A stretch of DNA of 64,000 nucleotides, taken from the NCBI RefSeq assembly GCF_020037125.1, contig NZ_JAIQDG010000015.1:124001-188000 (forward strand). Reading direction: 5' to 3'. This stretch comes from Myxococcus sp. RHSTA-1-4. Lineage in GTDB: Bacteria > Myxococcota > Myxococcia > Myxococcales > Myxococcaceae. Shown piece by piece: positions 1-64,000 of the stretch. Position numbers and translations under genes: made by a program. The notes under the pieces were generated by a model. The model had not been told where the DNA came from. It made no database searches and saw nothing but the letters and a program-made list of their open reading frames with translations. Each line of letters opens with the position of its first letter. Positions within the stretch are counted from its first letter, which is position 1.

Positions 1-2
1 GG

Positions 3-1613
3 CGGCTGGACTCGGACCTGCTGCCGCTGGTTGCGCGGGAGAGCGCGGTGGCCGCGGCGGCGTATGCCCCCATCTCTCCCGCGCGGGGCGTGCTCGACTC
101 GCGAGGCCGCCCCGTGGAGCAGGGCACGGCCTTCCTGGCCTCGCCGCTGCTGTCCGGGCTGCCGGAGCACGTGCTGCTCCACTTCCAGCTCGCCCCGGAC
201 GGGACGGTGTCGTCGCCGCAGGTGGTGGAGCCGGGGCTGCGCGAGTCCGTGGGCGCGGCGCTGCCCGCGTCCGAGGTGGCGAGGCTGGAGGGACGGCTGC
301 GCGAGCTGCGCGGGCTCCTTCGCGGGGTGGACCTCCCACAGGCCCTCGCGGAGCGGCCGCTCCAGGTCCGCCGCGCCGAGGCCGAGTCCCCGCGCAGGTC
401 CAACCTGGACGACCTCACGCAGGTGGCGAAGAACGTGAGCGAGTACAGCGCCCGCTCCCGGAGCGCCAGCCAGGCCCTCCGCCAGACCCCGAGCCTGTCC
501 GGCTCGAATGCCTATGTGGACGTGACGCCTCAGGAGCCCGCGCTTCCCTCCCAGCAGGAGGCAGACGCGATGCAGGCGCTCTGGGTGGGAGACTCGCTGC
601 TGCTGGGCCGGCGCGTGCGGCTGGAGGGCGTGGAGTACATCCAGGGCTGCTGGCTGGACTGGCCGGGGCTGCGCGCGTGGTTGCTCGGGCAGATTCGGGA
701 CCTGTTGCCCTCGGCGGTGCTGGAGCCGGTGCGGGGGCGCGAGGCGCACGGCGATGGCCGGATGCTGGCGGCGCTGCCGGTGCGGCTGGTGCCGGGGCAG
801 GCGCCGGAGGGGGGCTACGGCACGGCCTCCGTCTCCTCGCTGCCCGTGGTGCTGATGGTGGCGTGGAGCGGCGTGCTGCTGGCGGGCGTGGCGGTGGTGG
901 CGCTGCTGGTGGGCGTGGTGGCGCTCAGCGAGAGAAGGGGCGCCTTCGTCTCCGCGGTGACGCACGAGCTGCGCACGCCGCTGACCACGTTCCGCATGTA
1001 CACGGAGATGCTGGCGGCGGGCATGGTGCCGGACGAGGGCCGGCGCCAGGAGTACTTCGACATCCTCCACCGCGAGGCGGAGCGGCTGAGCCACCTGGTG
1101 GAGAACGTGCTCGCCTATGCCCGCATCGAGCGGGGCCGCGCCCCCGCGCGGCTGGAGCGTGTGCAGGTGCGCGCCATGGTGGAGCGGATGGAGGCGCGGC
1201 TGGCGGAGCGCGCGGCGCAGGCGGGCATGGAGTTGTGCGTGGACGTGCCCGCGGGCGTGGCGGTGCTGACGGACCCCTCCGCCGTGGAGCAGGTGCTCTT
1301 CAACCTGGTGGACAACGCGTCCAAGTACGCGGCCCCGGCGGAGGACCGGCGCATCCACGTGGAGGTGGAGCAGCGCCGGGGCCAGGTGGGGGTGGTGGTG
1401 AGGGACCACGGGCCCGGCGTGGACGCCGCGACGGCGAGGCGGCTGTTCGAGCCGTTCTCCAAGTCCGTGCAGACGGCGGCGAAGACGGCCCCCGGCGTGG
1501 GGCTGGGGCTGGCGCTGTGCCGGCGGCTCGCGCGGAGCATGCGCGCGGACCTGCGCCACGCGCGCGTGCCCGAGGGCGGAGCACGGTTCATCCTCTGGCT
1601 TCCGGCCGCCTGA
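3..1613 (+). CDS. Sensor histidine kinase, 5' end outside window
   Basis: This is a membrane-bound two-component sensor kinase whose reading frame is open to the left edge, so the N-terminus is missing; 536 residues are visible. An N-terminal region of about 280 residues, presumably a sensor, precedes one transmembrane helix at about nt 846-927. The H-box THELRTPLT follows, with the phospho-accepting His codon at nt 963-965. The HATPase domain has the N-box LFNLVDNASKYAA, G1 DHGPGVD, the F-box LFEPFSKS and G2 GVGLGLAL, so it should be catalytically competent. No partner response regulator is visible here, since the next gene is convergent. The signal sensed cannot be told from the sequence. 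Confidence 0.9.
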   Translation, partial: RLDSDLLPLVARESAVAAAAYAPISPARGVLDSRGRPVEQGTAFLASPLLSGLPEHVLLHFQLAPDGTVSSPQVVEPGLRESVGAALPASEVARLEGRLRELRGLLRGVDLPQALAERPLQVRRAEAESPRRSNLDDLTQVAKNVSEYSARSRSASQALRQTPSLSGSNAYVDVTPQEPALPSQQEADAMQALWVGDSLLLGRRVRLEGVEYIQGCWLDWPGLRAWLLGQIRDLLPSAVLEPVRGREAHGDGRMLAALPVRLVPGQAPEGGYGTASVSSLPVVLMVAWSGVLLAGVAVVALLVGVVALSERRGAFVSAVTHELRTPLTTFRMYTEMLAAGMVPDEGRRQEYFDILHREAERLSHLVENVLAYARIERGRAPARLERVQVRAMVERMEARLAERAAQAGMELCVDVPAGVAVLTDPSAVEQVLFNLVDNASKYAAPAEDRRIHVEVEQRRGQVGVVVRDHGPGVDAATARRLFEPFSKSVQTAAKTAPGVGLGLALCRRLARSMRADLRHARVPEGGARFILWLPAA

Positions 1614-1617
1614 GCCC

Positions 1618-1647
1618 CGCGGGAGCGCGCTTCGAGCGCGTCCCGCG
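1618..1647 (+). terminator. Hairpin between convergent genes
   Basis: Just after the kinase stop codon, CGCGGGA / TCCCGCG and CGCGCT / AGCGCG form a 13-bp stem with one bulged base and a tight loop. There is no clear T-run, so it is a terminator-like hairpin rather than a classic intrinsic terminator. Confidence 0.45.
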
Positions 1648-1696
1648 AGCCTCGGGCCAGCGTCAGCGAGGGGCGAGCAGTCCGCCCCGCCGCGCC

Positions 1697-2479
1697 TCAC
1701 TGCACGGTGAAGACGTAGTTCTGCCCGTAGCGCGAGTCGTACGCCTCGCAGTTCTTGCGGTCGATGTTGGAGAACCACATCTCCAGCGTCGCGGGCCCCT
1801 GCGGCAGCGGGATGAAGGCGGGGACCTGCTTCCAGAACTCCAGGTTCCACTCGCCCCAGCTGACCGTGAGAGGCAGCGAGGTCACCGGACCTCCGTTGAA
1901 GCGGTAGTTCACGTAGACGCCCCAGGCCTTGTAGTTCATGTAGTAGGCACGGCACTGGCCCAGCCGGTCGATGTCGTAGTCCACCATGAGCGTGGTGCCG
2001 CCCTGGAGCGTGCCGAAGAGCGAGTGCGTCCAGCCCTCGTTGAAGGTCAGCGTCGGGTCCTGCCAGACCTGGGTGTGGAAGTTCCAGCCGACGTTGGAGT
2101 CCCAGGCGGAGCAGCCGTTGGAGTCCGTCTCCTGGAACCACACCTCGAGGTCTCCTCCGGTGGTCAGGTCCAGCAGCACCTCCGCCGAGGTCCCCACCGT
2201 GGAGGCGTCCGCGACGGGGAAGCTCTGCACCGGGCCATGGTTGGTCATCGCGTAGCCGGTGATGGCCCACGAGGCGCCCCGGCACTGGGGCAGGCGGGAC
2301 AGGTCATAGACGATGCGCAGCGGGCCGCCCACGAGCGGCTGGCCCGTGAGTGTGACGCTCCAGTTCGCTCCGAACGTCCAGGCCGGAGGACCGGAGAGGG
2401 TGGCCTGCGGCTCCGCGAAGACGGTGGAGGAGGTGAGGCACAGCAACGGGAGGAGGGCGGACATCAGCAGCTTCTTCAT
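1697..2479 (-). CDS. Secreted hypothetical protein
   Basis: A 260-residue protein that I do not recognise. The chosen start gives MKKLLMSALLPLLCL and then a hydrophobic stretch ending VFA, a classical Sec signal peptide cleaved near residue 20; upstream in-frame codons encode a proline/arginine-rich non-coding-like stretch, so the longer start is rejected. The mature part looks like two similar beta-rich halves: DLSRLPQCRGASWAITGYAMTN resembles DIDRLGQCRAYYMNYKAWGVY, and VWFQETDSNGCSAWDSN resembles MWFSNIDRKNCEAYDSR. Each half carries matching cysteines, which suggests disulfides and an internal duplication. Likely exported to the periplasm or cell surface; function unknown. Confidence 0.75.
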   Translation of the reverse strand: MKKLLMSALLPLLCLTSSTVFAEPQATLSGPPAWTFGANWSVTLTGQPLVGGPLRIVYDLSRLPQCRGASWAITGYAMTNHGPVQSFPVADASTVGTSAEVLLDLTTGGDLEVWFQETDSNGCSAWDSNVGWNFHTQVWQDPTLTFNEGWTHSLFGTLQGGTTLMVDYDIDRLGQCRAYYMNYKAWGVYVNYRFNGGPVTSLPLTVSWGEWNLEFWKQVPAFIPLPQGPATLEMWFSNIDRKNCEAYDSRYGQNYVFTVQ

Positions 2480-2767
2480 GGAGGCTCCGTCGCACGCGGA
2501 AGGAGTGTCGGGGGTGTCGCGTTGGCGTGCGGGTGCCCGTGTACCAGTGCGGGGGGAGGCTGGCGCCCGTTGGTGCGCGAGGCGGTCCATTCCACCCCTG
2601 GGGGATGTGCGGCGCTGTGGGAGTCCAGACCGTGGGGCAGGGAGGTGTTTTCCCGGTGGGGGGTACCCGCTCCCCTTTCTCAAGAAAATCCGGCGAAGCC
2701 GTAGGTCAGGAGAGGGCGCCGAAACGGATTCGGGTCGGCGGCGTACCTCAATGTCCTGGAGGGCACC

Positions 2768-3325
2768 ATGAGTGTGTCGGAGCTGACAGTGCTGCTGGAT
2801 GGCGCGCGCAAGGGGGACCGGGGCGCGCGCGATGCGCTGATGGCGGTGGCCTACCAGGAACTCCGGCAGCTCGCCGGTCCGGCCATGTGTGTCGAGGCCT
2901 CGTACAGCACCCTACAGCCCACGGAATGGGTGAACGAGGCGTGGACGCGGCTGTCCAGCAGCGGGGTGGCGTTCGAGAACCGGCGTCACTTCTTCGGCGC
3001 GGCGGCCCAGGCCATGCGCCGGGTGCTGGTGGACCGTGCGCGCGTGCGCCGGGCGCAGAAGCGCGACGTGGGGCAGGAGCGGCTGAGCCTCAGTGACGTG
3101 GAGGTGGCGGAGCCATCCGGCATGGACGTCGAGGTGCTGGAGCTGGAGCGGGCGCTGTCGGAGCTGGAGGCCTTCCAGCCGCGCCTGGCCCGCATGCTGG
3201 AGCTCCGCTACTTCGCGGGCCTGGGCCTCCACGAGATGGCCGCCGCGCTGGGCGTGTCGCCCGCCACCGTGAAGCGCGACTGGACCTATGCGCGCATGTG
3301 GCTGCGAGAGCGCCTGGGCAACTGA
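2768..3325 (+). CDS. ECF-type RNA polymerase sigma factor (TIGR02999-like)
   Basis: A 185-residue extracytoplasmic-function sigma factor. Region 2 is recognisable from the STLQPTEWVNEAWTRL and RRHFFGAAAQAMRRVLVDRA blocks, which match the subfamily usually named TIGR02999. Region 4 follows near the C-terminus (ELRYFAGLGLHEMAAALGV then the recognition helix SPATVKRDWTYARMWL). The ATG is preceded by CTGGAGGG at good spacing. No anti-sigma factor gene is adjacent: the upstream neighbour is a divergent secreted protein and the downstream one is convergent. Members of this subfamily are often controlled by other means than a cotranscribed anti-sigma factor. Target promoters are unknown. Confidence 0.88.
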   Translation: MSVSELTVLLDGARKGDRGARDALMAVAYQELRQLAGPAMCVEASYSTLQPTEWVNEAWTRLSSSGVAFENRRHFFGAAAQAMRRVLVDRARVRRAQKRDVGQERLSLSDVEVAEPSGMDVEVLELERALSELEAFQPRLARMLELRYFAGLGLHEMAAALGVSPATVKRDWTYARMWLRERLGN

Positions 3326-3352
3326 GCGCGGAGCGCGGGAGCGCCGGCCGGG

Positions 3353-3742
3353 CTACCGGGTCCGCATGGGACGCTGGAGCTGGTAGCTGCCGGCCATGGG
3401 CTGCTGGAGCTGATAGGTGCCGTAGAGCGGCTGCTGGAGCTGGTAGCTGCCGGCCATGGGCTGCTGGAGCTGATAGGTGCCGTAGAGCGGCTGCTCGAGC
3501 TGGTAGGTGCCGTAGAGCGGCTGTTCGAGCGCGTATTCCCCCGCCATCGGCTGCTCGAGCGCGTATTCCCCGGCCATGGGTTGCCGCCACTCGTAGCTCC
3601 ACTCGGGGGAGGCGTCCGTTTCGAACTGCTGGCCCTCCTGGGTGTACACGGGTGGCTCGAAGCCGGTGCCCTCCTGCTGTGCCTGGGCGCCCCCGAGCAC
3701 GCCCAGACACGAGGCCACCGCCGCCAGCATGTTCAGTCGCAT
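3353..3742 (-). CDS. Small secreted decapeptide-repeat protein
   Basis: A 129-residue protein of unknown function. Residues 1-21 form a signal peptide ending GGAQA. After a short linker rich in E, F and Y, residues 55-124 are seven contiguous 10-residue repeats of the form P-[ML]-[AY]-G-[EST]-Y-[AQ]-L-[EQ]-[QR], followed by a broken eighth unit and a basic tail. Two unit types alternate, PMAGEYALEQ / PMAGSYQLQQ and PLYGTYQLQQ. A GGAGGG ribosome site sits in front of the ATG. The P-G-Y-L-Q composition suggests a structural, possibly surface or matrix protein (inference). It converges on the ECF sigma gene with a 27-bp gap. Confidence 0.75.
   Translation of the reverse strand: MRLNMLAAVASCLGVLGGAQAQQEGTGFEPPVYTQEGQQFETDASPEWSYEWRQPMAGEYALEQPMAGEYALEQPLYGTYQLEQPLYGTYQLQQPMAGSYQLQQPLYGTYQLQQPMAGSYQLQRPMRTR
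3371..3580 (-). repeat. Seven in-frame 30-bp tandem repeats
   Basis: The DNA encoding residues 55-124 of the small secreted protein is seven contiguous 30-bp units with no spacers. Two unit families are interleaved (A-A-B-B-A-B-A in protein order), and adjacent units of the same family are almost identical at the DNA level. This suggests recent duplication or slippage and probable length variation between strains. Confidence 0.85.
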
Positions 3743-3862
3743 GGGCCCTCCTTCCGCGACGTCATCGCGGCTCGGGACTCAAGGTAGCCATCTCCGGGCG
3801 CGTCCGGCGGGGCCATGCGGACGGCGGACCGGACAGGCGATGCCCGGTCCGCCGGCACCGGG

Positions 3863-5623
3863 TCACCGCATGAGCAGCCGGCGCACCAGCGGCAGCGGCA
3901 GGCTGCCCTGGGCCACGAAGGCGTCGTGGAACTGCTTCAGGCTCGCGTCCTTCGAGGCCGTGTACTCGTGGGCCAGCTTCTGAATCTCCAGCTTGCCGAA
4001 CGTGTAATAGAGGTACGTGGGGTTGTACGTGCCGCGGCGGGCCTCCTCGAAGGCGTTGGCCGGCTGCTGGAAGCACCGCTCGCGGAAGAGGCGGGCGCCG
4101 TCCTCCACCGTCCACCCCGCGGTGTGGAGCTTGATGCCGGTGACGTAGCGGCAGTCACGCAGCAGGGCCTCGGAGAGCTGGGCCAGGCGCAGCTTCGGGT
4201 CTCCATTGCGATAACCCTGGTCGAGCATCATCTGCTCCGCGTAGTGCGCCCAGCCCTCCGCGTTGCTGCTCACGCTCACCAGCTTGCGCACCTTCGTGGG
4301 GAAGCGCGGCGCGTAGAGGAACTGGAGGTAGTGGCCGGGCCAGACCTCGTGGACGTTGATGAGGTCCACCACCGGCTTGTTGTACAGGCGCAGGTGCTCC
4401 TCCTTGTGCTGCGCCGTCCACTCGGGCTCCACCGGGGTGACGTAATAGAAGGCCTCGGTGGCCTTCGCCTCGTACGGGCCCGGCGTGTCCATGGAGGCGA
4501 AGCTGCCCGAGCGCGCGTAGGGCGGCGTCTCCTCCACGCGCGGGCGAACCTCGGAGGGAATGGTGACCAGGTCCTTCTCCACCAGGAACCGGCGCACGCC
4601 CTCCACCGAGCGGCGCACGGACGGAATCAGGTCCTCCGCGGTGGGGTGGTCCTTCTCCAGCGTGGCCATCACCTGGGCCGGCGTGAGCGTCGGGTCGATG
4701 CGCTTCGCGGTGGCGACGAACGCCTGGTAGTCCCTCTCCAGATTGGCCTCGCCGCGCGCGAGCAGCTCCGGCAGCGGCAGGGCAATCATCTCCTCGTAGC
4801 GGAGCTTGGTGAGGAAGCGCTCCTCGCCCAGCGCATACGTTCCATTGGAGCGGGGCAGCAGCTCCTTCTCCAGCCATTGCGCGAAGTCCTTCGCCGCCGC
4901 CACGGCCTGGGCGTTCGCCCCGGTGAACTCGGCCAGCAGCGCGGTGTCGCCTCCGGCCGCGTCCTTCGCCCACTGCGTCACCGAGCCCTCGAAGAAGCCC
5001 ACCGAGCCCTTCGCCATCCGGAGGGCCAGGACGGTGAACTCCCGGGGAGGGTTCTTCACGTTGGCCTTGCCCGCGGCGAAGACGGCGGGCACCGCCTTCA
5101 GGCGGGAGATGACCGAGCGCAGCCGCTCCGCCTTCGGGGCGAAGTCGCGCTTCATCAGCCCGTCCACGGCGCCGCCGGGAAGGCCGGCGTAGGACATGGG
5201 GTTGCGCTCCCAGGTCCGCACCACGCTCAGGTCGAAGTGCTCGGCGAGGAGCTGGTGCTCCAGCGCCTCGGCGTCGATGGCTTCGTCGAAGGACAGCGAG
5301 GCGCGGTCCACCGCGCGCACGCGGGCCAGCAGCGCCTCCAGCTCGCGGATGCGCGCCTCGATGCGCGGGCGGCTGAGGTCGTCCAGCCGGCCGTCATGGG
5401 CGTGCAGGCCGTACGCGGTGGCGTTGGAAGGGGAGAAGTCGAAGGCCGCCTCGAACACGGCATCCACCACCTCCGGGAACTTCTCCGGCTTCTCGGCGGT
5501 GGCGGCCTGGGACGTCTCGGTGGGCGTGGGGGAGGGGACCTGCCGGGCACAGGCGAGCAGGCCACAACAGGCGGCGAACAGCAGCCGGCGGACGGACGGG
5601 AAGGAGGGGGAGGCTCCGGTCAT
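3863..5623 (-). CDS. DUF885 family lipoprotein, putative metal-dependent hydrolase
   Basis: A 586-residue DUF885 protein. The N-terminus carries a hydrophobic helix ending in the lipobox LLAC near residue 25, so it is probably a lipoprotein exported to the envelope. The family hallmark HEVWPGH is at residues 425-431, an HExxxGH-type motif thought to bind zinc; DUF885 proteins resemble metallopeptidases but few have been tested. Its ATG overlaps the TGA of the upstream alpha/beta hydrolase gene by 4 bp (ATGA), so the two are probably translationally coupled and act together. Substrate unknown. Confidence 0.85.
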   Translation of the reverse strand: MTGASPSFPSVRRLLFAACCGLLACARQVPSPTPTETSQAATAEKPEKFPEVVDAVFEAAFDFSPSNATAYGLHAHDGRLDDLSRPRIEARIRELEALLARVRAVDRASLSFDEAIDAEALEHQLLAEHFDLSVVRTWERNPMSYAGLPGGAVDGLMKRDFAPKAERLRSVISRLKAVPAVFAAGKANVKNPPREFTVLALRMAKGSVGFFEGSVTQWAKDAAGGDTALLAEFTGANAQAVAAAKDFAQWLEKELLPRSNGTYALGEERFLTKLRYEEMIALPLPELLARGEANLERDYQAFVATAKRIDPTLTPAQVMATLEKDHPTAEDLIPSVRRSVEGVRRFLVEKDLVTIPSEVRPRVEETPPYARSGSFASMDTPGPYEAKATEAFYYVTPVEPEWTAQHKEEHLRLYNKPVVDLINVHEVWPGHYLQFLYAPRFPTKVRKLVSVSSNAEGWAHYAEQMMLDQGYRNGDPKLRLAQLSEALLRDCRYVTGIKLHTAGWTVEDGARLFRERCFQQPANAFEEARRGTYNPTYLYYTFGKLEIQKLAHEYTASKDASLKQFHDAFVAQGSLPLPLVRRLLMR

Positions 5624-6582
5624 GTCGCCGTTCTACCAGCGGCAGGCGTCTCGCGCGCCAAGGCGGGCAGTGCGTCGGGGCGGTCCCACAGGGGGAAGTG
5701 GCTGCAGCCGTCCACCGTCACCACGCTCAGCTCGGGCCCCGCGCGCCGGGCGCTCTCCAGCATGGAATGGGTATCCAGCACCCGGTCCTTCCCGGGGACG
5801 AGCACCGTGGCGTTCGAGAGGTTCTTGAAGAGGGACGTGTCGCGCCCCTTCATCCAGTCATCAATCCCTCTCAGGTTGGACACCATGGTGGCGACGCGCT
5901 TGGGATTGAACGGGAAGGCCATGATGAGCTCGCGCTTGCGCGCGTTCTCCAGCGGGCCCCAGACGCGCAGGTTGCGCGGGTTGATGGGCTGCCGGCGCCA
6001 CAGGGGGATGAAGAATGACAGGAGCCAGAGCTGGACGGCCGTCATGCTCGTGTAGGGGCGCGCCTGGGGAAGCACGGGTGCCTCCAGCACCACCTCCACC
6101 TGCCTGAAGAGGTCGGGCCGCATCGACGCGGCCTCCAGGATGACGGCGCCCCCTCGCGAGTGGCCGTGGACGCGGATGCTCCCGGTCCTCGGCAGGTGCT
6201 CCAGGGCCTGGAGCAGCACGGCGGCGTCATAGGGGATGGTGCCTTCCGGCTCCGCCGGCGCCTTCACCCAGGGGGCGGACCGGAATCGCGGGTTGGAGAT
6301 GGGCAGGTGGTAGTCGCAGCTCGTCAGCAGGATGAGCTGGATGTCCGGGTCGCTGTAGTGGTGCGTGAAGTAGCGCATGTCGGCCACGAAGCCGTGCATG
6401 CAGATGACGGTGGCGCGCGGGTTGTCGCAGCGGCGCTCCGCGATGGCCGCCTTGCCGACCGGGTAGACGTCCCCGTCGAAGGGCTCGCTCTTGCTCGGCT
6501 CGCACTCCCGGTGCAGCAACCACTGCCGCAGGGCGAGCACCAGGATGATGGTGCCGGCGAGCACTCCGATGGCCAGGTACAT
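5620..6582 (-). CDS. Membrane-anchored alpha/beta hydrolase
   Basis: A 320-residue serine hydrolase. The chosen ATG follows GGAGGA and opens with a hydrophobic segment (residues 1-20, LAIGVLAGTIILVLAL) that is probably a membrane anchor. The nucleophile elbow is GHSRGG with Ser142. The likely acid is in VPGKDRVLD and the likely His in GCSHFPLWDRP, giving a complete triad. An HG motif (MHGFVADMRYF) forms the oxyanion region. It is the first gene of a two-gene unit with the DUF885 lipoprotein, overlapping by 4 bp. Substrate is unknown; an esterase or lipase role is possible. Confidence 0.8.
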   Translation of the reverse strand: MYLAIGVLAGTIILVLALRQWLLHRECEPSKSEPFDGDVYPVGKAAIAERRCDNPRATVICMHGFVADMRYFTHHYSDPDIQLILLTSCDYHLPISNPRFRSAPWVKAPAEPEGTIPYDAAVLLQALEHLPRTGSIRVHGHSRGGAVILEAASMRPDLFRQVEVVLEAPVLPQARPYTSMTAVQLWLLSFFIPLWRRQPINPRNLRVWGPLENARKRELIMAFPFNPKRVATMVSNLRGIDDWMKGRDTSLFKNLSNATVLVPGKDRVLDTHSMLESARRAGPELSVVTVDGCSHFPLWDRPDALPALARETPAAGRTAT

Positions 6583-6698
6583 GCTTCCTCCGCGGGGGCG
6601 GGGGCAGGGTGGGATTGCCAGGACGATAGACAACCCGTATCCAGGAGCAACGGCCGCGGAGCCGGATTTCGCGAAGTGGAATCGAGGGTCCAAGCACC

Positions 6699-7880
6699 AT
6701 GAGCCAACGCGCCCCGTTTCAATGGCAGGACCCGTTCCTCCTCGAGGAGGAGCTGAAGGAAGAGGAGCGGCTGCTCCGCGACACCGCGCACGCGTACTGC
6801 CAGCGGCAGCTCATGCCACGCGTGGTCGAGGCCAACCGCCACGAGGTGTTCCACCGCGAAATCATGAACGAGCTGGGGAGCCTGGGCCTGCTCGGCGCGA
6901 CGATTCCGCCCGAGTACGGCGGGGCCGGGGCCCCATACGTGGCGTACGGCCTGCTCGCGCGCGAGGTGGAGCGGGTGGACTCCGGCTACCGCTCCGCCAT
7001 GAGCGTGCAGTCCTCGCTCGTGATGTACCCCATCCACGCCTACGGCTCCGAGGCGCAGCGCCGGAAGTACCTGCCGGGCCTCGCGAAGGGCGAGCTGGTG
7101 GGCTGCTTCGGGCTGACCGAGCCCGATGCCGGCTCGGACCCCGGCGCCATGAGGAGCCGGGCGAAGAAGGTCCCCGGGGGCTACCGCCTCTCCGGCACCA
7201 AGCAGTGGATTACGAACTCGCCCATCGCGGATGTCTTCGTCGTCTGGGCGAAGGACGAGAGCGACGAGATTCGCGGCTTCGTGCTCGAGAAGGGCATGAA
7301 GGGGCTCACCGCGCCGAAGATTGAAGGCAAGTTCTCGCTGCGCGCCTCGGTGACGGGCGGCATCGCCATGGACGACGTGCTCGTCCCCGAGGAGAACCTG
7401 CTGGCCGGGGTGAGGGGCCTGAAGGGGCCCTTCGGCTGCCTGAACAACGCGCGCTACGGCATCTCCTGGGGGGCCATGGGCGCGGCGGAGTTCTGCTGGC
7501 ACACGGCGCGGGCCTACACGCTGGAGCGGAAGATGTTCGGCCGGCCCCTGGCCGCCACGCAGCTCATCCAGAAGAAGCTGGCGGACATGCAGACGGAAAT
7601 CACGCTCGGCCTGACGGCGGCGCTCCGCCTGGGGCGGCTGAAGGACGCGGAGAAGGCCGCGCCGGAGGCCATCTCCCTGCTCAAGCGCAACAATTGTGGC
7701 AAGGCGCTGGACATCGCCCGCGTCGCCCGGGACATGCTGGGCGGCAACGGCATCGCGGACGAGTACCACGTCATCCGGCACGTGATGAACCTGGAGGCGG
7801 TGAACACCTACGAGGGCACCCACGATGTCCACGCGCTCATCCTCGGGCGCGCGCAGACGGGCATCCAGGCCTTCGGCTGA
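6699..7880 (+). CDS. gcdH: Glutaryl-CoA dehydrogenase (acyl-CoA dehydrogenase family)
   Basis: A 393-residue FAD-dependent acyl-CoA dehydrogenase of normal family length. Glutaryl-CoA dehydrogenase converts glutaryl-CoA to crotonyl-CoA in lysine and tryptophan breakdown, passing electrons to ETF. Support comes from the block [13 protein letters not shown], the loop [18 protein letters not shown] and the C-terminal catalytic region [20 protein letters not shown] with the base at Glu372, the arrangement typical of this subgroup. No catabolic partner genes lie next to it, and it runs divergently from the hydrolase operon with only about 115 bp between starts. The ACAD family call is certain; the exact substrate is inferred from family resemblance. 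Confidence 0.85.
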
Positions 7881-8046
7881 AGGAGACAGGCCAGCGGAGG
7901 TTCGCCCTGGGCGCGGTTCGGTTACACTGGTGTGCGCTCGCCGGACGCCCCCGGCGGGTTCGCCTCCTGCCGCCGCCGCACCGCGGCATCCGCTTGCGGA
8001 CACCCCGGGGTTGTCGGCGGGCCGGAGGCATGTCTAAGGAGAGCGC

Positions 8047-9816
8047 GTGCCTTCCTCCCAAGAGCCCTCAGACCGCCTCATCGAGACGATTCGCGCCTGC
8101 GTCATCGGCGACGACCAGGTCCTGGATGGACCCTATGGCCCCAGGCGTGTGACGTACGCGGACTACACCGCGTCCGGCCGCTCGCTCTCCTTCATCGAGG
8201 ACTTCATCCGCAGCGAGGTGATGCCGCTCTACGCGAACACCCACACCGAGTCCTCCGGTACCGGGCTGCAGACCACGCGCTACCGCGAGGACGCGCGGCA
8301 GATCATCAAGAAGGCGGTGGGCGGCACCGACGAAGACGTCGTCATCTTCACCGGCTCCGGCGCGACCGGCGCCATCAACAAGCTCATCGACTGCATGAAC
8401 CTCCGGCTCCCCAAGGACCTGGACGGGCGGTTCGACCTCAAGAAGTGCATCCCCCAGGACCTTCGGCCGGTGGTGTTCATCGGGCCGTATGAGCACCACT
8501 CCAACGAGCTCCCCTGGCGCGAGTCCATCGCGGACGTGGTCACCATTCAAGAGGACGCGGACGGGCACATCTCGCTGTCGCACCTCGAGGCGGAGCTGAA
8601 GAACTATCAGGACCGGCCGCTCAAGATCGGGTCCTTCTCGGCGGCGTCGAACGTCACCGGCATCGGGACGGACACCCGGAACGTGGCGGCGCTCCTGCAT
8701 AGGTACGGCGCGCTCTCCTTCTGGGACTTCGCCGCGGCGGCGCCGTACGTGAAGATCGAGATGAACATGCGCGACGAGTCGGAGGACGGTCACCTCCTCT
8801 ACAAGGACGCCATCTTCATCTCACCGCACAAGTTCATCGGCGGGCCCGGAACGCCGGGCGTGCTGGTGGCGAAGAAGAAGCTGTTCACGAACAAGGTCCC
8901 GGCGGTTCCGGGCGGCGGCACCGTCGCGTATGTGAACCCGACCGACCACCGGTACCTCCTGGACATCGAGCACCGCGAAGAGGGCGGCACGCCGGCCATC
9001 ATCGAATCCATCCGCGCGGGTCTGGTGTTCCAGCTCAAGGAAGCGGTCGGCGTGGGGGCCATCCGCGCGCGAGAGCACGACTTCATCCAGCGCGCCATCC
9101 ACAGCTGGGAGAAGAACCCCCACATGGAGATCCTGGGCAACCGCGACGCGTGGCGCCTGTCCATCGTCTCCTTCGTGGTTCGGCACGACGACCGCTACGT
9201 GCACCACAACTTCGTGGCGTCACTGTTGAACGACTTGTTCGGGATTCAGGCACGCGCCGGCTGTTCCTGCGCGGGGCCGTACGGGCATCGCCTGCTGGGC
9301 ATCGACCTGGACACGTCCCGCGAATTCGAACGCGAGATCGTCCGCGGCTGCGAAGGCCTCAAGCCCGGGTGGGTGCGGGTCAACTTCAACTACTTCCTCT
9401 CGGAGCCCGTGTTCGACTTCATCTTGAAGGCCGTCCACCTGGTGGCGAACGAGGGTTGGAAGCTCCTGCCCCACTACGACTTCGACGAGCGCACGGGGCT
9501 GTGGCGCCACAAGAAGGGGCGCCCGGCCCCGGTGATGAGGCTGACCGACATCAGCTACCGGTCCGGGAAGATGCAGCACCGTTCCCGCCACGCCACCGAA
9601 CCCGAGTGGGTGCTGGAGACGTACCTGGACGACGCGCGACGCATCTTCGACGAGGCGGCGCGGGACGCGGCGCAGCTGCGGCTGGAGTCGATGCCCATGT
9701 CGGCCGATTTCGAGCACCTGCGCTGGTTCCACCTGCCGCACGAGGCGCTGGCGGAGTTGCACGGGGTGAAGCCGCAGCGCGCGCAGCGGCCGCTGTGGCA
9801 CGCGCGGCGCGTTTAG
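8047..9816 (+). CDS. Class V aminotransferase-fold PLP enzyme
   Basis: A 589-residue PLP-dependent enzyme of the class V aminotransferase / cysteine desulfurase fold. It starts at GTG behind AAGGAG. The PLP-binding lysine is Lys262 in [14 protein letters not shown], with [13 protein letters not shown] and the [15 protein letters not shown] block forming the cofactor site. A cysteine-rich loop, [14 protein letters not shown], resembles the catalytic loop of cysteine desulfurases, but the protein is about 180 residues longer than IscS or SufS. The C-terminal extension (from about residue 470) has no domain I recognise. No iron-sulfur assembly genes are nearby, so a desulfurase role is only possible. 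Confidence 0.8.
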
Positions 9817-9831
9817 AGCGTTGCCTGCGGC

Positions 9832-10572
9832 CTACTTCTTCAGCACGCCGAGGCTGGCCTGGAACGTGGCGTGCCGGAAGTGCCTGCCTTCGGCATCTGG
9901 AGGCGCGATGACCGTCAGCTCCGGGCGCACGCCCCAGCCGCTCTCGAAGCGATGGAGATAGGCCGCGCCCAGGCTCGGAATGAGCTGTTTCGTGGAGAGG
10001 CCCAGGTGGGGCATGGCGGCTGTCAGTTGGGGGCTGAGCATCAGCTGATCGCGCTCGCCGAGATTCAGTCCCAGCAGGACGGGAACCTGGACGAAGGAGA
10101 GCAGTCCCCGGGAACCTCCACCGCGGCCATGACCGACAGTCACTGTTGGATCGATCGCCACATCCAGTCCGTTCCCCCGCTCATCTCCGCGAGCCAGTTG
10201 GACCTTGGTGTCGAGCGCCAGCGCTGAGGGGAGGACCGCCCGGGCCACGCTGGTGGCGAACACGTCGTTACCAGTCACCATCAACCGCCCCCCCACCTCC
10301 ACTTCATCGGTGACGCCCACCCCCACCCCCACGTCCCAGAAGGAATAGGCGTCGTCGCCAGAGTAGGTGTAATCCCGCCCATCGGCCTGGATGCTGGGGC
10401 CGGAGAGAGGATTCGCGGACGTGGCACCCAGGCTGGCGCTCACCTCCCATTGACCTGCCTCCATCGTCCGCGCCGAGCCACGCGTGGCGAATGAGGGGCA
10501 GCCGGTCACGACGAACAGGAAGGCCAGCAGCGTGACGGGGCGCGCGGAACCCGACTGGGGATTCGTGTGCAT
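9832..10572 (-). CDS. Predicted lipoprotein, outer-membrane beta-barrel-like
   Basis: A 246-residue protein of unknown function. The chosen ATG opens a lipoprotein signal, TLLAFLFVVTGC, with the lipobox Cys near residue 25. The mature part has alternating hydrophobic/polar strands rich in Gly (WDVGVGVGVTDEVEVGGRL, GLNLGERDQLMLSPQLTAAM) and ends in a beta-strand FQASLGVLKK, which suggests an outer-membrane barrel or porin-like protein. It converges on the class V aminotransferase gene with a 15-bp gap. A perfect 16-bp palindrome lies about 60 bp upstream of the start. Confidence 0.65.
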   Translation of the reverse strand: MHTNPQSGSARPVTLLAFLFVVTGCPSFATRGSARTMEAGQWEVSASLGATSANPLSGPSIQADGRDYTYSGDDAYSFWDVGVGVGVTDEVEVGGRLMVTGNDVFATSVARAVLPSALALDTKVQLARGDERGNGLDVAIDPTVTVGHGRGGGSRGLLSFVQVPVLLGLNLGERDQLMLSPQLTAAMPHLGLSTKQLIPSLGAAYLHRFESGWGVRPELTVIAPPDAEGRHFRHATFQASLGVLKK

Positions 10573-10631
10573 GCCGGGCTGCCCTGCAAGACGCCAGCCC
10601 GGGCGTTGGCGAGAGGGCCGCGCTTGCCTCC

Positions 10632-10647
10632 GTGCACCGCGGTGCAC
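10632..10647. promoter_or_regulatory. Perfect 16-bp palindrome, candidate operator
   Basis: GTGCACCGCGGTGCAC is fully self-complementary and lies in the intergenic region upstream of the minus-strand lipoprotein gene. A related imperfect copy, GTGCGAGCGCATGCAC, lies about 30 bp further on. This spacing and symmetry suit a dimeric repressor, but no regulator is identified. Confidence 0.4.
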
Positions 10648-10725
10648 ACGTCTCGCGGGAGCTGTGCGAGCGCATGCACACGCGGGGCCGTGCATCCGGG
10701 AGGAGTGTTGGAAGCACTCTCTCCA

Positions 10726-10753
10726 CGGCCCACGGGCTCCTGCTCGTGGGCCG
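10726..10753 (-). terminator. Hairpin after the M20 amidohydrolase gene
   Basis: A perfect 9-bp stem CGGCCCACG / CGTGGGCCG with a 10-nt loop starts 12 bp past the amidohydrolase stop codon on the minus strand. No T-run follows, so it may act with Rho. Confidence 0.5.
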
Positions 10754-10765
10754 CAACCGCGGTGC

Positions 10766-12085
10766 TCAGGGCCTGCCCAGCAGCTCCAGCGCGGCGGTGG
10801 TCAGCGTGGTGACGCCGGTGCGCAGCGTGCGCTCCCGGTCCGGCGCGTAGAGGGGCGAGTGCGCGGAGGGCAGTGTCTCCCCCGCGGCCTTCGCCTCGGC
10901 GAAGCGCCTGGGCTCGGTGATGCCGAGCCACAACATCACCGCGGGGACGCCCGCGCGGCCGTACTCGGAGAAGTCCTCGCCGCCCATGACGGACGGGGCC
11001 TCGCTGAGGTTCTTCTCTCCGAGCACGCGCGCCACGGCGCCCACGAGCCGCTTCGTGAGGTCCGGGTCGTTGTAGTTGGCGGGCGTGCCCTCGGTGACGG
11101 AGACGTCGGGCGGGCGGGGGGCGCCGGAGGCCATCGCCTCGGCCTTCGCCACGCGCTCGATGCCGGCCAGCAGGGCCTTGCGCACCTCGGGCTTGTACGT
11201 GCGCAGCGTGAGCTGCAGGCGCACCTCGTCGGGGATGATGTTGTGCTTGGTGCCGCCGTGGATGGAGCCCACCGTCAGCACCGCGGGCTCCAGCGGGTGT
11301 TTCTCGCGGCTGACGAGCGTCTGCAGCGAGAGGATGGTGCGCGCCGCCATCACGACCGGGTCCACCGTGGTGTGCGGGTACGCGCCATGCCCGCCCTTGC
11401 CGTACAGCGTGACATCCACCGAGTCCACGCTGGCCATCGAATAGCCGGGGGTGAACTGCACCGTCCCCGCCGCGGCGGTGGCGACGGTGTGCATGGCCAC
11501 GGCGAAGTCCGGCTTGGGGAAGCGCTTGAACAGGCCGTCCGCCAGCATCGCCCGCGCGCCCGCGCCAATCTCCTCGGCGGGTTGCCCCACCAGCATCAGC
11601 GTGCCGCGCCACCGGTCTTTCGCCCGCGCCAGCAGCGTGGCCGTGCCCAGCCATGACGTCATGTGCACGTCATGCCCGCAGGCGTGCATCACCGGTACCG
11701 TGGCCCCGGAAGCGTCCTTCACCTTCGTCCTGCTGGCGTAGGGCAGCCCCGTCTTCTCCTCCACGGGCAGCCCGTCCAGGTCGGTGCGCAGCATCACCGT
11801 GGGCCCCTTGCCGTTGCGCAGCAGGGCCACCACGCCATGGCCGCCCACCTTCGCCGTCACCTCGAAGCCCAGCTTGCGCAGGCGCTCGGCCAGCTTCGCC
11901 GCCGTCTTCTCTTCCTGGAGGGACAGCTCGGGCGACTGGTGCAGGTCCCGGTAGAGCGCATCCAATTCGGGGTAGAGCGCGTCGATGCCGCCGAGCACGG
12001 GCAAGGGCGCCTCCTGCGCGAGCGCGGGACCGCCGGGCATGGCGGCACAGACGACGAGGGCGGCCAGCAGGGAGAGTGATTTCAC
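10766..12085 (-). CDS. Secreted M20-family amidohydrolase (peptidase M20D type)
   Basis: A 439-residue metal-dependent amidohydrolase like N-acyl-amino-acid or hippurate hydrolases. The GTG start, behind AGGAGA, gives a signal peptide ending GGPALA, so the enzyme is exported. Metal ligands are visible in HACGHDVHM and in QPAEEIGAGARAM, and a further ligand region in MGGEDFSEY near the C-terminus. The lid/dimerisation domain starts after DGLFKRFPKPDFAVAMH. It should cleave N-acyl or dipeptide amides in the periplasm or outside. It is followed by a hairpin and is not obviously in an operon. Confidence 0.87.
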   Translation of the reverse strand: MKSLSLLAALVVCAAMPGGPALAQEAPLPVLGGIDALYPELDALYRDLHQSPELSLQEEKTAAKLAERLRKLGFEVTAKVGGHGVVALLRNGKGPTVMLRTDLDGLPVEEKTGLPYASRTKVKDASGATVPVMHACGHDVHMTSWLGTATLLARAKDRWRGTLMLVGQPAEEIGAGARAMLADGLFKRFPKPDFAVAMHTVATAAAGTVQFTPGYSMASVDSVDVTLYGKGGHGAYPHTTVDPVVMAARTILSLQTLVSREKHPLEPAVLTVGSIHGGTKHNIIPDEVRLQLTLRTYKPEVRKALLAGIERVAKAEAMASGAPRPPDVSVTEGTPANYNDPDLTKRLVGAVARVLGEKNLSEAPSVMGGEDFSEYGRAGVPAVMLWLGITEPRRFAEAKAAGETLPSAHSPLYAPDRERTLRTGVTTLTTAALELLGRP

Positions 12086-12162
12086 CAGGCGGTCTCCTGT
12101 CCGTGAGGATGAAGGGCAGGCGGACACTAGAGCACACTCGCGCGGGCCCCACGCGCTCGTCA

Positions 12163-12678
12163 TCAGCCGTTTGGCCGGGGAGGCGCCTGGGGACCGGAGG
12201 GAGGCTCCACCGGGGCGATGCTGACGGACTGGACGTGCAGGGCGTCACCGACGCGAGTGACGACGAAGGTGGCGCGGGACTTCCGCACGTGCTCGTCCCG
12301 GTGCTGGATGAGGACGAACACCCCTGGAGCGATGGGGCGGATGGCCTCGACGTCCGTCCGCATGGTGAACATCTCTGGGCGTCCCTTCTCCACGAGCCAC
12401 TGGAGCTGCGCCTGGAGCGCGGCGCGGCCCTTGAGCCAGGTACCGGCGCGGTTCACGAAGTCGGCGTCCTCGGCGAAGTGAGCGAGGTACGCCGGCACGT
12501 CGCGTTGCTTCCAGCGCAGGTCGAGGTCGGTCATGAGGGCCCGGAGGTCCTTCTCGTCCTCGGGGGACAGCGTCAATGGTGTCTGGGACATGGTGGCGGG
12601 GCGGGAGGCCGCGCACGCCTGGGACGGAACGGCGCCCAGGAGCAGCAGGCCAAGCATGAGCAGTGGCTTCGGGTTCAT
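12163..12678 (-). CDS. Exported NTF2-like (SnoaL/DUF4440-type) protein
   Basis: A 171-residue protein with a signal peptide (residues 1-24, LLMLGLLLLGAVPS) and one NTF2-like domain. The typical helix-strand pattern is present: DLRALMTDLDLRWKQRDVPAYLAHFAEDADFVNRAGTWLKGRAAL, followed by the beta-rich half ending ALHVQSVSIAPV. Such domains bind small ligands or act as hydrolases or accessory subunits. The C-terminus is proline-rich. Nothing indicates its ligand. It lies upstream of the M20 gene on the same strand with 77 bp between them. Confidence 0.7.
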   Translation of the reverse strand: MNPKPLLMLGLLLLGAVPSQACAASRPATMSQTPLTLSPEDEKDLRALMTDLDLRWKQRDVPAYLAHFAEDADFVNRAGTWLKGRAALQAQLQWLVEKGRPEMFTMRTDVEAIRPIAPGVFVLIQHRDEHVRKSRATFVVTRVGDALHVQSVSIAPVEPPSGPQAPPRPNG

Positions 12679-12866
12679 GCCCAGGCTACGTGGCCCCGTG
12701 TTGCCGCATTGCCGGCCCTGCCGTGAAGAAGTGTGAAGCGTCAAGCCATGGGCTTCGAGCCCTCCGGCGTCACGCGGTGCCGGCCGCCCTTGTCGGAATG
12801 CTTTCGCGCGTGAACGACTCCCGGGCCTGGGTTGACGCCCTCCGGAGGCGGGCGTCTGCTGGACGC

Positions 12867-14186
12867 ATGTCCGAACACACTCCTCCCACGGTGACCGCCG
12901 ATACCGTGGCCCGCCCGGTGGGGCTCACGGAGCGGCTCGTCCTGCTGGACGCGCTGCGAGGCTTCGCGCTGTTGGGCGTGTTCCTCTCCAACAGCATCAC
13001 CTGGTTCAGCGGCCGGACACTGCTGCCGCGCGAGCAGGCCCAGGCGCTGGGTGCGCCGCTCCTGGAGGTCGTCGTCGGCTCGGCCTATCAGTTCCTGGTG
13101 AACCAGAAGTTCATCACCCTCTTCTCGTTCCTCTTCGGACTGGGCTTCTCCATCCAGATGACCCGGGCCGAGGCCCGGGGCAGCTCCGTCGTCCCGCTCT
13201 ATACGCGGCGGCTGCTCGTCCTGCTGGGCATCGGGCTGGTGCACCTCTTCGCCATCTGGGTGGGCGACATCCTCCACACGTACGCGACGGTGGGCTTCCT
13301 GTTGCTGCTGTTCCGCGCCCGCTCCAACCGGGCGGTGCTGGCCTGGGCGGTGGGGGTGATGCTGACGATGACGTTCCTGCTGCCCGCCTTGCAGCGCTAC
13401 GGGCCGGTGTGGCTGCATGGCGCGGAGGCCGCGGCGGAGCTGGCGAATGCCACCCGGGCCGAGGCCGCCGCCCAGCGGGCCCGATTCCTGGCGGCGCTCT
13501 CCAGCGACTCGCTGTGGACGGCGCAGGCGGGCAACGGGAGATACTTCTTCGACACGTTCCTCCGCGTGGACCGCATCAAGTGGATGGGCTTCATCCTCGC
13601 CCGCTTCCTCCTGGGCCTGTTCGCGGGGCGGCTCCTGTTGTTGCAGGAGGTGGAGCGTCACCGGCACCTGCATCGCCGGCTGGTGGCCTGGGGGTTGGGG
13701 GCGGGCGTGCTCATCAATGGCGCCGGCCTGTTGATGTTCCGGCTGCGCGCCATGGGGTACCTGAACACGAAGGACAGCGTCGGGGCGTTCTTCCTGAACG
13801 CCGCGCAGGAGCTGGGCTACCTGGCGATGGCAGCGGGGTACGTGTCCCTCTTCGCGCTGCTGTTCCAGCGCGTGCGCTGGCAGCGGGTGCTGGGCGTGCT
13901 GGGGCCGGTGGGGCGCATGGCGCTCAGCCATTACCTGCTGCAGTCCATCGTGAGCGTGTGCATCTACAACGGCTGGGGACTGGGGCTCGTCGGCAAGCTG
14001 CCGTCCTCGCGCGTGGTCGCCATCTGCGTGGGCATCTTCGCCGTGCAGGTGGCGCTCAGTCACTGGTGGCTGGCGCGCTTCCGCTTCGGCCCGGCCGAGT
14101 GGCTCTGGCGCTCACTGACCTACGGCCGTGCCCAGCCCATGCGCCTGTCGGCGCGGGGGGGAACGGCGGGGGCGCCGGCGTCCTGA
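12867..14186 (+). CDS. DUF418 (YeiB-like) integral membrane protein
   Basis: A 439-residue multi-pass membrane protein. The family opening LLDALRGFALLGVFLSNS is at about residues 27-45, and the protein ends with the DUF418 block RMALSHYLLQSIVSVCIYNGWGLGLVG and WLARFRFGPAEWLWRSLTYG. About ten hydrophobic helices alternate with short loops. The family is distantly related to acyltransferase-3 proteins, and a transport or acyl-transfer role is only suspected. The ATG at 12867 was preferred because the sequence upstream has no membrane-protein character, although a longer in-frame start exists at 12798. Confidence 0.8.
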   Translation: MSEHTPPTVTADTVARPVGLTERLVLLDALRGFALLGVFLSNSITWFSGRTLLPREQAQALGAPLLEVVVGSAYQFLVNQKFITLFSFLFGLGFSIQMTRAEARGSSVVPLYTRRLLVLLGIGLVHLFAIWVGDILHTYATVGFLLLLFRARSNRAVLAWAVGVMLTMTFLLPALQRYGPVWLHGAEAAAELANATRAEAAAQRARFLAALSSDSLWTAQAGNGRYFFDTFLRVDRIKWMGFILARFLLGLFAGRLLLLQEVERHRHLHRRLVAWGLGAGVLINGAGLLMFRLRAMGYLNTKDSVGAFFLNAAQELGYLAMAAGYVSLFALLFQRVRWQRVLGVLGPVGRMALSHYLLQSIVSVCIYNGWGLGLVGKLPSSRVVAICVGIFAVQVALSHWWLARFRFGPAEWLWRSLTYGRAQPMRLSARGGTAGAPAS

Positions 14187-14233
14187 GGCCGGCCCTCCGC
14201 TCCGGTGTGTCTCCCGGCGGAGGAGTGAAAGGC

Positions 14234-14379
14234 TTGAGCGCACCCGAGTGAACAAGCCATTTTGGGGTCTGATTAAGAGTCAGATGCCGATCCCTCGGCG
14301 GCGCCCCCGTGGAGTGGAGGCGGACGGAGTCGAACCGTCTTCTGGAGCGTGTAGGACCTCTTCGGCCGGGTGCGCTCAA
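14234..14379 (-). ncRNA. Circularly permuted tRNA-like RNA (anticodon CUU), candidate
   Basis: Read on the minus strand, the element has the 3' half of a tRNA before the 5' half. The 3' half is a T-arm GACGG-TTCGACT-CCGTC (14339-14323) then acceptor strand CGCCTCC (14322-14316) and discriminator A (14315). Six bases later comes the 5' half: acceptor strand GGGGGCG (14308-14302), a D-arm GCCG-AGGGAT-CGGC (14299-14286) and an anticodon arm TCTGA-CTCTTAA-TCAGA (14284-14268) with anticodon CTT. The acceptor strands pair over all 7 positions, with a G3-U70 wobble. The outer ends carry a 13-bp inverted repeat TTGAGCGCACCCG. Oddities are CC at positions 8-9, a 6-nt D-loop and no encoded CCA. It could also be a tRNA-derived relic. 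Confidence 0.5.
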
Positions 14380-14426
14380 TCCAGAGTGACGGTGCGGTGA
14401 CGGCGTTCCTGACAGGAGGCCGGCGC

Positions 14427-15812
14427 TCAGAGTGACTTCAGGAACGCGAGCAGCGCCTCCCGGTCAGCGTGGGGCAGGCGCACGTAGCGCTCCCTCGCGG
14501 GCGCGGCCTCGCCTCCGTGCCACAGCACGGCCTCCTCGTGGTTCCGCGCCCGGCCGTCGTGCAGGAAGCGGGTGTGGCCGTTGACTGTCTCCACCAGCCC
14601 GATTCCCCACAGCGGCGGAGTGCGCCACTCCCGCCCGCTGGCCTGCCCGTCCGGGCGGCCATCCGCGAGTCCCTCGCCCAGGTCGTGCAGCAGCAGGTCC
14701 GTGTACGGGTAGATTCTCTGGTGTGACAGCTCTGGGAGGCCGGGCACGTCGCCTGTCTCGAAGGCGCTGTCCACGTGACAGCCGGAGCAGCCGATGGCGC
14801 GGAACACCGCCTTGCCTCGCAGCACCGCCGGAGCGTCCCAGTCACGCCGCTTGGGAACGGCCACCAGCCGCATGTAGAAGAGCAGGCGCTCCAGCTCCTG
14901 GGGCGTCACCTCGGGCGTGCCTGTGCCGTCTGCGTTGGCATTCGCCGGCTGGGGATAGAGCGAGGTGGTGAGCCCCATGTCCGCGGATAGCGCGTGGGCG
15001 ATCTGCTGGCGCAGCGAGGGCTGGTTGGCCTTCCACCCGAAGCGTCCCAGCTTCGTCTCTCCGGTCTCCACATCCCTCACCCGGTTCGGACGTCCGGAGA
15101 TGCCGTCCTGGTTGGCGTCGTCCGGGTCCGCGCGGGTGAGGAGGGCCTCCTCGGGAATCGCGTCGAGCAGCCCCATTCCGAAGTTGGCCGGGGAGACCCG
15201 TGGAGAGAAGGGCGCGTCCGCACCCAGCGGGCCCTGTACCAGCGACTTGAACGTGTAGCGTGGCCGAAGCAGCGTGAAGGACTCGCCGGTGGCGAACTCG
15301 CCAGGGAGCTCGTCGTACGCCACGGCGACGGTGCCCTCGGGCTCACTCCCCTGGAGGGCCTGGAGGTCGAGCTGCTCGCCGTAGCTCGGATGCGGCCCCT
15401 GCCCTCCGGGGGCGCTGAGCTGGAAGACGAGGGAGACGGGGGCCTCGTCGGGTGATGCCGGGGGACGCCCTCGCCCGTCCTTCACATGGCACGTCATGCA
15501 GGAGGATGCGCTGAAGAGCGGGCCCACGAGCACGGGGCTCTCTTTCACCTCTCGCCAGTCGCGGCCAAAGAGCTGCTTGCTCTCGTAGAAGTCCGGCCAC
15601 CGCTCCAGCGGCATGTTCATGAGCGAGCGGCCGAAGGCATTCACCCCCGTGTCCGCCACCGTGGTGGCGCCTCCCGACAGCTCCTCAGCGGGTTCGGCCG
15701 CCGATGGCAGGTCCCCCAGCTCCAGCAGGGGAGGGCGCTCCGTGTCGACGCACATGGCGGTGAGCACGAGGGCTCCGGCCGCAACGCCTGGAAGGTACCG
15801 CCGTCCGCGCAT
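14427..15812 (-). CDS. Di-heme cytochrome c-type oxidoreductase (DUF1111 family)
   Basis: A 461-residue exported protein with two c-type heme sites, CMTCH at residues 105-109 and CSGCH at residues 342-346. The N-terminal hydrophobic helix ends LVLTAMC, so it may be a lipoprotein or be cleaved by signal peptidase I. The sequence between the hemes (NAFGRSLMNMPLERW, LLDAIPEEALLTRADPDDANQDGISG, RFGWKANQPSLRQQ) matches the di-heme oxidoreductase family once called DUF1111, near cytochrome c peroxidases. It should act in periplasmic electron transfer, possibly with the downstream lipoprotein region. The ATG has an AGGAG site 8 nt upstream. Confidence 0.85.
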   Translation of the reverse strand: MRGRRYLPGVAAGALVLTAMCVDTERPPLLELGDLPSAAEPAEELSGGATTVADTGVNAFGRSLMNMPLERWPDFYESKQLFGRDWREVKESPVLVGPLFSASSCMTCHVKDGRGRPPASPDEAPVSLVFQLSAPGGQGPHPSYGEQLDLQALQGSEPEGTVAVAYDELPGEFATGESFTLLRPRYTFKSLVQGPLGADAPFSPRVSPANFGMGLLDAIPEEALLTRADPDDANQDGISGRPNRVRDVETGETKLGRFGWKANQPSLRQQIAHALSADMGLTTSLYPQPANANADGTGTPEVTPQELERLLFYMRLVAVPKRRDWDAPAVLRGKAVFRAIGCSGCHVDSAFETGDVPGLPELSHQRIYPYTDLLLHDLGEGLADGRPDGQASGREWRTPPLWGIGLVETVNGHTRFLHDGRARNHEEAVLWHGGEAAPARERYVRLPHADREALLAFLKSL

Positions 15813-15914
15813 CGGGAGGTCTCCTGGAGGTCCGTGGGAAAAACCGGGGTGGGCGCCGGACAGGACGTCATTCCTGCCCGGCGCACCGCCTGTGCGGGGC
15901 ACAGGCGGACGGGA

Positions 15915-16745
15915 CTACTTCGCCGGGATGACCGACTCGCTCAGGATGTTGAACTCGCTCGCGGACGCCGTCACGTCCATGCCCGTGAAGCCGGTGTACG
16001 GGTAGTGGCCGCTGGCGATCTCCTCGACGATTTCGATGGCGTTGCCCGTGAGCACCTGGCCGTCGCCCAGCCGGACGGAGAACGAGCCCTGCTCGTCGCG
16101 CAGGCGCCACACGCACGCGCCCGGGATGGACTTCGTGGAGGGGGCGGACGCCATGCCGGACTTCCAGATGATGATGTCGTACCGGTCATCGAAGGCGAGG
16201 ACCGCGAGGAGCCAGCGGAGGGTCCGCCAGTCGAGGATGATGAACTCCGTCGAGGGCGAATGCGACCCGCCGCCCTGGAAGACGCCATCCTGGTACACGT
16301 TCACCCGGTACGCGGAGCCGCCCGGCGAGCCGGTGAAGCCCGGCTGAATCCTCGCCGAGGTCCCATCCGCGCCCGGCGTGAGCCGGAACGTGCTGACCAC
16401 CTGGGTGCCGGAGCGCGCCGCCAGCGAGAGGCCCGCCTGCTCCGTGCCGAAGTTGATGCCGACCCGCTGCGTCCACCGCGTGGCGTTCGCGAAGCTGTCG
16501 GAGACGCCGTCCCGCGTCGCATCCGTGAGCCCGTCGACCTGGAGGCCGCGCTCGGTGGGGGTCAGCTTCGCGTTGCCCAGCGCGCAGTTCGTGATGCCCT
16601 CGAACTGCTGGACACATTGGGTCGCGCTGGACTCCTGGGCCGCGGCGTTCTCGTGCCCGGGGGACTCCGTTTCGTTACCCTGACAGCCCGCGGTGACGCT
16701 GAGGAGCGCGGCCGCCAGCAGACGGCTCATCATCTTCAGGTGCAT
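15915..16745 (-). CDS. Hypothetical lipoprotein
   Basis: A 276-residue protein that I do not recognise. It begins with a lipoprotein signal LLAAALLSVTAGC, with the lipobox Cys near residue 20, so it is anchored to a membrane on the outer side. The mature part starts with a low-complexity Glu/Ala/Ser linker, has a Cys pair (TQCVQQFEGITNC) that could form a small loop, then beta-rich sequence. It lies about 100 bp upstream of the di-heme oxidoreductase on the same strand, so the two may be cotranscribed. Confidence 0.65.
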   Translation of the reverse strand: MHLKMMSRLLAAALLSVTAGCQGNETESPGHENAAAQESSATQCVQQFEGITNCALGNAKLTPTERGLQVDGLTDATRDGVSDSFANATRWTQRVGINFGTEQAGLSLAARSGTQVVSTFRLTPGADGTSARIQPGFTGSPGGSAYRVNVYQDGVFQGGGSHSPSTEFIILDWRTLRWLLAVLAFDDRYDIIIWKSGMASAPSTKSIPGACVWRLRDEQGSFSVRLGDGQVLTGNAIEIVEEIASGHYPYTGFTGMDVTASASEFNILSESVIPAK

Positions 16746-16980
16746 GTTTGTTCTCGTGGTTGGGGGAAATGCTGCTCTTCCCGCCACACGAGGAGTGCCG
16801 CCCCCTCTCGGAGCGGCACGCCTCATGGGCCGGTCCGGGAGGGCTCTGCACTGTTTGCGCCACGACGGTGCCCTGGCGTCTTCCGCTCGGGCCCACAGTG
16901 CGCGGACGCGAGCGGCGCCGATGCGGTGTGGCGCGCGGTGTTACACGGAGGTCCGGGACGTAGCGTGCCCCGTTACAGGC

Positions 16981-17652
16981 TCAGCGCTCGCGCTTGCCCA
17001 TGAAGAGCGTGTGGCGCGTTCCCTTGGTGCCATGCGCCGCCGGGTGAAGCACCTGGACGGTGAAGCCCGCCTGCCCCATGCGGCGCTCGAAGCCGGGCGC
17101 GGGCCCCGCGCTCCAGATTCCGAGCGTGCCCCGGGGGCGCAGGGCACCGAAGGCCCGCGCGAGCCCCGCCAGCCCGTAGAGGCCCTGGTTGTCGGGGTGG
17201 GTGAGGGCGGTGGGGCCGTTGTCCACGTCGAGCAGGATGACGTCGAAGGTACCGGGGTGGCGGGCCATGAGCGCGCCCACGTCCCCCTCCACCACGGTGA
17301 CCCGAGGGTCTTCGAGCGGCGCGCCCGCGAGGGGCGCGAGCGGCCCCCGGTTCCACGCCACCACCGCGGTGAGCAATTCGGCCACCGTCACCCGGGCGCC
17401 GGGGCCAACGCGGTCCAGCACCGCCCGCACCGTGTAGCCGAAGCCCAGTCCGCCCACGAGGATGCGGCCCCCGCTCTTCCCCACGAGGTCGGCGCACCCC
17501 GCCTCCGCCAGCGCCTCCTCCGAGCCGTGCCTCCGGCTGGACATCAGCGTCTGGCCGCGCACGCGCAGGACGTACTCGTCTCCCCGGCGTGCGAGGGTGA
17601 CTTCACCCACGTCCGGGACCTGCGCGGTGTCGAGCGTCTCCCAAGGCTTCAT
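16981..17652 (-). CDS. Spermidine-synthase-like SAM-dependent methyltransferase fold
   Basis: A 223-residue Rossmann-fold protein of the spermine/spermidine synthase superfamily. The glycine-rich motif GRILVGGLGFGYTVRAVL is at about residues 62-79, followed by VTVAELLTAVVAWNRGPL and the acidic block FDVILLDVDNGPTALTHPDN. It lacks the N-terminal beta domain of classical polyamine synthases and carries no obvious DxGGGDG-type catalytic motif, so the substrate may differ. No neighbouring polyamine genes are present. It is transcribed divergently from the lipase gene across a 259-bp region with tandem repeats. Confidence 0.7.
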   Translation of the reverse strand: MKPWETLDTAQVPDVGEVTLARRGDEYVLRVRGQTLMSSRRHGSEEALAEAGCADLVGKSGGRILVGGLGFGYTVRAVLDRVGPGARVTVAELLTAVVAWNRGPLAPLAGAPLEDPRVTVVEGDVGALMARHPGTFDVILLDVDNGPTALTHPDNQGLYGLAGLARAFGALRPRGTLGIWSAGPAPGFERRMGQAGFTVQVLHPAAHGTKGTRHTLFMGKRER

Positions 17653-17760
17653 GGGTGGGGCTCTTCGCTCGGAGCGGGGCCCGGGTCAAGGCGGTCCGTG
17701 GTCCTGCTTCACGCGGCGGACGTGGCCCCCGGTCCAGGTCGAGCGTCTCATGCTCTTGCG

Positions 17761-17786
17761 CCCGACACGTCGGCCCGACACGTCGG
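17761..17786. promoter_or_regulatory. Tandem palindromic repeat, candidate operator
   Basis: CCCGACACGTCGG occurs twice without a gap, and each copy holds the dyad CCGAC-AC-GTCGG. It lies between the divergent methyltransferase-like gene and the lipase gene. A third partial site (GGCACGTCGA) lies about 60 bp closer to the lipase. This fits cooperative binding by a dimeric regulator. Confidence 0.45.
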
Positions 17787-17911
17787 AAGGCCGCCGGGCA
17801 CGGGCTTCCAGAGGGAACACCCGAGGCCCGGAGGGCGAACATGCCCGGCACGTCGACTGCACTGGGAGCGGGCAGCCCCTGAACGAGGGCCCCACCACCC
17901 CGCCGAAAGGA

Positions 17912-18892
17912 ATGACCATGGCCTCCACGCTCAGCCCCACGCAGCTCGCCGTCACCCTGTCCGCCATCTCCTACCTGGGACAACCCGACACCAACTCCCA
18001 GCGCTTCACGGTGATGAACCAGGCCATGGCGGCCACGGTGGGAAATGATTGGACGATTGTCTGGGGCCCGGCGACGCAGGGCGAGGACCTCGTCTACGTC
18101 GCCTCCAACGGAGCGGGCCAGTACGCGGTGGTGGTGCGGGGCACCCTCTTCGACCGCATCGAGGACGTCATCCAGGACGTGCGCATCGGGCAGCAGGTGG
18201 CACTGCCCTTCACCGCCCCCTCCTCGTTCTCCAAGGCGCTGGTGTCCAAGGGCGTCCAGGAGGTCTGGACCAACATCAACAACATGGTCTCCTCGGTGCC
18301 GGGCTCGGGCTCCGGCTCGCTGCTGTCCTTCCTGCAAGGCCTGACGGGCTCCCCGAGCCTGCTCGTCACCGGGCACAGTCTCGGAGGGCAGATGGCCTCC
18401 GTGGCCGCGGTCTGGCTCCAGAGCGCGCTGACGAATGTCTCTTCCGTCCTGCCCATCACCTTCGCGGCGCCCACGGCGGGCAACCCGGACTTCGCCTCGG
18501 CCTACGACTCCCTCTTCGATGCCGCCGGTGCCATGCGCTACTACAACACGCTGGACGTGGTCCCCGACCTGTGGACGGTGGACGGCCTGACCTCCATCAA
18601 GTCGGACTACGCCGGAGGCCCGAAGGCGGGGCTGGTGGTGAAGACCTCCGTCGACCTCGCCCTGCACACCCTTTCGAAGAACAACCTGACGTACACACAG
18701 CCGAGCGCCAGCACGAGCCTCTCCGGTCAGCTCTACTCCGCCAGCGGGCTCGGCGCGTTCGAGACCGAGGTCAACGACCAGCACCGGGCGCTCTACTACA
18801 TGTTCCTGCTGGGCATTCCGCTCGAGACCATCAACCAGCTCGACGCGGAGTGGGCCCCGCCGTCCCAGGTCGCGACCCGGTCGGTCGGCTGA
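17912..18892 (+). CDS. Class 3 lipase family protein
   Basis: A 326-residue serine lipase of the fungal-type class 3 family. The nucleophile elbow is GHSLGG with Ser156, preceded by SPSLLVTGHS and followed by an Ala/Val-rich helix. The catalytic Asp is probably in NTLDVVPDLW, and the His near the C-terminus in NDQHRALYYMF. There is no obvious N-terminal signal peptide, so it may stay in the cytoplasm or be exported by another route. Two in-frame ATGs lie two codons apart behind GAAAGGA; the first was taken. It converges on clpB, separated by a strong hairpin. Confidence 0.82.
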   Translation: MTMASTLSPTQLAVTLSAISYLGQPDTNSQRFTVMNQAMAATVGNDWTIVWGPATQGEDLVYVASNGAGQYAVVVRGTLFDRIEDVIQDVRIGQQVALPFTAPSSFSKALVSKGVQEVWTNINNMVSSVPGSGSGSLLSFLQGLTGSPSLLVTGHSLGGQMASVAAVWLQSALTNVSSVLPITFAAPTAGNPDFASAYDSLFDAAGAMRYYNTLDVVPDLWTVDGLTSIKSDYAGGPKAGLVVKTSVDLALHTLSKNNLTYTQPSASTSLSGQLYSASGLGAFETEVNDQHRALYYMFLLGIPLETINQLDAEWAPPSQVATRSVG

Positions 18893-18921
18893 GGGGGTTG
18901 TCCGAAGCCATGTGGAAAGGC

Positions 18922-18958
18922 GAAGGGCCCGGAACCGCCGAGCGATTCCGAGCCCTTC
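18922..18958. terminator. Bidirectional hairpin between lipase and clpB
   Basis: GAAGGGCCCGGAA / TTCCGAGCCCTTC forms a stem of 13 positions with an 11-nt loop between two convergent genes. On the minus strand the odd position is a U-G wobble and GCCTTTCC follows, so it could serve clpB as well as the lipase gene. Confidence 0.65.
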
Positions 18959-18982
18959 ATCCACCGCGAACCCGAGGCGCCG

Positions 18983-21607
18983 TTACGCCGTGCGCCTCAC
19001 GTTCTTCTGCGCATCCACCAGCACCTTGGCGAACGTGAGCCCGTCGGGGCCCGCGTCGGCCTGGATGTTGTCGCCCGGCACGAACTCGCCGCCCAGCACC
19101 TTGATGGCCAGCGGGTCCAGCAGGTACTTCTGTACCGCGCGCTTCAGGGGCCGCGCGCCGTACGTCGGGTCGTAGCCGCGCTCCGCGAGGAAGTCGCGCG
19201 CCTTGTCCGTCAGCTCCAGCGTCAGCCGCTTGTCGGCGAGCAGCTTCGACAGCCTTCCGAGCTGCAGGTCGACGATGCGGTAGATGTCCTTCTTCCGCAG
19301 CGGCTCGAAGATGACGATTTCATCCACGCGGTTGAGGAACTCCGGCCGGAAGTGGCCACGCAGCGCTTCCATCACCTCGCCGCGAGTCCGCTCGTCCAGC
19401 TCGTCCTTCCCGGCCATGCCGGACTGGATGTCCGCCGAGCCCAGGTTGGACGTCATGATGAGCACCGTGTTCTTGAAGTCCACGGTGCGGCCCTGGCTGT
19501 CCGTCAGCCGTCCCTCGTCCAGAATCTGGAGGAGGATGTTGAACACGTCATGGTGCGCCTTCTCGATTTCGTCGAAGAGCACCACCGTGTACGGCCGCCG
19601 GCGCACCGCCTCGGTGAGCTGGCCGCCCTCCTCGTAGCCGACGTACCCCGGAGGCGCGCCCACCAGCCGGGACACGGCGTGCTTCTCCATGTACTCGGAC
19701 ATGTCGATGCGGACCATGGCCGAGTCGTCGTCGAAGAGGAACTCCGCCAGCGCCTTCGCCGTCTCCGTCTTGCCCACGCCCGTGGGGCCCAGGAAGATGA
19801 AGGAGCCAATCGGCCGGTTCGGGTCCTGCAAGCCGCTGCGCGCGCGGCGCACGGCGTTGGACACGGCCTCGATTGCGCTCCGCTGGCCAATCACCCGCTT
19901 CGCCAGCCGCTCCTCCATGTGGACCAGCTTCTGCACCTCGCCCTCCATCAGCTTGGAGACCGGGATGCCCGTCCACTTGGCCACCACCTCGGCGATGTCT
20001 TCCGCGTCCACCTCCTCCTTGAGGAACTTCTGGTTCTTCTGCAGCTCGGCCAGCTTCTCGTTCTGCGCCTTCAGCTCCTTCTCCAGGGACGGCATCACCC
20101 CGAACTTCAGCTCCGCCGCCTTGTTGAGGTCGCCCTGGCGCTCGGCCGCGGCCTGGTCGTTCTTCGCCTTCTCCAGCTTCTCCTTCAGGTTGCGGATGGC
20201 GCCGATGGCCGTCTTCTCCGCGTCCCAGTGAGCCTTCAGCGCGTTGAACTTCTCACCCAGATTGGCCAGCTCCTTTTCAATCTGGCCCAGACGCTCCTGC
20301 GAGTGCGGGTCCGTCTCCTTGCGCAAGCCCTCCTTTTCAATCTGCAACTGCGTCATCTTCCGGCGGATGTCGTCCAGCTCCGTGGGCATGGAGTCAATCT
20401 CGATGCGCAGGCGGCTGGAGGCCTCGTCGACGAGGTCGATGGCCTTGTCCGGCAGGAAGCGGTCCGCGATGTAGCGGTGGCTGAGCGTGGCGGCGGCCAC
20501 CAGGGCGTTGTCCTGGATGCGCACGCCGTGGTGCACCTCGTAGCGCTCCTTCAGGCCGCGGAGGATGCTGATGGTGTCATGCACGCTGGGCTCGCCCACC
20601 ATGACGGGCTGGAAGCGCCGCTCCAGGGCCGCGTCCTTTTCAATGTGCTTGCGGTACTCGTCCAGCGTGGTGGCGCCGATGCAGTGCAGCTCGCCGCGGG
20701 CCAGCGCCGGCTTGAGCATGTTGCCCGCGTCCATGGCGCCTTCCGCCTTGCCCGCGCCGACGAGCGTGTGGAGCTCGTCGATGAAGAGGATGACCTCACC
20801 GGCCGCGTCCGCGATTTCCTTGAGGACGGCCTTGAGGCGCTCCTCGAACTCGCCGCGGTACTTCGCGCCGGCCACCATGGCGCCCAGGTCCAGGGAGACG
20901 AGCCGCTTGTTCTTCAGGCCCTCGGGCACGTCCCCGTCGACGATGCGGCGCGCGAGCCCCTCGGCGATGGCCGTCTTGCCCACGCCCGGCTCACCGATGA
21001 GCACCGGGTTGTTCTTCGTGCGCCGGCTGAGCACCTGCACGCAGCGGCGGATTTCCTCGTCGCGCCCGATGACGGGGTCCAGCTTGCCGGAGCGGGCCGC
21101 CTCGGTGAGGTCGCGCCCGTACTTCTCCAGCGCCTGGTAGGTGGCCTCGGCGTCCTGGCTCGTGACACGCCCGGAGCCGCGCACCTCCTTGAGGCCCGCC
21201 AGCACGCGCTCGCGCGTCACGCCGGAGGACTTCATCACCTCGCCCACCGCGCCCTTGTCGTGCGTCAGCGCGAGCAGCAGGTGCTCCGAGGAGATGAACT
21301 CGTCCTTGAGGGACTTGGCCTCGTCCTCGGCCTTGTCGAAGGTCTTCAGCAGGCGCTGACCGAGCATCGCGCTCTCGCCGCCCTGCATCCGGGGAAGCTT
21401 CTGCAACGCTTCACCGAGCCGGGCCGCGAACAGCTTCGAGTCCGCGCCAATCTTTCGAAGCAGGGGCTCGACGATGCCGTCCTTCTGGCCCAGCAGTGCT
21501 GCCGCCAGATGCTCCGGCTCGTACTGCGGGTTGTCCGCTCGCCGAGCAAGGGTTTGTCCCTCCTGGATCGCCTCTTGCGCCTTCACTGTGTACTTGTCGA
21601 GTCGCAT
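18983..21607 (-). CDS. clpB: ATP-dependent chaperone ClpB
   Basis: An 874-residue ClpB, a hexameric AAA+ disaggregase that works with DnaK to rescue proteins after heat stress. The N-domain starts [15 protein letters not shown]. Nucleotide-binding domain 1 has Walker [16 protein letters not shown] near residue 205, then comes the long coiled-coil middle domain ([20 protein letters not shown] region) that separates ClpB from ClpA and ClpC. Domain 2 has Walker [15 protein letters not shown] near residue 605 and Walker [14 protein letters not shown]. It is full length with no broken motif. The leader contains CTTGAAA, resembling a heat-shock -35, but no matching -10. Confidence 0.97.
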
Positions 21608-21697
21608 GCCTTGAACGTAAGAGTCGGACCCCCCTTGGCAAGTTGGCGCGGCGCGTCGGCGTGTCCGCCTGCCATGGAATACTTTGAACTCCTGGTA

Positions 21698-21727
21698 GCA
21701 ACCGGCTTTTCAAGGAGCCGGAGTTGC
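21698..21727. promoter_or_regulatory. Inverted repeat upstream of clpB
   Basis: GCAACCGGCT and AGCCGGAGTTGC form a 10-bp stem with a 2-nt bulge and an 8-nt loop, about 90-120 bp upstream of the clpB start and in front of the divergent gene. It is not a CIRCE element. It could be an operator or a leader hairpin. Confidence 0.35.
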
Positions 21728-21895
21728 CACGGGGCGGCCGGCCCGGTATAGGCGGCGCCCATCCTCGGGGGGCTGAACCTGGAAGCACACGGCGGTTATC
21801 TCGTACGACTCGAAAGCCTTGGCGGGCTGGAGCTGCTCCGGCTGGCGCGTGAGGCGCTGGCGCTGGATGGCGCGGCCGGCGCCACGGGCCTGCAG

Positions 21896-22369
21896 GTGAC
21901 GGTGAACCGGCGCCGCAAGGTGGTGCGCCTGGCGTACGTGGGGCCCTTCACCGCCGGCCGGCAGGGCGCGCACTGGTACGCGGCCCACCACGCGCTGCCG
22001 AGGCTCCTGTCCCGCGAGGCCAACGTCACGGTGCACGCCTACGTGTATGACCCGGACGAGGGCGAAGAGGTCATCGCCTACGGAAACGGCCGGCGCGTGG
22101 GCGGCGAGCGGGTGGTGTACGAGGACGTGGAGCTGCCCGGGCGCGTGGAGGACGTGGACGACGCCGCCTTCGCGCGCATGCAGGAGCGCTGGCCCGTGGG
22201 CCACCTGGCCTATGTGTTCGGCCTGTCGCGCAAGGAGTTGCTGCGGCTGCCGCTGGCGACCCCGAAGCTCGTGCTGGCGCTGGAGGGCGGGGAAGGGGAC
22301 AGCGCCGAGGCGCTGGAGGGGCTGCTGCCGGGAGCCCAGGGCGCCCAGCCGGTGCCGGACGCCCGCTGA
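21896..22369 (+). CDS. Conserved-looking hypothetical protein, start uncertain
   Basis: A protein of at least 157 residues with no domain I recognise. It begins with a basic stretch VTVNRRRKVVRLAYVGPFTAGRQGAHWYA and is followed by mixed alpha/beta sequence and an acidic C-terminus. The start is uncertain: the frame is open back to about 21751, and codons from about 21818 have the high third-position GC of real genes, yet no ATG, GTG or TTG occurs there. A CTG or ATC start would add about 25-45 residues, including a helix ELLRLAREALALDG. It lies divergent from clpB and convergent with the following operon. Confidence 0.55.
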   Translation: MTVNRRRKVVRLAYVGPFTAGRQGAHWYAAHHALPRLLSREANVTVHAYVYDPDEGEEVIAYGNGRRVGGERVVYEDVELPGRVEDVDDAAFARMQERWPVGHLAYVFGLSRKELLRLPLATPKLVLALEGGEGDSAEALEGLLPGAQGAQPVPDAR

Positions 22370-22394
22370 AGGGCGTCCCCGTGTCCCGAAGCGG

Positions 22395-23048
22395 CTACTC
22401 CTCGGGAGGGCCGTCGTGGGCGGTGATGACCTCGCGGACGGACGCGCTGCGGAAGTACTGGCCGAGCAGGGCGAAGGTGCCCGCCACCAGGGCCGTGCCG
22501 AGGACGGACATCCCCACGGCCATGGACGGCATCGCGGAGCGCACCATCTCCGCGGCCACCGGGTCCTGCCCCTGGGCGAGCGGGAGCTGGCCCATGGACT
22601 CCGCCATCACCTGACCGACGCGGCGTAGCACCACGGCGGACTGGGCCCCGTCAATCGTGCGCAGCACGGCCACGGTGATGGCGGCCCGGCCGAGCATCCT
22701 CCTCATGCCGTCCCGTGGCAGGCCGTCCGGGCGGAGCATGCGCCCGGCCGCCACGAAGACGAAGGCGCAGGCCACGGAGAGCACGCCCATCAGCAGGGTG
22801 CGCGGCTCGCGCATGGGCTCCAGGGCGGAGTACTGCGCCCTCACCACCTTGGGGAAGAAGTCCTCGTCTCCCATCCAGGCGGGGTACTTCGCCTCCAGCT
22901 CGTGCTCCCGGGCTTCATAGAAGCGGGCGAGCGTGGTGGCCTCATTCAGGGCCACCCAGCCGGTGAAGGCCGACATCACCAGGCACAGCATGGCGGCGAA
23001 GCGGATGCCCCGGGGCAGGCCGCTCGAGCGGGAAGCAGACACCGTCAC
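22395..23048 (-). CDS. Hypothetical multi-pass membrane protein
   Basis: A 217-residue membrane protein that I do not recognise. Four hydrophobic segments are visible: about residues 15-35, 85-103, 120-140 and 172-195. A charged region between the first two contains YPAWMGDEDFFPKVVRAQYSALEP, probably on one face of the membrane. Its GTG start overlaps the stop of the DUF1844 gene by 4 bp (GTGA), so it is the last of a tightly coupled three-gene operon. Confidence 0.7.
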   Translation of the reverse strand: MTVSASRSSGLPRGIRFAAMLCLVMSAFTGWVALNEATTLARFYEAREHELEAKYPAWMGDEDFFPKVVRAQYSALEPMREPRTLLMGVLSVACAFVFVAAGRMLRPDGLPRDGMRRMLGRAAITVAVLRTIDGAQSAVVLRRVGQVMAESMGQLPLAQGQDPVAAEMVRSAMPSMAVGMSVLGTALVAGTFALLGQYFRSASVREVITAHDGPPEE

Positions 23049-23359
23049 CGCTTGCTTGCCTCCACGAAGCGCAGGCGCAGGTCGGTGAGCAGCCCGTCGA
23101 AGAGCTTCTCCTCTTCCACCGTGAGGTTCCCCTTCGTCTTCGCGCGAAGCATGGAGAGCAGGTCCAGGTTCTGCCGGGCCAGCGGCAGGTCCTTCGCCGT
23201 CTGGCCCGTCTCCGGGTTGGGAGCGTCACCGAGGTGGATGAGCACCGCGGTGCCCAGCCCCACGATGAAGGTGCTGAAGGAAATGGACTCCTCGGACGCG
23301 GAGCGCGCTTCCCCCCGCATCACGAAGGTCTCGCCGCGCTTCTCGTCCCCGGAGCTCAT
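23045..23359 (-). CDS. DUF1844 domain protein
   Basis: A 104-residue protein matching DUF1844, with the family pattern SFSTFIVGLGTAVLIHLGDAPNP, DLPLARQNLDLLSMLRAKTKGNLT and EEEKLFDGLLTDLRLRFVEA. The first block is a possible membrane-associated helix. Genes of this family are common in delta-proteobacteria and often lie near housekeeping or envelope genes, but their role is not known. It overlaps its neighbours by 4 bp on both sides. Confidence 0.8.
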   Translation of the reverse strand: MSSGDEKRGETFVMRGEARSASEESISFSTFIVGLGTAVLIHLGDAPNPETGQTAKDLPLARQNLDLLSMLRAKTKGNLTVEEEKLFDGLLTDLRLRFVEASKR

Positions 23360-23610
23360 GCGGAGGCGGCTCCCTCGTCGCTCTCGTCCTCGCCGCCCTC
23401 GTCCTCTTCGTCGTCGATGTCGTCCTCGTCATCCTCGAAGTCGTCCTGGACGTCGTCGAGCATCAGCGTCTCCACGGGGACGGACTTCTCCGCCACGTCG
23501 GGCAGGCCCTTGAGGTGGCGCTCGTACGCCTTCTCGTCGAGCTGGCCGGAGCGCAGGTACCGGTCCGCGGTGCGCTTGTCGAGGTACTTCGGGTCCGCCG
23601 TATCCGCCAT
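23356..23610 (-). CDS. Small acidic-tailed protein
   Basis: An 84-residue protein, the first gene of the three-gene operon. The N-terminal half (YLDKRTADRYLRSGQLDEKAYERHLKGLPD) looks like two short helices. From about residue 50 the chain is almost wholly Asp/Glu with a few Gly, giving a strongly acidic and probably disordered tail. The ATG is chosen because GAGG lies 8 nt upstream; an in-frame TTG two codons earlier is too close to that site. The acidic tail could bind basic proteins or nucleic-acid-binding partners (inference). Confidence 0.7.
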   Translation of the reverse strand: MADTADPKYLDKRTADRYLRSGQLDEKAYERHLKGLPDVAEKSVPVETLMLDDVQDDFEDDEDDIDDEEDEGGEDESDEGAASA

Positions 23611-23702
23611 GTTCAAATCCTCAGAATTGCTTGGAAATTAGCGCGCCACCTTATAGCAGGGAGGGCGCCTGTCAACGCCGCCGTCCACGCTGCCTGGTGC
23701 CG

Positions 23703-24359
23703 ATGAACGCCCCGCCCCGCCCCGTGCTTCCCCGTGGTCCCTATCTGCTGTGCGACGACACCGTCCTCCCGGATGTCCCACTGGTGGACAAGGCGGCGCG
23801 GCTGGTGGCGGGTGGGGCCCGGGTGGTGCAGCTGCGCATGAAGCGCACCCCGCCCCGGGCCGCGCTGGCCGCCGCGCGCGAGGTGGCCGCCCTGTGCCGG
23901 CGCGCGGGGGCCCTGTGCCTGGTGAACGACCGGGTGGACCTGGCGCTGCTGGCGGGCGCGGACGGCGTACATGTGGGTGACGAGGACCTGCCGCCGGAGG
24001 CCGCGCGCGAGCTGCTGGGGCCCGGCCGGCTGGTGGGCGTCACGGCGCGGGGCGTGGAGGGGGCGAGGGCGGCGCTGGCGGCGGGGGCGGACTACGTGGG
24101 GGTGGGGCCCGTTTTCGGCACCACGACGAAGCAGGTGCCCGCGCCGGTGCTGGGCCTGGAGGCCTTCGCGGCGGTGGTGCGGGACAGCCCGCTGCCGGTG
24201 GTGGGCATTGGCGGCGTGGGGCTGGAGAACATCGCCCGGGTGGCGGCCACCGGTGCGCATGGCGCGGCGGTGGTGTCCGACGCCCTGCTCGCCGGGGATA
24301 TCGCCGAGCGCGTTCGCCAGCTGGTGGCCGCGTTTGAACAGGGCGGGGCGGGGAACTAG
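23703..24359 (+). CDS. thiE: Thiamine phosphate synthase
   Basis: A 218-residue TIM-barrel enzyme that joins HMP-pyrophosphate and thiazole phosphate to make thiamine phosphate. Family blocks are ARVVQLRMKR, LCLVNDRVDLALLAGADGVHVGDEDLP, LVGVTARGVEGARAALAAGADYVGVGPVFGTTTK and VVGIGGVGLENIARVAATGAHGAAVVS. It leads a plus-strand group with a glutamine amidotransferase-like gene and thiD, so it is probably cotranscribed with them. No TPP riboswitch (THI-box) is recognisable in the 90-bp leader. Confidence 0.93.
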   Translation: MNAPPRPVLPRGPYLLCDDTVLPDVPLVDKAARLVAGGARVVQLRMKRTPPRAALAAAREVAALCRRAGALCLVNDRVDLALLAGADGVHVGDEDLPPEAARELLGPGRLVGVTARGVEGARAALAAGADYVGVGPVFGTTTKQVPAPVLGLEAFAAVVRDSPLPVVGIGGVGLENIARVAATGAHGAAVVSDALLAGDIAERVRQLVAAFEQGGAGN

Positions 24360-24379
24360 CCTCCGCGGCCGGGAAATCC

Positions 24380-25144
24380 ATGAACAACCATCCGCGACAC
24401 CACGGGCCGCCGCCGCGCCGCCCCAACATCGGCATCACCCCGGACTGGAGTCAGCCCGAGGACCAGGCCTTCGCCCGCTACGAGCTGAAGGTGCCCTACG
24501 CGGAGGCGGTGCTGCGCGCGGGGGCGCTGCCCTTCGTGCTGCCGTACTCGGACGACCCGACGTGCGTGGAGGCGTACCTGGACCGCGTCTCCGGAGTGCT
24601 CGTCACCGGCGGCGCCTTCGACATCCCCCCGGAGGTGTACGGGGAGCCGGCGCGCGAGGGCCTGGGCACGCTGAAGGAGGGCCGCACCGCGTTCGAGGCG
24701 GCCCTGATGCGCGGCGCGCTCAAGCGCAACATGCCCGTGCTGGGCATCTGCGGCGGCATGCAGTTGCTCAACGTCATCCTGGGCGGCACGCTGTTCCAGG
24801 ACATCAGCCGCGAGGTGCAGGGCGCCCGCGAGCACGAGCAGAAGCATGACCGCACCCAGCCCCAGCACCCGGTGGACGTGAAGAGCGGCACGCTGCTGGC
24901 GGAGGCGGTGGGGCACGGCCAGCTCATGGTCAACTCCACGCACCACCAGTCGGTGCGGCTGGCCGGCAAGGACGTCACGGTGTGCGCGGTGGCGCCGGAC
25001 GGCGTGGTGGAGGCCATCGAGTCCACCGTCCACGCCTTCGCGGTGGGCGTGCAGTGGCACCCGGAGTACATGGCCACCACCATTCCCGTGCACAACGGCC
25101 TGTACAAGTCCTTCGTACAGAAGGCGCGCGAGCACCGGCGTTGA
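24380..25144 (+). CDS. Class I glutamine amidotransferase-like hydrolase (PuuD type)
   Basis: A 254-residue protein of the gamma-glutamyl-GABA hydrolase family. The catalytic Cys is in LGICGGMQLLNV and the His and Glu in GVQWHPEYM, with YGEP and HHQSVRLAG around the active site, so it should be active as a gamma-glutamyl or glutamine-type hydrolase. It sits between thiE and thiD, starts 20 bp after thiE and overlaps thiD by 4 bp. Polyamine genes are absent. The location hints at a role in thiamine-related or salvage metabolism, but that is inference. Confidence 0.85.
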   Translation: MNNHPRHHGPPPRRPNIGITPDWSQPEDQAFARYELKVPYAEAVLRAGALPFVLPYSDDPTCVEAYLDRVSGVLVTGGAFDIPPEVYGEPAREGLGTLKEGRTAFEAALMRGALKRNMPVLGICGGMQLLNVILGGTLFQDISREVQGAREHEQKHDRTQPQHPVDVKSGTLLAEAVGHGQLMVNSTHHQSVRLAGKDVTVCAVAPDGVVEAIESTVHAFAVGVQWHPEYMATTIPVHNGLYKSFVQKAREHRR

Positions 25145-25875
25145 GTCCCCGCGTCCTCCTGCTGGCCGGGCACGAGCCCACGGGGAGGGCAGGGCTCCTG
25201 GCGGACGTGGCCGCCGTGCTCGCGCGGGGCGGGCAGCCGGTGGCCGTGCCCACCGCGCAGACGGCGCAGGGCACCGCCACCTTCATGTGGCGGGCCGCCG
25301 CGCCGCGCGTGCTGGCCGCGCAGATTGCCGCCGCGCGTGAGCTGGGCCCGCTGCACGCGGTGAAGTGGGGCATGGTGCCCGGGGCCGCGCAGCTCTCCGC
25401 CGCGAGTACGGCGCTGAAGGGCGCGGACGCGTGGTGGGTGGTGGACCCGGTGGTGCGCACCTCCCGGGGCGAGCCGCTGACCCGCCTGTCCGCGCGGGCG
25501 TACCTGGAGCTGGCGGGCCCGCGCGTGGTGCTCACGCCGAACCTGGATGAGGTTGCGTGGCTGCTGCGCCGGCCCGTGCCCCGCACGGTGGCGGAGGCCG
25601 CCGAGGCCGCCGAGGCGCTGGCGCGGTACGGCTTCGGCGCGGTGCTGGTGAAGGGCGGGCACCTTCCGGACGTGGAGGGCCTGGCGGACGTGCTGGCCAC
25701 GCCGGAGCGGGTGCGGGTGCTGCGCGGCGAGTGGCTGGAGCGCGCGCCCGGGCGCCGAGGCACGGGATGCCGGCTGGCGTCCGCACTGGCCACGGAGCTG
25801 GGACGCGGGCGCACGCTGGAGGCCGCGGTGCGCGCGGCTCGCGGACTGGTGGTGCGCTACCTTCGCGCCGGGTAG
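25141..25875 (+). CDS. thiD: Hydroxymethylpyrimidine/phosphomethylpyrimidine kinase
   Basis: A 244-residue ribokinase-fold kinase that phosphorylates HMP and HMP-phosphate for thiamine synthesis. It opens RVLLLAGHEPTGRAGLLADVAAV, a slightly altered form of the usual SDSSGGAGIQAD motif, and has VVDPVVRTSRGEPL, VVLTPNLDEVAWL, FGAVLVKGGHLP and the anion-hole region GRRGTGCRLASALA, where GTGC replaces the family's GTGCT. It starts at TTG inside the upstream gene's last codons (TTGA overlap). Its stop codon abuts that of dnaB on the other strand. Confidence 0.85.
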   Translation: MSPRVLLLAGHEPTGRAGLLADVAAVLARGGQPVAVPTAQTAQGTATFMWRAAAPRVLAAQIAAARELGPLHAVKWGMVPGAAQLSAASTALKGADAWWVVDPVVRTSRGEPLTRLSARAYLELAGPRVVLTPNLDEVAWLLRRPVPRTVAEAAEAAEALARYGFGAVLVKGGHLPDVEGLADVLATPERVRVLRGEWLERAPGRRGTGCRLASALATELGRGRTLEAAVRAARGLVVRYLRAG

Positions 25876-27243
25876 CTACTCGCCGCGGGTGCGGCTCTCG
25901 AAGCGGGTGAACTCCGAGAGGAACACCAGGTCGATGGAGCCGACCGGGCCGTTACGCTGCTTTGCGATGATGAGCTCCACCGGGATGACGGTGCTGGAGG
26001 GCTGGGGCGGGCCGTCCCCGCCGCCTTCTTCCGTCTCCTCACGGTGGATGAACATCACCACGTCGGCGTCCTGCTCGATGGAGCCGGACTCACGCAGGTC
26101 CGACAGCATGGGCTTGCCACCCTTGCGCTCCTCCACCTTACGGTTGAGCTGACTGAGCGCGATGATGGGCACCTCCAGCTCCTTGGCGAGCTGCTTGAGC
26201 GCACGGGAGATTTCCGCGACCTCGAGCTGGCGGCTCTCCACCTTGCCCTTCTGGTGCATGAGCTGGAGGTAGTCGATGACGAGCAGCGACAGGCGCGGGT
26301 CCTTCTGCTTCACACGCCGCGCCTTGGCGCGCAGGTCGAACGGGGACAGACCGCCCGAGTCGTCGATGTAGATGGGGGCGTTGTAGAGCGCGCCCGCCAT
26401 CTCCTGGAACTTCTCCTCGTCGTGAGGCGTGAGCCGGCCGCCGCGCAGCTTCTTCATGTCCACGCGCGCGGTGGAGGCCAGCAGACGCATCAGGAGCTGG
26501 TCGGCGGGCATTTCGAGGCTGAAGATGCCGACGGCCTTGTTCTCCTTCAGCGCCGCGTGCACCGCGATGTTCATCGCGAAGGACGTCTTGCCGATGCCGG
26601 GACGCGCCGCGAGGATGATGAGCTCACCCGCGTGCAGGCCGGTGAGCTGCATGTCCAGGTCGATGTAGCCGGTGGACAGGCCCGTCACGCCCGTGGCCGC
26701 GGCCTTCATCTTGTCGAGCAGGTCGAGCGTCTGCTCCATCAGCTCGCTGACCGGGCGCAGGTCGCCCTCGCGCTTCTTCTCCGCGAGGAGGAACACCTTG
26801 CGCTCGGCCTCGTCGAGCAGCACCTCCAGCTCGCCCGTCTCCGAGCTGGCGAGCTCCTGAATCTCCTTGCCCACGTTGGCCAGGCGCCGGCGGAGGGCCT
26901 GGTCCTTGACGATCTGCGCGTACTGGACGGCGTTGGACGCCAGCGGCACCACCTGGTCCAGCCGCATCAGGTACGCGGGGCCGCCCACGGCGACGAGCTG
27001 CCCCTGCACCTTCAGTTCCTCGGCCAGCGTCAGGTGGTCGACCTGCTTGGACTGGCCGTCCAGCTTGAGCATCGCCGCGAAGATCTGCGCGTGCGCGGGG
27101 CTGGAGAAGTCGTCCGGGTGGACCACCTCGCCCACCGCGGCGATGAGGCTGTTGTCCGCGAGCACGGCGCCCAGCACCGCACGCTCCGCCGCCAGGTCTT
27201 CGTGAACCCGGCGGCCTTCTCTCATGTCGAGGACGTTTTCCAT
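25876..27243 (-). CDS. dnaB: Replicative DNA helicase DnaB
   Basis: A 455-residue hexameric helicase that unwinds DNA at the replication fork. The N-terminal domain begins VHEDLAAERAVLGAVLADNS. The RecA-like domain starts GYIDLDMQLTGLHAGELIILAARPGIGKTSFAMNIA with Walker A near residue 220. Walker B is LSLLVIDYLQLM and the C-terminal blocks SLEMPADQLLMRLL and REETEEGGGDG follow. The acidic glycine loop near residue 410 is longer than usual. Its leader holds a separated inverted repeat (CTACAGGC / GCCTGTAG). Confidence 0.97.
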   Translation of the reverse strand: MENVLDMREGRRVHEDLAAERAVLGAVLADNSLIAAVGEVVHPDDFSSPAHAQIFAAMLKLDGQSKQVDHLTLAEELKVQGQLVAVGGPAYLMRLDQVVPLASNAVQYAQIVKDQALRRRLANVGKEIQELASSETGELEVLLDEAERKVFLLAEKKREGDLRPVSELMEQTLDLLDKMKAAATGVTGLSTGYIDLDMQLTGLHAGELIILAARPGIGKTSFAMNIAVHAALKENKAVGIFSLEMPADQLLMRLLASTARVDMKKLRGGRLTPHDEEKFQEMAGALYNAPIYIDDSGGLSPFDLRAKARRVKQKDPRLSLLVIDYLQLMHQKGKVESRQLEVAEISRALKQLAKELEVPIIALSQLNRKVEERKGGKPMLSDLRESGSIEQDADVVMFIHREETEEGGGDGPPQPSSTVIPVELIIAKQRNGPVGSIDLVFLSEFTRFESRTRGE

Positions 27244-27258
27244 GGCTGCCCGTTCACT

Positions 27259-27306
27259 CTACAGGCAGCCCTGACATCGCTACAGTTTTCGGCAACAGGC
27301 CTGTAG
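27259..27306. promoter_or_regulatory. Inverted repeat in dnaB leader
   Basis: CTACAGGC (27259-27266) and GCCTGTAG (27299-27306) flank 32 bp, and a third CTACAG lies at 27280-27285. The right arm is part of the palindrome ACAGGCCTGT. It lies 15-60 bp upstream of the dnaB start and could be a control site or leader hairpin. Confidence 0.35.
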
Positions 27307-27344
27307 CACCGGGTGGGTGGTGGGGGGCGGCCCCACCCCCTGGC

Positions 27345-28115
27345 TCATCCTTGGAGCCCCCACCGTGCGAGGAAGGCCTCACGCCAGGTGCGGCTGAGCA
27401 CCACCGTGGTGCCGTCCTTGAGCACGAGGATGCCATCTCCATGCGTCCAGGGCTCCAGTCGCGCCACCGCGTCCAGGTTGACGAGGTCGCCCCGGTGCAC
27501 GCGGACGAAGCGCTCCGGGTCCAGCCGCACCTCCAGCGCTCGCAGGCTCTGGCGGATCAGATGCTCGCCCTGGTCCGTGTAGAGCCGCACGTACTTGTCC
27601 TCCGAGGACAGGCGCCGGACGGCGTCCAGCTTCAGCGGCACCCACGCCTCGCCCACCTTCACCACCAGCCGCTCGAGTGGCCGCGTGGGGCCGGATCTGG
27701 ACGGGTCCTCCAGCATCGCCTGGAGCCTTCCCGCGTCCTTCCTTCCGCCGACGAGCAGCGCGTGCGCCTTGTCGAGCGCCTTCCCGAAGCGGCCCGCGTC
27801 GTAGGGCTTCAGCAGGTAATCCACGGCGTGTGCCTCGAAGGCCTTGAGCGCGAAGGCGTCGTAGGCCGTGGAGAAGATGACGGCGGGGGCGTTCTCCGCT
27901 CCCAGCGCTTCCAGCACCTCGAAGCCGGTGAGGCCCGGCATCTGCACGTCGAGCACCACCAGGTCCGGGCGCAGCGCCTCGATTCGCTCCAGCGCCTCCG
28001 TTCCGTCCGCCGCCTCACCCGCGAGGGCGAAGCGCGCATCGTCCGCCAGCAGGCGCTTCACCTTGGCCCGGGCGGGGGCCTCGTCGTCCACCACCAGCAC
28101 GCTGAAGCGGGTCAC
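27345..28115 (-). CDS. LytTR-family response regulator
   Basis: A 256-residue response regulator. The receiver domain (FSVLVVDDEAPARAKVKRLL) holds the phosphorylation site in LVVLDVQMPGLTGFE near residue 58, and the conserved Lys in LLKPYDAGRF near residue 107. The C-terminal LytTR DNA-binding domain has RLSSEDKYVRLYTDQGEHLIRQSL and RFVRVHRGDLVNLDAV. Its GTG start overlaps the stop of the LytS-type kinase by 4 bp, so kinase and regulator are coupled partners. Target genes are unknown. Confidence 0.93.
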   Translation of the reverse strand: MTRFSVLVVDDEAPARAKVKRLLADDARFALAGEAADGTEALERIEALRPDLVVLDVQMPGLTGFEVLEALGAENAPAVIFSTAYDAFALKAFEAHAVDYLLKPYDAGRFGKALDKAHALLVGGRKDAGRLQAMLEDPSRSGPTRPLERLVVKVGEAWVPLKLDAVRRLSSEDKYVRLYTDQGEHLIRQSLRALEVRLDPERFVRVHRGDLVNLDAVARLEPWTHGDGILVLKDGTTVVLSRTWREAFLARWGLQG

Positions 28116-29230
28116 GCCGTCGCCTCCCGTGGCAGCCACAGCGACACGCGTGCGCCGCCCTCGGGGCTCCCTCCGCGTTCCAGCCGCGCCCGTTCACCGT
28201 GCAGCAGCACGAGGATGCGCTCCAGGTGAGCCAGTCCCACGCCGGGACCCGAGGCGGGAGAGGACTCCGCGAAGCCACGTCCCGTGTCCTCCACCTCCAG
28301 CCGCCACGCGTCCCCGTCCTCGCGGGCGCGGATGCGCACTTCCAGCGCCTCGCGCCGGTCCTGGTTGTGCTTCACCGCGTTCTCCACCAGCGCCTGCAGC
28401 GCGAAGCAGGGCACGCGCGCGCCCTCCAGCCCGGGCGCCACGTCCCACCGCACCGTCACGCGGCCGCCGAAGCGCGCGGCCAGCAGCGCCACGAATCTCT
28501 CGGTATGGGCGCGCTCCTCCGCGAGCGTCCACGTGGGCTCCCGCCGCTCCAGGCTGGCGCGCAGCAGGCCGCCCAGGTCACTCAGCAGCCGGTCCGTGCG
28601 CGCCAGGTCCTCGTACATCACCGAGCTGATGGTGTTCAGGGCGTTGAAGAGGAAGTGCGGGTGGAGCTGTCCGGTGAGCGCCTGGAGCCGCGCCTCCCGC
28701 AGCTCGCTCTCCAGCGAGGACTCCCGGAGCGCCCGCGCCTGCCGCTCGCGCCACGCGTTGAGGAGGCTCCACACCGTGGCGGCTCCCGCGTACAGGAGGA
28801 GGTCCTTCTGCGCCTCCATGGGGATGCGGAAGGCCAGGTCCCCATAGTGGTAGGCGCGCCAGCCCAGCAGCGAGTAGATGGCGTACCGCGGTGGCACCAT
28901 CACCGCGATGTGCAGGGCGGTGAAGAGCAGGTAGCCCGCCGCGTGGATGCCCAGGAATCGCGCCCAACCCACGCCGGGCCCCGGCGCGTTGAGCACCGCC
29001 GTCTGGATGATGGGCAGCACGGCCCAGACGCCCAGCGCCCCGGTGATTTCCCAGACGAACGGCTCCCTGCCCGGGACGATGCCCCCATCTCCGAGGATGG
29101 TGAGGCACACCGTCATCCCGTTCCATAGCCCGACTCCCAGGAAGAGGCCGAACAGCACCAGCGCGGGCCGCGCGTGGATGCGCGGCCACTGCCAGCCGGC
29201 CGGAGTGTCCTCGGAGGAGTGGGTGGACAT
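28112..29230 (-). CDS. LytS-type sensor histidine kinase
   Basis: A 372-residue kinase of the His_kinase (PF06580) class. Four to five transmembrane helices fill about residues 22-160. The phospho-acceptor His lies in LTGQLHPHFLFNALNTISSV near residue 185, followed by the N-box ALQALVENAVKHN and the glycine motif VEDTGRGFAE and GPGVGLAHLERIL. The ATG at 29230 is preferred over a GTG two codons upstream. It follows the acyltransferase gene by 7 bp and overlaps the LytTR regulator, giving a three-gene operon. The sensed signal is unknown; the location suggests a link to envelope modification. Confidence 0.9.
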   Translation of the reverse strand: MSTHSSEDTPAGWQWPRIHARPALVLFGLFLGVGLWNGMTVCLTILGDGGIVPGREPFVWEITGALGVWAVLPIIQTAVLNAPGPGVGWARFLGIHAAGYLLFTALHIAVMVPPRYAIYSLLGWRAYHYGDLAFRIPMEAQKDLLLYAGAATVWSLLNAWRERQARALRESSLESELREARLQALTGQLHPHFLFNALNTISSVMYEDLARTDRLLSDLGGLLRASLERREPTWTLAEERAHTERFVALLAARFGGRVTVRWDVAPGLEGARVPCFALQALVENAVKHNQDRREALEVRIRAREDGDAWRLEVEDTGRGFAESSPASGPGVGLAHLERILVLLHGERARLERGGSPEGGARVSLWLPREATA

Positions 29231-29237
29231 GGGCACG

Positions 29238-30404
29238 TCAGGCAGTATGCCCCGCCTCCACCGCCCGGGGAGCCGCGGCCCGGGCGGCGCGCGGCTTCAT
29301 GCCGAAGCACGGCCGCAGCCAGGGCACTCGAGCCACGCCCTCGCACAGGGCCCACGTGGCGCCGAAGGTCGTCACGAGCACGAGCCCGAAGAGTGCCCAC
29401 GGGCCCACCGGCAGTGCGAGGAACACGTAGCCCACGACGACGATGACCGTCTGGTGGAGGATGTAGAAGGGGTAGGACAGCTCCTGCGCATGTCTCAGCC
29501 AGGGCCGGCGCACGAGGATGCGCGCCCGCGCCCAGGCCAGCGCCGTCAGGATGAAGAGCCACAGGGCGGCCTGGGCCCCGAGCACCTCCGCCACCAGGGG
29601 GAACTCGCTGTCGGGCACCATGACGGCGAAGAGCACCGCGCTCACGGCCAGCAGCGCGCGCCGTTGCTCCACCAGGTGGTCCCAGACACGCGGGCAGCGG
29701 CCCAGCAGGTGGCCCAGGAGGAACAGCAGGCCGTAGTGGCCGAAGGTCTTCGGATCATCGAACAGCGCGTGCGTCTCCGGGTAGCCGCGCAGCAGCAGCC
29801 CGTTCAGCGCGAGCGGCGCGAACAGCCACGCCACGTTCCAGCCCCGGCACAGCCAGCCCTCCACGCGCCCGAGCAGCGCCTGCCCGCGCGCCGTGCCCAG
29901 CGCGGCGAAGAGCGGCAGCGAGAGCACGCAGCAGGCGAAGAGGTACGCGACGAACCAGAGGTGGTGCCAGCTGAAGCTGCCGGCGGGGTAGGGCACGAAG
30001 TCGAACACCGAAGGGTAGAACTCCGCATAGCCCCCGTGGAAGCGGCCGCGGAACACCTGCTCGACGTAGACCTGCGGCGGCACCACCACGAACATGCCGA
30101 AGAGCAGCGGCCCCAGGAGCCGCTTCGCGCGGTCCGCGGCGAAGCCCCCCAGCGAGCGCCGCCGCAGCGCGAGCGCCGTGCCCACGCCGGAGATGAACAT
30201 CAGCAGCGGCATGCGGAGGTGGTGCATCACCTCCATCACCGGCTCCAGGACGGGCAGCGCCTGGGCGCTCTTCACGTGCCAGTCCCAGGTGTTGAACATC
30301 ATCCCCGTGTGGAACAGGTGCAGCAGGACGATGGCCACCCCCCGGAGCCAGTCCAGGTCGGGGCGGTGTTCATCGGCGGTTCTCGGCGCGGCGGTGGTGC
30401 TCAT
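29238..30404 (-). CDS. Acyltransferase-3 family membrane protein
   Basis: A 388-residue integral membrane acyltransferase, about ten helices, of the kind that O-acetylates or succinylates polysaccharides. The opening DLDWLRGVAIVLLHLFHTGMMF carries the family H in the first helix, and RMPLLMFISGVGTAL and HHLWFVAYLFACCVLSLPL are further conserved blocks. The ATG is preceded by GGAGGAGG. It is first in an operon with a LytS kinase and LytTR regulator, which may control it or respond to its product. Confidence 0.85.
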   Translation of the reverse strand: MSTTAAPRTADEHRPDLDWLRGVAIVLLHLFHTGMMFNTWDWHVKSAQALPVLEPVMEVMHHLRMPLLMFISGVGTALALRRRSLGGFAADRAKRLLGPLLFGMFVVVPPQVYVEQVFRGRFHGGYAEFYPSVFDFVPYPAGSFSWHHLWFVAYLFACCVLSLPLFAALGTARGQALLGRVEGWLCRGWNVAWLFAPLALNGLLLRGYPETHALFDDPKTFGHYGLLFLLGHLLGRCPRVWDHLVEQRRALLAVSAVLFAVMVPDSEFPLVAEVLGAQAALWLFILTALAWARARILVRRPWLRHAQELSYPFYILHQTVIVVVGYVFLALPVGPWALFGLVLVTTFGATWALCEGVARVPWLRPCFGMKPRAARAAAPRAVEAGHTA

Positions 30405-30516
30405 GGGTGAGCCTCCTCCGCTTCCGGATACGCACCCCGCGCCAGGCGCTCCACGCGGATGTCGCCAGACGGACCGGGGGCGGCGCGAGCCGGACGCCGG
30501 AGCCGGACGGGCGCAC

Positions 30517-30550
30517 AAGAGAAAGGCCGCCCAGGTCTCCCCGGACGGCC
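30517..30550 (-). terminator. Intrinsic terminator after rplI
   Basis: On the minus strand GGCCGTCC / GGGCGGCC forms an 8-bp stem with one U-G pair and a 10-nt loop, followed by TTTCTCTTGT. It lies about 30 bp past the rplI stop and ends the rpsF-rpsR-rplI operon. Confidence 0.7.
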
Positions 30551-30581
30551 TCCCTGACTTCAGTCAGTCGAGCAGCGGCGA

Positions 30582-31025
30582 CTACTCGGCCACCACGTCG
30601 ACCTTGATCTTCGCCGTCACCTCGCGGTGCAGCCGCAGCTCCACCTCGAAGCTGCCCGTGGACTTGATGGGCTCGGGCAGGTGGATGGAACGGCGGTCCA
30701 CCTGCTGGCCCTGGGCGGCGACCGCCTCGGCGATGTCCAGCGCGGTGACGGAGCCGAACAGCTTGTCCTGCTCGCCGACCTTGCGCTTGATGGTCACCTT
30801 GATGGCGCCCACCTTCTTCGCCTGCTCCTCCGCCGCGCCCTTCAGCTTGGCGTTGCGAGCGGTGATGACCGCCTTCTCGTGCTCGAGCTGGCGCATGTTC
30901 TGCTCGCTCGCCAGCACCGCCTTCTTGCGAGGCAGCAGGTAGTTGCGGCCGAAGCCGTCCTTCACGGTGACGAGGTCCCCGGACTTCCCGAGGTTCTCGA
31001 TGTCCTCACGCAGAATGACCTTCAT
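30582..31025 (-). CDS. rplI: 50S ribosomal protein L9
   Basis: A 147-residue L9 of normal length. The N-terminal domain [34 protein letters not shown] binds 23S rRNA, followed by the long connecting helix and the C-terminal domain ([41 protein letters not shown]). It is the third gene of the rpsF-rpsR-rplI operon, 27 bp after rpsR, and is followed by an intrinsic terminator. Confidence 0.97.
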
Positions 31026-31052
31026 GTTCAGTCTCCTGTGCGGACCCGGCGG

Positions 31053-31457
31053 CTAGCCGACCACCGCGTTGTAGGGGAGGAGCGCGATGCCACGGGCGCG
31101 CTTGATGGCCACCGCCACCTCGCGCTGGTGCTTCGCGCAGTTACCGGAGATGCGGCGGGGGATGATCTTGCCGCGCTCGGTGACGAAGTACTTCAGCGTC
31201 GCCTGGTCCTTGAAGTCCACCGTGGCGTTCTTCTCGGCGCAGAAGCGGCAGACCTTCTTGCGGCCGAAGCCGCGGCCACCGCCGCGCTTGTCCTCGTCGC
31301 CACCCATCCCGCGGTCGCCGCGGTCACCGCCGCGATCCCCACCGCGGTCGCCACGGTCACCACCGCGGCCACCACCACCAAAGCCACCACCGCCGCCGAA
31401 GCCACCCGTGCGGCCACCCGGGGCGGAGCCCGTCTTGCTCTCAGTTCCGTTGCTCAT
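31053..31457 (-). CDS. rpsR: 30S ribosomal protein S18 with long RG-rich N-terminal extension
   Basis: A 134-residue S18, whereas the bacterial norm is about 75-90. The conserved core starts at KKVCRFC (residues 67-73) and continues with [46 protein letters not shown], and keeps CRFC plus the distant Cys that can bind zinc. Residues 1-66 are a low-complexity tail: a Gly/Phe part ([13 protein letters not shown]) then repeated D-R-G-G / D-R-G-D units. Such RGG-rich tails bind RNA in eukaryotes and are disordered. It sits between rpsF and rplI in the normal order, and the reading frame is in good agreement with a GGAG-less but plausible start. Confidence 0.93.
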
Positions 31458-31507
31458 GAGCGTTCTCGATTCCTGGATTGGTCCCTAGGGAACTGACCCG
31501 GTGGCTC

Positions 31508-31978
31508 TCAGGCCTCCTCGGTCGACTCCTCGTCCGCACCCTCACCCGCGTCCTCGCCACGGAAGCCACCCTCGCGCTCCGCGGGGGCGCCACCCGGACG
31601 GGTCTCCTCGACGTCGCCGGCCAGCTTCAGGTCCTCGAGGACCGGACGGCTCTCGGGGTCCACCTCTTCGGCGACCTTCACGGAGATGTAGCGGGAGACC
31701 TCGTCGAAGTTGCGGAGGTTGCGCTCCACCTCGGCCACCAGCTTGGAGCTGCCCAGGTAGCTGGCGTGGATGTAGATGGCGCGGGGCTGCTTCGCCACGG
31801 GGAACAGGGTCTTCTTCTTGCCCCACACCGTGAAGCGAATCACCTTGCCGCCCTCACGGCCAACGATGCCGCGGACGCGCTCCTTGAGCTTGTCCACGTT
31901 GTCGTCCGTCAGGTCCGGCTTGACCAGGAAGATGGTCTCGTACTCACGAAGCCGCTTCGCGGCCTGCGTCTCAGCCAT
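31508..31978 (-). CDS. rpsF: 30S ribosomal protein S6
   Basis: A 156-residue S6 that pairs with S18 on the 30S platform. The core REYETIFLVKPDLTDDNVDKL, VIRFTVWGKKKTLFPVAKQPRAIYIHASYLG and NLRNFDEVSRYISVKV is complete. The C-terminus is extended by about 45 residues rich in Glu, Gly and Ala, acidic in contrast to the basic S18 tail. The ATG was chosen behind GGGGAGAG. It leads the rpsF-rpsR-rplI operon from a recognisable promoter (TTGACT, 17 bp, TACAAG) with a leader of about 190 nt. Confidence 0.96.
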   Translation of the reverse strand: MAETQAAKRLREYETIFLVKPDLTDDNVDKLKERVRGIVGREGGKVIRFTVWGKKKTLFPVAKQPRAIYIHASYLGSSKLVAEVERNLRNFDEVSRYISVKVAEEVDPESRPVLEDLKLAGDVEETRPGGAPAEREGGFRGEDAGEGADEESTEEA

Positions 31979-32103
31979 GTTTTCTCTCCCCTTGGGGTCG
32001 AGTGCCCCCCGGACCATCCGGGGAGCGGGGAAACGGTCGGCGGTCCGTAGGAGGACCGGCCGCCGGGGACGGGAAACCGCGCGCCCGTCACCTTCGCGCT
32101 ACG

Positions 32104-32162
32104 TCCCGTGCTCGAACACGGGAAGCTGTGAAAGAACATCCCACCGGGCCGTTACCCGGCGG
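32104..32162 (-). promoter_or_regulatory. Two hairpins in the rpsF leader
   Basis: On the transcribed minus strand CCGCCGGG / CCCGGTGG pair over 8 bp with one U-G (the plus strand would have an A-C mismatch), and CCCGTG-TTCGAG-CACGGG forms a perfect second hairpin. Both lie in the rpsF 5' leader, where the S6:S18 autoregulatory element is known in many bacteria. I cannot align the known motif with certainty. Confidence 0.4.
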
Positions 32163-32173
32163 AGGAAACGCGC

Positions 32174-32202
32174 CTTGTAGGAGGGGGCCCCCTTCAAGTC
32201 AA
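32174..32202 (-). promoter_or_regulatory. Sigma-70-type promoter of the rpsF operon
   Basis: On the minus strand TTGACT (32202-32197), a 17-bp spacer and TACAAG (32179-32174) match a housekeeping promoter well. Transcription would start near 32167 and give a leader of about 190 nt before rpsF. Confidence 0.6.
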
Positions 32203-32256
32203 GCGGCCGGGCGGTCCGGATGCCCGTCCGCCTGCATTCAGGGCGCCCCCGGGGCC

Positions 32257-32832
32257 CTAGGCCTTCCGGTTGAACCGGTTCATGGCCACCGACAGGCCCT
32301 CGCGAATCCAGGTCTCCGTCATGTCCATGGAGCGGCCGATGAGCTCCTCCAGCTGGCGGCGCTCCCCGTCGTCGAAGCCGGACAGGACGTAGCCGGCCAC
32401 GCGCTCGCGGGCGTTGGGGCCCTCCGGCTTGCCGATGCCGAAGCGCAGGCGGATGAAGGTCTCCGAGCCCAGGCTGGAGACGATGCTCTTGAGGCCGTTG
32501 TGGCCGCCGCTGCCGCCGCCCGCCTTGAGCTGGAGCCGGCCGAAGGGCAAGTCCAACTCGTCGTGGATGACGAGCACGTCCTCCACCGGCACCTTGTAGA
32601 AGCGCGCCGCTTCGCCCACCGAGCGGCCCGACAGGTTCATGAAGGTCTGCGGCTCCAGGAAGAGGACGCGCTCGCCGGCCAGCGTGCCCTGGCCCACCTT
32701 CGCGGCGAACTTCTCCTGGTTCAGCTCCGCGCGGGCCCGGGACAGCAGGGCCTCCACCACCATGAACCCGATGTTGTGCCGGTGCCGCTCGTACTCGCGC
32801 CCCGGGTTGCCCAGCCCGACGATGAGCTTCAT
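32257..32832 (-). CDS. pth: Peptidyl-tRNA hydrolase
   Basis: A 191-residue Pth that frees tRNA from peptidyl-tRNA that drops off ribosomes. It opens [29 protein letters not shown] with the catalytic His in RHNIGF, and carries [21 protein letters not shown] with the essential Asn, [30 protein letters not shown] and [11 protein letters not shown]. The set is complete and the length is typical. It is transcribed after rplY on the same strand, with a hairpin in the gap. Confidence 0.97.
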
Positions 32833-32854
32833 GAGAGGCTCCAGAAACGAGAAC

Positions 32855-32882
32855 GGGGCCAGCCCCTTGCCGGGCCAGCCCC
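32855..32882 (-). terminator. Hairpin between rplY and pth
   Basis: On the minus strand GGGGCTGGCC pairs with GGCTGGCCCC over 10 positions with two U-G pairs, followed by GTTCTCGTTTCTGG. It ends near the rplY stop codon and 23 bp before pth, so it may reduce read-through into pth. Confidence 0.55.
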
Positions 32883-32910
32883 GCTCCAGAAGGAATCCGT
32901 GAAGCGAAGA

Positions 32911-33591
32911 CTACTTCTTCGCGGGCGCCTTGGCCGCCGCGGCAGGAGCCGCCGCCTTCTCGCCAGCCTTCGCCGCCGGGGCCGCCGCCGGAGCCGCGGC
33001 AGCCGCCGCCGCCGGAGCCGCCTCCACCGCCTCGGGCGCGCTGATGACGGCGATGGTGTAGTTGACGTTCGTCTTGATGGACACGCCCGAGGGCAGCTTC
33101 ACGTCGTTGACGTGCATGGCCTCGGCGATCTTCATCTCCGTCACGTCCGCTTCGATCTTCTCCGGGATGGCGTTCGGCAGCGCCCAGACCTCGAGCTCGC
33201 GGCGGACCTGGGTGAGCAGACCGCCGTCCGCCACGCCCACGGCCTTGCCGGTGAGCACCAGCGGCACGTTCACCTTCACCGGCTCGTTCTCACGCACGCC
33301 GATGAAGTCGACGTGGAGGATTTCGCGGGTGACGGGGTCCATCTGGTAGTCCTTCAGGAGGACCTGGTGGGTGTCACCGCCCAGCTTGATCTGGATGAGG
33401 GTGTTGAACTTGTGCGGGGTGTTGATGGCCGCGCGGACGGACTTGGGGTCCACGGCGAGGTGCACCGGCTGCTTCAGGTGCTTGCCGTAAACCACGGCGG
33501 GAACCAGACCCTGCGCGCGCAGGCGGCGCGCGACGCCCTTGCCGGCGCCCTCACGCGCCTTGGCCTCGAGGGTGCTCTTGTCGACGGACAT
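32911..33591 (-). CDS. rplY: 50S ribosomal protein L25 / general stress protein Ctc
   Basis: A 226-residue L25 of the long CTC type: an L25 N-terminal domain that binds 5S rRNA (LEAKAREGAGKGVARRLRAQGLVPAVVYGKH) and a TL5-like C-terminal beta domain. The C-terminus is a 45-residue tail of Ala, Pro and Lys that is probably disordered. It is followed on the same strand by pth and preceded by prs, an arrangement that occurs in many bacteria. The leader has a perfect 16-bp palindrome (33681-33696) and a hairpin (33650-33666). Confidence 0.95.
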   Translation of the reverse strand: MSVDKSTLEAKAREGAGKGVARRLRAQGLVPAVVYGKHLKQPVHLAVDPKSVRAAINTPHKFNTLIQIKLGGDTHQVLLKDYQMDPVTREILHVDFIGVRENEPVKVNVPLVLTGKAVGVADGGLLTQVRRELEVWALPNAIPEKIEADVTEMKIAEAMHVNDVKLPSGVSIKTNVNYTIAVISAPEAVEAAPAAAAAAAPAAAPAAKAGEKAAAPAAAAKAPAKK

Positions 33592-33680
33592 GGAAAAGCC
33601 TCACGAAAGGGACTGCGGTTGCCACCGGCCGCCCTGGCGCCCTCGGCATCCCGCCCCAGTGGCGGGCCCCGAAGACGGCG

Positions 33681-33696
33681 CCCTTACGCGTAAGGG
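33681..33696. promoter_or_regulatory. Perfect 16-bp palindrome upstream of rplY
   Basis: CCCTTACGCGTAAGGG is fully self-complementary and lies about 90 bp upstream of rplY, within the 180-bp prs-rplY gap. It may be an operator for rplY or a 3' hairpin of the prs mRNA. A second short hairpin CCCGCC / GGCGGG is at 33650-33666. Confidence 0.5.
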
Positions 33697-33771
33697 AACC
33701 GATGGAGGTGGGTGCACATGCCAGCCGGGAGGCCTGGAGTCAAGCCGCCCGGCGGGCAGTCGTGCGCCGGC

Positions 33772-34722
33772 TCAGACGAACAGCGAGCTGAGCGAGTCGG
33801 CGCGGTGGATGCGGGCGATGGCCTCGCCGAAGAGGCGCTCGGTGGTGAGCACGCGGATCTTCGAGCAGGCCTGCGCCGCGGGGGCCAGCGGCACGGTGTC
33901 CGTGAAGACGACCTCCTCCAGCACCGAGTCGGTGATGCGCTGGATGGCCGGACCGGAGAGGATGGGGTGGACGGCGTAGGCCACCACGCGGCGCGCGCCC
34001 TTGGCCTTCAGCGCGGCGGCCGCCTGGGTGAGCGTGCCGGCGGTGTCCACCATGTCGTCCACCAGGACGGCGTCCTTGCCGGACACGTCACCGATGAGGT
34101 TCATCACCTCGGATGCATTGGGGCGCGGGCGGCGCTTGTCGATGATGGCCAGGCCCGTGTTCAGCCGCTTGGAGTACGCGCGGGCGCGCTCCACGCCACC
34201 GGCGTCCGGCGAGACGATGACGAGCTCCTGCGAGTCCGGGAAGCGCTTGCGCAGGTCCTCCAGGAACACCGGCGAGCCGTAGAGGTGGTCCGAGGGGATG
34301 TTGAAGAAGCCCTGGATCTGCCCGGCGTGCATGTCCATGGACACCACGCGCCCGGCGCCGGCGGACTCCAGCAGGTCCGCGATGAGCTTGGCCGTAATCG
34401 GCGTGCGAGGGGCGACCTTCCGGTCCTGCCGGGCGTAGCCGTAGTAGGGGATGACGGCGGTGATGGAGCCGGCGCTCGCCCGCTTGAGGGCGTCGCACAT
34501 GATGAGCAGCTCCATCAGGTGGTCGTTCGCTGGCGGGCACGTGGACTGGAGGATGAAGACGTCATGACCGCGGACGTTCTCCCCAATCTCGACGTGGATC
34601 TCCCCGTCGGAGAAGCGACCGACCTCCGCTTTGCCCAGGGGGCGCTTGAGGTACTCGCAAATGCGATGTGCCAGGCCGGGATTCGAGTTCCCGGCGAACA
34701 CCTTGAAGTCGCGCGGCTGCAT
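33772..34722 (-). CDS. prs: Ribose-phosphate pyrophosphokinase
   Basis: A 316-residue PRPP synthase that makes PRPP from ribose-5-phosphate and ATP for purine, pyrimidine, histidine and NAD synthesis. Blocks seen are FAGNSNPGLAHRICEYL, FSDGEIHVEIGENVRGHDVFILQS, ITAVIPYYGYARQDRK, PVFLEDLRKRF and the PRPP-binding loop AVLVDDMVDTAGT. The start at 34722 gives the family N-terminus; the longer frame upstream is non-coding. It supplies PRPP for the salvage enzymes encoded at 36-38 kb. Confidence 0.97.
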   Translation of the reverse strand: MQPRDFKVFAGNSNPGLAHRICEYLKRPLGKAEVGRFSDGEIHVEIGENVRGHDVFILQSTCPPANDHLMELLIMCDALKRASAGSITAVIPYYGYARQDRKVAPRTPITAKLIADLLESAGAGRVVSMDMHAGQIQGFFNIPSDHLYGSPVFLEDLRKRFPDSQELVIVSPDAGGVERARAYSKRLNTGLAIIDKRRPRPNASEVMNLIGDVSGKDAVLVDDMVDTAGTLTQAAAALKAKGARRVVAYAVHPILSGPAIQRITDSVLEEVVFTDTVPLAPAAQACSKIRVLTTERLFGEAIARIHRADSLSSLFV

Positions 34723-34766
34723 GGTGGGGCCGCTGACTAACCTGGACACGACCCGAAGGGAAGGCG

Positions 34767-35066
34767 TTAGTCCAGTTCCGCTGCCGCGGGGGCAAGCATC
34801 CCTGCTTGCGCCTGGTGAAGGTGCTTCTCGTACTCGATCAGGATGATTCGCTCCATCTGGCTGCGCGTGTCCGCGTTGAGCGGGTGGGCAATGTCCTTGT
34901 ACGTCCCATCCTTCCTCTTCTTTGCCGGCATCGCGATGAACAGCCCGGAGGAGCCGTGGATGACCTTCAAATCGCGAATGACGAAGCAATGATCCAGGGT
35001 GATGGTGACGTACGCCTTGAGCTTGTCCTCTTCGACCGGAAACACCCGGACGTCGGTGATGTTCAT
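34767..35066 (-). CDS. spoVG: SpoVG family protein
   Basis: A 99-residue SpoVG, an RNA/DNA-binding regulator found across bacteria. The family sequence is almost standard: MNITDVRVFPVEEDKLKAYVTITLDHCFVIRDLKVI, SSGLFIAMPAKKRKDGTYKDIAHPLN and a C-terminal helix RSQMERIILIEYEKHLHQA. The chosen ATG gives the family length; upstream codons are not conserved. It lies 44 bp upstream of prs on the same strand and is probably cotranscribed. In other bacteria SpoVG affects sporulation, division or surface traits; in this organism the role is unknown. Confidence 0.95.
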   Translation of the reverse strand: MNITDVRVFPVEEDKLKAYVTITLDHCFVIRDLKVIHGSSGLFIAMPAKKRKDGTYKDIAHPLNADTRSQMERIILIEYEKHLHQAQAGMLAPAAAELD

Positions 35067-35199
35067 GGTCCCCCCCCGAACCCGAAAGGTCGGAGCTGAT
35101 GGGAAGCCTGGGACATACCGGGTGTAAAATGCAAGTGGAGGCGAGAGCGACACCCCGCCCAATGTTCAATTCACCCACAGTCCGCCACTGCCGGAGGGA

Positions 35200-35574
35200 C
35201 TACTGGAGGGCGCTCGGCCAGTGCAGGACCAGGTGGGTCAGGAAGGCCAGGTGGTAGACGACGATGATGGCGTAGACGACGGCGCCCGCCCGGATGGCGA
35301 TGCGGCTGGCCCTCAACCGCCGGTGCAGGCACAGCAGGCACAGTCCGGCGTTCACGATGAGCAGCTTGGAGAACATGAAGAAGAGCGGTGACTGCTCGTA
35401 GGCCGCCCGCATGAGGGGGTTGAGCTCCTCCGCCACGCCGAGCTGCAGGAAGAGCAGGGTGAACAGCCCGTCCAGCAGGTTCAGCATCAACAGCGCCACC
35501 GAGGCCGGTGACACGTAGAAGGAAGCCCTGCTGCCCCACGCCGCGCCCCGCGCCTGCTCGATTGTCGCCGCCAC
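35200..35574 (-). CDS. DUF5658-type small membrane protein
   Basis: A 124-residue protein with three hydrophobic helices: about residues 20-42, 62-82 and 98-118. The pattern LLMLNLLDGLFTLLFLQLGVAEELNPLMRAAYEQSPLFFMFSKLLIV with an N-P in the loop is typical of DUF5658. Function unknown. The start is a GTG with GGGAGG six bases upstream; upstream in-frame codons are Arg/Pro-rich and were rejected. It is divergent from the tdk operon. Confidence 0.72.
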   Translation of the reverse strand: MAATIEQARGAAWGSRASFYVSPASVALLMLNLLDGLFTLLFLQLGVAEELNPLMRAAYEQSPLFFMFSKLLIVNAGLCLLCLHRRLRASRIAIRAGAVVYAIIVVYHLAFLTHLVLHWPSALQ

Positions 35575-35711
35575 GCCCACCCTCCCGCTCCCAACCGACG
35601 TGGCGGCTCCCTTCAAGAGCCTTGCCAACGCCGGAGGGCCCCTTCGGGAGCAGGCGGGCGGGCGGGCCTTGACCCGGTGGATTCCCCGCACGGAACGGGT
35701 GCAGTGGAAAG

Positions 35712-35740
35712 TTGACTCCCATGGGGGCGTGACAGACTAT
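35712..35740 (+). promoter_or_regulatory. Candidate promoter of the tdk operon
   Basis: TTGACT (35712-35717), a 17-bp spacer and GACTAT (35735-35740) form a weak sigma-70-like promoter. A transcript starting near 35747 would exclude a GTG at 35729 and support the TTG start of tdk at 35777. Confidence 0.4.
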
Positions 35741-35776
35741 CCGCGCCCTTCCCGGCCCCTGCCGACCGAGCGTTCC

Positions 35777-36376
35777 TTGCATCAATTCCCCAAAGATATC
35801 GGGTGGATAGAGGTCATCTGCGGTTCGATGTTCTCCGGCAAGACGGAGGAGCTGATCCGCCGCGTCCAGCGGGCCATCTACGGCAAGCAGAAGGTGCAGG
35901 TCTTCAAGCCGCGCATCGACAACCGGTACGACGAGACGCTGGTGGTGAGCCACTCGCAGCTCAAGGTGACCTCCACCCCCATCGACCGGGCTGAAGAGAT
36001 TTTTTACAGGCTGGCGGCGGACACCCAGGTGGTGGGCATCGACGAGGTGCAGTTCTTCGGCGCCGAGGTGGTGGCGGTGGTGGAGGCGCTGGCCAACAAG
36101 GGCCTGCGCGTCATCTGCGCCGGGCTGGACCAGGACTACCAGGGGCGGCCCTTCGAGCCGATGCCGCAGTTGATGGCGATCTCCGAGTATGTGACGAAGG
36201 AGCTGGCCATCTGCGTGGTGTGTGGGAATCCGGCCAATCGTTCCCAGCGGATTGTCTCGAGCGAGGAGCGCGTGGTGGTGGGAGCGGCGGGGGCGTACGA
36301 GCCCCGCTGCCGCAAGTGCCACGTGACGGAGCCCACGGAGGGGACTCCGCCGCAGACGTTGAAGCTGTTCGACTGA
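35777..36376 (+). CDS. tdk: Thymidine kinase
   Basis: A 199-residue type II thymidine kinase. The P-loop GSMFSGKTEELIRR is at about residues 14-27, followed by FKPRIDNRYD, the acidic DE motif VVGIDEVQFFG, the lasso region CAGLDQDYQGRPFEPMPQL and a zinc site of two Cys pairs (CVVCGNPA and CRKCH). The start is a TTG giving M-H-Q-F-P-K-D; the longer frame to 35600 and a GTG at 35729 are less likely. First gene of a nucleobase and nucleoside salvage operon. Confidence 0.93.
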   Translation: MHQFPKDIGWIEVICGSMFSGKTEELIRRVQRAIYGKQKVQVFKPRIDNRYDETLVVSHSQLKVTSTPIDRAEEIFYRLAADTQVVGIDEVQFFGAEVVAVVEALANKGLRVICAGLDQDYQGRPFEPMPQLMAISEYVTKELAICVVCGNPANRSQRIVSSEERVVVGAAGAYEPRCRKCHVTEPTEGTPPQTLKLFD

Positions 36377-36430
36377 GCGCGGACAGTGTCGTCCCCCGGC
36401 ATGGAGCCCGGGGCGAGAGGAGCCGACAGC

Positions 36431-37246
36431 ATGCGCGACACCCTGTACGCGAACGTTCCCTACCGGCTGAACGAGATGACCCACCACTATGGACCGCACG
36501 TCCACCTGGTGGGCAATCCGTTCCTCCTCTCGCAGCTCGCCACGTTGTGCTCGAAGGGCGTCATCCAGCCGCAGATCAACCGGCTGGTGGAGCAGCTCTA
36601 CGCCGACCTGGTGAAGACGGTGGTGAACGCGGAGTTCCCCCGGAAGATGGTGAGCCTGCCCACGCGGATGATTGATTACACCCCGCAGGGCCTCTACCAG
36701 GGCGAGGTCATCGACCCGCAGGTGCGCGTGGTGACGGTGAACATCGCCCGGGCGGGCACGCTGCCGTCGCAGGTGACGTACGACCTGATGAACACCACGG
36801 TGGACCCGTCGCTGGTGCGGCAGGACCACATCATCATGAGCCGCATGATTGACGCGGCCCAGTCGGTGGTGGGCTCGGAGATTGGCGGCGCCAAGATTGG
36901 CGGCGACGTGGACGACGCCTTCGTGCTCTTCCCGGACCCCATGGGGGCCACGGGGGGCAGCCTGTCCACGGCCATTACGCTCTACAAGACGCGGGTGCCG
37001 GGCAGGCCCCGGCGCATCATCACCCTGAACCTCATCGTCACGCCGGAGTACCTGCGGCGGATGACGAAGGACCATCCGGACGTCATCATCTACGCGCTCC
37101 GGCTGGACAGGGGCATGTCCCCACCGGAGGTGTTCGGCACGGAGCCGGGCGCGCTCTGGGAGAAGGAGCGGGGGCTGGATGACCGGCAGTACATCGTCCC
37201 CGGTGGTGGCGGCTTCGGGGAGATCATGAACAACGCCTACGTGTAA
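36431..37246 (+). CDS. Uracil phosphoribosyltransferase-like protein
   Basis: A 271-residue phosphoribosyltransferase-fold protein, longer than Upp (about 210). The PRPP-loop-like block LFPDPMGATGGSLSTAI matches the UPRT signature DPMLATGGS, and RAGTLPSQVTYDLM and IITLNLIVTPEYLRRMTKDHPDVIIYALRLDRG resemble the rest of the UPRT fold. The final GGGGFGEIMNNAYV also fits. The start follows AGGAG with 8-nt spacing. It lies between tdk and hpt, so a base-salvage role is likely, but the divergence leaves the substrate open. Confidence 0.8.
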   Translation: MRDTLYANVPYRLNEMTHHYGPHVHLVGNPFLLSQLATLCSKGVIQPQINRLVEQLYADLVKTVVNAEFPRKMVSLPTRMIDYTPQGLYQGEVIDPQVRVVTVNIARAGTLPSQVTYDLMNTTVDPSLVRQDHIIMSRMIDAAQSVVGSEIGGAKIGGDVDDAFVLFPDPMGATGGSLSTAITLYKTRVPGRPRRIITLNLIVTPEYLRRMTKDHPDVIIYALRLDRGMSPPEVFGTEPGALWEKERGLDDRQYIVPGGGGFGEIMNNAYV

Positions 37247-37267
37247 CAGCGAGCAGCGGAGGAGCCC

Positions 37268-37801
<534 letters not shown>

Positions 37802-37819
37802 GCCCGTCTTCCGCTGTGC

Positions 37820-37849
37820 GGCGCGCCGGCCATGCTGGGACGGCGCGCC
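37820..37849 (+). terminator. Hairpin after hpt
   Basis: A perfect 9-bp stem GGCGCGCCG / CGGCGCGCC with a 12-nt loop begins 18 bp after the hpt stop. No T-run follows. Confidence 0.5.
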
Positions 37850-38031
37850 TGCCGCGGGCAGAGGGAAGCAGGACGCCGAGGGCCTCTCGCGGATACCGCC
37901 CTCCGGGCATGTGGTGGGTGCCCCTGTTGCCATCCGGTTGCCCGTGCGCAGCGTCCCTCGTGGGACTGCTTGTGTCGTGAGGCATCGGCCGTGGGCAGCC
38001 GCGGCGCGGGCCCCGCGGAGAGAGGCTGCGC

Positions 38032-38865
38032 ATGTCTGCTGCATCCACGGTGAAGTCCGCTCCGGCCCGGGCCGGTAGCGAAGAGGCGCTCCGGAAGTAC
38101 GTGGCGGAGCTGGTGGGGACCTTCGTGCTGGTGCTGGGCGGCGTGGGGGCGGCCGTGCTGGCGGGGGAGCGCATCGGCTTCCTGGGTGTGTCGCTCGCGT
38201 TCGGGCTGTCGCTGCTGGCGATGGTCTACACGGTGGGGCCCATCTCCGGCTGCCACGTCAACCCGGCGGTGACGCTCGGCCTGCTGCTCTCGGGGAAGAT
38301 GGAGTCCCGGCACGCGCTCGGCTACGTGGTGGCCCAGTGCGTGGGGGCGATTGCCGCGGCGGGCGTGGTGCTGTTGATTGCCCGGGGCGCGCCGGGAGGC
38401 TACTCGGCGGCCGTGGAGGGGCTGGCGTCCAACGGCTTCGGTGCCGCCTCGCCGGAGGGGTACGGCGTGGGCTCGGCCTTCCTCACCGAGGTGGTGCTCA
38501 CCTTCCTGCTGGTGCTGACGGTGCTGGGGGCCACGGACGCCCGCTCGCCGGTGGGCTTCGCGGGGCTGGCCATCGGCCTGATGCTGGCGCTCATCCACCT
38601 GGTGGGGATTCCGGTGACGAACACGTCCGTGAATCCTGCGCGCAGTCTGGGACCGGCGGTGTTCGCGGGTGGGCTGGCGCTGAGCCAGTTGTGGCTGTTC
38701 ATCGTGGCGCCGCTGCTGGGCGGCGCCACCGCCGCGGCCGTGTACCGCACGGCGTTCCGCCCGGTGGCGCCCATCACCGCCACCACGGCGGAGCGCGCGA
38801 CGGAGCGCGAGCGCCTGGAGCGGATACAGGGACAGGAGCGGGCGGATTCCCAGGCGCGTACCTGA
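38032..38865 (+). CDS. Aquaporin Z-type channel
   Basis: A 277-residue MIP-family channel that conducts water. Both half-helix motifs are present, HVNPAVTLG and SVNPARSLG, in the two homologous halves, with six membrane helices. SVNPARSLGPAVFAGG matches the AqpZ signature. The C-terminus has an extra charged tail of about 40 residues (TTAERATERERLERIQGQERAD) not found in AqpZ. Single gene, about 230 bp downstream of hpt. Confidence 0.92.
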   Translation: MSAASTVKSAPARAGSEEALRKYVAELVGTFVLVLGGVGAAVLAGERIGFLGVSLAFGLSLLAMVYTVGPISGCHVNPAVTLGLLLSGKMESRHALGYVVAQCVGAIAAAGVVLLIARGAPGGYSAAVEGLASNGFGAASPEGYGVGSAFLTEVVLTFLLVLTVLGATDARSPVGFAGLAIGLMLALIHLVGIPVTNTSVNPARSLGPAVFAGGLALSQLWLFIVAPLLGGATAAAVYRTAFRPVAPITATTAERATERERLERIQGQERADSQART

Positions 38866-38897
38866 GGGGGGGCCGGGGCCTCCGGGCGGTGGTGCGA

Positions 38898-38919
38898 GTG
38901 GAAGGAACCTTCATTCCAC
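38898..38919. promoter_or_regulatory. Dyad symmetry upstream of lysE-like gene
   Basis: GTGGAA and TTCCAC flank 10 bp (GGAACCTTCA), in the gap between the aquaporin gene and the LysE-family gene. It could be a regulator site; no regulator gene is adjacent. Confidence 0.3.
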
Positions 38920-39050
38920 GCCTCGTCATGCCCCGGCCGGAAAGCCCCCGGTGCTTTCCGTCGGCCGCGCGTGGGCGTATTACGGCGGGCGTGGAACGGG
39001 GCCGCGACGTTCCGCGCCTCGCTCCGGGCCTCGCGGAGTGGAGCCTCGCC

Positions 39051-39683
39051 ATGCTCTTCGACCCGACCCGCCTCGCCGCCTTCATGCTGGCCGGCATCGC
39101 GCTCAACCTCACCCCGGGCCCGGACACGATGTACGTGCTGGCCCGAAGCATCGGCCAGGGCCGGTCGGCGGGCATCGTCTCCGCGCTGGGCATCGCGGCC
39201 GGGTGCCTGTTCCACATCGCCGCCGCGGCGCTTGGGCTGTCCGCGCTGTTGGCGACGTCCGCCATGGCCTTCACGGTGGTGAAGTGGGTGGGCGCCATCT
39301 ACCTCGTGTGGATGGGCGTGCAGATGCTGCGCAGCAAGGCCGGGCCCGAGGCGGTGCAGGGACTCCAGCCCACGAGCCTCTGGCGCATCTTCCGCGACGG
39401 CGTCGTCACCAACGTGCTCAACCCGAAGGTGGCCTTGTTCTTCCTCGCCTTCCTGCCGCAGTTCGTGGACCCGTCGCGTGGCTCCGCGGGGCTCCAGTTC
39501 GTCCTGCTCGGGCTGCTGTTCGACCTGACGGGGACGACGTGGCTCGTGTTCCTGGCCGGCGCGGCGGGGGCGGTCGGTGGCTGGCTGCGGAGCAACCCGC
39601 GCGTGGCCTCGGTGCAGAAGCGCGTCACGGGCGCGGTGTTCGTCGCGCTGGGGGCCCGGCTGGCGCTTCAGGGGCGGGAGTAG
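39051..39683 (+). CDS. LysE family amino-acid exporter
   Basis: A 210-residue membrane protein of the LysE/RhtB family, with about six hydrophobic helices. The family opening GIALNLTPGPDTMYVLARSIGQGRSAGIVSALGIAAG is present, with further NVLNPKVALFFLAFLPQFVD. These proteins export amino acids or related small molecules. The ATG has GGAG eight bases upstream. It converges on the M50-like gene with a 6-bp gap. Confidence 0.9.
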   Translation: MLFDPTRLAAFMLAGIALNLTPGPDTMYVLARSIGQGRSAGIVSALGIAAGCLFHIAAAALGLSALLATSAMAFTVVKWVGAIYLVWMGVQMLRSKAGPEAVQGLQPTSLWRIFRDGVVTNVLNPKVALFFLAFLPQFVDPSRGSAGLQFVLLGLLFDLTGTTWLVFLAGAAGAVGGWLRSNPRVASVQKRVTGAVFVALGARLALQGRE

Positions 39684-39689
39684 CGGGCT

Positions 39690-40343
39690 TCAGAAGAGGG
39701 TGGTGATGACGAGGTACGCGACGTAGCCGGCCCAGGGCAGGACGGCCAGCATGCTCAGCAGGTGGAGCAGGCCGGCCCAGACGGGATAGGCATTGCGCCA
39801 GGGCAGCAGCAGCACCTGCCCGCCGGCGAGCAGCGGCAGCGGCAGGAGGTTGATGGCGGCCAGCTTCGCGCTCAGGAGGCCCCAGGCGCGGAGGAACTCT
39901 CCGTCACGGAGCAGCGCGAGGAAGCGCTCCACCCGGCCAGGGAGCAGGGAGAGCTCGAAGGGCAGGGTGAAGCCGCGCACGAACTGGTGGAGGCCCTCGC
40001 TGGCGCCCAGGCAGGTCATGGCGATGGCGACCTGCACGACCCACGGCAGGAGGATGACCGCGGCGTGCATGAGCAGTGAGAGCTGCTGGAGCCGGTTCTT
40101 CGGCGGTACGCCCTCCGCGGTCTGGGCCTCGGTGAAGCCCACCGAGCTGGCGAGGGCAATGGGGCGGAAGGACCAGACGATGCCGCCCATACGCCCGGAC
40201 AGCAGGATGGGCCCGAAGCCCAGGTCCACGAGCACGGGCCGCGCGCCCAGGGTGCTCGCCACCGCCGCCTGGGCCAGGGCCCAGAGGGCGTTGACGGCGA
40301 AGAAGAGCATCCAGAGCCAGAGGAACGGAGTGACGCGGTCCAT
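39690..40343 (-). CDS. M50-like membrane protein with altered active site (pseudoprotease)
   Basis: A 217-residue membrane protein resembling the site-2-protease (M50/RseP) core. The first helix aligns with the HExGH helix, but that region reads AVNALWALAQ (residues 16-25), so HEXXH is replaced by N-A-L-W-A. The rest fits: ARPVLVDLGFGPILL resembles VRVERFSIGFGKAL. A late helix has NLLPLPLLAGGQVLLL, matching the NLLPLPxLDGGxxLL motif except that the Asp ligand is Ala173. It therefore cannot bind zinc in the normal way. It may bind substrate or act as an inert partner. The fold assignment is inference from sequence pattern only. Confidence 0.65.
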   Translation of the reverse strand: MDRVTPFLWLWMLFFAVNALWALAQAAVASTLGARPVLVDLGFGPILLSGRMGGIVWSFRPIALASSVGFTEAQTAEGVPPKNRLQQLSLLMHAAVILLPWVVQVAIAMTCLGASEGLHQFVRGFTLPFELSLLPGRVERFLALLRDGEFLRAWGLLSAKLAAINLLPLPLLAGGQVLLLPWRNAYPVWAGLLHLLSMLAVLPWAGYVAYLVITTLF

Positions 40344-40452
40344 GGGTGCGTCCCGTTCTAGCACGGCCGGGACGGTGCTTCCGGGCGGGGCGGGGCAGGG
40401 CGCGATGGAGGGGAAATGGAGCACCGCCTCCTGCTTCGCGGTTCTTCACATC

Positions 40453-40487
40453 CACCTCTCGTGGGACGTCTATTTCCCAGAGAGGTG
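40453..40487. promoter_or_regulatory. Strong hairpin in intergenic region
   Basis: CACCTCTC-g-TGGGA and TCCCA-GAGAGGTG pair over 13 bp with one bulge around a loop of about 8 nt. The 311-bp gap between the M50-like gene and the DUF2188 gene holds little else recognisable. It has no T-run and may be a leader structure of the DUF2188 mRNA or a small RNA. Confidence 0.35.
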
Positions 40488-40654
40488 TCTCGGGAATCCC
40501 TGGGGCGGAGGACGTCCGCGTTGCGAGTTGGACACTCCGGACGAACGAAAGAGCAGGCCCTCCTGGCGCGTGGAACCCGCCGCACGGAGCGCGCGTCACA
40601 GCCTGCAACCACAACGTCCGCGCCCTCGGAGAGCGGACATCAGGAGGCGCTCAC

Positions 40655-40906
40655 ATGGCGAAGAACACGGCGAAGAATGGCGGTCGCGGTGGCGGTGTGC
40701 ACACCACGCCCAATCCAAACGGGGCGGGCTGGGTCAACCAGGTGAACGGGAAGGTGACGAGCTCGCACCGGCTCAAGGCGCGTGCAATCGACGCGGGAAG
40801 GGCTCAGGCCCAGGAGCGGCGGACCGAGCACACCATCCACAATGCCGATGGGAGCATCGGGCGGAAGAACAGCTACGGCTCCGACCCGAGCTCGTCGAAG
40901 GGGTAG
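40655..40906 (+). CDS. DUF2188 domain small protein
   Basis: An 83-residue protein of the DUF2188 family. The typical sequence HTTPNPNGAGWVNQVNGKVTSSHRLKARAIDAGRAQAQERRTEHTIHNADGSIGRKNSYGSDP shows a beta-hairpin, a helix and a second hairpin, and the family occurs as a small protein in many soil bacteria. Function unknown. A good AGGAGG ribosome site lies 7 nt before the ATG. It is preceded by a long leader with a hairpin. Confidence 0.8.
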   Translation: MAKNTAKNGGRGGGVHTTPNPNGAGWVNQVNGKVTSSHRLKARAIDAGRAQAQERRTEHTIHNADGSIGRKNSYGSDPSSSKG

Positions 40907-40977
40907 GCCCCGGCAGGGCCGCCACCCGGTGCAGGGAGCCCGGGTGGCCCTTCTTCGCGGGGCGACAGGAGCCCGCG

Positions 40978-41988
40978 TCAGAACGCCGCGTCGAACACCA
41001 CGTCCGTCGCCGCGCCCACGCCCACCGCCACCTGGTACGAGGACACGCGGCGCTCGAAGAAGTTCGTGAGCTCCTGCACGTCCTGCAGGTCCATGAAGTG
41101 CAGCGGGTTCTTCGTCCGGAAGATGGGCGCAATCCCCAGCATCTGCAGCCGCTGGTCCGCCGTGTACTCCAGATAGCCGCGCATGTCCTGCACGGACAGA
41201 CCCATGACGCCGCCGCTCAGCAGGTCCTGCGCGAACTGCGTCTCGCACTCCACCGCCTCGCGGAGCATCGCCACCACGTCGCGCTCCATCTGCGCGTCGA
41301 AGAGGTCCGGCTCCTCCTTGCGCGCCACCTGGATGCACTCGAACGCGAACGCCATGTGCGCGCTCTCGTCACGGAACACCCAGTTGGTCCCCGCCGCCAG
41401 GCCGTTCAAGAGGCCCTTGCTGCGCAGGAAGTACACGTAGGCGAAGGCGGCGAAGAAGAAGAGCCCCTCGATGCAGCCCGCGAAGCAGATGAGGTTCAGG
41501 AGGAACCGGCGCCGGTCCTCCTTCGTCTTCAGCTCGTTCAGCTCGTGGATGCTGTCCATCCACTTCATGCAGAAGCGCGCCTTGCGCTGGATGGACGGGA
41601 TGTTGTCCACCGCGGCGAACGCCTTCGCCCGCTCCGCCGGGTCCGGCACGTACGTGTCCAGCAGCGTCAGGTAGAACTGGACGTGCAGCGCCTCCTCGAA
41701 GAGTTGCCGCGACAGGTACATCCGCGCCTCGGGGGCGTTGATGTGCTTGTAGAGGTTCAGCACCAGGTTGTTGCCGACGATGCTGTCCCCCGTCGCGAAG
41801 AACGCCACCAGCCGGTGGATGAGGTGGCGCTCCGCGTCCGTCATCTTCGCCCGCAGGTCCACCAGGTCCGTGGAGAAGTCCACCTCCTCCACCGTCCAGG
41901 TGTTCTTGATGGCGTTCTTGTACATCTCGAAGAACGCCGGGTACGCCATCGGGCGCAGCGTCAGGTTCATTCCAGGGTTCAACAGCAT
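40978..41988 (-). CDS. nrdB: Ribonucleoside-diphosphate reductase subunit beta
   Basis: A 336-residue class I R2 subunit with the di-iron site. Metal ligands are seen in TGDSIVGNN, FEEALHVQFY, CIEGLFFFAAF and RDESAHMAF. The radical tyrosine is present in the normal place: EALHVQFY has Glu, then His three residues later and Tyr four after that (the E115, H118, Y122 pattern). The C-terminus ends VGAATDVVFDAAF. It lies 77 bp after nrdA on the same strand, so nrdAB are one operon. Confidence 0.96.
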   Translation of the reverse strand: MLLNPGMNLTLRPMAYPAFFEMYKNAIKNTWTVEEVDFSTDLVDLRAKMTDAERHLIHRLVAFFATGDSIVGNNLVLNLYKHINAPEARMYLSRQLFEEALHVQFYLTLLDTYVPDPAERAKAFAAVDNIPSIQRKARFCMKWMDSIHELNELKTKEDRRRFLLNLICFAGCIEGLFFFAAFAYVYFLRSKGLLNGLAAGTNWVFRDESAHMAFAFECIQVARKEEPDLFDAQMERDVVAMLREAVECETQFAQDLLSGGVMGLSVQDMRGYLEYTADQRLQMLGIAPIFRTKNPLHFMDLQDVQELTNFFERRVSSYQVAVGVGAATDVVFDAAF

Positions 41989-42065
41989 TTCTTCGGTGCT
42001 CCTTGCGCCGCGCGCGCGGGGACTCGGACGTGCTTCGTCAATCTCTCGTCGGAGGCGTTACGGGC

Positions 42066-44558
42066 CTACTGGCAGGCCTCGCACGACTCCGGGTTCTCCA
42101 GCGAGCAGGCCACCGCCTCGGCCTCCGTCGCCTTCGCCACCGGGACAGGGGCCGTCGCCGCCGTGGCCGTGCCACCCGCGCCGATGGTGGCCTTCGCGAT
42201 GCGCGTGGCCGGGCGCGAGCGCAGGTAGTACGTCGTCTTCAGGCCCTTCTGCCACGCGTAGAAGTACATCGAGGAGAGCTTGCCGATGTTCGGCGTCTCC
42301 ACGAACAGGTTCAGCGACTGGCTCTGGTCGATGAAGGCCCCGCGGTCCGCCGCCATGTCGATGAGCGAGCGCATCGGAATCTCCCATGCCGTGCGGTACA
42401 CCGCCCGGAGGTTCTCCGGCAGCTCGGTGATGTCCTGCACGCTGCCCTCGGCCATCTTGATGCGGTTGCGGACGTTCTCGTTCCACAGCCCCAGCGCCTG
42501 GAGGTCGCGCACCAGGTAGCGGTTCACCTGGAGGAAGTCGCCCGACAGCGTCTCGCGCTTGAACAGGTTGGACACCTGCGGCTCGATGCACTCGTAGCAG
42601 CCGACGATGGAGGCAATGGTCGCGGTGGGCGCAATCGCAATCATCAGCGAGTTGCGCAGGCCGTGCTTCTTGATGCGCTCACGCAGCGCGTCCCAGCGCG
42701 CCGTGTCCTCGGGCACCACGCCCCAGCTGTCGAACTGCAGCTCGCCCTTCGCCGCGCGCGTCTCCGGGAAGGACGGGTGCGCGCCGAACTGCTCGGCCAG
42801 GTCGCACGAGGTGGACAGCGCCGCGAAGTAGATCTCCTCGGAGATCTTCTTGGAGAGCGCCCGCGCCTCCGGGGCGTCGAACGGCAGCCGGAGCTGGAAG
42901 AAGACGTCCTGCAGGCCCATCAGCCCCAGGCCCACCGGGCGCCAGCGGCGGTTCGAATCCGCGGCGGTGGGGATGGGGTAGTAGTTGAGGTCGATGACCC
43001 GGTCCAACTGCTTCAGCGCGAGCTGGGCGTTGGCGCGCAGGCGCTCGAAGTCGAACTTCCCGTCCACCACCATGCGGCCCAGGTTCAGCGAGCCCAGGTT
43101 GCACACCGCCGTCTCACCCTGGCTCGTCACCTCCAGGATTTCGGTGCACAGGTTGGACAGGTGGATGACGTTGTTGTCCCGGCCCGTCTGGTTGCTCTTG
43201 CGGTTGCTGATGTCCTTGAAGGTCATCCAGCCGTTGCCCGTCTGCGCCAGCGTCTTCATCATCCGGGCGTAGAGGTCTCTCGCCTTCACCTTGCGCATCG
43301 CCAGGCCGGCGGCCTCGGCCTCGGCGTAGGCCTTCTCGAACGCCTCGCCGTACAGGTCCATCAGGTGCGGGACGCTCTTCGGGTCGAACAGGCTCCAGTC
43401 GGCGTCCGCCTCCACGCGCCGCATGAAGAGGTCCGGCACCCAGTTGGCCAGGTTCAGGTTGTGCGTGCGGCGGGCCTCGTCACCGGTGTTGTCGCGCAGC
43501 TCGAGGAAGTCCTCGATGTCCGCGTGCCACGACTCCAGATACACGCAGCACGCGCCCTTGCGCTTGCCACCCTGGTTCACCGCCGCGACGGAGGCGTCCA
43601 GCGTCTTCAGCCAGGGGACGATGCCGTTGGAGTGGCCGTTGGTGGAGCGGATGAGCGAGCCGCGCGCGCGCACCCGGTGGTACGCCACGCCGATGCCGCC
43701 GGAGAACTTCGACAGCATCGCGATGTCCGAGTACTTCCGGTAGATGGCGTCCAGCTCGTCCGCGGGCGAGTCCAGCAGGAAGCAGCTCGAGAGCTGCTCG
43801 TGGCGCGTGCCCGAGTTGAACAGCGTGGGCGAGCTGGGCATGTACTCCAGCGAGCTGAACAGCCGGTAGAGTTCAATCGCCTCGCGCGCGTTGTCGCCGC
43901 TGAGCGCGCACGCCACGCGGAGGAAGAACTCCTGCGGCGTCTCCAGCACCTCGCGGGTGACGGGGTTCTTCAGGAGGTACCGGTCATAGACGGTGCGCAG
44001 GCCGAAGTACTCGAACAAGTCGTTGCGCGACGGGTCGATGGCGGCGTTGAGCTTGCGCGCGTTGGCCTGGACGAACTGGAGCAGCCGGTCCGCGATGAGG
44101 CCGTGCTTGTGGCCGGCGGCGATGGACTGGCTGAAGGAGTGGATCTCCTGGTTGCTGACCTCCTTCTGGATGAAGGCGGACAGCAGGCGCGCGGAGAGGC
44201 GGCCGTACTCGGGCTCCTCGGCGATGAGGGCCGCGGCCGTCTGGATGGAGAGGCTGTCCAGCTCGCGCGTGGTGGCGCCGTCGTACAGGCCGGAGATGGT
44301 CTTCGTGGCCACCCGCATCACGTCCACGCGGGGCAGACCCACGCAGCAGCGGCCCACCGCGCGGACAATCTTGTTGAGGTCCACCGGCTCCGTGGAGCCA
44401 TTGCGCTTGCGCACGCGCATCGTGGTGGAGGTGAACTCGGCCGGAGGCGCCTCCGAAACCACCGGCGCGGGACTCGCGGACGCCACGGGGTGACCGTTGG
44501 TCACGGGCGGGACGGGCAGGTTGGCGGTGGCGGGCTTCACGGGCGTTTCGAAGTTCAC
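42066..44558 (-). CDS. nrdA: Ribonucleoside-diphosphate reductase subunit alpha
   Basis: An 830-residue class I R1 subunit that reduces NDPs to dNDPs. The N-terminal ATP cone starts RVRKRNGSTEPVDLNKIVRAVGRC after a Pro/Ala-rich leader of about 45 residues. Catalytic features include CNLGSLNLGRMV, NLCTEILE and PTATIASIVGCYECIEP, and the C-terminal redox Cys tail SLENPESCEACQ. The start is a GTG preceded by a weak GGAG; the leader is long, about 250 nt from a consensus-like promoter. NrdB follows downstream. Confidence 0.95.
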   Translation of the reverse strand: MNFETPVKPATANLPVPPVTNGHPVASASPAPVVSEAPPAEFTSTTMRVRKRNGSTEPVDLNKIVRAVGRCCVGLPRVDVMRVATKTISGLYDGATTRELDSLSIQTAAALIAEEPEYGRLSARLLSAFIQKEVSNQEIHSFSQSIAAGHKHGLIADRLLQFVQANARKLNAAIDPSRNDLFEYFGLRTVYDRYLLKNPVTREVLETPQEFFLRVACALSGDNAREAIELYRLFSSLEYMPSSPTLFNSGTRHEQLSSCFLLDSPADELDAIYRKYSDIAMLSKFSGGIGVAYHRVRARGSLIRSTNGHSNGIVPWLKTLDASVAAVNQGGKRKGACCVYLESWHADIEDFLELRDNTGDEARRTHNLNLANWVPDLFMRRVEADADWSLFDPKSVPHLMDLYGEAFEKAYAEAEAAGLAMRKVKARDLYARMMKTLAQTGNGWMTFKDISNRKSNQTGRDNNVIHLSNLCTEILEVTSQGETAVCNLGSLNLGRMVVDGKFDFERLRANAQLALKQLDRVIDLNYYPIPTAADSNRRWRPVGLGLMGLQDVFFQLRLPFDAPEARALSKKISEEIYFAALSTSCDLAEQFGAHPSFPETRAAKGELQFDSWGVVPEDTARWDALRERIKKHGLRNSLMIAIAPTATIASIVGCYECIEPQVSNLFKRETLSGDFLQVNRYLVRDLQALGLWNENVRNRIKMAEGSVQDITELPENLRAVYRTAWEIPMRSLIDMAADRGAFIDQSQSLNLFVETPNIGKLSSMYFYAWQKGLKTTYYLRSRPATRIAKATIGAGGTATAATAPVPVAKATEAEAVACSLENPESCEACQ

Positions 44559-45005
44559 GAGCGGCTCACTCCGGACAAAAAGCGTGGCCCTGGGCAGACA
44601 CCGGCTCTGCCCCGGGGGGACGGCGCCCCAGGTCACGCTACTGGAAAAGTGTTCAGGGAAGGACCCGTCCTTGGAGGAGAACGGGTCTACGGTCTGGGTG
44701 CGACCGGATGTCTACGGTGATGTATGAGGTAGATGGCTGCTGTGCGCAAGATTCCCACAACCCCTCCTCAGCCCCACGTCACAGCGGTGTCTCCGGTGGG
44801 GCACCGTCGACCGGCCACAAGCTATGGGGGGGTCCCCAGACTGTCAACGCGAGATCTAGTGCCCGGCTGGGCCCGATCATTGCAATCTATGATCGATCTC
44901 CAACGCGATTTGTCACGTTGTGATTACGACAGTTGGTGATGCGACCAGAGACGCGTTGTATGGGCCTCCTGGAATCCAACCTGAGCGGCAGGAAATGGCC
45001 CCGAA
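44559..45005. other. nrdA upstream region, 447 bp without a gene
   Basis: This gap carries the nrdA promoter and a leader of about 250 nt, and no supportable ORF. I looked for a cobalamin riboswitch and NrdR boxes and found no convincing match. Two copies of TTGTGG on the minus strand, 60 bp apart (44820-44815 and 44760-44755), and a TCAC-GTT-GTGA dyad (44913-44923) may be regulator half-sites. Confidence 0.5.
44819..44847 (-). promoter_or_regulatory. Candidate promoter of nrdAB
   Basis: On the minus strand TTGACA (44847-44842), a 17-bp spacer and TAGCTT (44824-44819) match a housekeeping promoter with a perfect -35. The start would be near 44812, about 250 nt before nrdA. Confidence 0.55.
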
Positions 45006-45806
45006 TCAGGGGCTGGAGCCGGAGTCGGGAGCGGCCGGAACCGGGGCCGTCGGAGGGGTTCCTTCCGGCGTCCCGCCGGCAGGTGCGGGGGGTGGGGCCA
45101 CCGGCGCCTCCGGGGCGGGCCTGGGGGCCTCCTGGGGGCCGCTGAGGGTGTGCACGGCGCGGCGGAGGGCTTCCTCCAAATCCCGGGCGGCGGGGGAGAC
45201 GGTGGAGAGCATCTGGTTGGCGCTGCGGGCGTGGCGGCTCTCACTCTCCGCGGCGAGCCTGAGCTGGGTGAGGGCGTCGCTGACGAGGCGGCGGGCGTCC
45301 TCCAGCTTCTGGCGGGCCTGGTAGTAGGCCACGTCCGTCATCAGCTTCTGGAGCGTCAGGCGCTGCTCCTCGGTGATGCCGGAGAGCTTCTCCGCGCGGC
45401 GCAGGTAGTACAGCCCCTGGTCCACCCGGGCCGGCTCGTCGGAGGCGATTCTGGGGCGCGCCAGGGCCTCCAGGAGGGGGAAGAGGGCCCGGTCCAGCTC
45501 GTCCCGCTCGGTGAAGCTGCGCTGGACGAGCGCGGTGACGTCCTGGCCCTCCACGGCGATGGGGGCATAGGCGTCCGCCAGGCGCGGGTCCCCGGGGCGG
45601 TAGGGGAGGGCGCCCGCGGGGGCGTTGCGGCCCTTCATCACCACCAATTGCCCGTCCATGAGGGCCAGGGTGAAGGTGCGCGCGTTGAGCTGGGAGCGGA
45701 AGAAGACCACCAGCCCGCCCAGGCCGAGGATGAGGGTGAAGACGAGCAGACGCGTGAAGGTGCGCTTCGCCCGGTAGCCGAATCCCTGTTGTCCCGCTGC
45801 GTTCAT
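45006..45806 (-). CDS. Membrane-anchored hypothetical protein, Pro/Ala-rich tail
   Basis: A 266-residue protein that I do not recognise. One transmembrane helix (residues 20-40, LLVFTLILGLGGLVVFF) anchors it, followed by a beta-rich segment with ARTFTLALMDGQLVVMKGRNAPAGALPYRPGD. The middle is helical with a long predicted coil (EQRLTLQKLMTDVAYYQARQKLEDARRLVSDALTQLRLAAE), and the last 50 residues are a Pro/Ala/Gly tail that is probably disordered. It is divergent from the giant coiled-coil gene with 104 bp between starts. Confidence 0.7.
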   Translation of the reverse strand: MNAAGQQGFGYRAKRTFTRLLVFTLILGLGGLVVFFRSQLNARTFTLALMDGQLVVMKGRNAPAGALPYRPGDPRLADAYAPIAVEGQDVTALVQRSFTERDELDRALFPLLEALARPRIASDEPARVDQGLYYLRRAEKLSGITEEQRLTLQKLMTDVAYYQARQKLEDARRLVSDALTQLRLAAESESRHARSANQMLSTVSPAARDLEEALRRAVHTLSGPQEAPRPAPEAPVAPPPAPAGGTPEGTPPTAPVPAAPDSGSSP

Positions 45807-45863
45807 GTCGCCTGCTCTCCTGACGGACAGGCGCGAGGCCGATTTCTGGCCCTGGCGCTTAAC

Positions 45864-45891
45864 TTGGGGCACGGACGCCCACGGCTATACT
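45864..45891 (+). promoter_or_regulatory. Candidate promoter of the coiled-coil gene
   Basis: TTGGGG (45864-45869), a 16-bp spacer and TATACT (45886-45891) precede the ATG at 45911 by about 20 bp, which would give a very short leader. Confidence 0.4.
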
Positions 45892-45910
45892 CCCACCCCC
45901 GAACACACCC

Positions 45911-48900
45911 ATGCACCACACATTCCGCCGCATGGGGCCCAGTGAACTGCTGCCCCGGTACATCTTCGCGGAGAGCCTCTTCGCCCGTCGCCGGGTGTTG
46001 GAAGTGGACGCCGTCGCCTCCACCGGGGGCGAGAGCGCGCGCTTCCTCGTGGAACGCGGCGCACGGGCCGTGGTGGCGTGCGACAGGGATGTAGCGGCGG
46101 TGGAGGCGGCACAGAAGGCCCATGGGGGCCCGTCGCTGCGTTTCCGAGCCAACGTCTACGACGACTTCGAGTCGGGCAGCTTCGACGTGGTGCTGGTGGC
46201 GGACCTGGCGCCGTACGTGAAGGCGCCGGAGCTGATGGTGGAGCTGGCGCGGCTGGTGACGAAGCAGGGCTTCCTCGTGGGGGGCCTGCGCAACGTGGCG
46301 GGGCTGGCGCTTCCGCAGTTGCTGGAGCCGGATGAGGAGGTGCCGCCCACGTACGGGGTGCTGCTGGACGCGCTCTCCGCCCACTTCCCGCACGTGGAGG
46401 TGGCCACGCAGTCGCCGGTGCTGGGCTACCAGCTCGCCTTCGAGCGCGGGGAGGGGCTCCAGGTCGACGGCACGCTGGTGAACAGCAGCGAGGCGGCCTA
46501 CTTCGTGGTGGTGGCGGGGCAGGAGTCTCCGCGCGTGGTGGACCCGACGTGGGTGCAGCTCCCTCCGGAGCCGCTGGCCTTCACCCGCGGGAAGCTGGAC
46601 GAGGTGGTGGCGCGCGCGAAGTCCTGGGAGGAGCGCAGCGCGCGGCTGAAGGAGTCGCTGACGAAGCTTCGCGCGGAGTTGACGGACCGCGAGGCGGAGG
46701 TCGCCGCGCTCAAGCCCTCGCTGGAGGCGGCGCGGGAAGAGGTGGCGCGGCTCACCGCGCAGCTCGAGCTGGCGCGCGGCAGCCAGGAGACGCAGCGCGA
46801 GCGGGACGACCTGACGGGGAAGCTGCGCCGCCGCGAGATGGAGTTGCAGGTGGCGCAGGAGCGGCTGGCGGACGCGGACCGCCGGCTCGCGGCGCAGCGG
46901 CTGGAGGTGGAGGCCGCGCAGCGCGCCCAGGCGGACGCGGGTGTGCAGGTGCTGGCCGCGCAGGAGGCGCTGCGGCTGGAGCGGGCCCGCCGCGAGGAGA
47001 CCGTCGCCTCCCTGGAGGAGGCCCGGGAGCGGCTGACGCAGGCGTACGCGCAGGTGCGCGAGGTGCAGGACGAGCTGTCCACGCTGCGCATCGACCGGGA
47101 GAAGGACCGGCTGGCGGCGGAGCGCGCCGTGGAGCAGTCCGACGACTGGCGCCGGGCGGCGGACGCCGCGCGCGAGCGGGAGCTGCGCATCGCCGAGCAG
47201 TACTCCGCGGCGCTGGCCGCCGTGGAGCACCTGAAGGCCGAGGCGGCCCGGGCGGAGTCGCTGTCGAAGGACGCGGGCTCGACGGTGGCGGTGAAGGAGG
47301 CCGAGCTGGCGCGCACCGCGCGGGAGCTGGCCGAGGCCCGGCAGCGGACCGCGGCGGCCGAAGGGGCTCGCAAGGACGCGGAGGCGCGGCTGGAGGCGCT
47401 CCTGGCCGAGGGGCGCGGGCTGGAGACGGAGCTGACCTCGGCGCGCGAGGCCGAGGCCCGGCTGCGCGGCGAGGTGGAGGCGCTCACCCGCGGCGAGGCC
47501 GCGGCCCGGGCCACGGCGCAGAAGCTGGAGGAGTCGCTCCACGAGGCCGGAGAGCGGCTGGCGGCGCTGGAGGCGGAGCGCGCGCGGACCGAGGAGCGGC
47601 TCGGGCAGGCGCTGGAGACCGAGCGGGCGGAGCTGCGGGAGCGGCTGGCGTCCCTGGCGCGCTCGCTGGAAGAGGAGCGCGCCCGGGCGGAGGCGCTGGA
47701 CGCCCGGCGGGCCGAGGCCGAGGCACAGCGGGCGGACCTGGAGGAGGAGCGACAGGTCCTGGTCCGCCGCGTGGTGGAGCTGGAGGCGGAGGTCTCCAAC
47801 CTGTCGCGCGCGCAGCGGCGGGAGGCGGAGCAGGCGCTCCAGGCCGTGCGGGCGGAGCTGGAAGCGGCGAACCAGGAGCGTCACGCCACCGAGGCGCGGC
47901 TCGATAAGGAGCAACAGGCGCGGGCCGCCGTCGAGGAGACGCTGCGGCTGGCGCGCGAGCGGCTGGAGGGCTCGGCGAGGCGGCTGGCCGAGACCGAGGC
48001 CACCCTGGCCAGCACCCGCGAGACGCTGGACGCGGAGGTGCGGCGGCGCACGGAGCTGGAGGCGTCCCTGGCCGAGGCCAGGGCCACCCTGGAGGCCGAG
48101 CGCGAGGGCCGGGAGCAGTCCGGTAGTGCGCTCGAGGCGTTGCGCGAGAAGCTGGACGCGGAGCGCGAGCAGCGGGGCGCGGCGGAGACGGCGCTCGCGG
48201 AGACCCGGGGCGGGCTGGACGAGGCGAGGCAGGCGCTCGCCCAGGCACGAGAGGCGCTGGCCGCGGAGCAGGAGCGGCGCGCGCGGTGGGAGGCGGCCCT
48301 CGCGGACGCCCAGGCGCAGCTCCAGGATGAGCGCACCCGGTCGGAGGCGGCGCTCCAGGCCGAGGGCGCGCGGCGTGCTCAAGCCGAGACGGCGCTGGCC
48401 GAGGCGCAGGCTCGCTTCGACGCGGAGGAGGAGCAGCGCTCCCGGTCGGAGTCGGCGCTCCTGGACGCACTGGCCCGGCTTCGCGCCGAGAGCCTGGAAC
48501 GCACCCGGGTGGAGGCCGAGCTGGAGGAGGCTCGGGCCCGGGGCGCGGCCGATGAGCAGGACCGCTCCCGGACGGATGCGGCGCTGACGGAGGCCCAGGC
48601 CCGGCTCCAGGAAGAGGCGGAGCAGCGCGCCCGGATGGAGTCGGCGCTGGCCGAGGCCCAGGCCCGGCTCCAGGAGGAGGCGGAGCAGCGCGCCCGGATG
48701 GAGGCGTCGCTGGCGGAGGCCCAGGCCCGGCTCCAGACGGAGGCACAGCAGCGCTCCCAGATGGAGTCGGCGCTGGCGGAGGCCCAGGCCCGGCTCCAGA
48801 CGGAGGCACAGCAGCGCTCCCAGATGGAGGCGTCGCTGGCGGAGGCCCAGGCCCGGCTCCAGGAGGAGGCGGAGCAGCGGGCCCGGGCGGAAGCGTCGGT

Positions 48901-51628
48901 GGTGGAGGCCCGGGAGGAGCTGGCCTCCTCTCAGGAGCGGCTGGAGGCCCGCTCTCAGGCGGCGCTGGCCTCGGAGCGTGAGCACCGCGAGCGGCTGGAG
49001 GCGGAGCTCACCGAGATGCGCGAGCGCGCCGTCGGAGCGGACGAGGTCGTCACCCGGCTCCAGGCCGAGACGGCCTCCGAGCGCGAGGGGCGCGTCCGGG
49101 CCGAGACGGCGCGCGACGAGGCACAGCAGGCGCTGGAGGCCGAGCGCGAGGCGCGGGCCCGGGCCGATGAGGCGCTGGCCCAGGCGAGGACGGAGCTTCA
49201 GGGCGAGCGCGAGGCCCGGAGCGGGCTCGATGCCGCGCTCACCCTGGCCCGGACCCAGCTCGACGCCGAGCAGGAGGCTCGGACCCGGTCTGACGCGGCG
49301 CTCGCCGAGGCTCGCTCGGAGCTGGAGGCCGAGCGGCAGGGGCGCAGCGAGGGCGAGGCGGGACTGGCCCAGCTCCGCACGCGGCTGGAGGCCGAGGGGC
49401 TCGCCCGTTCCGAGGCGGAGGCCGCGCTGGCCCGGGTGCGCGCGGAGCTGGCCACCGAGCAGGAGGGGCGCGCGGACGCGGGAAGCGCGCTGGCCCGGGC
49501 CCAGGAGGAACTGGAGTCGCTGCGTGCCGAGGCCGCGGAGCGCGAGCAGGCGCGGCAGGAGCGGCTGGCCGCCGCCGAGCGCGTCATGGCCGAGCAGCAG
49601 CGCATTCTGGAGGAGGAACGCGCTGCCGCCGTGGCTCGCGAGGAGGAGCTTCGGGCCCTGGTGGCGCGGCTGGAATCCGAGCGCGCCCAGGTGGAGGCCG
49701 CGGCGAAGCAGCAGCTCGCGGAGGCCGAGGCTGCCCGCGAGGCGGAGGCCGCTCGCCGTGCCTCGCTGGAGCAGTCCCTTGAGGAGATGGGGGCTGCCCG
49801 CCGCGCGGCGGATGCGCAGCTCTCCGAGCGCGACTGGTCGCTCCAGGAACTCCAGGAGCAGGTGGCCCGGCTGCGGGAGCAGGTGGGCGCGGGAGAGACC
49901 GAGGCCCGCCGTCTCACCGAGGCCGCCACCCAGCGCGAGCAGGAGCTGACCGGGATTCGCGAGGCGCTGGCCCGTCAGGAGGAGGCCGCGCGTACGCGGG
50001 TGGGGGCGCTCGAGGCCGAGCTGGAAGCGGCCCGCGTCCGGATGGAGCGGCAGCAGTCCGAGCTGGAGTCGCTGGAGGTTCTGCGCGCTCGCGAGCAGGA
50101 GGAGGCCCGGACGGCCCTGGAGGCCACGCAGCGGGAGCTGGTGGCCCTGCGCGCGGAGCAGGGGCATCTGGTGGCCGCCCGGCAGGAAATCATGCGTCTG
50201 GGCGCGGAGCTCCAGCGCGCCATGGCCGCCCTGCACGAGCGGGGCATGCACATCGCCCGGCTCGACGCCGAGCTGGTGGACGCGCAGGACCGGCTCGCCG
50301 CCCAGCGGGAGAACGCCGAGCTGCTCATGGTGCAGCTCGAGACGGCGCGGCGCTTCGCGGGCAAGGCCACCGCCATGGAGAGCACGCTCGAGGCCGAGCG
50401 CGCCGCCCTGGAGACGCTGAAGGCCGAGCTGACGCATGCCACCGAGCAGGCCCGGGTCGAGCAGGAGCGCGCCACGGCGCTGGAGGCCCGGCTCGCCGAG
50501 GCCACCGAGGGGATGGGGGCGGCCAGGGCCGACCTGGAGGCGCGGCTCGCCGAGGCCGCCGAACAGCGCGGCGTGCTCGACGCGCGGCTGGCGGAGACCA
50601 CCGCGACCGTCGAGGCACAGCGGGCCGAGCTGGACGCGCGGCGTGCGGAACTCGCACGCTTCGAGGCGCAGCTGGCGGAGGTCTCCACGCGGCATGAGAC
50701 CGAGCGCTCCGAGCTGGAGACCCGGCTCGCCGAAGCCACCGCGCGCTTCGAGTCCGACAAGGCCGCGCTGGAATCTCGCCTGTCCGAGCTCTCCGCGGGC
50801 CTGGAGTCGCAGCGCACCGGGCTGGAGTCCCGGCTCGCCGAGCTGGAGGCCGCCGCGACCGAGAACACCACCGCCCTCCAGTCCGCGCAGGAGCGCCTGG
50901 GCCGCGCCGAGGCCGAGCGCGCCGCCCTGGCCTCCGAGCGCGAGCGCCTCCAGTCGGAGCTGACCGTCGCCCGTGCGGCCCGCGTCCGCCTGGAAGGCCG
51001 CATCGCCGCGCTGGAGACCGCGTCCACCGATGCCGTGCGCATTCTCGACGCCGAGCGCGTCGAGCGCGAGCGCATGGCCCAGGCCCTGGAAGAGGCGAAG
51101 CAGCAGCTCCAGAAGCGCGAGGGCACCGCGGCGGAACGGGCCAGGACACTCCAGGCCGAGCTGGCCGCTCTCAAGGAGCAGATGGCCGCCCTGGCCGCGG
51201 AGAAGCAGTCCCTCCTCGAGGACCGCGCCGAGCGGGCGAAGCTGGAGACCCGCGTCCGCGAGCAGCAGACCCGGCTGGCTTCCCTGGAGGCCGAGCGCAC
51301 GGAGCTCCTCAAGTCCACGGAGGACCTCAAGTCCTCCGCCCAGCCCGAGGCCGTGCTGGAGATGGCCGCGGAGATGGAGCAGCTCCAGGCCGTGGTCGAG
51401 GACCTCCAGAAGAAGCTCGCTGCCCAGGAGACGGAGCTGGACGCGCTGCGCGGGCAGCCGAACGCCGTGAAGAACGAGCTGTCCCGCCGGAATCCGGCCT
51501 CTCCCATGCCCCCCGGGGGAGGGACCGGCCGCCCCACCATTCCCCAGGTGAAGCCAGGCCGCACCGCCGTGCCCGCACTCGACTTGCCGCCTCCGGTTGT
51601 TCAGAAGAAACCGGGCGAGCAGGAGTGA
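45911..51628 (+). CDS. Giant methyltransferase-like plus coiled-coil protein
   Basis: A 1905-residue protein. Residues about 1-200 look like a class I SAM methyltransferase fold: YIFAESLFARRRVLEVDAVASTGGESARFLVERGARAVVACDRDVAAVEAA and FDVVLVADLAPYVKAPELMVELARLVTKQGFLVGGL. The usual glycine-rich motif I is altered (VLEVDAVASTGG), so catalysis is doubtful. From about residue 240 to 1860 the chain is continuous coiled coil rich in Ala, Glu, Arg and Leu. Residues about 890-1000 hold six near-identical 20-residue units. The last 50 residues are Pro-rich with VPALDLPPPVVQKK. It may be a cytoskeletal or polar scaffold; myxobacterial FrzS and AglZ share a globular-plus-coil plan but start with receiver-type domains. 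Function inferred only. Confidence 0.8.
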   Translation: MHHTFRRMGPSELLPRYIFAESLFARRRVLEVDAVASTGGESARFLVERGARAVVACDRDVAAVEAAQKAHGGPSLRFRANVYDDFESGSFDVVLVADLAPYVKAPELMVELARLVTKQGFLVGGLRNVAGLALPQLLEPDEEVPPTYGVLLDALSAHFPHVEVATQSPVLGYQLAFERGEGLQVDGTLVNSSEAAYFVVVAGQESPRVVDPTWVQLPPEPLAFTRGKLDEVVARAKSWEERSARLKESLTKLRAELTDREAEVAALKPSLEAAREEVARLTAQLELARGSQETQRERDDLTGKLRRREMELQVAQERLADADRRLAAQRLEVEAAQRAQADAGVQVLAAQEALRLERARREETVASLEEARERLTQAYAQVREVQDELSTLRIDREKDRLAAERAVEQSDDWRRAADAARERELRIAEQYSAALAAVEHLKAEAARAESLSKDAGSTVAVKEAELARTARELAEARQRTAAAEGARKDAEARLEALLAEGRGLETELTSAREAEARLRGEVEALTRGEAAARATAQKLEESLHEAGERLAALEAERARTEERLGQALETERAELRERLASLARSLEEERARAEALDARRAEAEAQRADLEEERQVLVRRVVELEAEVSNLSRAQRREAEQALQAVRAELEAANQERHATEARLDKEQQARAAVEETLRLARERLEGSARRLAETEATLASTRETLDAEVRRRTELEASLAEARATLEAEREGREQSGSALEALREKLDAEREQRGAAETALAETRGGLDEARQALAQAREALAAEQERRARWEAALADAQAQLQDERTRSEAALQAEGARRAQAETALAEAQARFDAEEEQRSRSESALLDALARLRAESLERTRVEAELEEARARGAADEQDRSRTDAALTEAQARLQEEAEQRARMESALAEAQARLQEEAEQRARMEASLAEAQARLQTEAQQRSQMESALAEAQARLQTEAQQRSQMEASLAEAQARLQEEAEQRARAEASVVEAREELASSQERLEARSQAALASEREHRERLEAELTEMRERAVGADEVVTRLQAETASEREGRVRAETARDEAQQALEAEREARARADEALAQARTELQGEREARSGLDAALTLARTQLDAEQEARTRSDAALAEARSELEAERQGRSEGEAGLAQLRTRLEAEGLARSEAEAALARVRAELATEQEGRADAGSALARAQEELESLRAEAAEREQARQERLAAAERVMAEQQRILEEERAAAVAREEELRALVARLESERAQVEAAAKQQLAEAEAAREAEAARRASLEQSLEEMGAARRAADAQLSERDWSLQELQEQVARLREQVGAGETEARRLTEAATQREQELTGIREALARQEEAARTRVGALEAELEAARVRMERQQSELESLEVLRAREQEEARTALEATQRELVALRAEQGHLVAARQEIMRLGAELQRAMAALHERGMHIARLDAELVDAQDRLAAQRENAELLMVQLETARRFAGKATAMESTLEAERAALETLKAELTHATEQARVEQERATALEARLAEATEGMGAARADLEARLAEAAEQRGVLDARLAETTATVEAQRAELDARRAELARFEAQLAEVSTRHETERSELETRLAEATARFESDKAALESRLSELSAGLESQRTGLESRLAELEAAATENTTALQSAQERLGRAEAERAALASERERLQSELTVARAARVRLEGRIAALETASTDAVRILDAERVERERMAQALEEAKQQLQKREGTAAERARTLQAELAALKEQMAALAAEKQSLLEDRAERAKLETRVREQQTRLASLEAERTELLKSTEDLKSSAQPEAVLEMAAEMEQLQAVVEDLQKKLAAQETELDALRGQPNAVKNELSRRNPASPMPPGGGTGRPTIPQVKPGRTAVPALDLPPPVVQKKPGEQE
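48580..48900 (+). repeat. Tandem 60-bp repeats in coiled-coil region
   Basis: Units such as LAEAQARLQEEAEQRARMES (20 residues, 60 bp) recur without gaps, five to six times with small changes (EEAEQRARMES, TEAQQRSQMES). Neighbouring units are nearly identical in DNA. This marks recent expansion by duplication. Confidence 0.8.
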
Positions 51629-51652
51629 GGGCTCGCGGCTAGGATTGGGCCC

Positions 51653-52504
51653 GTGGGACCTCGCGAGCGCATCTTCAAATATCAGGGATTGGGAAACGAC
51701 TTCGTCGTGCTGGACCGTCGCCGGACGGGTGTGGACATCGACGCCGCCACCGCGCGGTGGATGTGCGACCGGCGGCTGGGCATCGGCGCGGACGGTGTGC
51801 TGGCGCTCCTCCCCTCCGCGCACGGCGTGGCCCGCATGGTGGTGCACAACGCCGACGGCAGCATCGCGGAGATGTGCGGCAACGGCCTGCGCTGCGCGGT
51901 GAAGTACCTGGTGGACCACTCCGACGACAACCCCGGGCGCCTCGATGTGGAGACGGGCGCGGGCGTGCTCACCTGCATTCCCGGCTACGGCGACGGCGGC
52001 GTCATCGGCGTGGACATCTCCATGGGGCCCGCGCGGCTGGTGGCACCCAACCTCCCGTCCGGCGCCACCGGCAAGCCCTTCCTGGACCAGCCCCTGCCGG
52101 GCTACCCGGAGCTGCATGCCCACGCGGTGAGCATGGGCAACCCGCACCTCGTCCTCCTGGACCAGCCCCTGGACGACGCTCCCCGCCTGGGCCCCGAGCT
52201 GGAGCGGCACCCGTCCTTCCCCGACCGCACCAACGTGGAGTTCGTCCGGGTGGAAGCGGACGGCCTCACGGTCGTCGTGTGGGAGCGCGGCTGCGGGCTG
52301 ACGCAGGCGTGTGGCACCGGGGCGTGCGCGTCCGCCGTGGCGGCCGTGCTGGCGAAGCGGCTGCCCCAGGACGCCTGGCTGCGCGTCACGCTGCCGGGCG
52401 GAGACCTGCGCATCCGTGTGCCCGGCGACCTGTCCGACATCCGCCTCCGGGGGCCCGTCGCGTTCGTCTTCGAGGGCGTTGTCGCGCTTCCCCCGCCCCG
52501 GTAA
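51653..52504 (+). CDS. dapF: Diaminopimelate epimerase
   Basis: A 283-residue enzyme that converts LL- to meso-diaminopimelate for lysine and peptidoglycan synthesis. Both catalytic cysteines are in place, MCGNGLRC and ACGTGACASAV. It opens IFKYQGLGNDFVVLD. It starts at a GTG 25 bp after the coiled-coil gene on the same strand, so it could be cotranscribed. It is complete and of normal length. Confidence 0.96.
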   Translation: MGPRERIFKYQGLGNDFVVLDRRRTGVDIDAATARWMCDRRLGIGADGVLALLPSAHGVARMVVHNADGSIAEMCGNGLRCAVKYLVDHSDDNPGRLDVETGAGVLTCIPGYGDGGVIGVDISMGPARLVAPNLPSGATGKPFLDQPLPGYPELHAHAVSMGNPHLVLLDQPLDDAPRLGPELERHPSFPDRTNVEFVRVEADGLTVVVWERGCGLTQACGTGACASAVAAVLAKRLPQDAWLRVTLPGGDLRIRVPGDLSDIRLRGPVAFVFEGVVALPPPR

Positions 52505-52545
52505 CCTCTCGCGTTCCTCCCCCTCGACCCCAGGTCAGAACGCGC

Positions 52546-54396
52546 GTGGCCGGTCCCATCCTCGTCGTCGATGACGACCTGTTCTTCCGTCAGCTCGCCA
52601 GCGACATGCTCACCCGCAACGGGCACCGCGTGGTGGCCGTGGAGAACGCCACGCTCGCGCTCGAGGAGGCGGCCCGCACCGCCTTCGACCTGGTCCTCAC
52701 CGACGTGGTGATGCCCGGCGTGGACGGCTTCGCCCTCACCGCGCGCCTGCGCGAGAAGGACCCGAACCAGGAGGTCATCCTCATCAGCCAGCGCACGGAC
52801 GTGCGGGGCTCGGAGATGGCGCTGCGCTCGGGCGCCGCGGACTGCCTCACCAAGCCGGTGGAGGAGGCCGACCTGCTGCTGTCGGTGAACCGCGCCCTGG
52901 AGCGCGCCAGCCTCCGCCGCGAGCGCGAGCTGCTCCGCGATGAGAACCTGGAGTTCGCCCGCTTCCACAACCTGCACCAGCGCTGCCTCGAGCTGCTGTC
53001 CCACCCGGACCTGGAGTGGCTGCAGGAGCGCATCATCGCGGAGCTGGGCGCCGTCTGTGACGCGCAGAGCGCCGCGCTGTGGGTGATGGACGACCGGGGG
53101 GACCTGGTGCTGCGCGCGTACCGCGGGCTGCTCGACAAGCAGTTCCTCGCGGAGAAGATGAACCCGGAGGGGCCGCTGGCCGGCCGGCTGCGCGAGGCCC
53201 AGCCCTGGTCCGCCCGCGACGAGCGCTCCGCGGTCATGTACGTGCCGCTGCTGGCCTCCGGCGAAATCGTCGGGCTCGCGCAGCTCTCGGACCCGCTGTC
53301 CGGGGACTTCCGGCTCGAGCACTCGCGTGACGCCAAGGTGCTCGCGGACTTCGCCGCCGTGGGCGTGAAGAACGGCCGGCGGATGCTCGCGCTCCAGCGC
53401 CTGGGCCTGAGGGACCGCGAGACGGCGGCGTACAACCTCAGCTACTTCACCGACTACGCGTCCAAGGAAATCTACAAGGCGCGCCGCTACGGGCGCACCT
53501 TCTCCCTGCTGACCTTCTCCATCGACAACCTGCCGCTGGTGCGGGTGCGGCTGGGGGCGGCGGACGCGAAGAAGGCGGTGCGCGGCATCATCCGCGCGCT
53601 CAGTAAAATCATCCGCGACTCGGACGTCATCGCGAAGGCGAGCGACCAGGAGTTCTACCTGCTCCTGCCGGAGACGGACTTCTTCGGGGCGCTGATGTTC
53701 GTGCGCCGCGCGGTGGCCGCGGTGCGCGACGAGCCCGAGGTGCAGGACGTGGAGCAGCGCCTGCCGCTGGCGCTGGTGGGCGGGGCGAGCACCTTCCCCA
53801 AGGACGGCGAGGACTTCGACGAGCTGGTCCACCGCTGCCGCCGCCGCATGGACGAGCGGCGCGCGTCCCTGCAGCGCCGGCTGATGCTGGACGGGCTGCC
53901 CTTCTGGGATGAGGTGGACCTGCTGCTGGGCACGCCCACCAGCCCCAAGCTGCCGGTGGACGAGCGCGCCGAGCCCAGCCGCCGCGGCAAGGTCGCCGAC
54001 GTGCTCTTCGACGAGCTGCAGGCGGAGATTGCCCGCGAGCTGATGAGAGACCCGGGCTCGCGCGGCCTCCTGTACGTGGGCGGACCGGAGATTCGCACGG
54101 ACCTGCCCATCGCCGCGGGGCTGGAGTCGGCGCCGCCGGACATGGCGTCGCGCATCTACCTGCTGGGGCGCCGGGTGGACCTGGAGTCCCACCCCGCGCT
54201 GACGCCCGTCTTCCTGGAGGGAGACGACCGCGTGTCGCGGCACGAGTTCATCCTCTGGCTCTCCGAGAACGCCGCGTACGCGCTCATCCAGCGGCGCGGG
54301 CTCGGGGCGACGTGGGGATTCCATACCTCGGACACCGCGGTGGTGGACGGGCTCATCTCCAAGCTGCAGGCCGAGTACGACCTGCAGCCCTACTGA
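52546..54396 (+). CDS. Receiver protein with GAF-like and degenerate GGDEF domains
   Basis: A 616-residue response regulator. The receiver domain (residues 1-120) opens VAGPILVVDDDLFFRQLASDM with phospho-Asp53 in LVLTDVVMPG and Lys in CLTKPVEEADL. A GAF-like domain (about 150-300, with ELGAVCDAQSAALWVMDDRGDLVLRAY) follows. Then comes a diguanylate-cyclase-like domain, but its signature is SDQEF (residues 366-370) instead of GGDEF. Cyclase activity is therefore unlikely, and it may bind nucleotide or partner proteins. A further alpha/beta region of about 150 residues ends the chain. It starts at GTG and is followed 17 bp later by another receiver protein. Confidence 0.82.
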   Translation: MAGPILVVDDDLFFRQLASDMLTRNGHRVVAVENATLALEEAARTAFDLVLTDVVMPGVDGFALTARLREKDPNQEVILISQRTDVRGSEMALRSGAADCLTKPVEEADLLLSVNRALERASLRRERELLRDENLEFARFHNLHQRCLELLSHPDLEWLQERIIAELGAVCDAQSAALWVMDDRGDLVLRAYRGLLDKQFLAEKMNPEGPLAGRLREAQPWSARDERSAVMYVPLLASGEIVGLAQLSDPLSGDFRLEHSRDAKVLADFAAVGVKNGRRMLALQRLGLRDRETAAYNLSYFTDYASKEIYKARRYGRTFSLLTFSIDNLPLVRVRLGAADAKKAVRGIIRALSKIIRDSDVIAKASDQEFYLLLPETDFFGALMFVRRAVAAVRDEPEVQDVEQRLPLALVGGASTFPKDGEDFDELVHRCRRRMDERRASLQRRLMLDGLPFWDEVDLLLGTPTSPKLPVDERAEPSRRGKVADVLFDELQAEIARELMRDPGSRGLLYVGGPEIRTDLPIAAGLESAPPDMASRIYLLGRRVDLESHPALTPVFLEGDDRVSRHEFILWLSENAAYALIQRRGLGATWGFHTSDTAVVDGLISKLQAEYDLQPY

Positions 54397-54413
54397 GTCG
54401 AATCGGAGCAGCC

Positions 54414-55913
54414 GTGGCCCAGGTCCGGAAGATTCTCATCGCCGACCCCGACCTCGAGTCCGTGCGTTCGCTGTCGCGCGCGCTGCGCACCAAGGGCTAC
54501 CAGGTGCACTACGCGCCGGACGGCTCGCGCGCGCTGGAGGTGGCCGTGCTGCGCCACCCGGACCTCACGCTGTTCGACGAGGCCTGCCGGCTGCTGGACG
54601 CGCGGACCTTCATCCAAATCCTCCGCACCAACCCGCGCACCGAGGACATCCCGGTGGTGCTCACCACCTCGGCCTTCGACTCGGACCGGATGCGCGGCCT
54701 GCGGGACGGCTACCTGCGCAAGCCCTTCAACCTGGACGAGGTGCTCAGCCGCATCGAGCACATCTTCCGGCGCAACGAGGCGGCCAAGGACCTCAAGAGC
54801 GAGCAGCAGGAAATCGAAGGCTCGCTCAGCCAGCTCAGCATCCCGGACCTGATGCAGTTGCTGGGCATGAACAAGCGCAGCGGGCGGCTGTCGCTGGAGC
54901 GGGGCAATGACCGGGGCGAGATTCACGTCGTGGACGGCCGCCCCGTGAATGCGAAGCTGGGGCGCGTGGAAGGGGAGAAGGCCCTGTTCCGCCTGCTGGC
55001 GTGGACGGAAGGCACCTTCACCTTCTCGCCCGGGACGAGCCAGGCGCGGCCGCGCATCAACCGGGGCATGGACGACGCGCTGCTGGAGGGCATGCGGCAG
55101 TCGGACGAGGTGAACCGGCTGATGCCGGGCCTGCCGCCGCGCCACACGCGGCTGATGCTGGCGCCGGACATGGAGCTCGCGCAGGACCAGCACCCGGTGA
55201 CGGCGCAGGTGGTGGAGCTGCTGCGCCAGCCGCGCGCGCTGGGCGAGGTGCTGGACCTGGCGCCCGCCACGGACCTGGAAGTGCTGAGCGTGCTGTCCGC
55301 GCTGATGCAGCGCGGGGTGGCCCGGGCGGCGGACGTGGACGGGACGGAGGCGGGCACCAGCGAGCTGCTGGGCGCGGCGGAGGTGCACGCGCTGCGCGGG
55401 CGGATTCTCCGGACGCGGGCCCCGGCGAAGGTGGCCACGGCGAAGGTGTTCGTGTGCGGCAGCGGCGCGTCCGCGGCGCGGCGGGTGATGGCGCGGCTGC
55501 CGGGCCTGGAGGCGCTGTCCGCCGAGCCCACGGCGGTGAAGAGCGGCTTCGGCACGCTGGGCCGGCTGGTGCTGAGCGAGGTGCTGCGCCTGGACTTCTG
55601 CGTGCTGCCACCGGCGGAGGCGGCCCGGCCGCTGTGGCGCCCGTTCACCGCGGGCTCCGTGGGGGCGCTGCTGCTGGACGTGTCCGAGCCCGCGGTGCGG
55701 CTGGCGCACTACCTGGCGTGGGAAATCCGCATGCCCGTGGTGGTGGTGGGCGCGGAGGTTCCCGGGCCGCTGCAAGGGGCTCCCGCGGGCGCGGTGGGCG
55801 TGACGGACGACCTGTCCGAGGCGCTGCGTGCGCTGCTCGTCCAGGCGCTCAACCCGGCGCCCACGCTGCCCGGGGTGACGCAGGCGCAGCGGCTCACCGC
55901 GTCCGCGGTGTAG
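54414..55913 (+). CDS. Receiver plus DUF4388 protein with GTPase-like C-terminus
   Basis: A 499-residue protein. The receiver domain (residues 1-120) has Asp55 in LTLFDEACRLLDA and Lys103 in YLRKPFNL. The helix PDLMQLLGMNKRSGRLSLERG and GEIHVVDGRPVNAKLGRVEGEKALFRLLAWTEGTFTF form a DUF4388 (PATAN-type) domain at about 145-230, seen widely in myxobacteria. The C-terminal 180 residues resemble a small GTPase, with AKVFVCGSGASAARRVM in place of a P-loop and LWRPFTAGSVGALLLDVSE in place of switch regions; the Lys/Ser of GxxxxGK[ST] are missing, so it probably cannot bind GTP normally. Likely signalling with the preceding gene. Confidence 0.8.
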   Translation: MAQVRKILIADPDLESVRSLSRALRTKGYQVHYAPDGSRALEVAVLRHPDLTLFDEACRLLDARTFIQILRTNPRTEDIPVVLTTSAFDSDRMRGLRDGYLRKPFNLDEVLSRIEHIFRRNEAAKDLKSEQQEIEGSLSQLSIPDLMQLLGMNKRSGRLSLERGNDRGEIHVVDGRPVNAKLGRVEGEKALFRLLAWTEGTFTFSPGTSQARPRINRGMDDALLEGMRQSDEVNRLMPGLPPRHTRLMLAPDMELAQDQHPVTAQVVELLRQPRALGEVLDLAPATDLEVLSVLSALMQRGVARAADVDGTEAGTSELLGAAEVHALRGRILRTRAPAKVATAKVFVCGSGASAARRVMARLPGLEALSAEPTAVKSGFGTLGRLVLSEVLRLDFCVLPPAEAARPLWRPFTAGSVGALLLDVSEPAVRLAHYLAWEIRMPVVVVGAEVPGPLQGAPAGAVGVTDDLSEALRALLVQALNPAPTLPGVTQAQRLTASAV

Positions 55914-55928
55914 CCGCCGGGCCACGCG

Positions 55929-56912
55929 TCAGAAGACCAGCGTCCATCCAGGCTCGCGGACCTGCGCCTTCACGTACGAGACGCCGTCAACCTTCATTCC
56001 CTTGTCATCCAGCAGGGTGATGAGGCCGCCCTGGTTGGACAGCTCCAGGGGCTTCGCCACGGGCAGGAGCCGGGTGGCGCCCGGCGCGAGGTCTCCGCTC
56101 AGGGGCAGCTTGTGCTCCTGCTTGTCCAGGAGCGCCCACCCCTGCAGGGACACCGTCTCGGGCGAGGTATTGAGCAGGGTGATGGTCTCCCGCTCGGGCG
56201 TGCGCGCGTCGTTGACGAGCGCGGCGACGATGCGTACGAGGCCCTCCCGCACCGGGACGTGGGGGATGAGGGTGTGGCCCGTCACGTCGTCGGTGTGCCA
56301 CGACTGGGACTGGAACTTGAGGAAGATGCCGACCCACTGCCCGTCCTCGGGGAAGTGGAGGAGCACGCCGCCGTCCTGCCACACGCCGTCCTGGTCGGCG
56401 AAGGACGGGTGGTTGCCCTGGTTCATGTGGATGTCGTGGATGCCCTGGCCGGGCAGGAAGCCGAAGTACTTGTCCTTGATGCCCTCCGGACCCCAGGGCT
56501 CGCCGAAGGCGTAGACGAACGCATTCTCGGCCGCCATGGTCCGCTGGAAGTAGTGGTCGAGCTTCTCGTTCAGGTCGTTGTCCGGTCCCGGGACAGTGGG
56601 GGGCAGCGACTTCATGTGGTCCGGCAGGAAGAGGTTGCCGCGGATGTAGTCGAGCGCCGGCCCGCCGGGGCCGCCGGGGAGGGGCGTGAAGCCGAGCCGC
56701 AGGTTCTTCAGTTCCTCCGTGATGGGGTGCTGGAACTGCTCATCGACGAGGTATTGCAGGTCGGACGGTGGGAGCTTCGAGCTGACATTGACGGCGATGC
56801 GATGGTCCGCCGTCTGGTCGATGATGCGCACCTGATAGTGGGGACTGGGGCCCGCGCCCAGCCTGCGCGCGATGGCCGTGCCCTTCAGGACTCCGTATTT
56901 CCTCAGCGGCAT
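55929..56912 (-). CDS. DUF2278 (YukJ-like) protein with lamin-tail-like domain
   Basis: A 327-residue protein. Residues 1-210 match DUF2278: PLRKYGVLKGTAIARRLG, SPHYQVRIIDQTADHRIAVNVSSKLPPSDLQYLVDEQFQHPI, and GFLPGQGIHDIHMNQGN...DGGVLLHFPEDGQWVGIFLKFQSQSWHTD. The C-terminal about 100 residues (ETITLLNTSPETVSLQGWALLDKQEHKLPL and LSNQGGLITLLDDKGMKVDGVSYVK) look like a lamin-tail domain, a beta-sandwich common in secreted or DNA-linked bacterial proteins. No signal peptide. Function unknown. It lies after the esterase gene on the same strand. Confidence 0.78.
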   Translation of the reverse strand: MPLRKYGVLKGTAIARRLGAGPSPHYQVRIIDQTADHRIAVNVSSKLPPSDLQYLVDEQFQHPITEELKNLRLGFTPLPGGPGGPALDYIRGNLFLPDHMKSLPPTVPGPDNDLNEKLDHYFQRTMAAENAFVYAFGEPWGPEGIKDKYFGFLPGQGIHDIHMNQGNHPSFADQDGVWQDGGVLLHFPEDGQWVGIFLKFQSQSWHTDDVTGHTLIPHVPVREGLVRIVAALVNDARTPERETITLLNTSPETVSLQGWALLDKQEHKLPLSGDLAPGATRLLPVAKPLELSNQGGLITLLDDKGMKVDGVSYVKAQVREPGWTLVF

Positions 56913-57001
56913 GCGTGATGTCCTCCCTGAGGGAAGGGTGTGGACGCTCACGGGGGCCGCGATGCCGCCGCCCCAGGCCGCCCGGTGGGGAGCCGGGCGG
57001 C

Positions 57002-57775
57002 TCAGCCCAGCAGCCATCGCATGGCCTCGGGAAGTCTCCGTTGCCAGTCCCGCTCATGGTGTTGGCCGCCGGGCTCGAGCACCAGGCGCAATTCGTGGCC
57101 GGCATAGCCCAGGTGCTGGAGGTGGCGGTGGAAGGCCTGCGCGGCCTCGCCGTAGCGCATGACGTAGCCCACGGGGTCCACGGCCTCGTCGGAGCCGGCG
57201 TCCAGGTAGATGCGCGACCACTTCCGCGTGTGGGAGGTCCACACGGAGAAGAGGCGGTCCCAGCCCCACATCACCGAGGGCGACAGCGCGCCGATGCGGC
57301 CGAAGAGGTCCGGGTACCTCCAGCCGAGGTACAGCGACATCAGGCCGCCGAGCGACGCGCCCATGACACCCGTCCACTCGGGCCCCTGGCGCGTGCGGTA
57401 GACGCGGTCGACATAGGGCTTGAGCGACTCGACGAGGAAGCGGACGAAGGGCTCGCTGCGCGCGGGGATGTTGCCGCGGGGCTCGTCCCAGGGGGAGTAC
57501 TCGGAGAGCCGCTCATTCGTGGAGTCCACCGCGACGATGAGCCACGGTGACACGTGGCCCCCGGCCACCAGCCGCTCCAGCGTGAGGTTGGCGCACCAGG
57601 TGTCGAAGACGGCGGACTCGGGGTGCGCGAAGACGTTCTGCCCGTCGTGCATGTAGAGGACGGGGAAGCGCTCACCGGGGGCGGCGTCGTACGCATCCGG
57701 CGTGTAGATGCGCACGGTGCGGGTGCGCCCCTCCTGGGGAGAGGCGAAGTCTCGGATGATGTGCACGTATCCCAT
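57002..57775 (-). CDS. Fes-type alpha/beta hydrolase (esterase)
   Basis: A 257-residue esterase of the esterase-D/enterochelin-esterase-like group. The nucleophile is Ser141 in MGASLGGLMSLYLG, with the oxyanion region in PVLYMHDGQNVFAHP, acid in IYLDAGSDEAVD and His in EPGGQHHERDW. It may hydrolyse sugar or siderophore esters. It sits upstream of the DUF2278 gene with an 89-bp gap and lacks a signal peptide, so it is probably cytoplasmic. Confidence 0.86.
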   Translation of the reverse strand: MGYVHIIRDFASPQEGRTRTVRIYTPDAYDAAPGERFPVLYMHDGQNVFAHPESAVFDTWCANLTLERLVAGGHVSPWLIVAVDSTNERLSEYSPWDEPRGNIPARSEPFVRFLVESLKPYVDRVYRTRQGPEWTGVMGASLGGLMSLYLGWRYPDLFGRIGALSPSVMWGWDRLFSVWTSHTRKWSRIYLDAGSDEAVDPVGYVMRYGEAAQAFHRHLQHLGYAGHELRLVLEPGGQHHERDWQRRLPEAMRWLLG

Positions 57776-57808
57776 GGGCCCTTGTTCTGACGGACAAGCG
57801 GCGGGGTA

Positions 57809-58591
57809 TCAACCGGCCAGCGCCCGGGACTCATGCACCTGCACGTGCGTCCCGCCCGACAACACCCGCGAGGGGGCAATCCCGAAGAAGTGCCGGAACG
57901 CCTTGCTCATGTGCGCCGAGTCGACGAACCCGGCCTCGTGCGCCGCCAGCGTGAGGTTTTCTCCCGCCGCGAACCGCCGGCTGACCTCGCGCAGGCGCTG
58001 CCATGTCCGCAACTGGCGCGGTGTGACGCCCAGCTCGGCACGGAAGAGGTGCTGCAGACGTGAGGGGGAGATGCCCGTACGAGCGGCGAGCGTGTCGAGC
58101 CGGAAGAGGGACTCCGGCTGACGGGATATCAACGCCGCGACCTCCTCCACCCGGGCGTCGCTCGCGTAGCGCCCCGGAGGGGGCCCGACCTGCCGCGCCA
58201 CCCACGCCTCGAGCTCGGCGGCCGGGAGCTCGCCCGCGAGGATGGCCCTGAGCTCCTCACGGCGCCGCCGGGGCGTCCCGAGCACGTGCACGCTCTCGAA
58301 GGCGGGCAGCTCGGCATGTTCGCAGAGCTGCCGGTGGTCGACCTGGCCCGGGGTCAGGTGCAGGACGCCCATCAGCGTCTCGCCGCAATCCAGCTCGTGG
58401 AGGCACCCGGGCGCGACGACGGCGTGCTCGACCACCTGCCACGCCGCACCCGGCTGCCCGAGGCGGAACCCGAACCGGCCGTCGATTCCCACGAGCAGCG
58501 CCGCACCCGTGTGCGCGTGGACGGCCACGCGACCCAGCCGCGCGATGGACAGCACCCGGTCCTGCCACAGGTCGACACGTGCCCGAAACAT
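57809..58591 (-). CDS. AraC-family transcriptional regulator
   Basis: A 260-residue AraC regulator. The N-terminal beta-barrel ligand domain spans residues about 1-110 (RVAVHAHTGAALLVGIDGRFGFRLG...APGCLHELDCGET). The C-terminal double HTH reads LDTLAARTGISPSRLQHLFRAELGVTPRQLRTWQRLREVSRRFAAGENLTLAAHEAGFVDSAHMSKAFRHFFGIAPS. Signal unknown. It lies just upstream of the esterase on the same strand with a 33-bp gap, so it may control that gene, and is divergent from a membrane protein. Confidence 0.92.
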   Translation of the reverse strand: MFRARVDLWQDRVLSIARLGRVAVHAHTGAALLVGIDGRFGFRLGQPGAAWQVVEHAVVAPGCLHELDCGETLMGVLHLTPGQVDHRQLCEHAELPAFESVHVLGTPRRRREELRAILAGELPAAELEAWVARQVGPPPGRYASDARVEEVAALISRQPESLFRLDTLAARTGISPSRLQHLFRAELGVTPRQLRTWQRLREVSRRFAAGENLTLAAHEAGFVDSAHMSKAFRHFFGIAPSRVLSGGTHVQVHESRALAG

Positions 58592-58650
58592 CCGCCCATC
58601 CTAGCCGGTTCGTACAAGCGCCGTGGACGTGGAGACTCCACACTCGCGCC

Positions 58651-59088
58651 ATGAACCTCGCCCAGAGCATCGCGGTCTTCGCGGCCGGCGGCTTCCTGTT
58701 GGCCGGCCTGTCGTTCGGCGTCTGGAAGTACGCCCAGATTTCCCGAAGCCCCAAGGCCCAGGCCTCCACCTATGTCGATATCGCCCACCGGGCCGCGCTG
58801 ATGTATTCGTTCGCGTGTCTCGTCGTGGAGCGCTTCGTCGTCCTCAGCACGCTGGATGAAACCGTCGAGCTGGCCGCGGTCCTCGCGCTGATTGGCTTCT
58901 TCGCGATGGGGCTCTCGTCCTACGTCGTCCACGGCATCTTGAAGGACACGGACAACCAGTTCGCGCGTCCCCACAGGCTCGGGCGAGCCGAGCTTCCGCC
59001 CGCGGTGATGGTCGGCTCCATGGTCGCGTTGGTCGCCGGCGAGCTGGGAGGCTTCGCGGTCTTGTTCTGGGGCGCCATCTCGCACTGA
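58651..59088 (+). CDS. Hypothetical four-helix membrane protein
   Basis: A 145-residue protein with four hydrophobic helices (about residues 5-25, 48-68, 75-95 and 120-140) and short charged loops; KDTDNQFARPHRLGRAELPPAV is the largest loop. I do not recognise the family. It is divergent from the AraC gene across 59 bp, so it may be that regulator's target. The following 289 bp up to 59377 have no gene I can support. Confidence 0.65.
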   Translation: MNLAQSIAVFAAGGFLLAGLSFGVWKYAQISRSPKAQASTYVDIAHRAALMYSFACLVVERFVVLSTLDETVELAAVLALIGFFAMGLSSYVVHGILKDTDNQFARPHRLGRAELPPAVMVGSMVALVAGELGGFAVLFWGAISH

Positions 59089-59377
59089 CCCCGCGCGTCT
59101 ACCTCGAGCACCGCGCGCGACGCCTCTCCATCCAGCCGCCGCGCGGTGGCCTCCGTCTCCTGGCACCGAGCCGCCTCGTCCGGTGGGGACGCGGGGCGGT
59201 GGGGACGTTCCTCCGCTGGGCGTGGTAGCAGTCCGCCGCGGCGAGGCATATCGGGAGCCGGGGGCCATTCGGGGCAGGGCAGGCCCCTGGAATTTTCCAT
59301 CGAGGACAGGAGGGCCGCTTCACCCGTGCGATGAAGCCGGGGCGGTGTAGTCTCGCGCGCTCCACACCCCTGGAAGC

Positions 59378-60994
<1,617 letters not shown>

Positions 60995-61164
60995 CACGTC
61001 AGCCCTCGCGGTGACGCGCCGGTTGACGTGTCCACCGGGGCTCTCCAGCGGCCCATCTCCGAGGCTTCCGAGGGAAGGGCTCGGTCTCCCTCCCTGGTAC
61101 AGCATCTGCAATCCCACGCGGCGGCAACGTCGTTCAACGCCCCGAGGGGGAGGAGTCCAGGTTC

Positions 61165-61527
61165 ATGCCCGGCATCACCATCGAAATCAGGAGCAATGAA
61201 GACATCCGCTACGTGCCCGACCCGTTCGTGAAGCAGGGCGACACCGTGACGTTCCAGGTCGTGGACATCCCTGGCGAGGTCGACGTCAGCTTCGATGACG
61301 GCAACTCCTGCCTCACGCCGCCGGGGCCCTATCAGCTGAACGGCAACTCGCTGGCGACCTCTTCGACCCAGAACTCGGTCTCCTTCACGGCGCACAGGGG
61401 CCTGTACCCGTTCACGGTGTCCATCCCCGGGTCGCTGAGGAAGGGCGGAGAGCTGGAGACGAAGAAGGGCGGCATCGACGTGACGACGGACCCTCCGACG
61501 GAAACCGAGGAGAAGAAGCGGAAGTAG
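61165..61527 (+). CDS. Small beta-rich hypothetical protein
   Basis: A 120-residue protein of unknown function. It is mostly beta strands (ITIEIRSNEDIRYVPDPFVKQGDTVTFQVVDIPGEVDVSF, NSVSFTAHRGLYPFTVSIPG), resembling a cupredoxin-like sandwich but without clear metal ligands (only one Cys, in NSCLTPPGP). The C-terminus is Lys/Glu/Thr-rich. No signal peptide. It starts behind GGAGGAG. It is convergent with the TPR gene with an 11-bp gap. Confidence 0.6.
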   Translation: MPGITIEIRSNEDIRYVPDPFVKQGDTVTFQVVDIPGEVDVSFDDGNSCLTPPGPYQLNGNSLATSSTQNSVSFTAHRGLYPFTVSIPGSLRKGGELETKKGGIDVTTDPPTETEEKKRK

Positions 61528-61538
61528 TCGGGGCCCCA

Positions 61539-64000
61539 TCAGGGAGTCGAAGGGCCGGCCACCTCCTGCCGTGACGAGGTGAGCAGGCCCTTCCACCCGG
61601 GCGCGAGGTGCGGATTGGAGTCCAGCGCCTGCTCCAGGTCCTTCCGTGCCTCGCTCCTCCAGGCCCGCTGCTGCTCGGTGGGCGCGCGGGTCTCCGCCAG
61701 CGCCAGCAGCACGCTGGCGCGAAGCACCCGGGCCCGGGCCCACCGCGGCCGCGAGGCCAGCACGTGCCCGGCCAGCTCCAGCGCCCGCTTCAGCGCCGGG
61801 GCCGGGTCGTCACCGTGGCGCGCCTTCCACCCGGCCCACTCGCGCTGGTGGTGCCCGGCGGCCAGCCGGTACTCGAGCTTGCGCGGAGCCAGCTCCAGCG
61901 CCTGCTCGAATGCCTTCGCCGCCGCCTCGAAGTCCTCGTTCCCCGCCGTGTTCCGCGAGGCCAGCCACCGGGCCCGCACGGCGTGCGCCTCGCCCAGGTA
62001 CCGCCACGCGCCGCCCAGGCGGGGGTTGAGCCCCCTCGCGCGCGCCAGCGCCGCCTCGGCCCTGTCGAGCTCCCCCCGTGGATCTCCGCCCCGCTCCAGC
62101 GTCCACGTGGCCATCAGGCCATGCACCCGGGCGAGGTTCGTCCAGAGGTCCGCGTCCCCGGGCAGCATCCGGAGTGCCTGTTCGTAGGCGTCCACGGCGG
62201 CGCGGACACTCGGGCCCGGCTCTTCGTGCCGCGCGAGCTGGAAGGCCGCGCGCAGGGCCCACACCTCGCCGAGGTTGTTGTAGGCGTAGGCCTGCTGGGG
62301 CGCCAGCGTCCGGGCTTCCTCGAAGGACTGTGCCGCCGCGGCGAGCAGGGGCTCGGGGTCGCCGCCTTCCTCCCAGCGCTGCTCCGCCTGCCACAGCAGC
62401 GCCGCGCCCAGGCCGTTGTGGAGCGGCGGCAACCGGGCGTTGACGGCCAGCCCCTGCCGGTAGAGCGCCAGGGCCTTCTCCAGGTCCGGGTGGGGGTCCT
62501 CGCCATGCTCCAGCCGCCAGCGGGCGAGCTGCTCGGAGACGTCCGCCCCCTGGAAGCAGGCCGCGACGTTGCGCGGGTTGATGCCCAGGGCCCGGTCCAT
62601 CGCCTCGCGGGCGCGTGACAGGTCGCCCGCCGTGTCGGGCGCGCGCGGATTCGTGGCCCGCATGACCAGCGCGTTGCCCAGGTTGATCCACGCATCCGCC
62701 TGGCTCTCGCGAAGTCGGATGGCCGCGCGGTAGGCCTCGATGGCCTTCTCCTGGTGGGCGAGCGAGTCCTCTCCGCGCTCGCTCTCGAAGTCGGCCCACA
62801 CCTGGTGAGTCACGCCGAGGTTGGCGTGGAAGGAGTAGTCGCGCTCCTCCGGGAGGACGCGCTCGAAGGACTCGATGGACAGCCGGAGCTGCTCGCGAGG
62901 GTCCTGCCCATGCCGCTGGCGGTAGCGGGCCCACTGCCGGTAGGAGATGGCCAGCTCCAGGGGGACGAGGGAGCCCGGGGGCGAGAACGCCTGGGCCGCG
63001 AGCGCGGCGTCGATGGCCTTCTGGAGCAGCGGCTCAACGCCCTCGCGCCCCTGGTTGGCTCGCTGCTCCGCGAGCCGGCGGTGGAACCGCGCCATCTCCA
63101 GCAGCGAACGGGCATGGTCCGGCGCGGCGGCGAGCGCGCGCGACAGGGACTCCAGGCCGCGCTCGTAGTGGGGCAGGACGTTGCCCTCGCCGTACAGCTC
63201 CATGACGAGCGCGGTCTGCTCCAGCCGCCCCAGGGCGTAGTGCGTGGCGGGCTGGCTGTCGGCGGTGGTGATGGCGGCGGCGTAGGCCTGGCGTCCGGCG
63301 TCCAGGTCCGCCCGCGAGCCTGCGCGGTCGCCCTGGTGCCAGCGTTGCATGGCCCGCGCCAGGAGGATGTCGCCCCGGAGCAGCGGCGCCTCGTAGAACC
63401 ACGGCTGCGCGCGCCCCATGGCGTCCAGGTTCGCCAGCGCGCCCTCGTGGCGGCCCTCGTGGAAGGCGAAGAGCGCCTTCACGTACGCGGGCGGCGCGGG
63501 CACGTCGGGGCCCTCGGCCTGGCGGAGGTACGCGAGCGCCGGGTCCCGGTAGCGCTGCTCCAGCTCGCGGCGGCGGGCCTCTCGCTGCTCGGGGCTCCGG
63601 CGCTCCACGTCCAGCAGGAGCGCCTCCCGGTACAAATCTCCCAGCACCAGCGCGAGCGCCCACGCCACGCGGGGCTCGCGGTAGCCATGCGCCCACGCGG
63701 ACTCCAGCCGCGCCCGCGCGCCCTCCACGTCCCCCAGGGCGAGCAGCGCGCGGCCCAGGGCGTACTGGCCGGGGCCCACGGCGTGCTCGCCGGCCTGACG
63801 CACCTCGGCCTCCAGCGCGTCCATGCTCGCGCGCAGCGCCTTCCGGTCCTCGCGCGTGTCGTGCAGCGGCGACAGGGCGGAGTAGCGCGCGGAAGCCTCG
63901 ATTCGCTCCACGCGCTCGGTGAAGCGGCGGGCGAGCTGCTCCCGCTCGGCGACCTCCCCCCGCGCCCGCACCGCCTGCCCGACGGCGAGCGCCACCACCG
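61539..64000 (-). CDS. Large TPR protein, N-terminus outside window
   Basis: The reading frame runs off the right edge; 820 residues of the C-terminal part are visible. From about residue 10 (after the possible end of a membrane helix, VALAVGQAV) it is a continuous array of TPR-like helix pairs, for example NLGVTHQVWADFESERGEDSLAHQEKAIEAYRAAIRLRES and AYNNLGEVWALRAAFQLARHEEPGPSVRAAVDAYEQAL. In myxobacteria this plan is usual for the extracellular or cytoplasmic part of Ser/Thr protein kinases; the adjacent FHA-like sigma-54 activator would suit such a partner. The kinase domain itself is not visible, so this is inference. Confidence 0.8.
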   Translation of the reverse strand, partial: VVALAVGQAVRARGEVAEREQLARRFTERVERIEASARYSALSPLHDTREDRKALRASMDALEAEVRQAGEHAVGPGQYALGRALLALGDVEGARARLESAWAHGYREPRVAWALALVLGDLYREALLLDVERRSPEQREARRRELEQRYRDPALAYLRQAEGPDVPAPPAYVKALFAFHEGRHEGALANLDAMGRAQPWFYEAPLLRGDILLARAMQRWHQGDRAGSRADLDAGRQAYAAAITTADSQPATHYALGRLEQTALVMELYGEGNVLPHYERGLESLSRALAAAPDHARSLLEMARFHRRLAEQRANQGREGVEPLLQKAIDAALAAQAFSPPGSLVPLELAISYRQWARYRQRHGQDPREQLRLSIESFERVLPEERDYSFHANLGVTHQVWADFESERGEDSLAHQEKAIEAYRAAIRLRESQADAWINLGNALVMRATNPRAPDTAGDLSRAREAMDRALGINPRNVAACFQGADVSEQLARWRLEHGEDPHPDLEKALALYRQGLAVNARLPPLHNGLGAALLWQAEQRWEEGGDPEPLLAAAAQSFEEARTLAPQQAYAYNNLGEVWALRAAFQLARHEEPGPSVRAAVDAYEQALRMLPGDADLWTNLARVHGLMATWTLERGGDPRGELDRAEAALARARGLNPRLGGAWRYLGEAHAVRARWLASRNTAGNEDFEAAAKAFEQALELAPRKLEYRLAAGHHQREWAGWKARHGDDPAPALKRALELAGHVLASRPRWARARVLRASVLLALAETRAPTEQQRAWRSEARKDLEQALDSNPHLAPGWKGLLTSSRQEVAGPSTP

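Follow-up and report, generated by a model that had tools for sequence, protein, structure and literature searches.

The 64,000-nucleotide stretch of Myxococcus sp. RHSTA-1-4 DNA analysed here (the window) carries a tRNA cloverleaf in circularly permuted order, encoded on the minus strand (14379-14234) and seated on a stem made by both ends of the RNA. We consider it likely that this element is a non-coding RNA gene that represents a new and divergent bacterial Y RNA branch, with a Ro60-type protein as its partner, a tRNA-like effector module and ECF control. Its structure, covariation, distribution, co-occurrence and gene neighbourhood were established by computation, and the permuted tRNA shape on a stem, taken together with a co-occurring Ro60-like protein, makes it look like a new Y RNA branch rather than a protein-making tRNA. 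Inside the stem, the order along the minus strand is T arm, acceptor stem, D arm and anticodon arm. The features are as follows:

14388-14413, minus strand: promoter-like motif GTCAGG-N16-CGTC (ECF-sigma type), directly upstream of the element
14367-14379, minus strand: outer stem, 5' strand TTGAGCGCACCCG, 13 bp with CGGGTGCGCTCAA; double changes at 7 of 9 modelled pairs of the helix
14355-14363, minus strand: inner stem, 5' strand GAAGAGGTC, 8 of 9 pairs with GGCTTGTTC; 92.9% of cells paired, weakest at three pairs
14347-14354, minus strand: conserved single strand CTACACGC, from the conservation lines of alignment A1
14323-14339, minus strand: T arm GACGG-TTCGACT-CCGTC, from sequence and covariation
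14302-14322, minus strand: whole acceptor stem, double changes at 7 of 7 pairs
14322-14316, minus strand: acceptor 3' strand CGCCTCC
14315, minus strand: A at the acceptor end
14314-14309, minus strand: acceptor loop CTCCAC, six bases
14308-14302, minus strand: acceptor 5' strand GGGGGCG, 7 of 7 pairs, G3-U70 among these
14286-14299, minus strand: D arm, double changes at 4 of 4 pairs
14268-14284, minus strand: anticodon arm TCTGA-CTCTTAA-TCAGA, loop CTCTTAA, anticodon CTT
14250-14258, minus strand: inner stem, 3' strand GGCTTGTTC, pairing with 14363-14355
14234-14246, minus strand: outer stem, 3' strand CGGGTGCGCTCAA, pairing with 14379-14367

A conserved GCC/ACT internal loop separates the outer from the inner helix, and the conserved ACTCGGG lies in 14249-14247 plus the 3' strand of the outer stem (14234-14246). 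The preliminary description had proposed two permuted tRNA halves with a six-base gap between them and all seven acceptor pairs formed, the cloverleaf being closed by a 13-bp inverted-repeat helix (14379-14367 with 14246-14234), and all of this holds on the minus strand. It had overlooked the inner helix and the conserved single strand, and it left unnamed the bacterial Y RNAs, which are a known permuted tRNA-like RNA.

The element folds with an energy of -69.7 kcal/mol (z -4.38), which none of 200 shuffles equalled. ARAGORN found no tRNA in the window, a tmRNA search of it was likewise empty, and no Rfam model reached its gathering score there; with its two halves rejoined, the element is called by ARAGORN as tRNA-Lys(ctt). 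The flanks are two convergent genes, one for a DUF418 protein (12663-14186, plus strand) and one for a di-haem oxidoreductase (14427-15902, minus strand), and scans of 14150-14460 for a sigma-70 promoter and an intrinsic terminator found neither. A phage or mobile element carrying a piece of tRNA was considered as the source and rejected on account of these two neighbours and of the phage collection, which gave only 36-nt T-arm matches in Cellulophaga phages (E 0.5).

The expectation that the element would recur in relatives, with compensatory changes in its pairs, was upheld. A DNA search with the element gave a match in 39 of 96 genomes of the family, and the 3' motif CACTCGGGYGC was present in all 30 loci taken for alignment. 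The MAFFT alignment of these loci was the source of a covariance model, R1, which matches 80 of the 96 family genomes with at most seven matches each; in 75 the match has E<1e-6, and the weak matches within the 80 fall in five genomes (G036-G039 and G046, E 2e-4 to 1e-3). At class level 82 of 147 genomes are matched, every genome of genus g1 having at least three matches, and the carriers found by an exact-pattern scan include records of Pyxidicoccus, Corallococcus, Citreicoccus and Archangium. The window genome has six R1 matches, the sixth of which (C57:575251-575329, 35.3 bits) overlaps two adjacent ordinary tRNA genes, so that we count five copies there; this check for tRNA-gene overlap covered the matches of the window genome.

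RNAalifold predicted 31 pairs on the 30-copy MAFFT alignment, with double changes at 15 of them. Over 55 aligned copies and 39 pairs, 96.0% are standard pairs (75.2% in shuffles and 38.3-50.3% in slid controls) and 406 cells carry double changes (a mean of 103 in shuffles and 26-63 in slid controls), in an alignment that was fitted to the model and so leans towards the structure; the 30-copy alignment serves as the independent check. The 55 copies come from 45 sources picked to limit near-duplicates, with antisense and partial matches dropped by a limit of 1e-8. The two-part end stem is the best conserved region of the RNA. The outer stem is retained also in copies that lack the anticodon arm or the T arm, so that the stem is constant and the tRNA module varies.

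Of 48 parsed copies (7 of the 55 were unparsed), 45 have T and acceptor stems that add up to 12 or 13 bp, mostly split as 5+7 or 5+8; L019 has 4+8, and three copies from genus g6 have 4+9. After rejoining, which could not be done for 5 of the 55, ARAGORN reads 38 of 50 copies as tRNA, whereas it recognises no copy among the 55 in their native order and no tRNA among 1000 shuffles; the count is identical with and without an added CCA. The element was also considered as a set of chance hairpins and as a tRNA fossil; both readings were rejected because of the covariation and because no shuffled rejoined copy was read as tRNA.

The window copy and most others have a closed 7-nt anticodon loop. Among 37 readable loops there are 24 different anticodons, and positions 34-36 are nearly random (entropies of 1.77-1.84 bits). 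The frame around them has a pyrimidine at position 32 in 35 loops, U at position 33 in 30 and a purine at position 37 in 34, counts to which ARAGORN's own rules may contribute by favouring U33 and R37; unfiltered loops look similar by eye, uncounted. The anticodon arm is absent from at least four copies (L083:8093-8253, L087:6615-6775, L090:7219-7376 and L091:8874-9029) and the T arm from L132:4009, L011:1309, L014:1701 and L135:5734. The earlier suggestion of a permuted tRNA therefore stands in one part, because the cloverleaf is complete and in permuted order, and fails in the other: given the spread of anticodons over the 37 copies and the existence of an ordinary tRNA-Lys(CTT) gene besides the permuted element, it is probably not an elongator tRNA and decoding is unlikely, and the missing arms and the Ro60-like link also speak against such a tRNA.

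The same evidence bears on the idea of a functional two-piece permuted tRNA, in which RNase P together with 3' processing would cut open the acceptor loop in the manner of permuted two-piece tmRNA, with charging of the acceptor end and with the long stem holding the halves together as a variable arm. We judge this quite improbable, since the triplets are near-random among close relatives while the arms persist, with TTA and TCA included, since some copies lack the anticodon arm and others the T arm, and since ordinary tRNA-Lys(CTT) is present. In its favour are the acceptor and T stems of about 12 bp with a canonical T loop, the Y32-U33 of most loops and the open acceptor-end loops of 4-14 nt; the missing CCA is no objection, because only 14 of 58 distinct tRNA genes in the fetched loci of the window genome encode it. 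The T arm and acceptor also match permuted tmRNA: the only Rfam matches of the window copy are the tmRNA models RF04321 (24.9 bits, gathering score 47) and RF01851 (24.7 bits, gathering score 70), over no more than 38-39 nt.

Several copies are unusual in other ways. Rejoined L022:1487-1660 and L088:7300-7453 are assigned the anticodons TTA (stop) and TCA (selenocysteine/stop) by ARAGORN, and by eye L022, L024, L028, L040 and L041 have an extra GGGG...CCCC after the anticodon arm, like the hairpin of a class II variable arm. L011:1309-1436 and L014:1701-1828 are degenerate T-arm-less copies lying right beside a full copy, and L083:8260-8361 (G000, contig C33) is a third, incomplete permuted module between two complete ones. 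On the same contig, Rfam reads C33:68169-68328 as a tRNA in normal order (49.7 bits), built from one module's 5' half and the 3' half of the module that follows. Elsewhere in that genome, unusual tRNA genes are densely packed at G000:C56:79638-81211 (L168), where 14 Rfam tRNA matches fall within 1.6 kb; this array lies some 14.5 kb downstream from the gene for the Ro60-like protein, and a second cluster is at C53:140727-146621.

The RNA copies are adjoined by a gene for a 590-aa protein, P0001, with a helical half and a C-terminal vWA domain. P0001 is found in 74 of 96 family genomes and 75 of 147 class genomes, and all 75 also match R1, including G137 of another family; seven class genomes match R1 without P0001, six of them weakly and G008 at 4.3e-8. 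In 30 of 30 loci of close genera, the P0001 gene has an RNA copy within 1.5 kb; among 16 stretches taken mostly from more distant genera, only 4 have one near the gene.

Aligned by hhalign with nine TROVE (Ro60) proteins, the full-length P0001 profile, which is shallow (Neff 1.5), gave a probability of 97.3% over 346 columns. Because P0001 and Ro60 both have a vWA domain, the helical half alone was used as a test: with the vWA domain removed, the N-terminal half of the profile scored 44.9 against TROVE (P 2.3e-5, probability 76.1%, 175 collinear columns). As controls, six column shuffles scored 12.0-22.9 and the reversed profile 13.4, and seven further vWA proteins from the same genome gave 10.7-15.8 with their N-terminal parts (a set of 10 loci, with L147 and L148 unparsed and L150, P0001 itself, kept apart). 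When the profile was replaced by a single P0001 sequence, the score was 27.7 and the probability just 6.3%. Pfam TROVE does not recognise P0001, PDB sequence searches with it returned vWA domains and no Ro60, and the plasmid collection gave vWA matches only. An AlphaFold model made from five near-identical Corallococcus sequences was poor (pLDDT 49.7), with vWA domains as its only Foldseek matches; it suggests a helix-rich N-terminal half and a vWA domain, and nothing further. Like Ro60 and Rsr, P0001 combines a helical N-terminal half with a C-terminal vWA domain in a collinear profile alignment, and unlike them it has no Pfam TROVE match, is about 21% identical in the alignment and leaves about 190 N-terminal residues unaligned. 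On these profile comparisons we regard P0001 as a putative and probable divergent Ro60.

Standard Ro60 is rare in these bacteria, with Pfam TROVE matching 1 of 96 family genomes at E<=0.001 and 2 of 195 phylum genomes at E<=1e-10. The recognisable Ro60 of one family genome (L051, G033) has Rsr 2nvo as its best PDB match (E 1.1e-25), and Myxococcus phage Mx1 (L144) encodes a TROVE protein 45.7% identical to it.

In close genera the cluster runs RNA, metallophosphoesterase (P0004), RNA, vWA protein and a further protein, P0003, and genes for an ECF sigma factor and a zf-HC2 anti-sigma factor lie divergently beside it. P0004 matches Pfam Metallophos above the cut-off and the NCBIfam ApaH/PrpE and Pnkp phosphatase region models below it. 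The strict GTCAGG-N16-CGTC motif occurs once in the 64-kb window, just upstream of the element, with 0.57 matches expected by chance. It precedes 22 of 55 copies, and the relaxed form TCAGG-N15-17-CGTC precedes 36 of 55; several of the motif-less copies are second copies within a cluster. Of four loci inspected, three (L082, L084 and L085) have the strict motif facing the sigma gene as well, and L091 does not. Its presence both before the RNA copies and facing the sigma gene makes control of the RNA set by this ECF sigma factor likely. The cluster was also considered as a defence system and this was rejected, PADLOC giving nothing meaningful for five cluster proteins beyond one weak HTH match to the sigma factor.

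The link between RNA and protein bears on whether the tRNA shape arose by convergence, in a decoy or regulatory RNA unrelated to Ro60 with the vWA protein a mere neighbour that has another task. The shallow profile on which the Ro60 kinship of the protein rests would be compatible with this, as would the poor fit of the outer stem to the YrlA stem, but the RNA is present in every genome with P0001 and lies within 1.5 kb of its gene in all 30 close loci, and we hold convergence to be highly improbable.

YrlA, a bacterial Y RNA, is the nearest known kind to the element. As described in PMC8394870, YrlA combines a stem with a tRNA-like domain that includes D, T and acceptor arms, is modified by DusA and TruB, is bound by Rsr/Ro60 and PNPase, and mimics tRNA. 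Two sets of loci were tested with the YrlA model RF02553, which matches 3 of 7 and 8 of 11 of them at 27-45.6 bits; all scores stay below the gathering score of 69, L119 being the best at 45.6 bits. The second copy of the window genome (L092) scores 43.0 bits, and the window copy gave no match to this model up to E 5. In these alignments the match is carried by the tRNA-like module, and the outer stem fits poorly. The identical permuted order of T arm, acceptor and D arm, and YrlA being the best Rfam match of many copies, might suggest an ordinary YrlA-type Y RNA that falls below the Rfam threshold and is bound by a standard Ro60. With TROVE found in a single family genome, and with a closed anticodon arm and an exit of the RNA ends from the variable region in most copies, unlike RF02553, this is the least probable of the explanations that we weighed.

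Under the favoured explanation, a divergent Y RNA branch, the two-part stem of paired RNA ends would dock on the divergent Ro60-type protein with its helical half and vWA domain, and the other end of the RNA would display a complete permuted tRNA as an effector module recognisable to tRNA-handling factors. This module could steer PNPase or another nuclease, by analogy with known Ro RNPs, or alternatively serve as bait for tRNA-damaging enzymes, and the dedicated ECF sigma factor would probably switch the set on within an RNA-stress response. The RNA-protein binding and the role of the tRNA module are here inferred only.

A decoy role against an anticodon nuclease has been suggested for YrlA (PMC7790460), and the closed loop, canonical framing and free triplets of the present RNAs fit the bait idea better than YrlA does. 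In its fullest form, which we put forward tentatively and think rather unlikely, the genome would encode a panel of permuted tRNA baits carried on Ro60-type particles, with varied anticodons for nucleases that cut there. A canonical frame (Y32-U33, R37) around a free anticodon would let the copies offer many nuclease targets. Since the long stem clamps the RNA ends, the protein would retain both fragments after cleavage in the anticodon loop, so that the particle could act as a sensor or sink of cleavage, with the Pnkp/ApaH-like phosphatase as repair arm and the ECF sigma factor as alarm arm.

If the assignment to a new Y RNA branch is right, Ro60/Y RNA biology would reach a bacterial group in which Ro60 sequence searches are nearly empty, and the point of permutation would shift from the anticodon stem to the variable region. 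We know of no earlier Y RNA with a whole tRNA, anticodon arm included. Free variation of the anticodon in a conserved frame turns the possible role of Y RNAs as decoys or sensors for tRNA-damaging enzymes into a testable question. We found no literature on this RNA or on myxobacterial Y RNAs, although the main YrlA papers may hold an earlier mention.

Like YrlA, the RNA joins a stem formed by its ends to a permuted module of T arm, acceptor and D arm. In most copies here the anticodon arm is closed and the RNA ends exit from the variable region, unlike the YrlA model RF02553, in which the stem runs directly into a helix that replaces the anticodon arm. The varying anticodons, the up to seven matches per genome and the near absence of standard Ro60 are further differences from YrlA. 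The setting recalls the Rsr-YrlA-RtcBA RNA repair operons described in PMC7790460, in that a Ro-type protein, a Y RNA and an RNA-repair-like enzyme stand in one regulated cluster, but here an ECF sigma/anti-sigma pair takes the place of RtcR, and a Pnkp/ApaH-like phosphatase domain that of RtcA/RtcB. In the circularly permuted tRNA genes of algae and archaea, the 3' half likewise precedes the 5' half of a full cloverleaf (PMC3978253). Those genes yield normal tRNAs through a bulge-helix-bulge and circularisation, whereas here the RNA ends form a long conserved stem and the anticodon is unconserved. With permuted tmRNA (RF04321, RF01851) the element shares the T arm, acceptor and short loop; tmRNA is without an anticodon arm. 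Permuted tRNA genes and permuted tmRNA have already been described (PMC3978253, PMC10085705), permuted tRNA-like Y RNAs are also known, and the element is probably a new form of the Y RNA kind.
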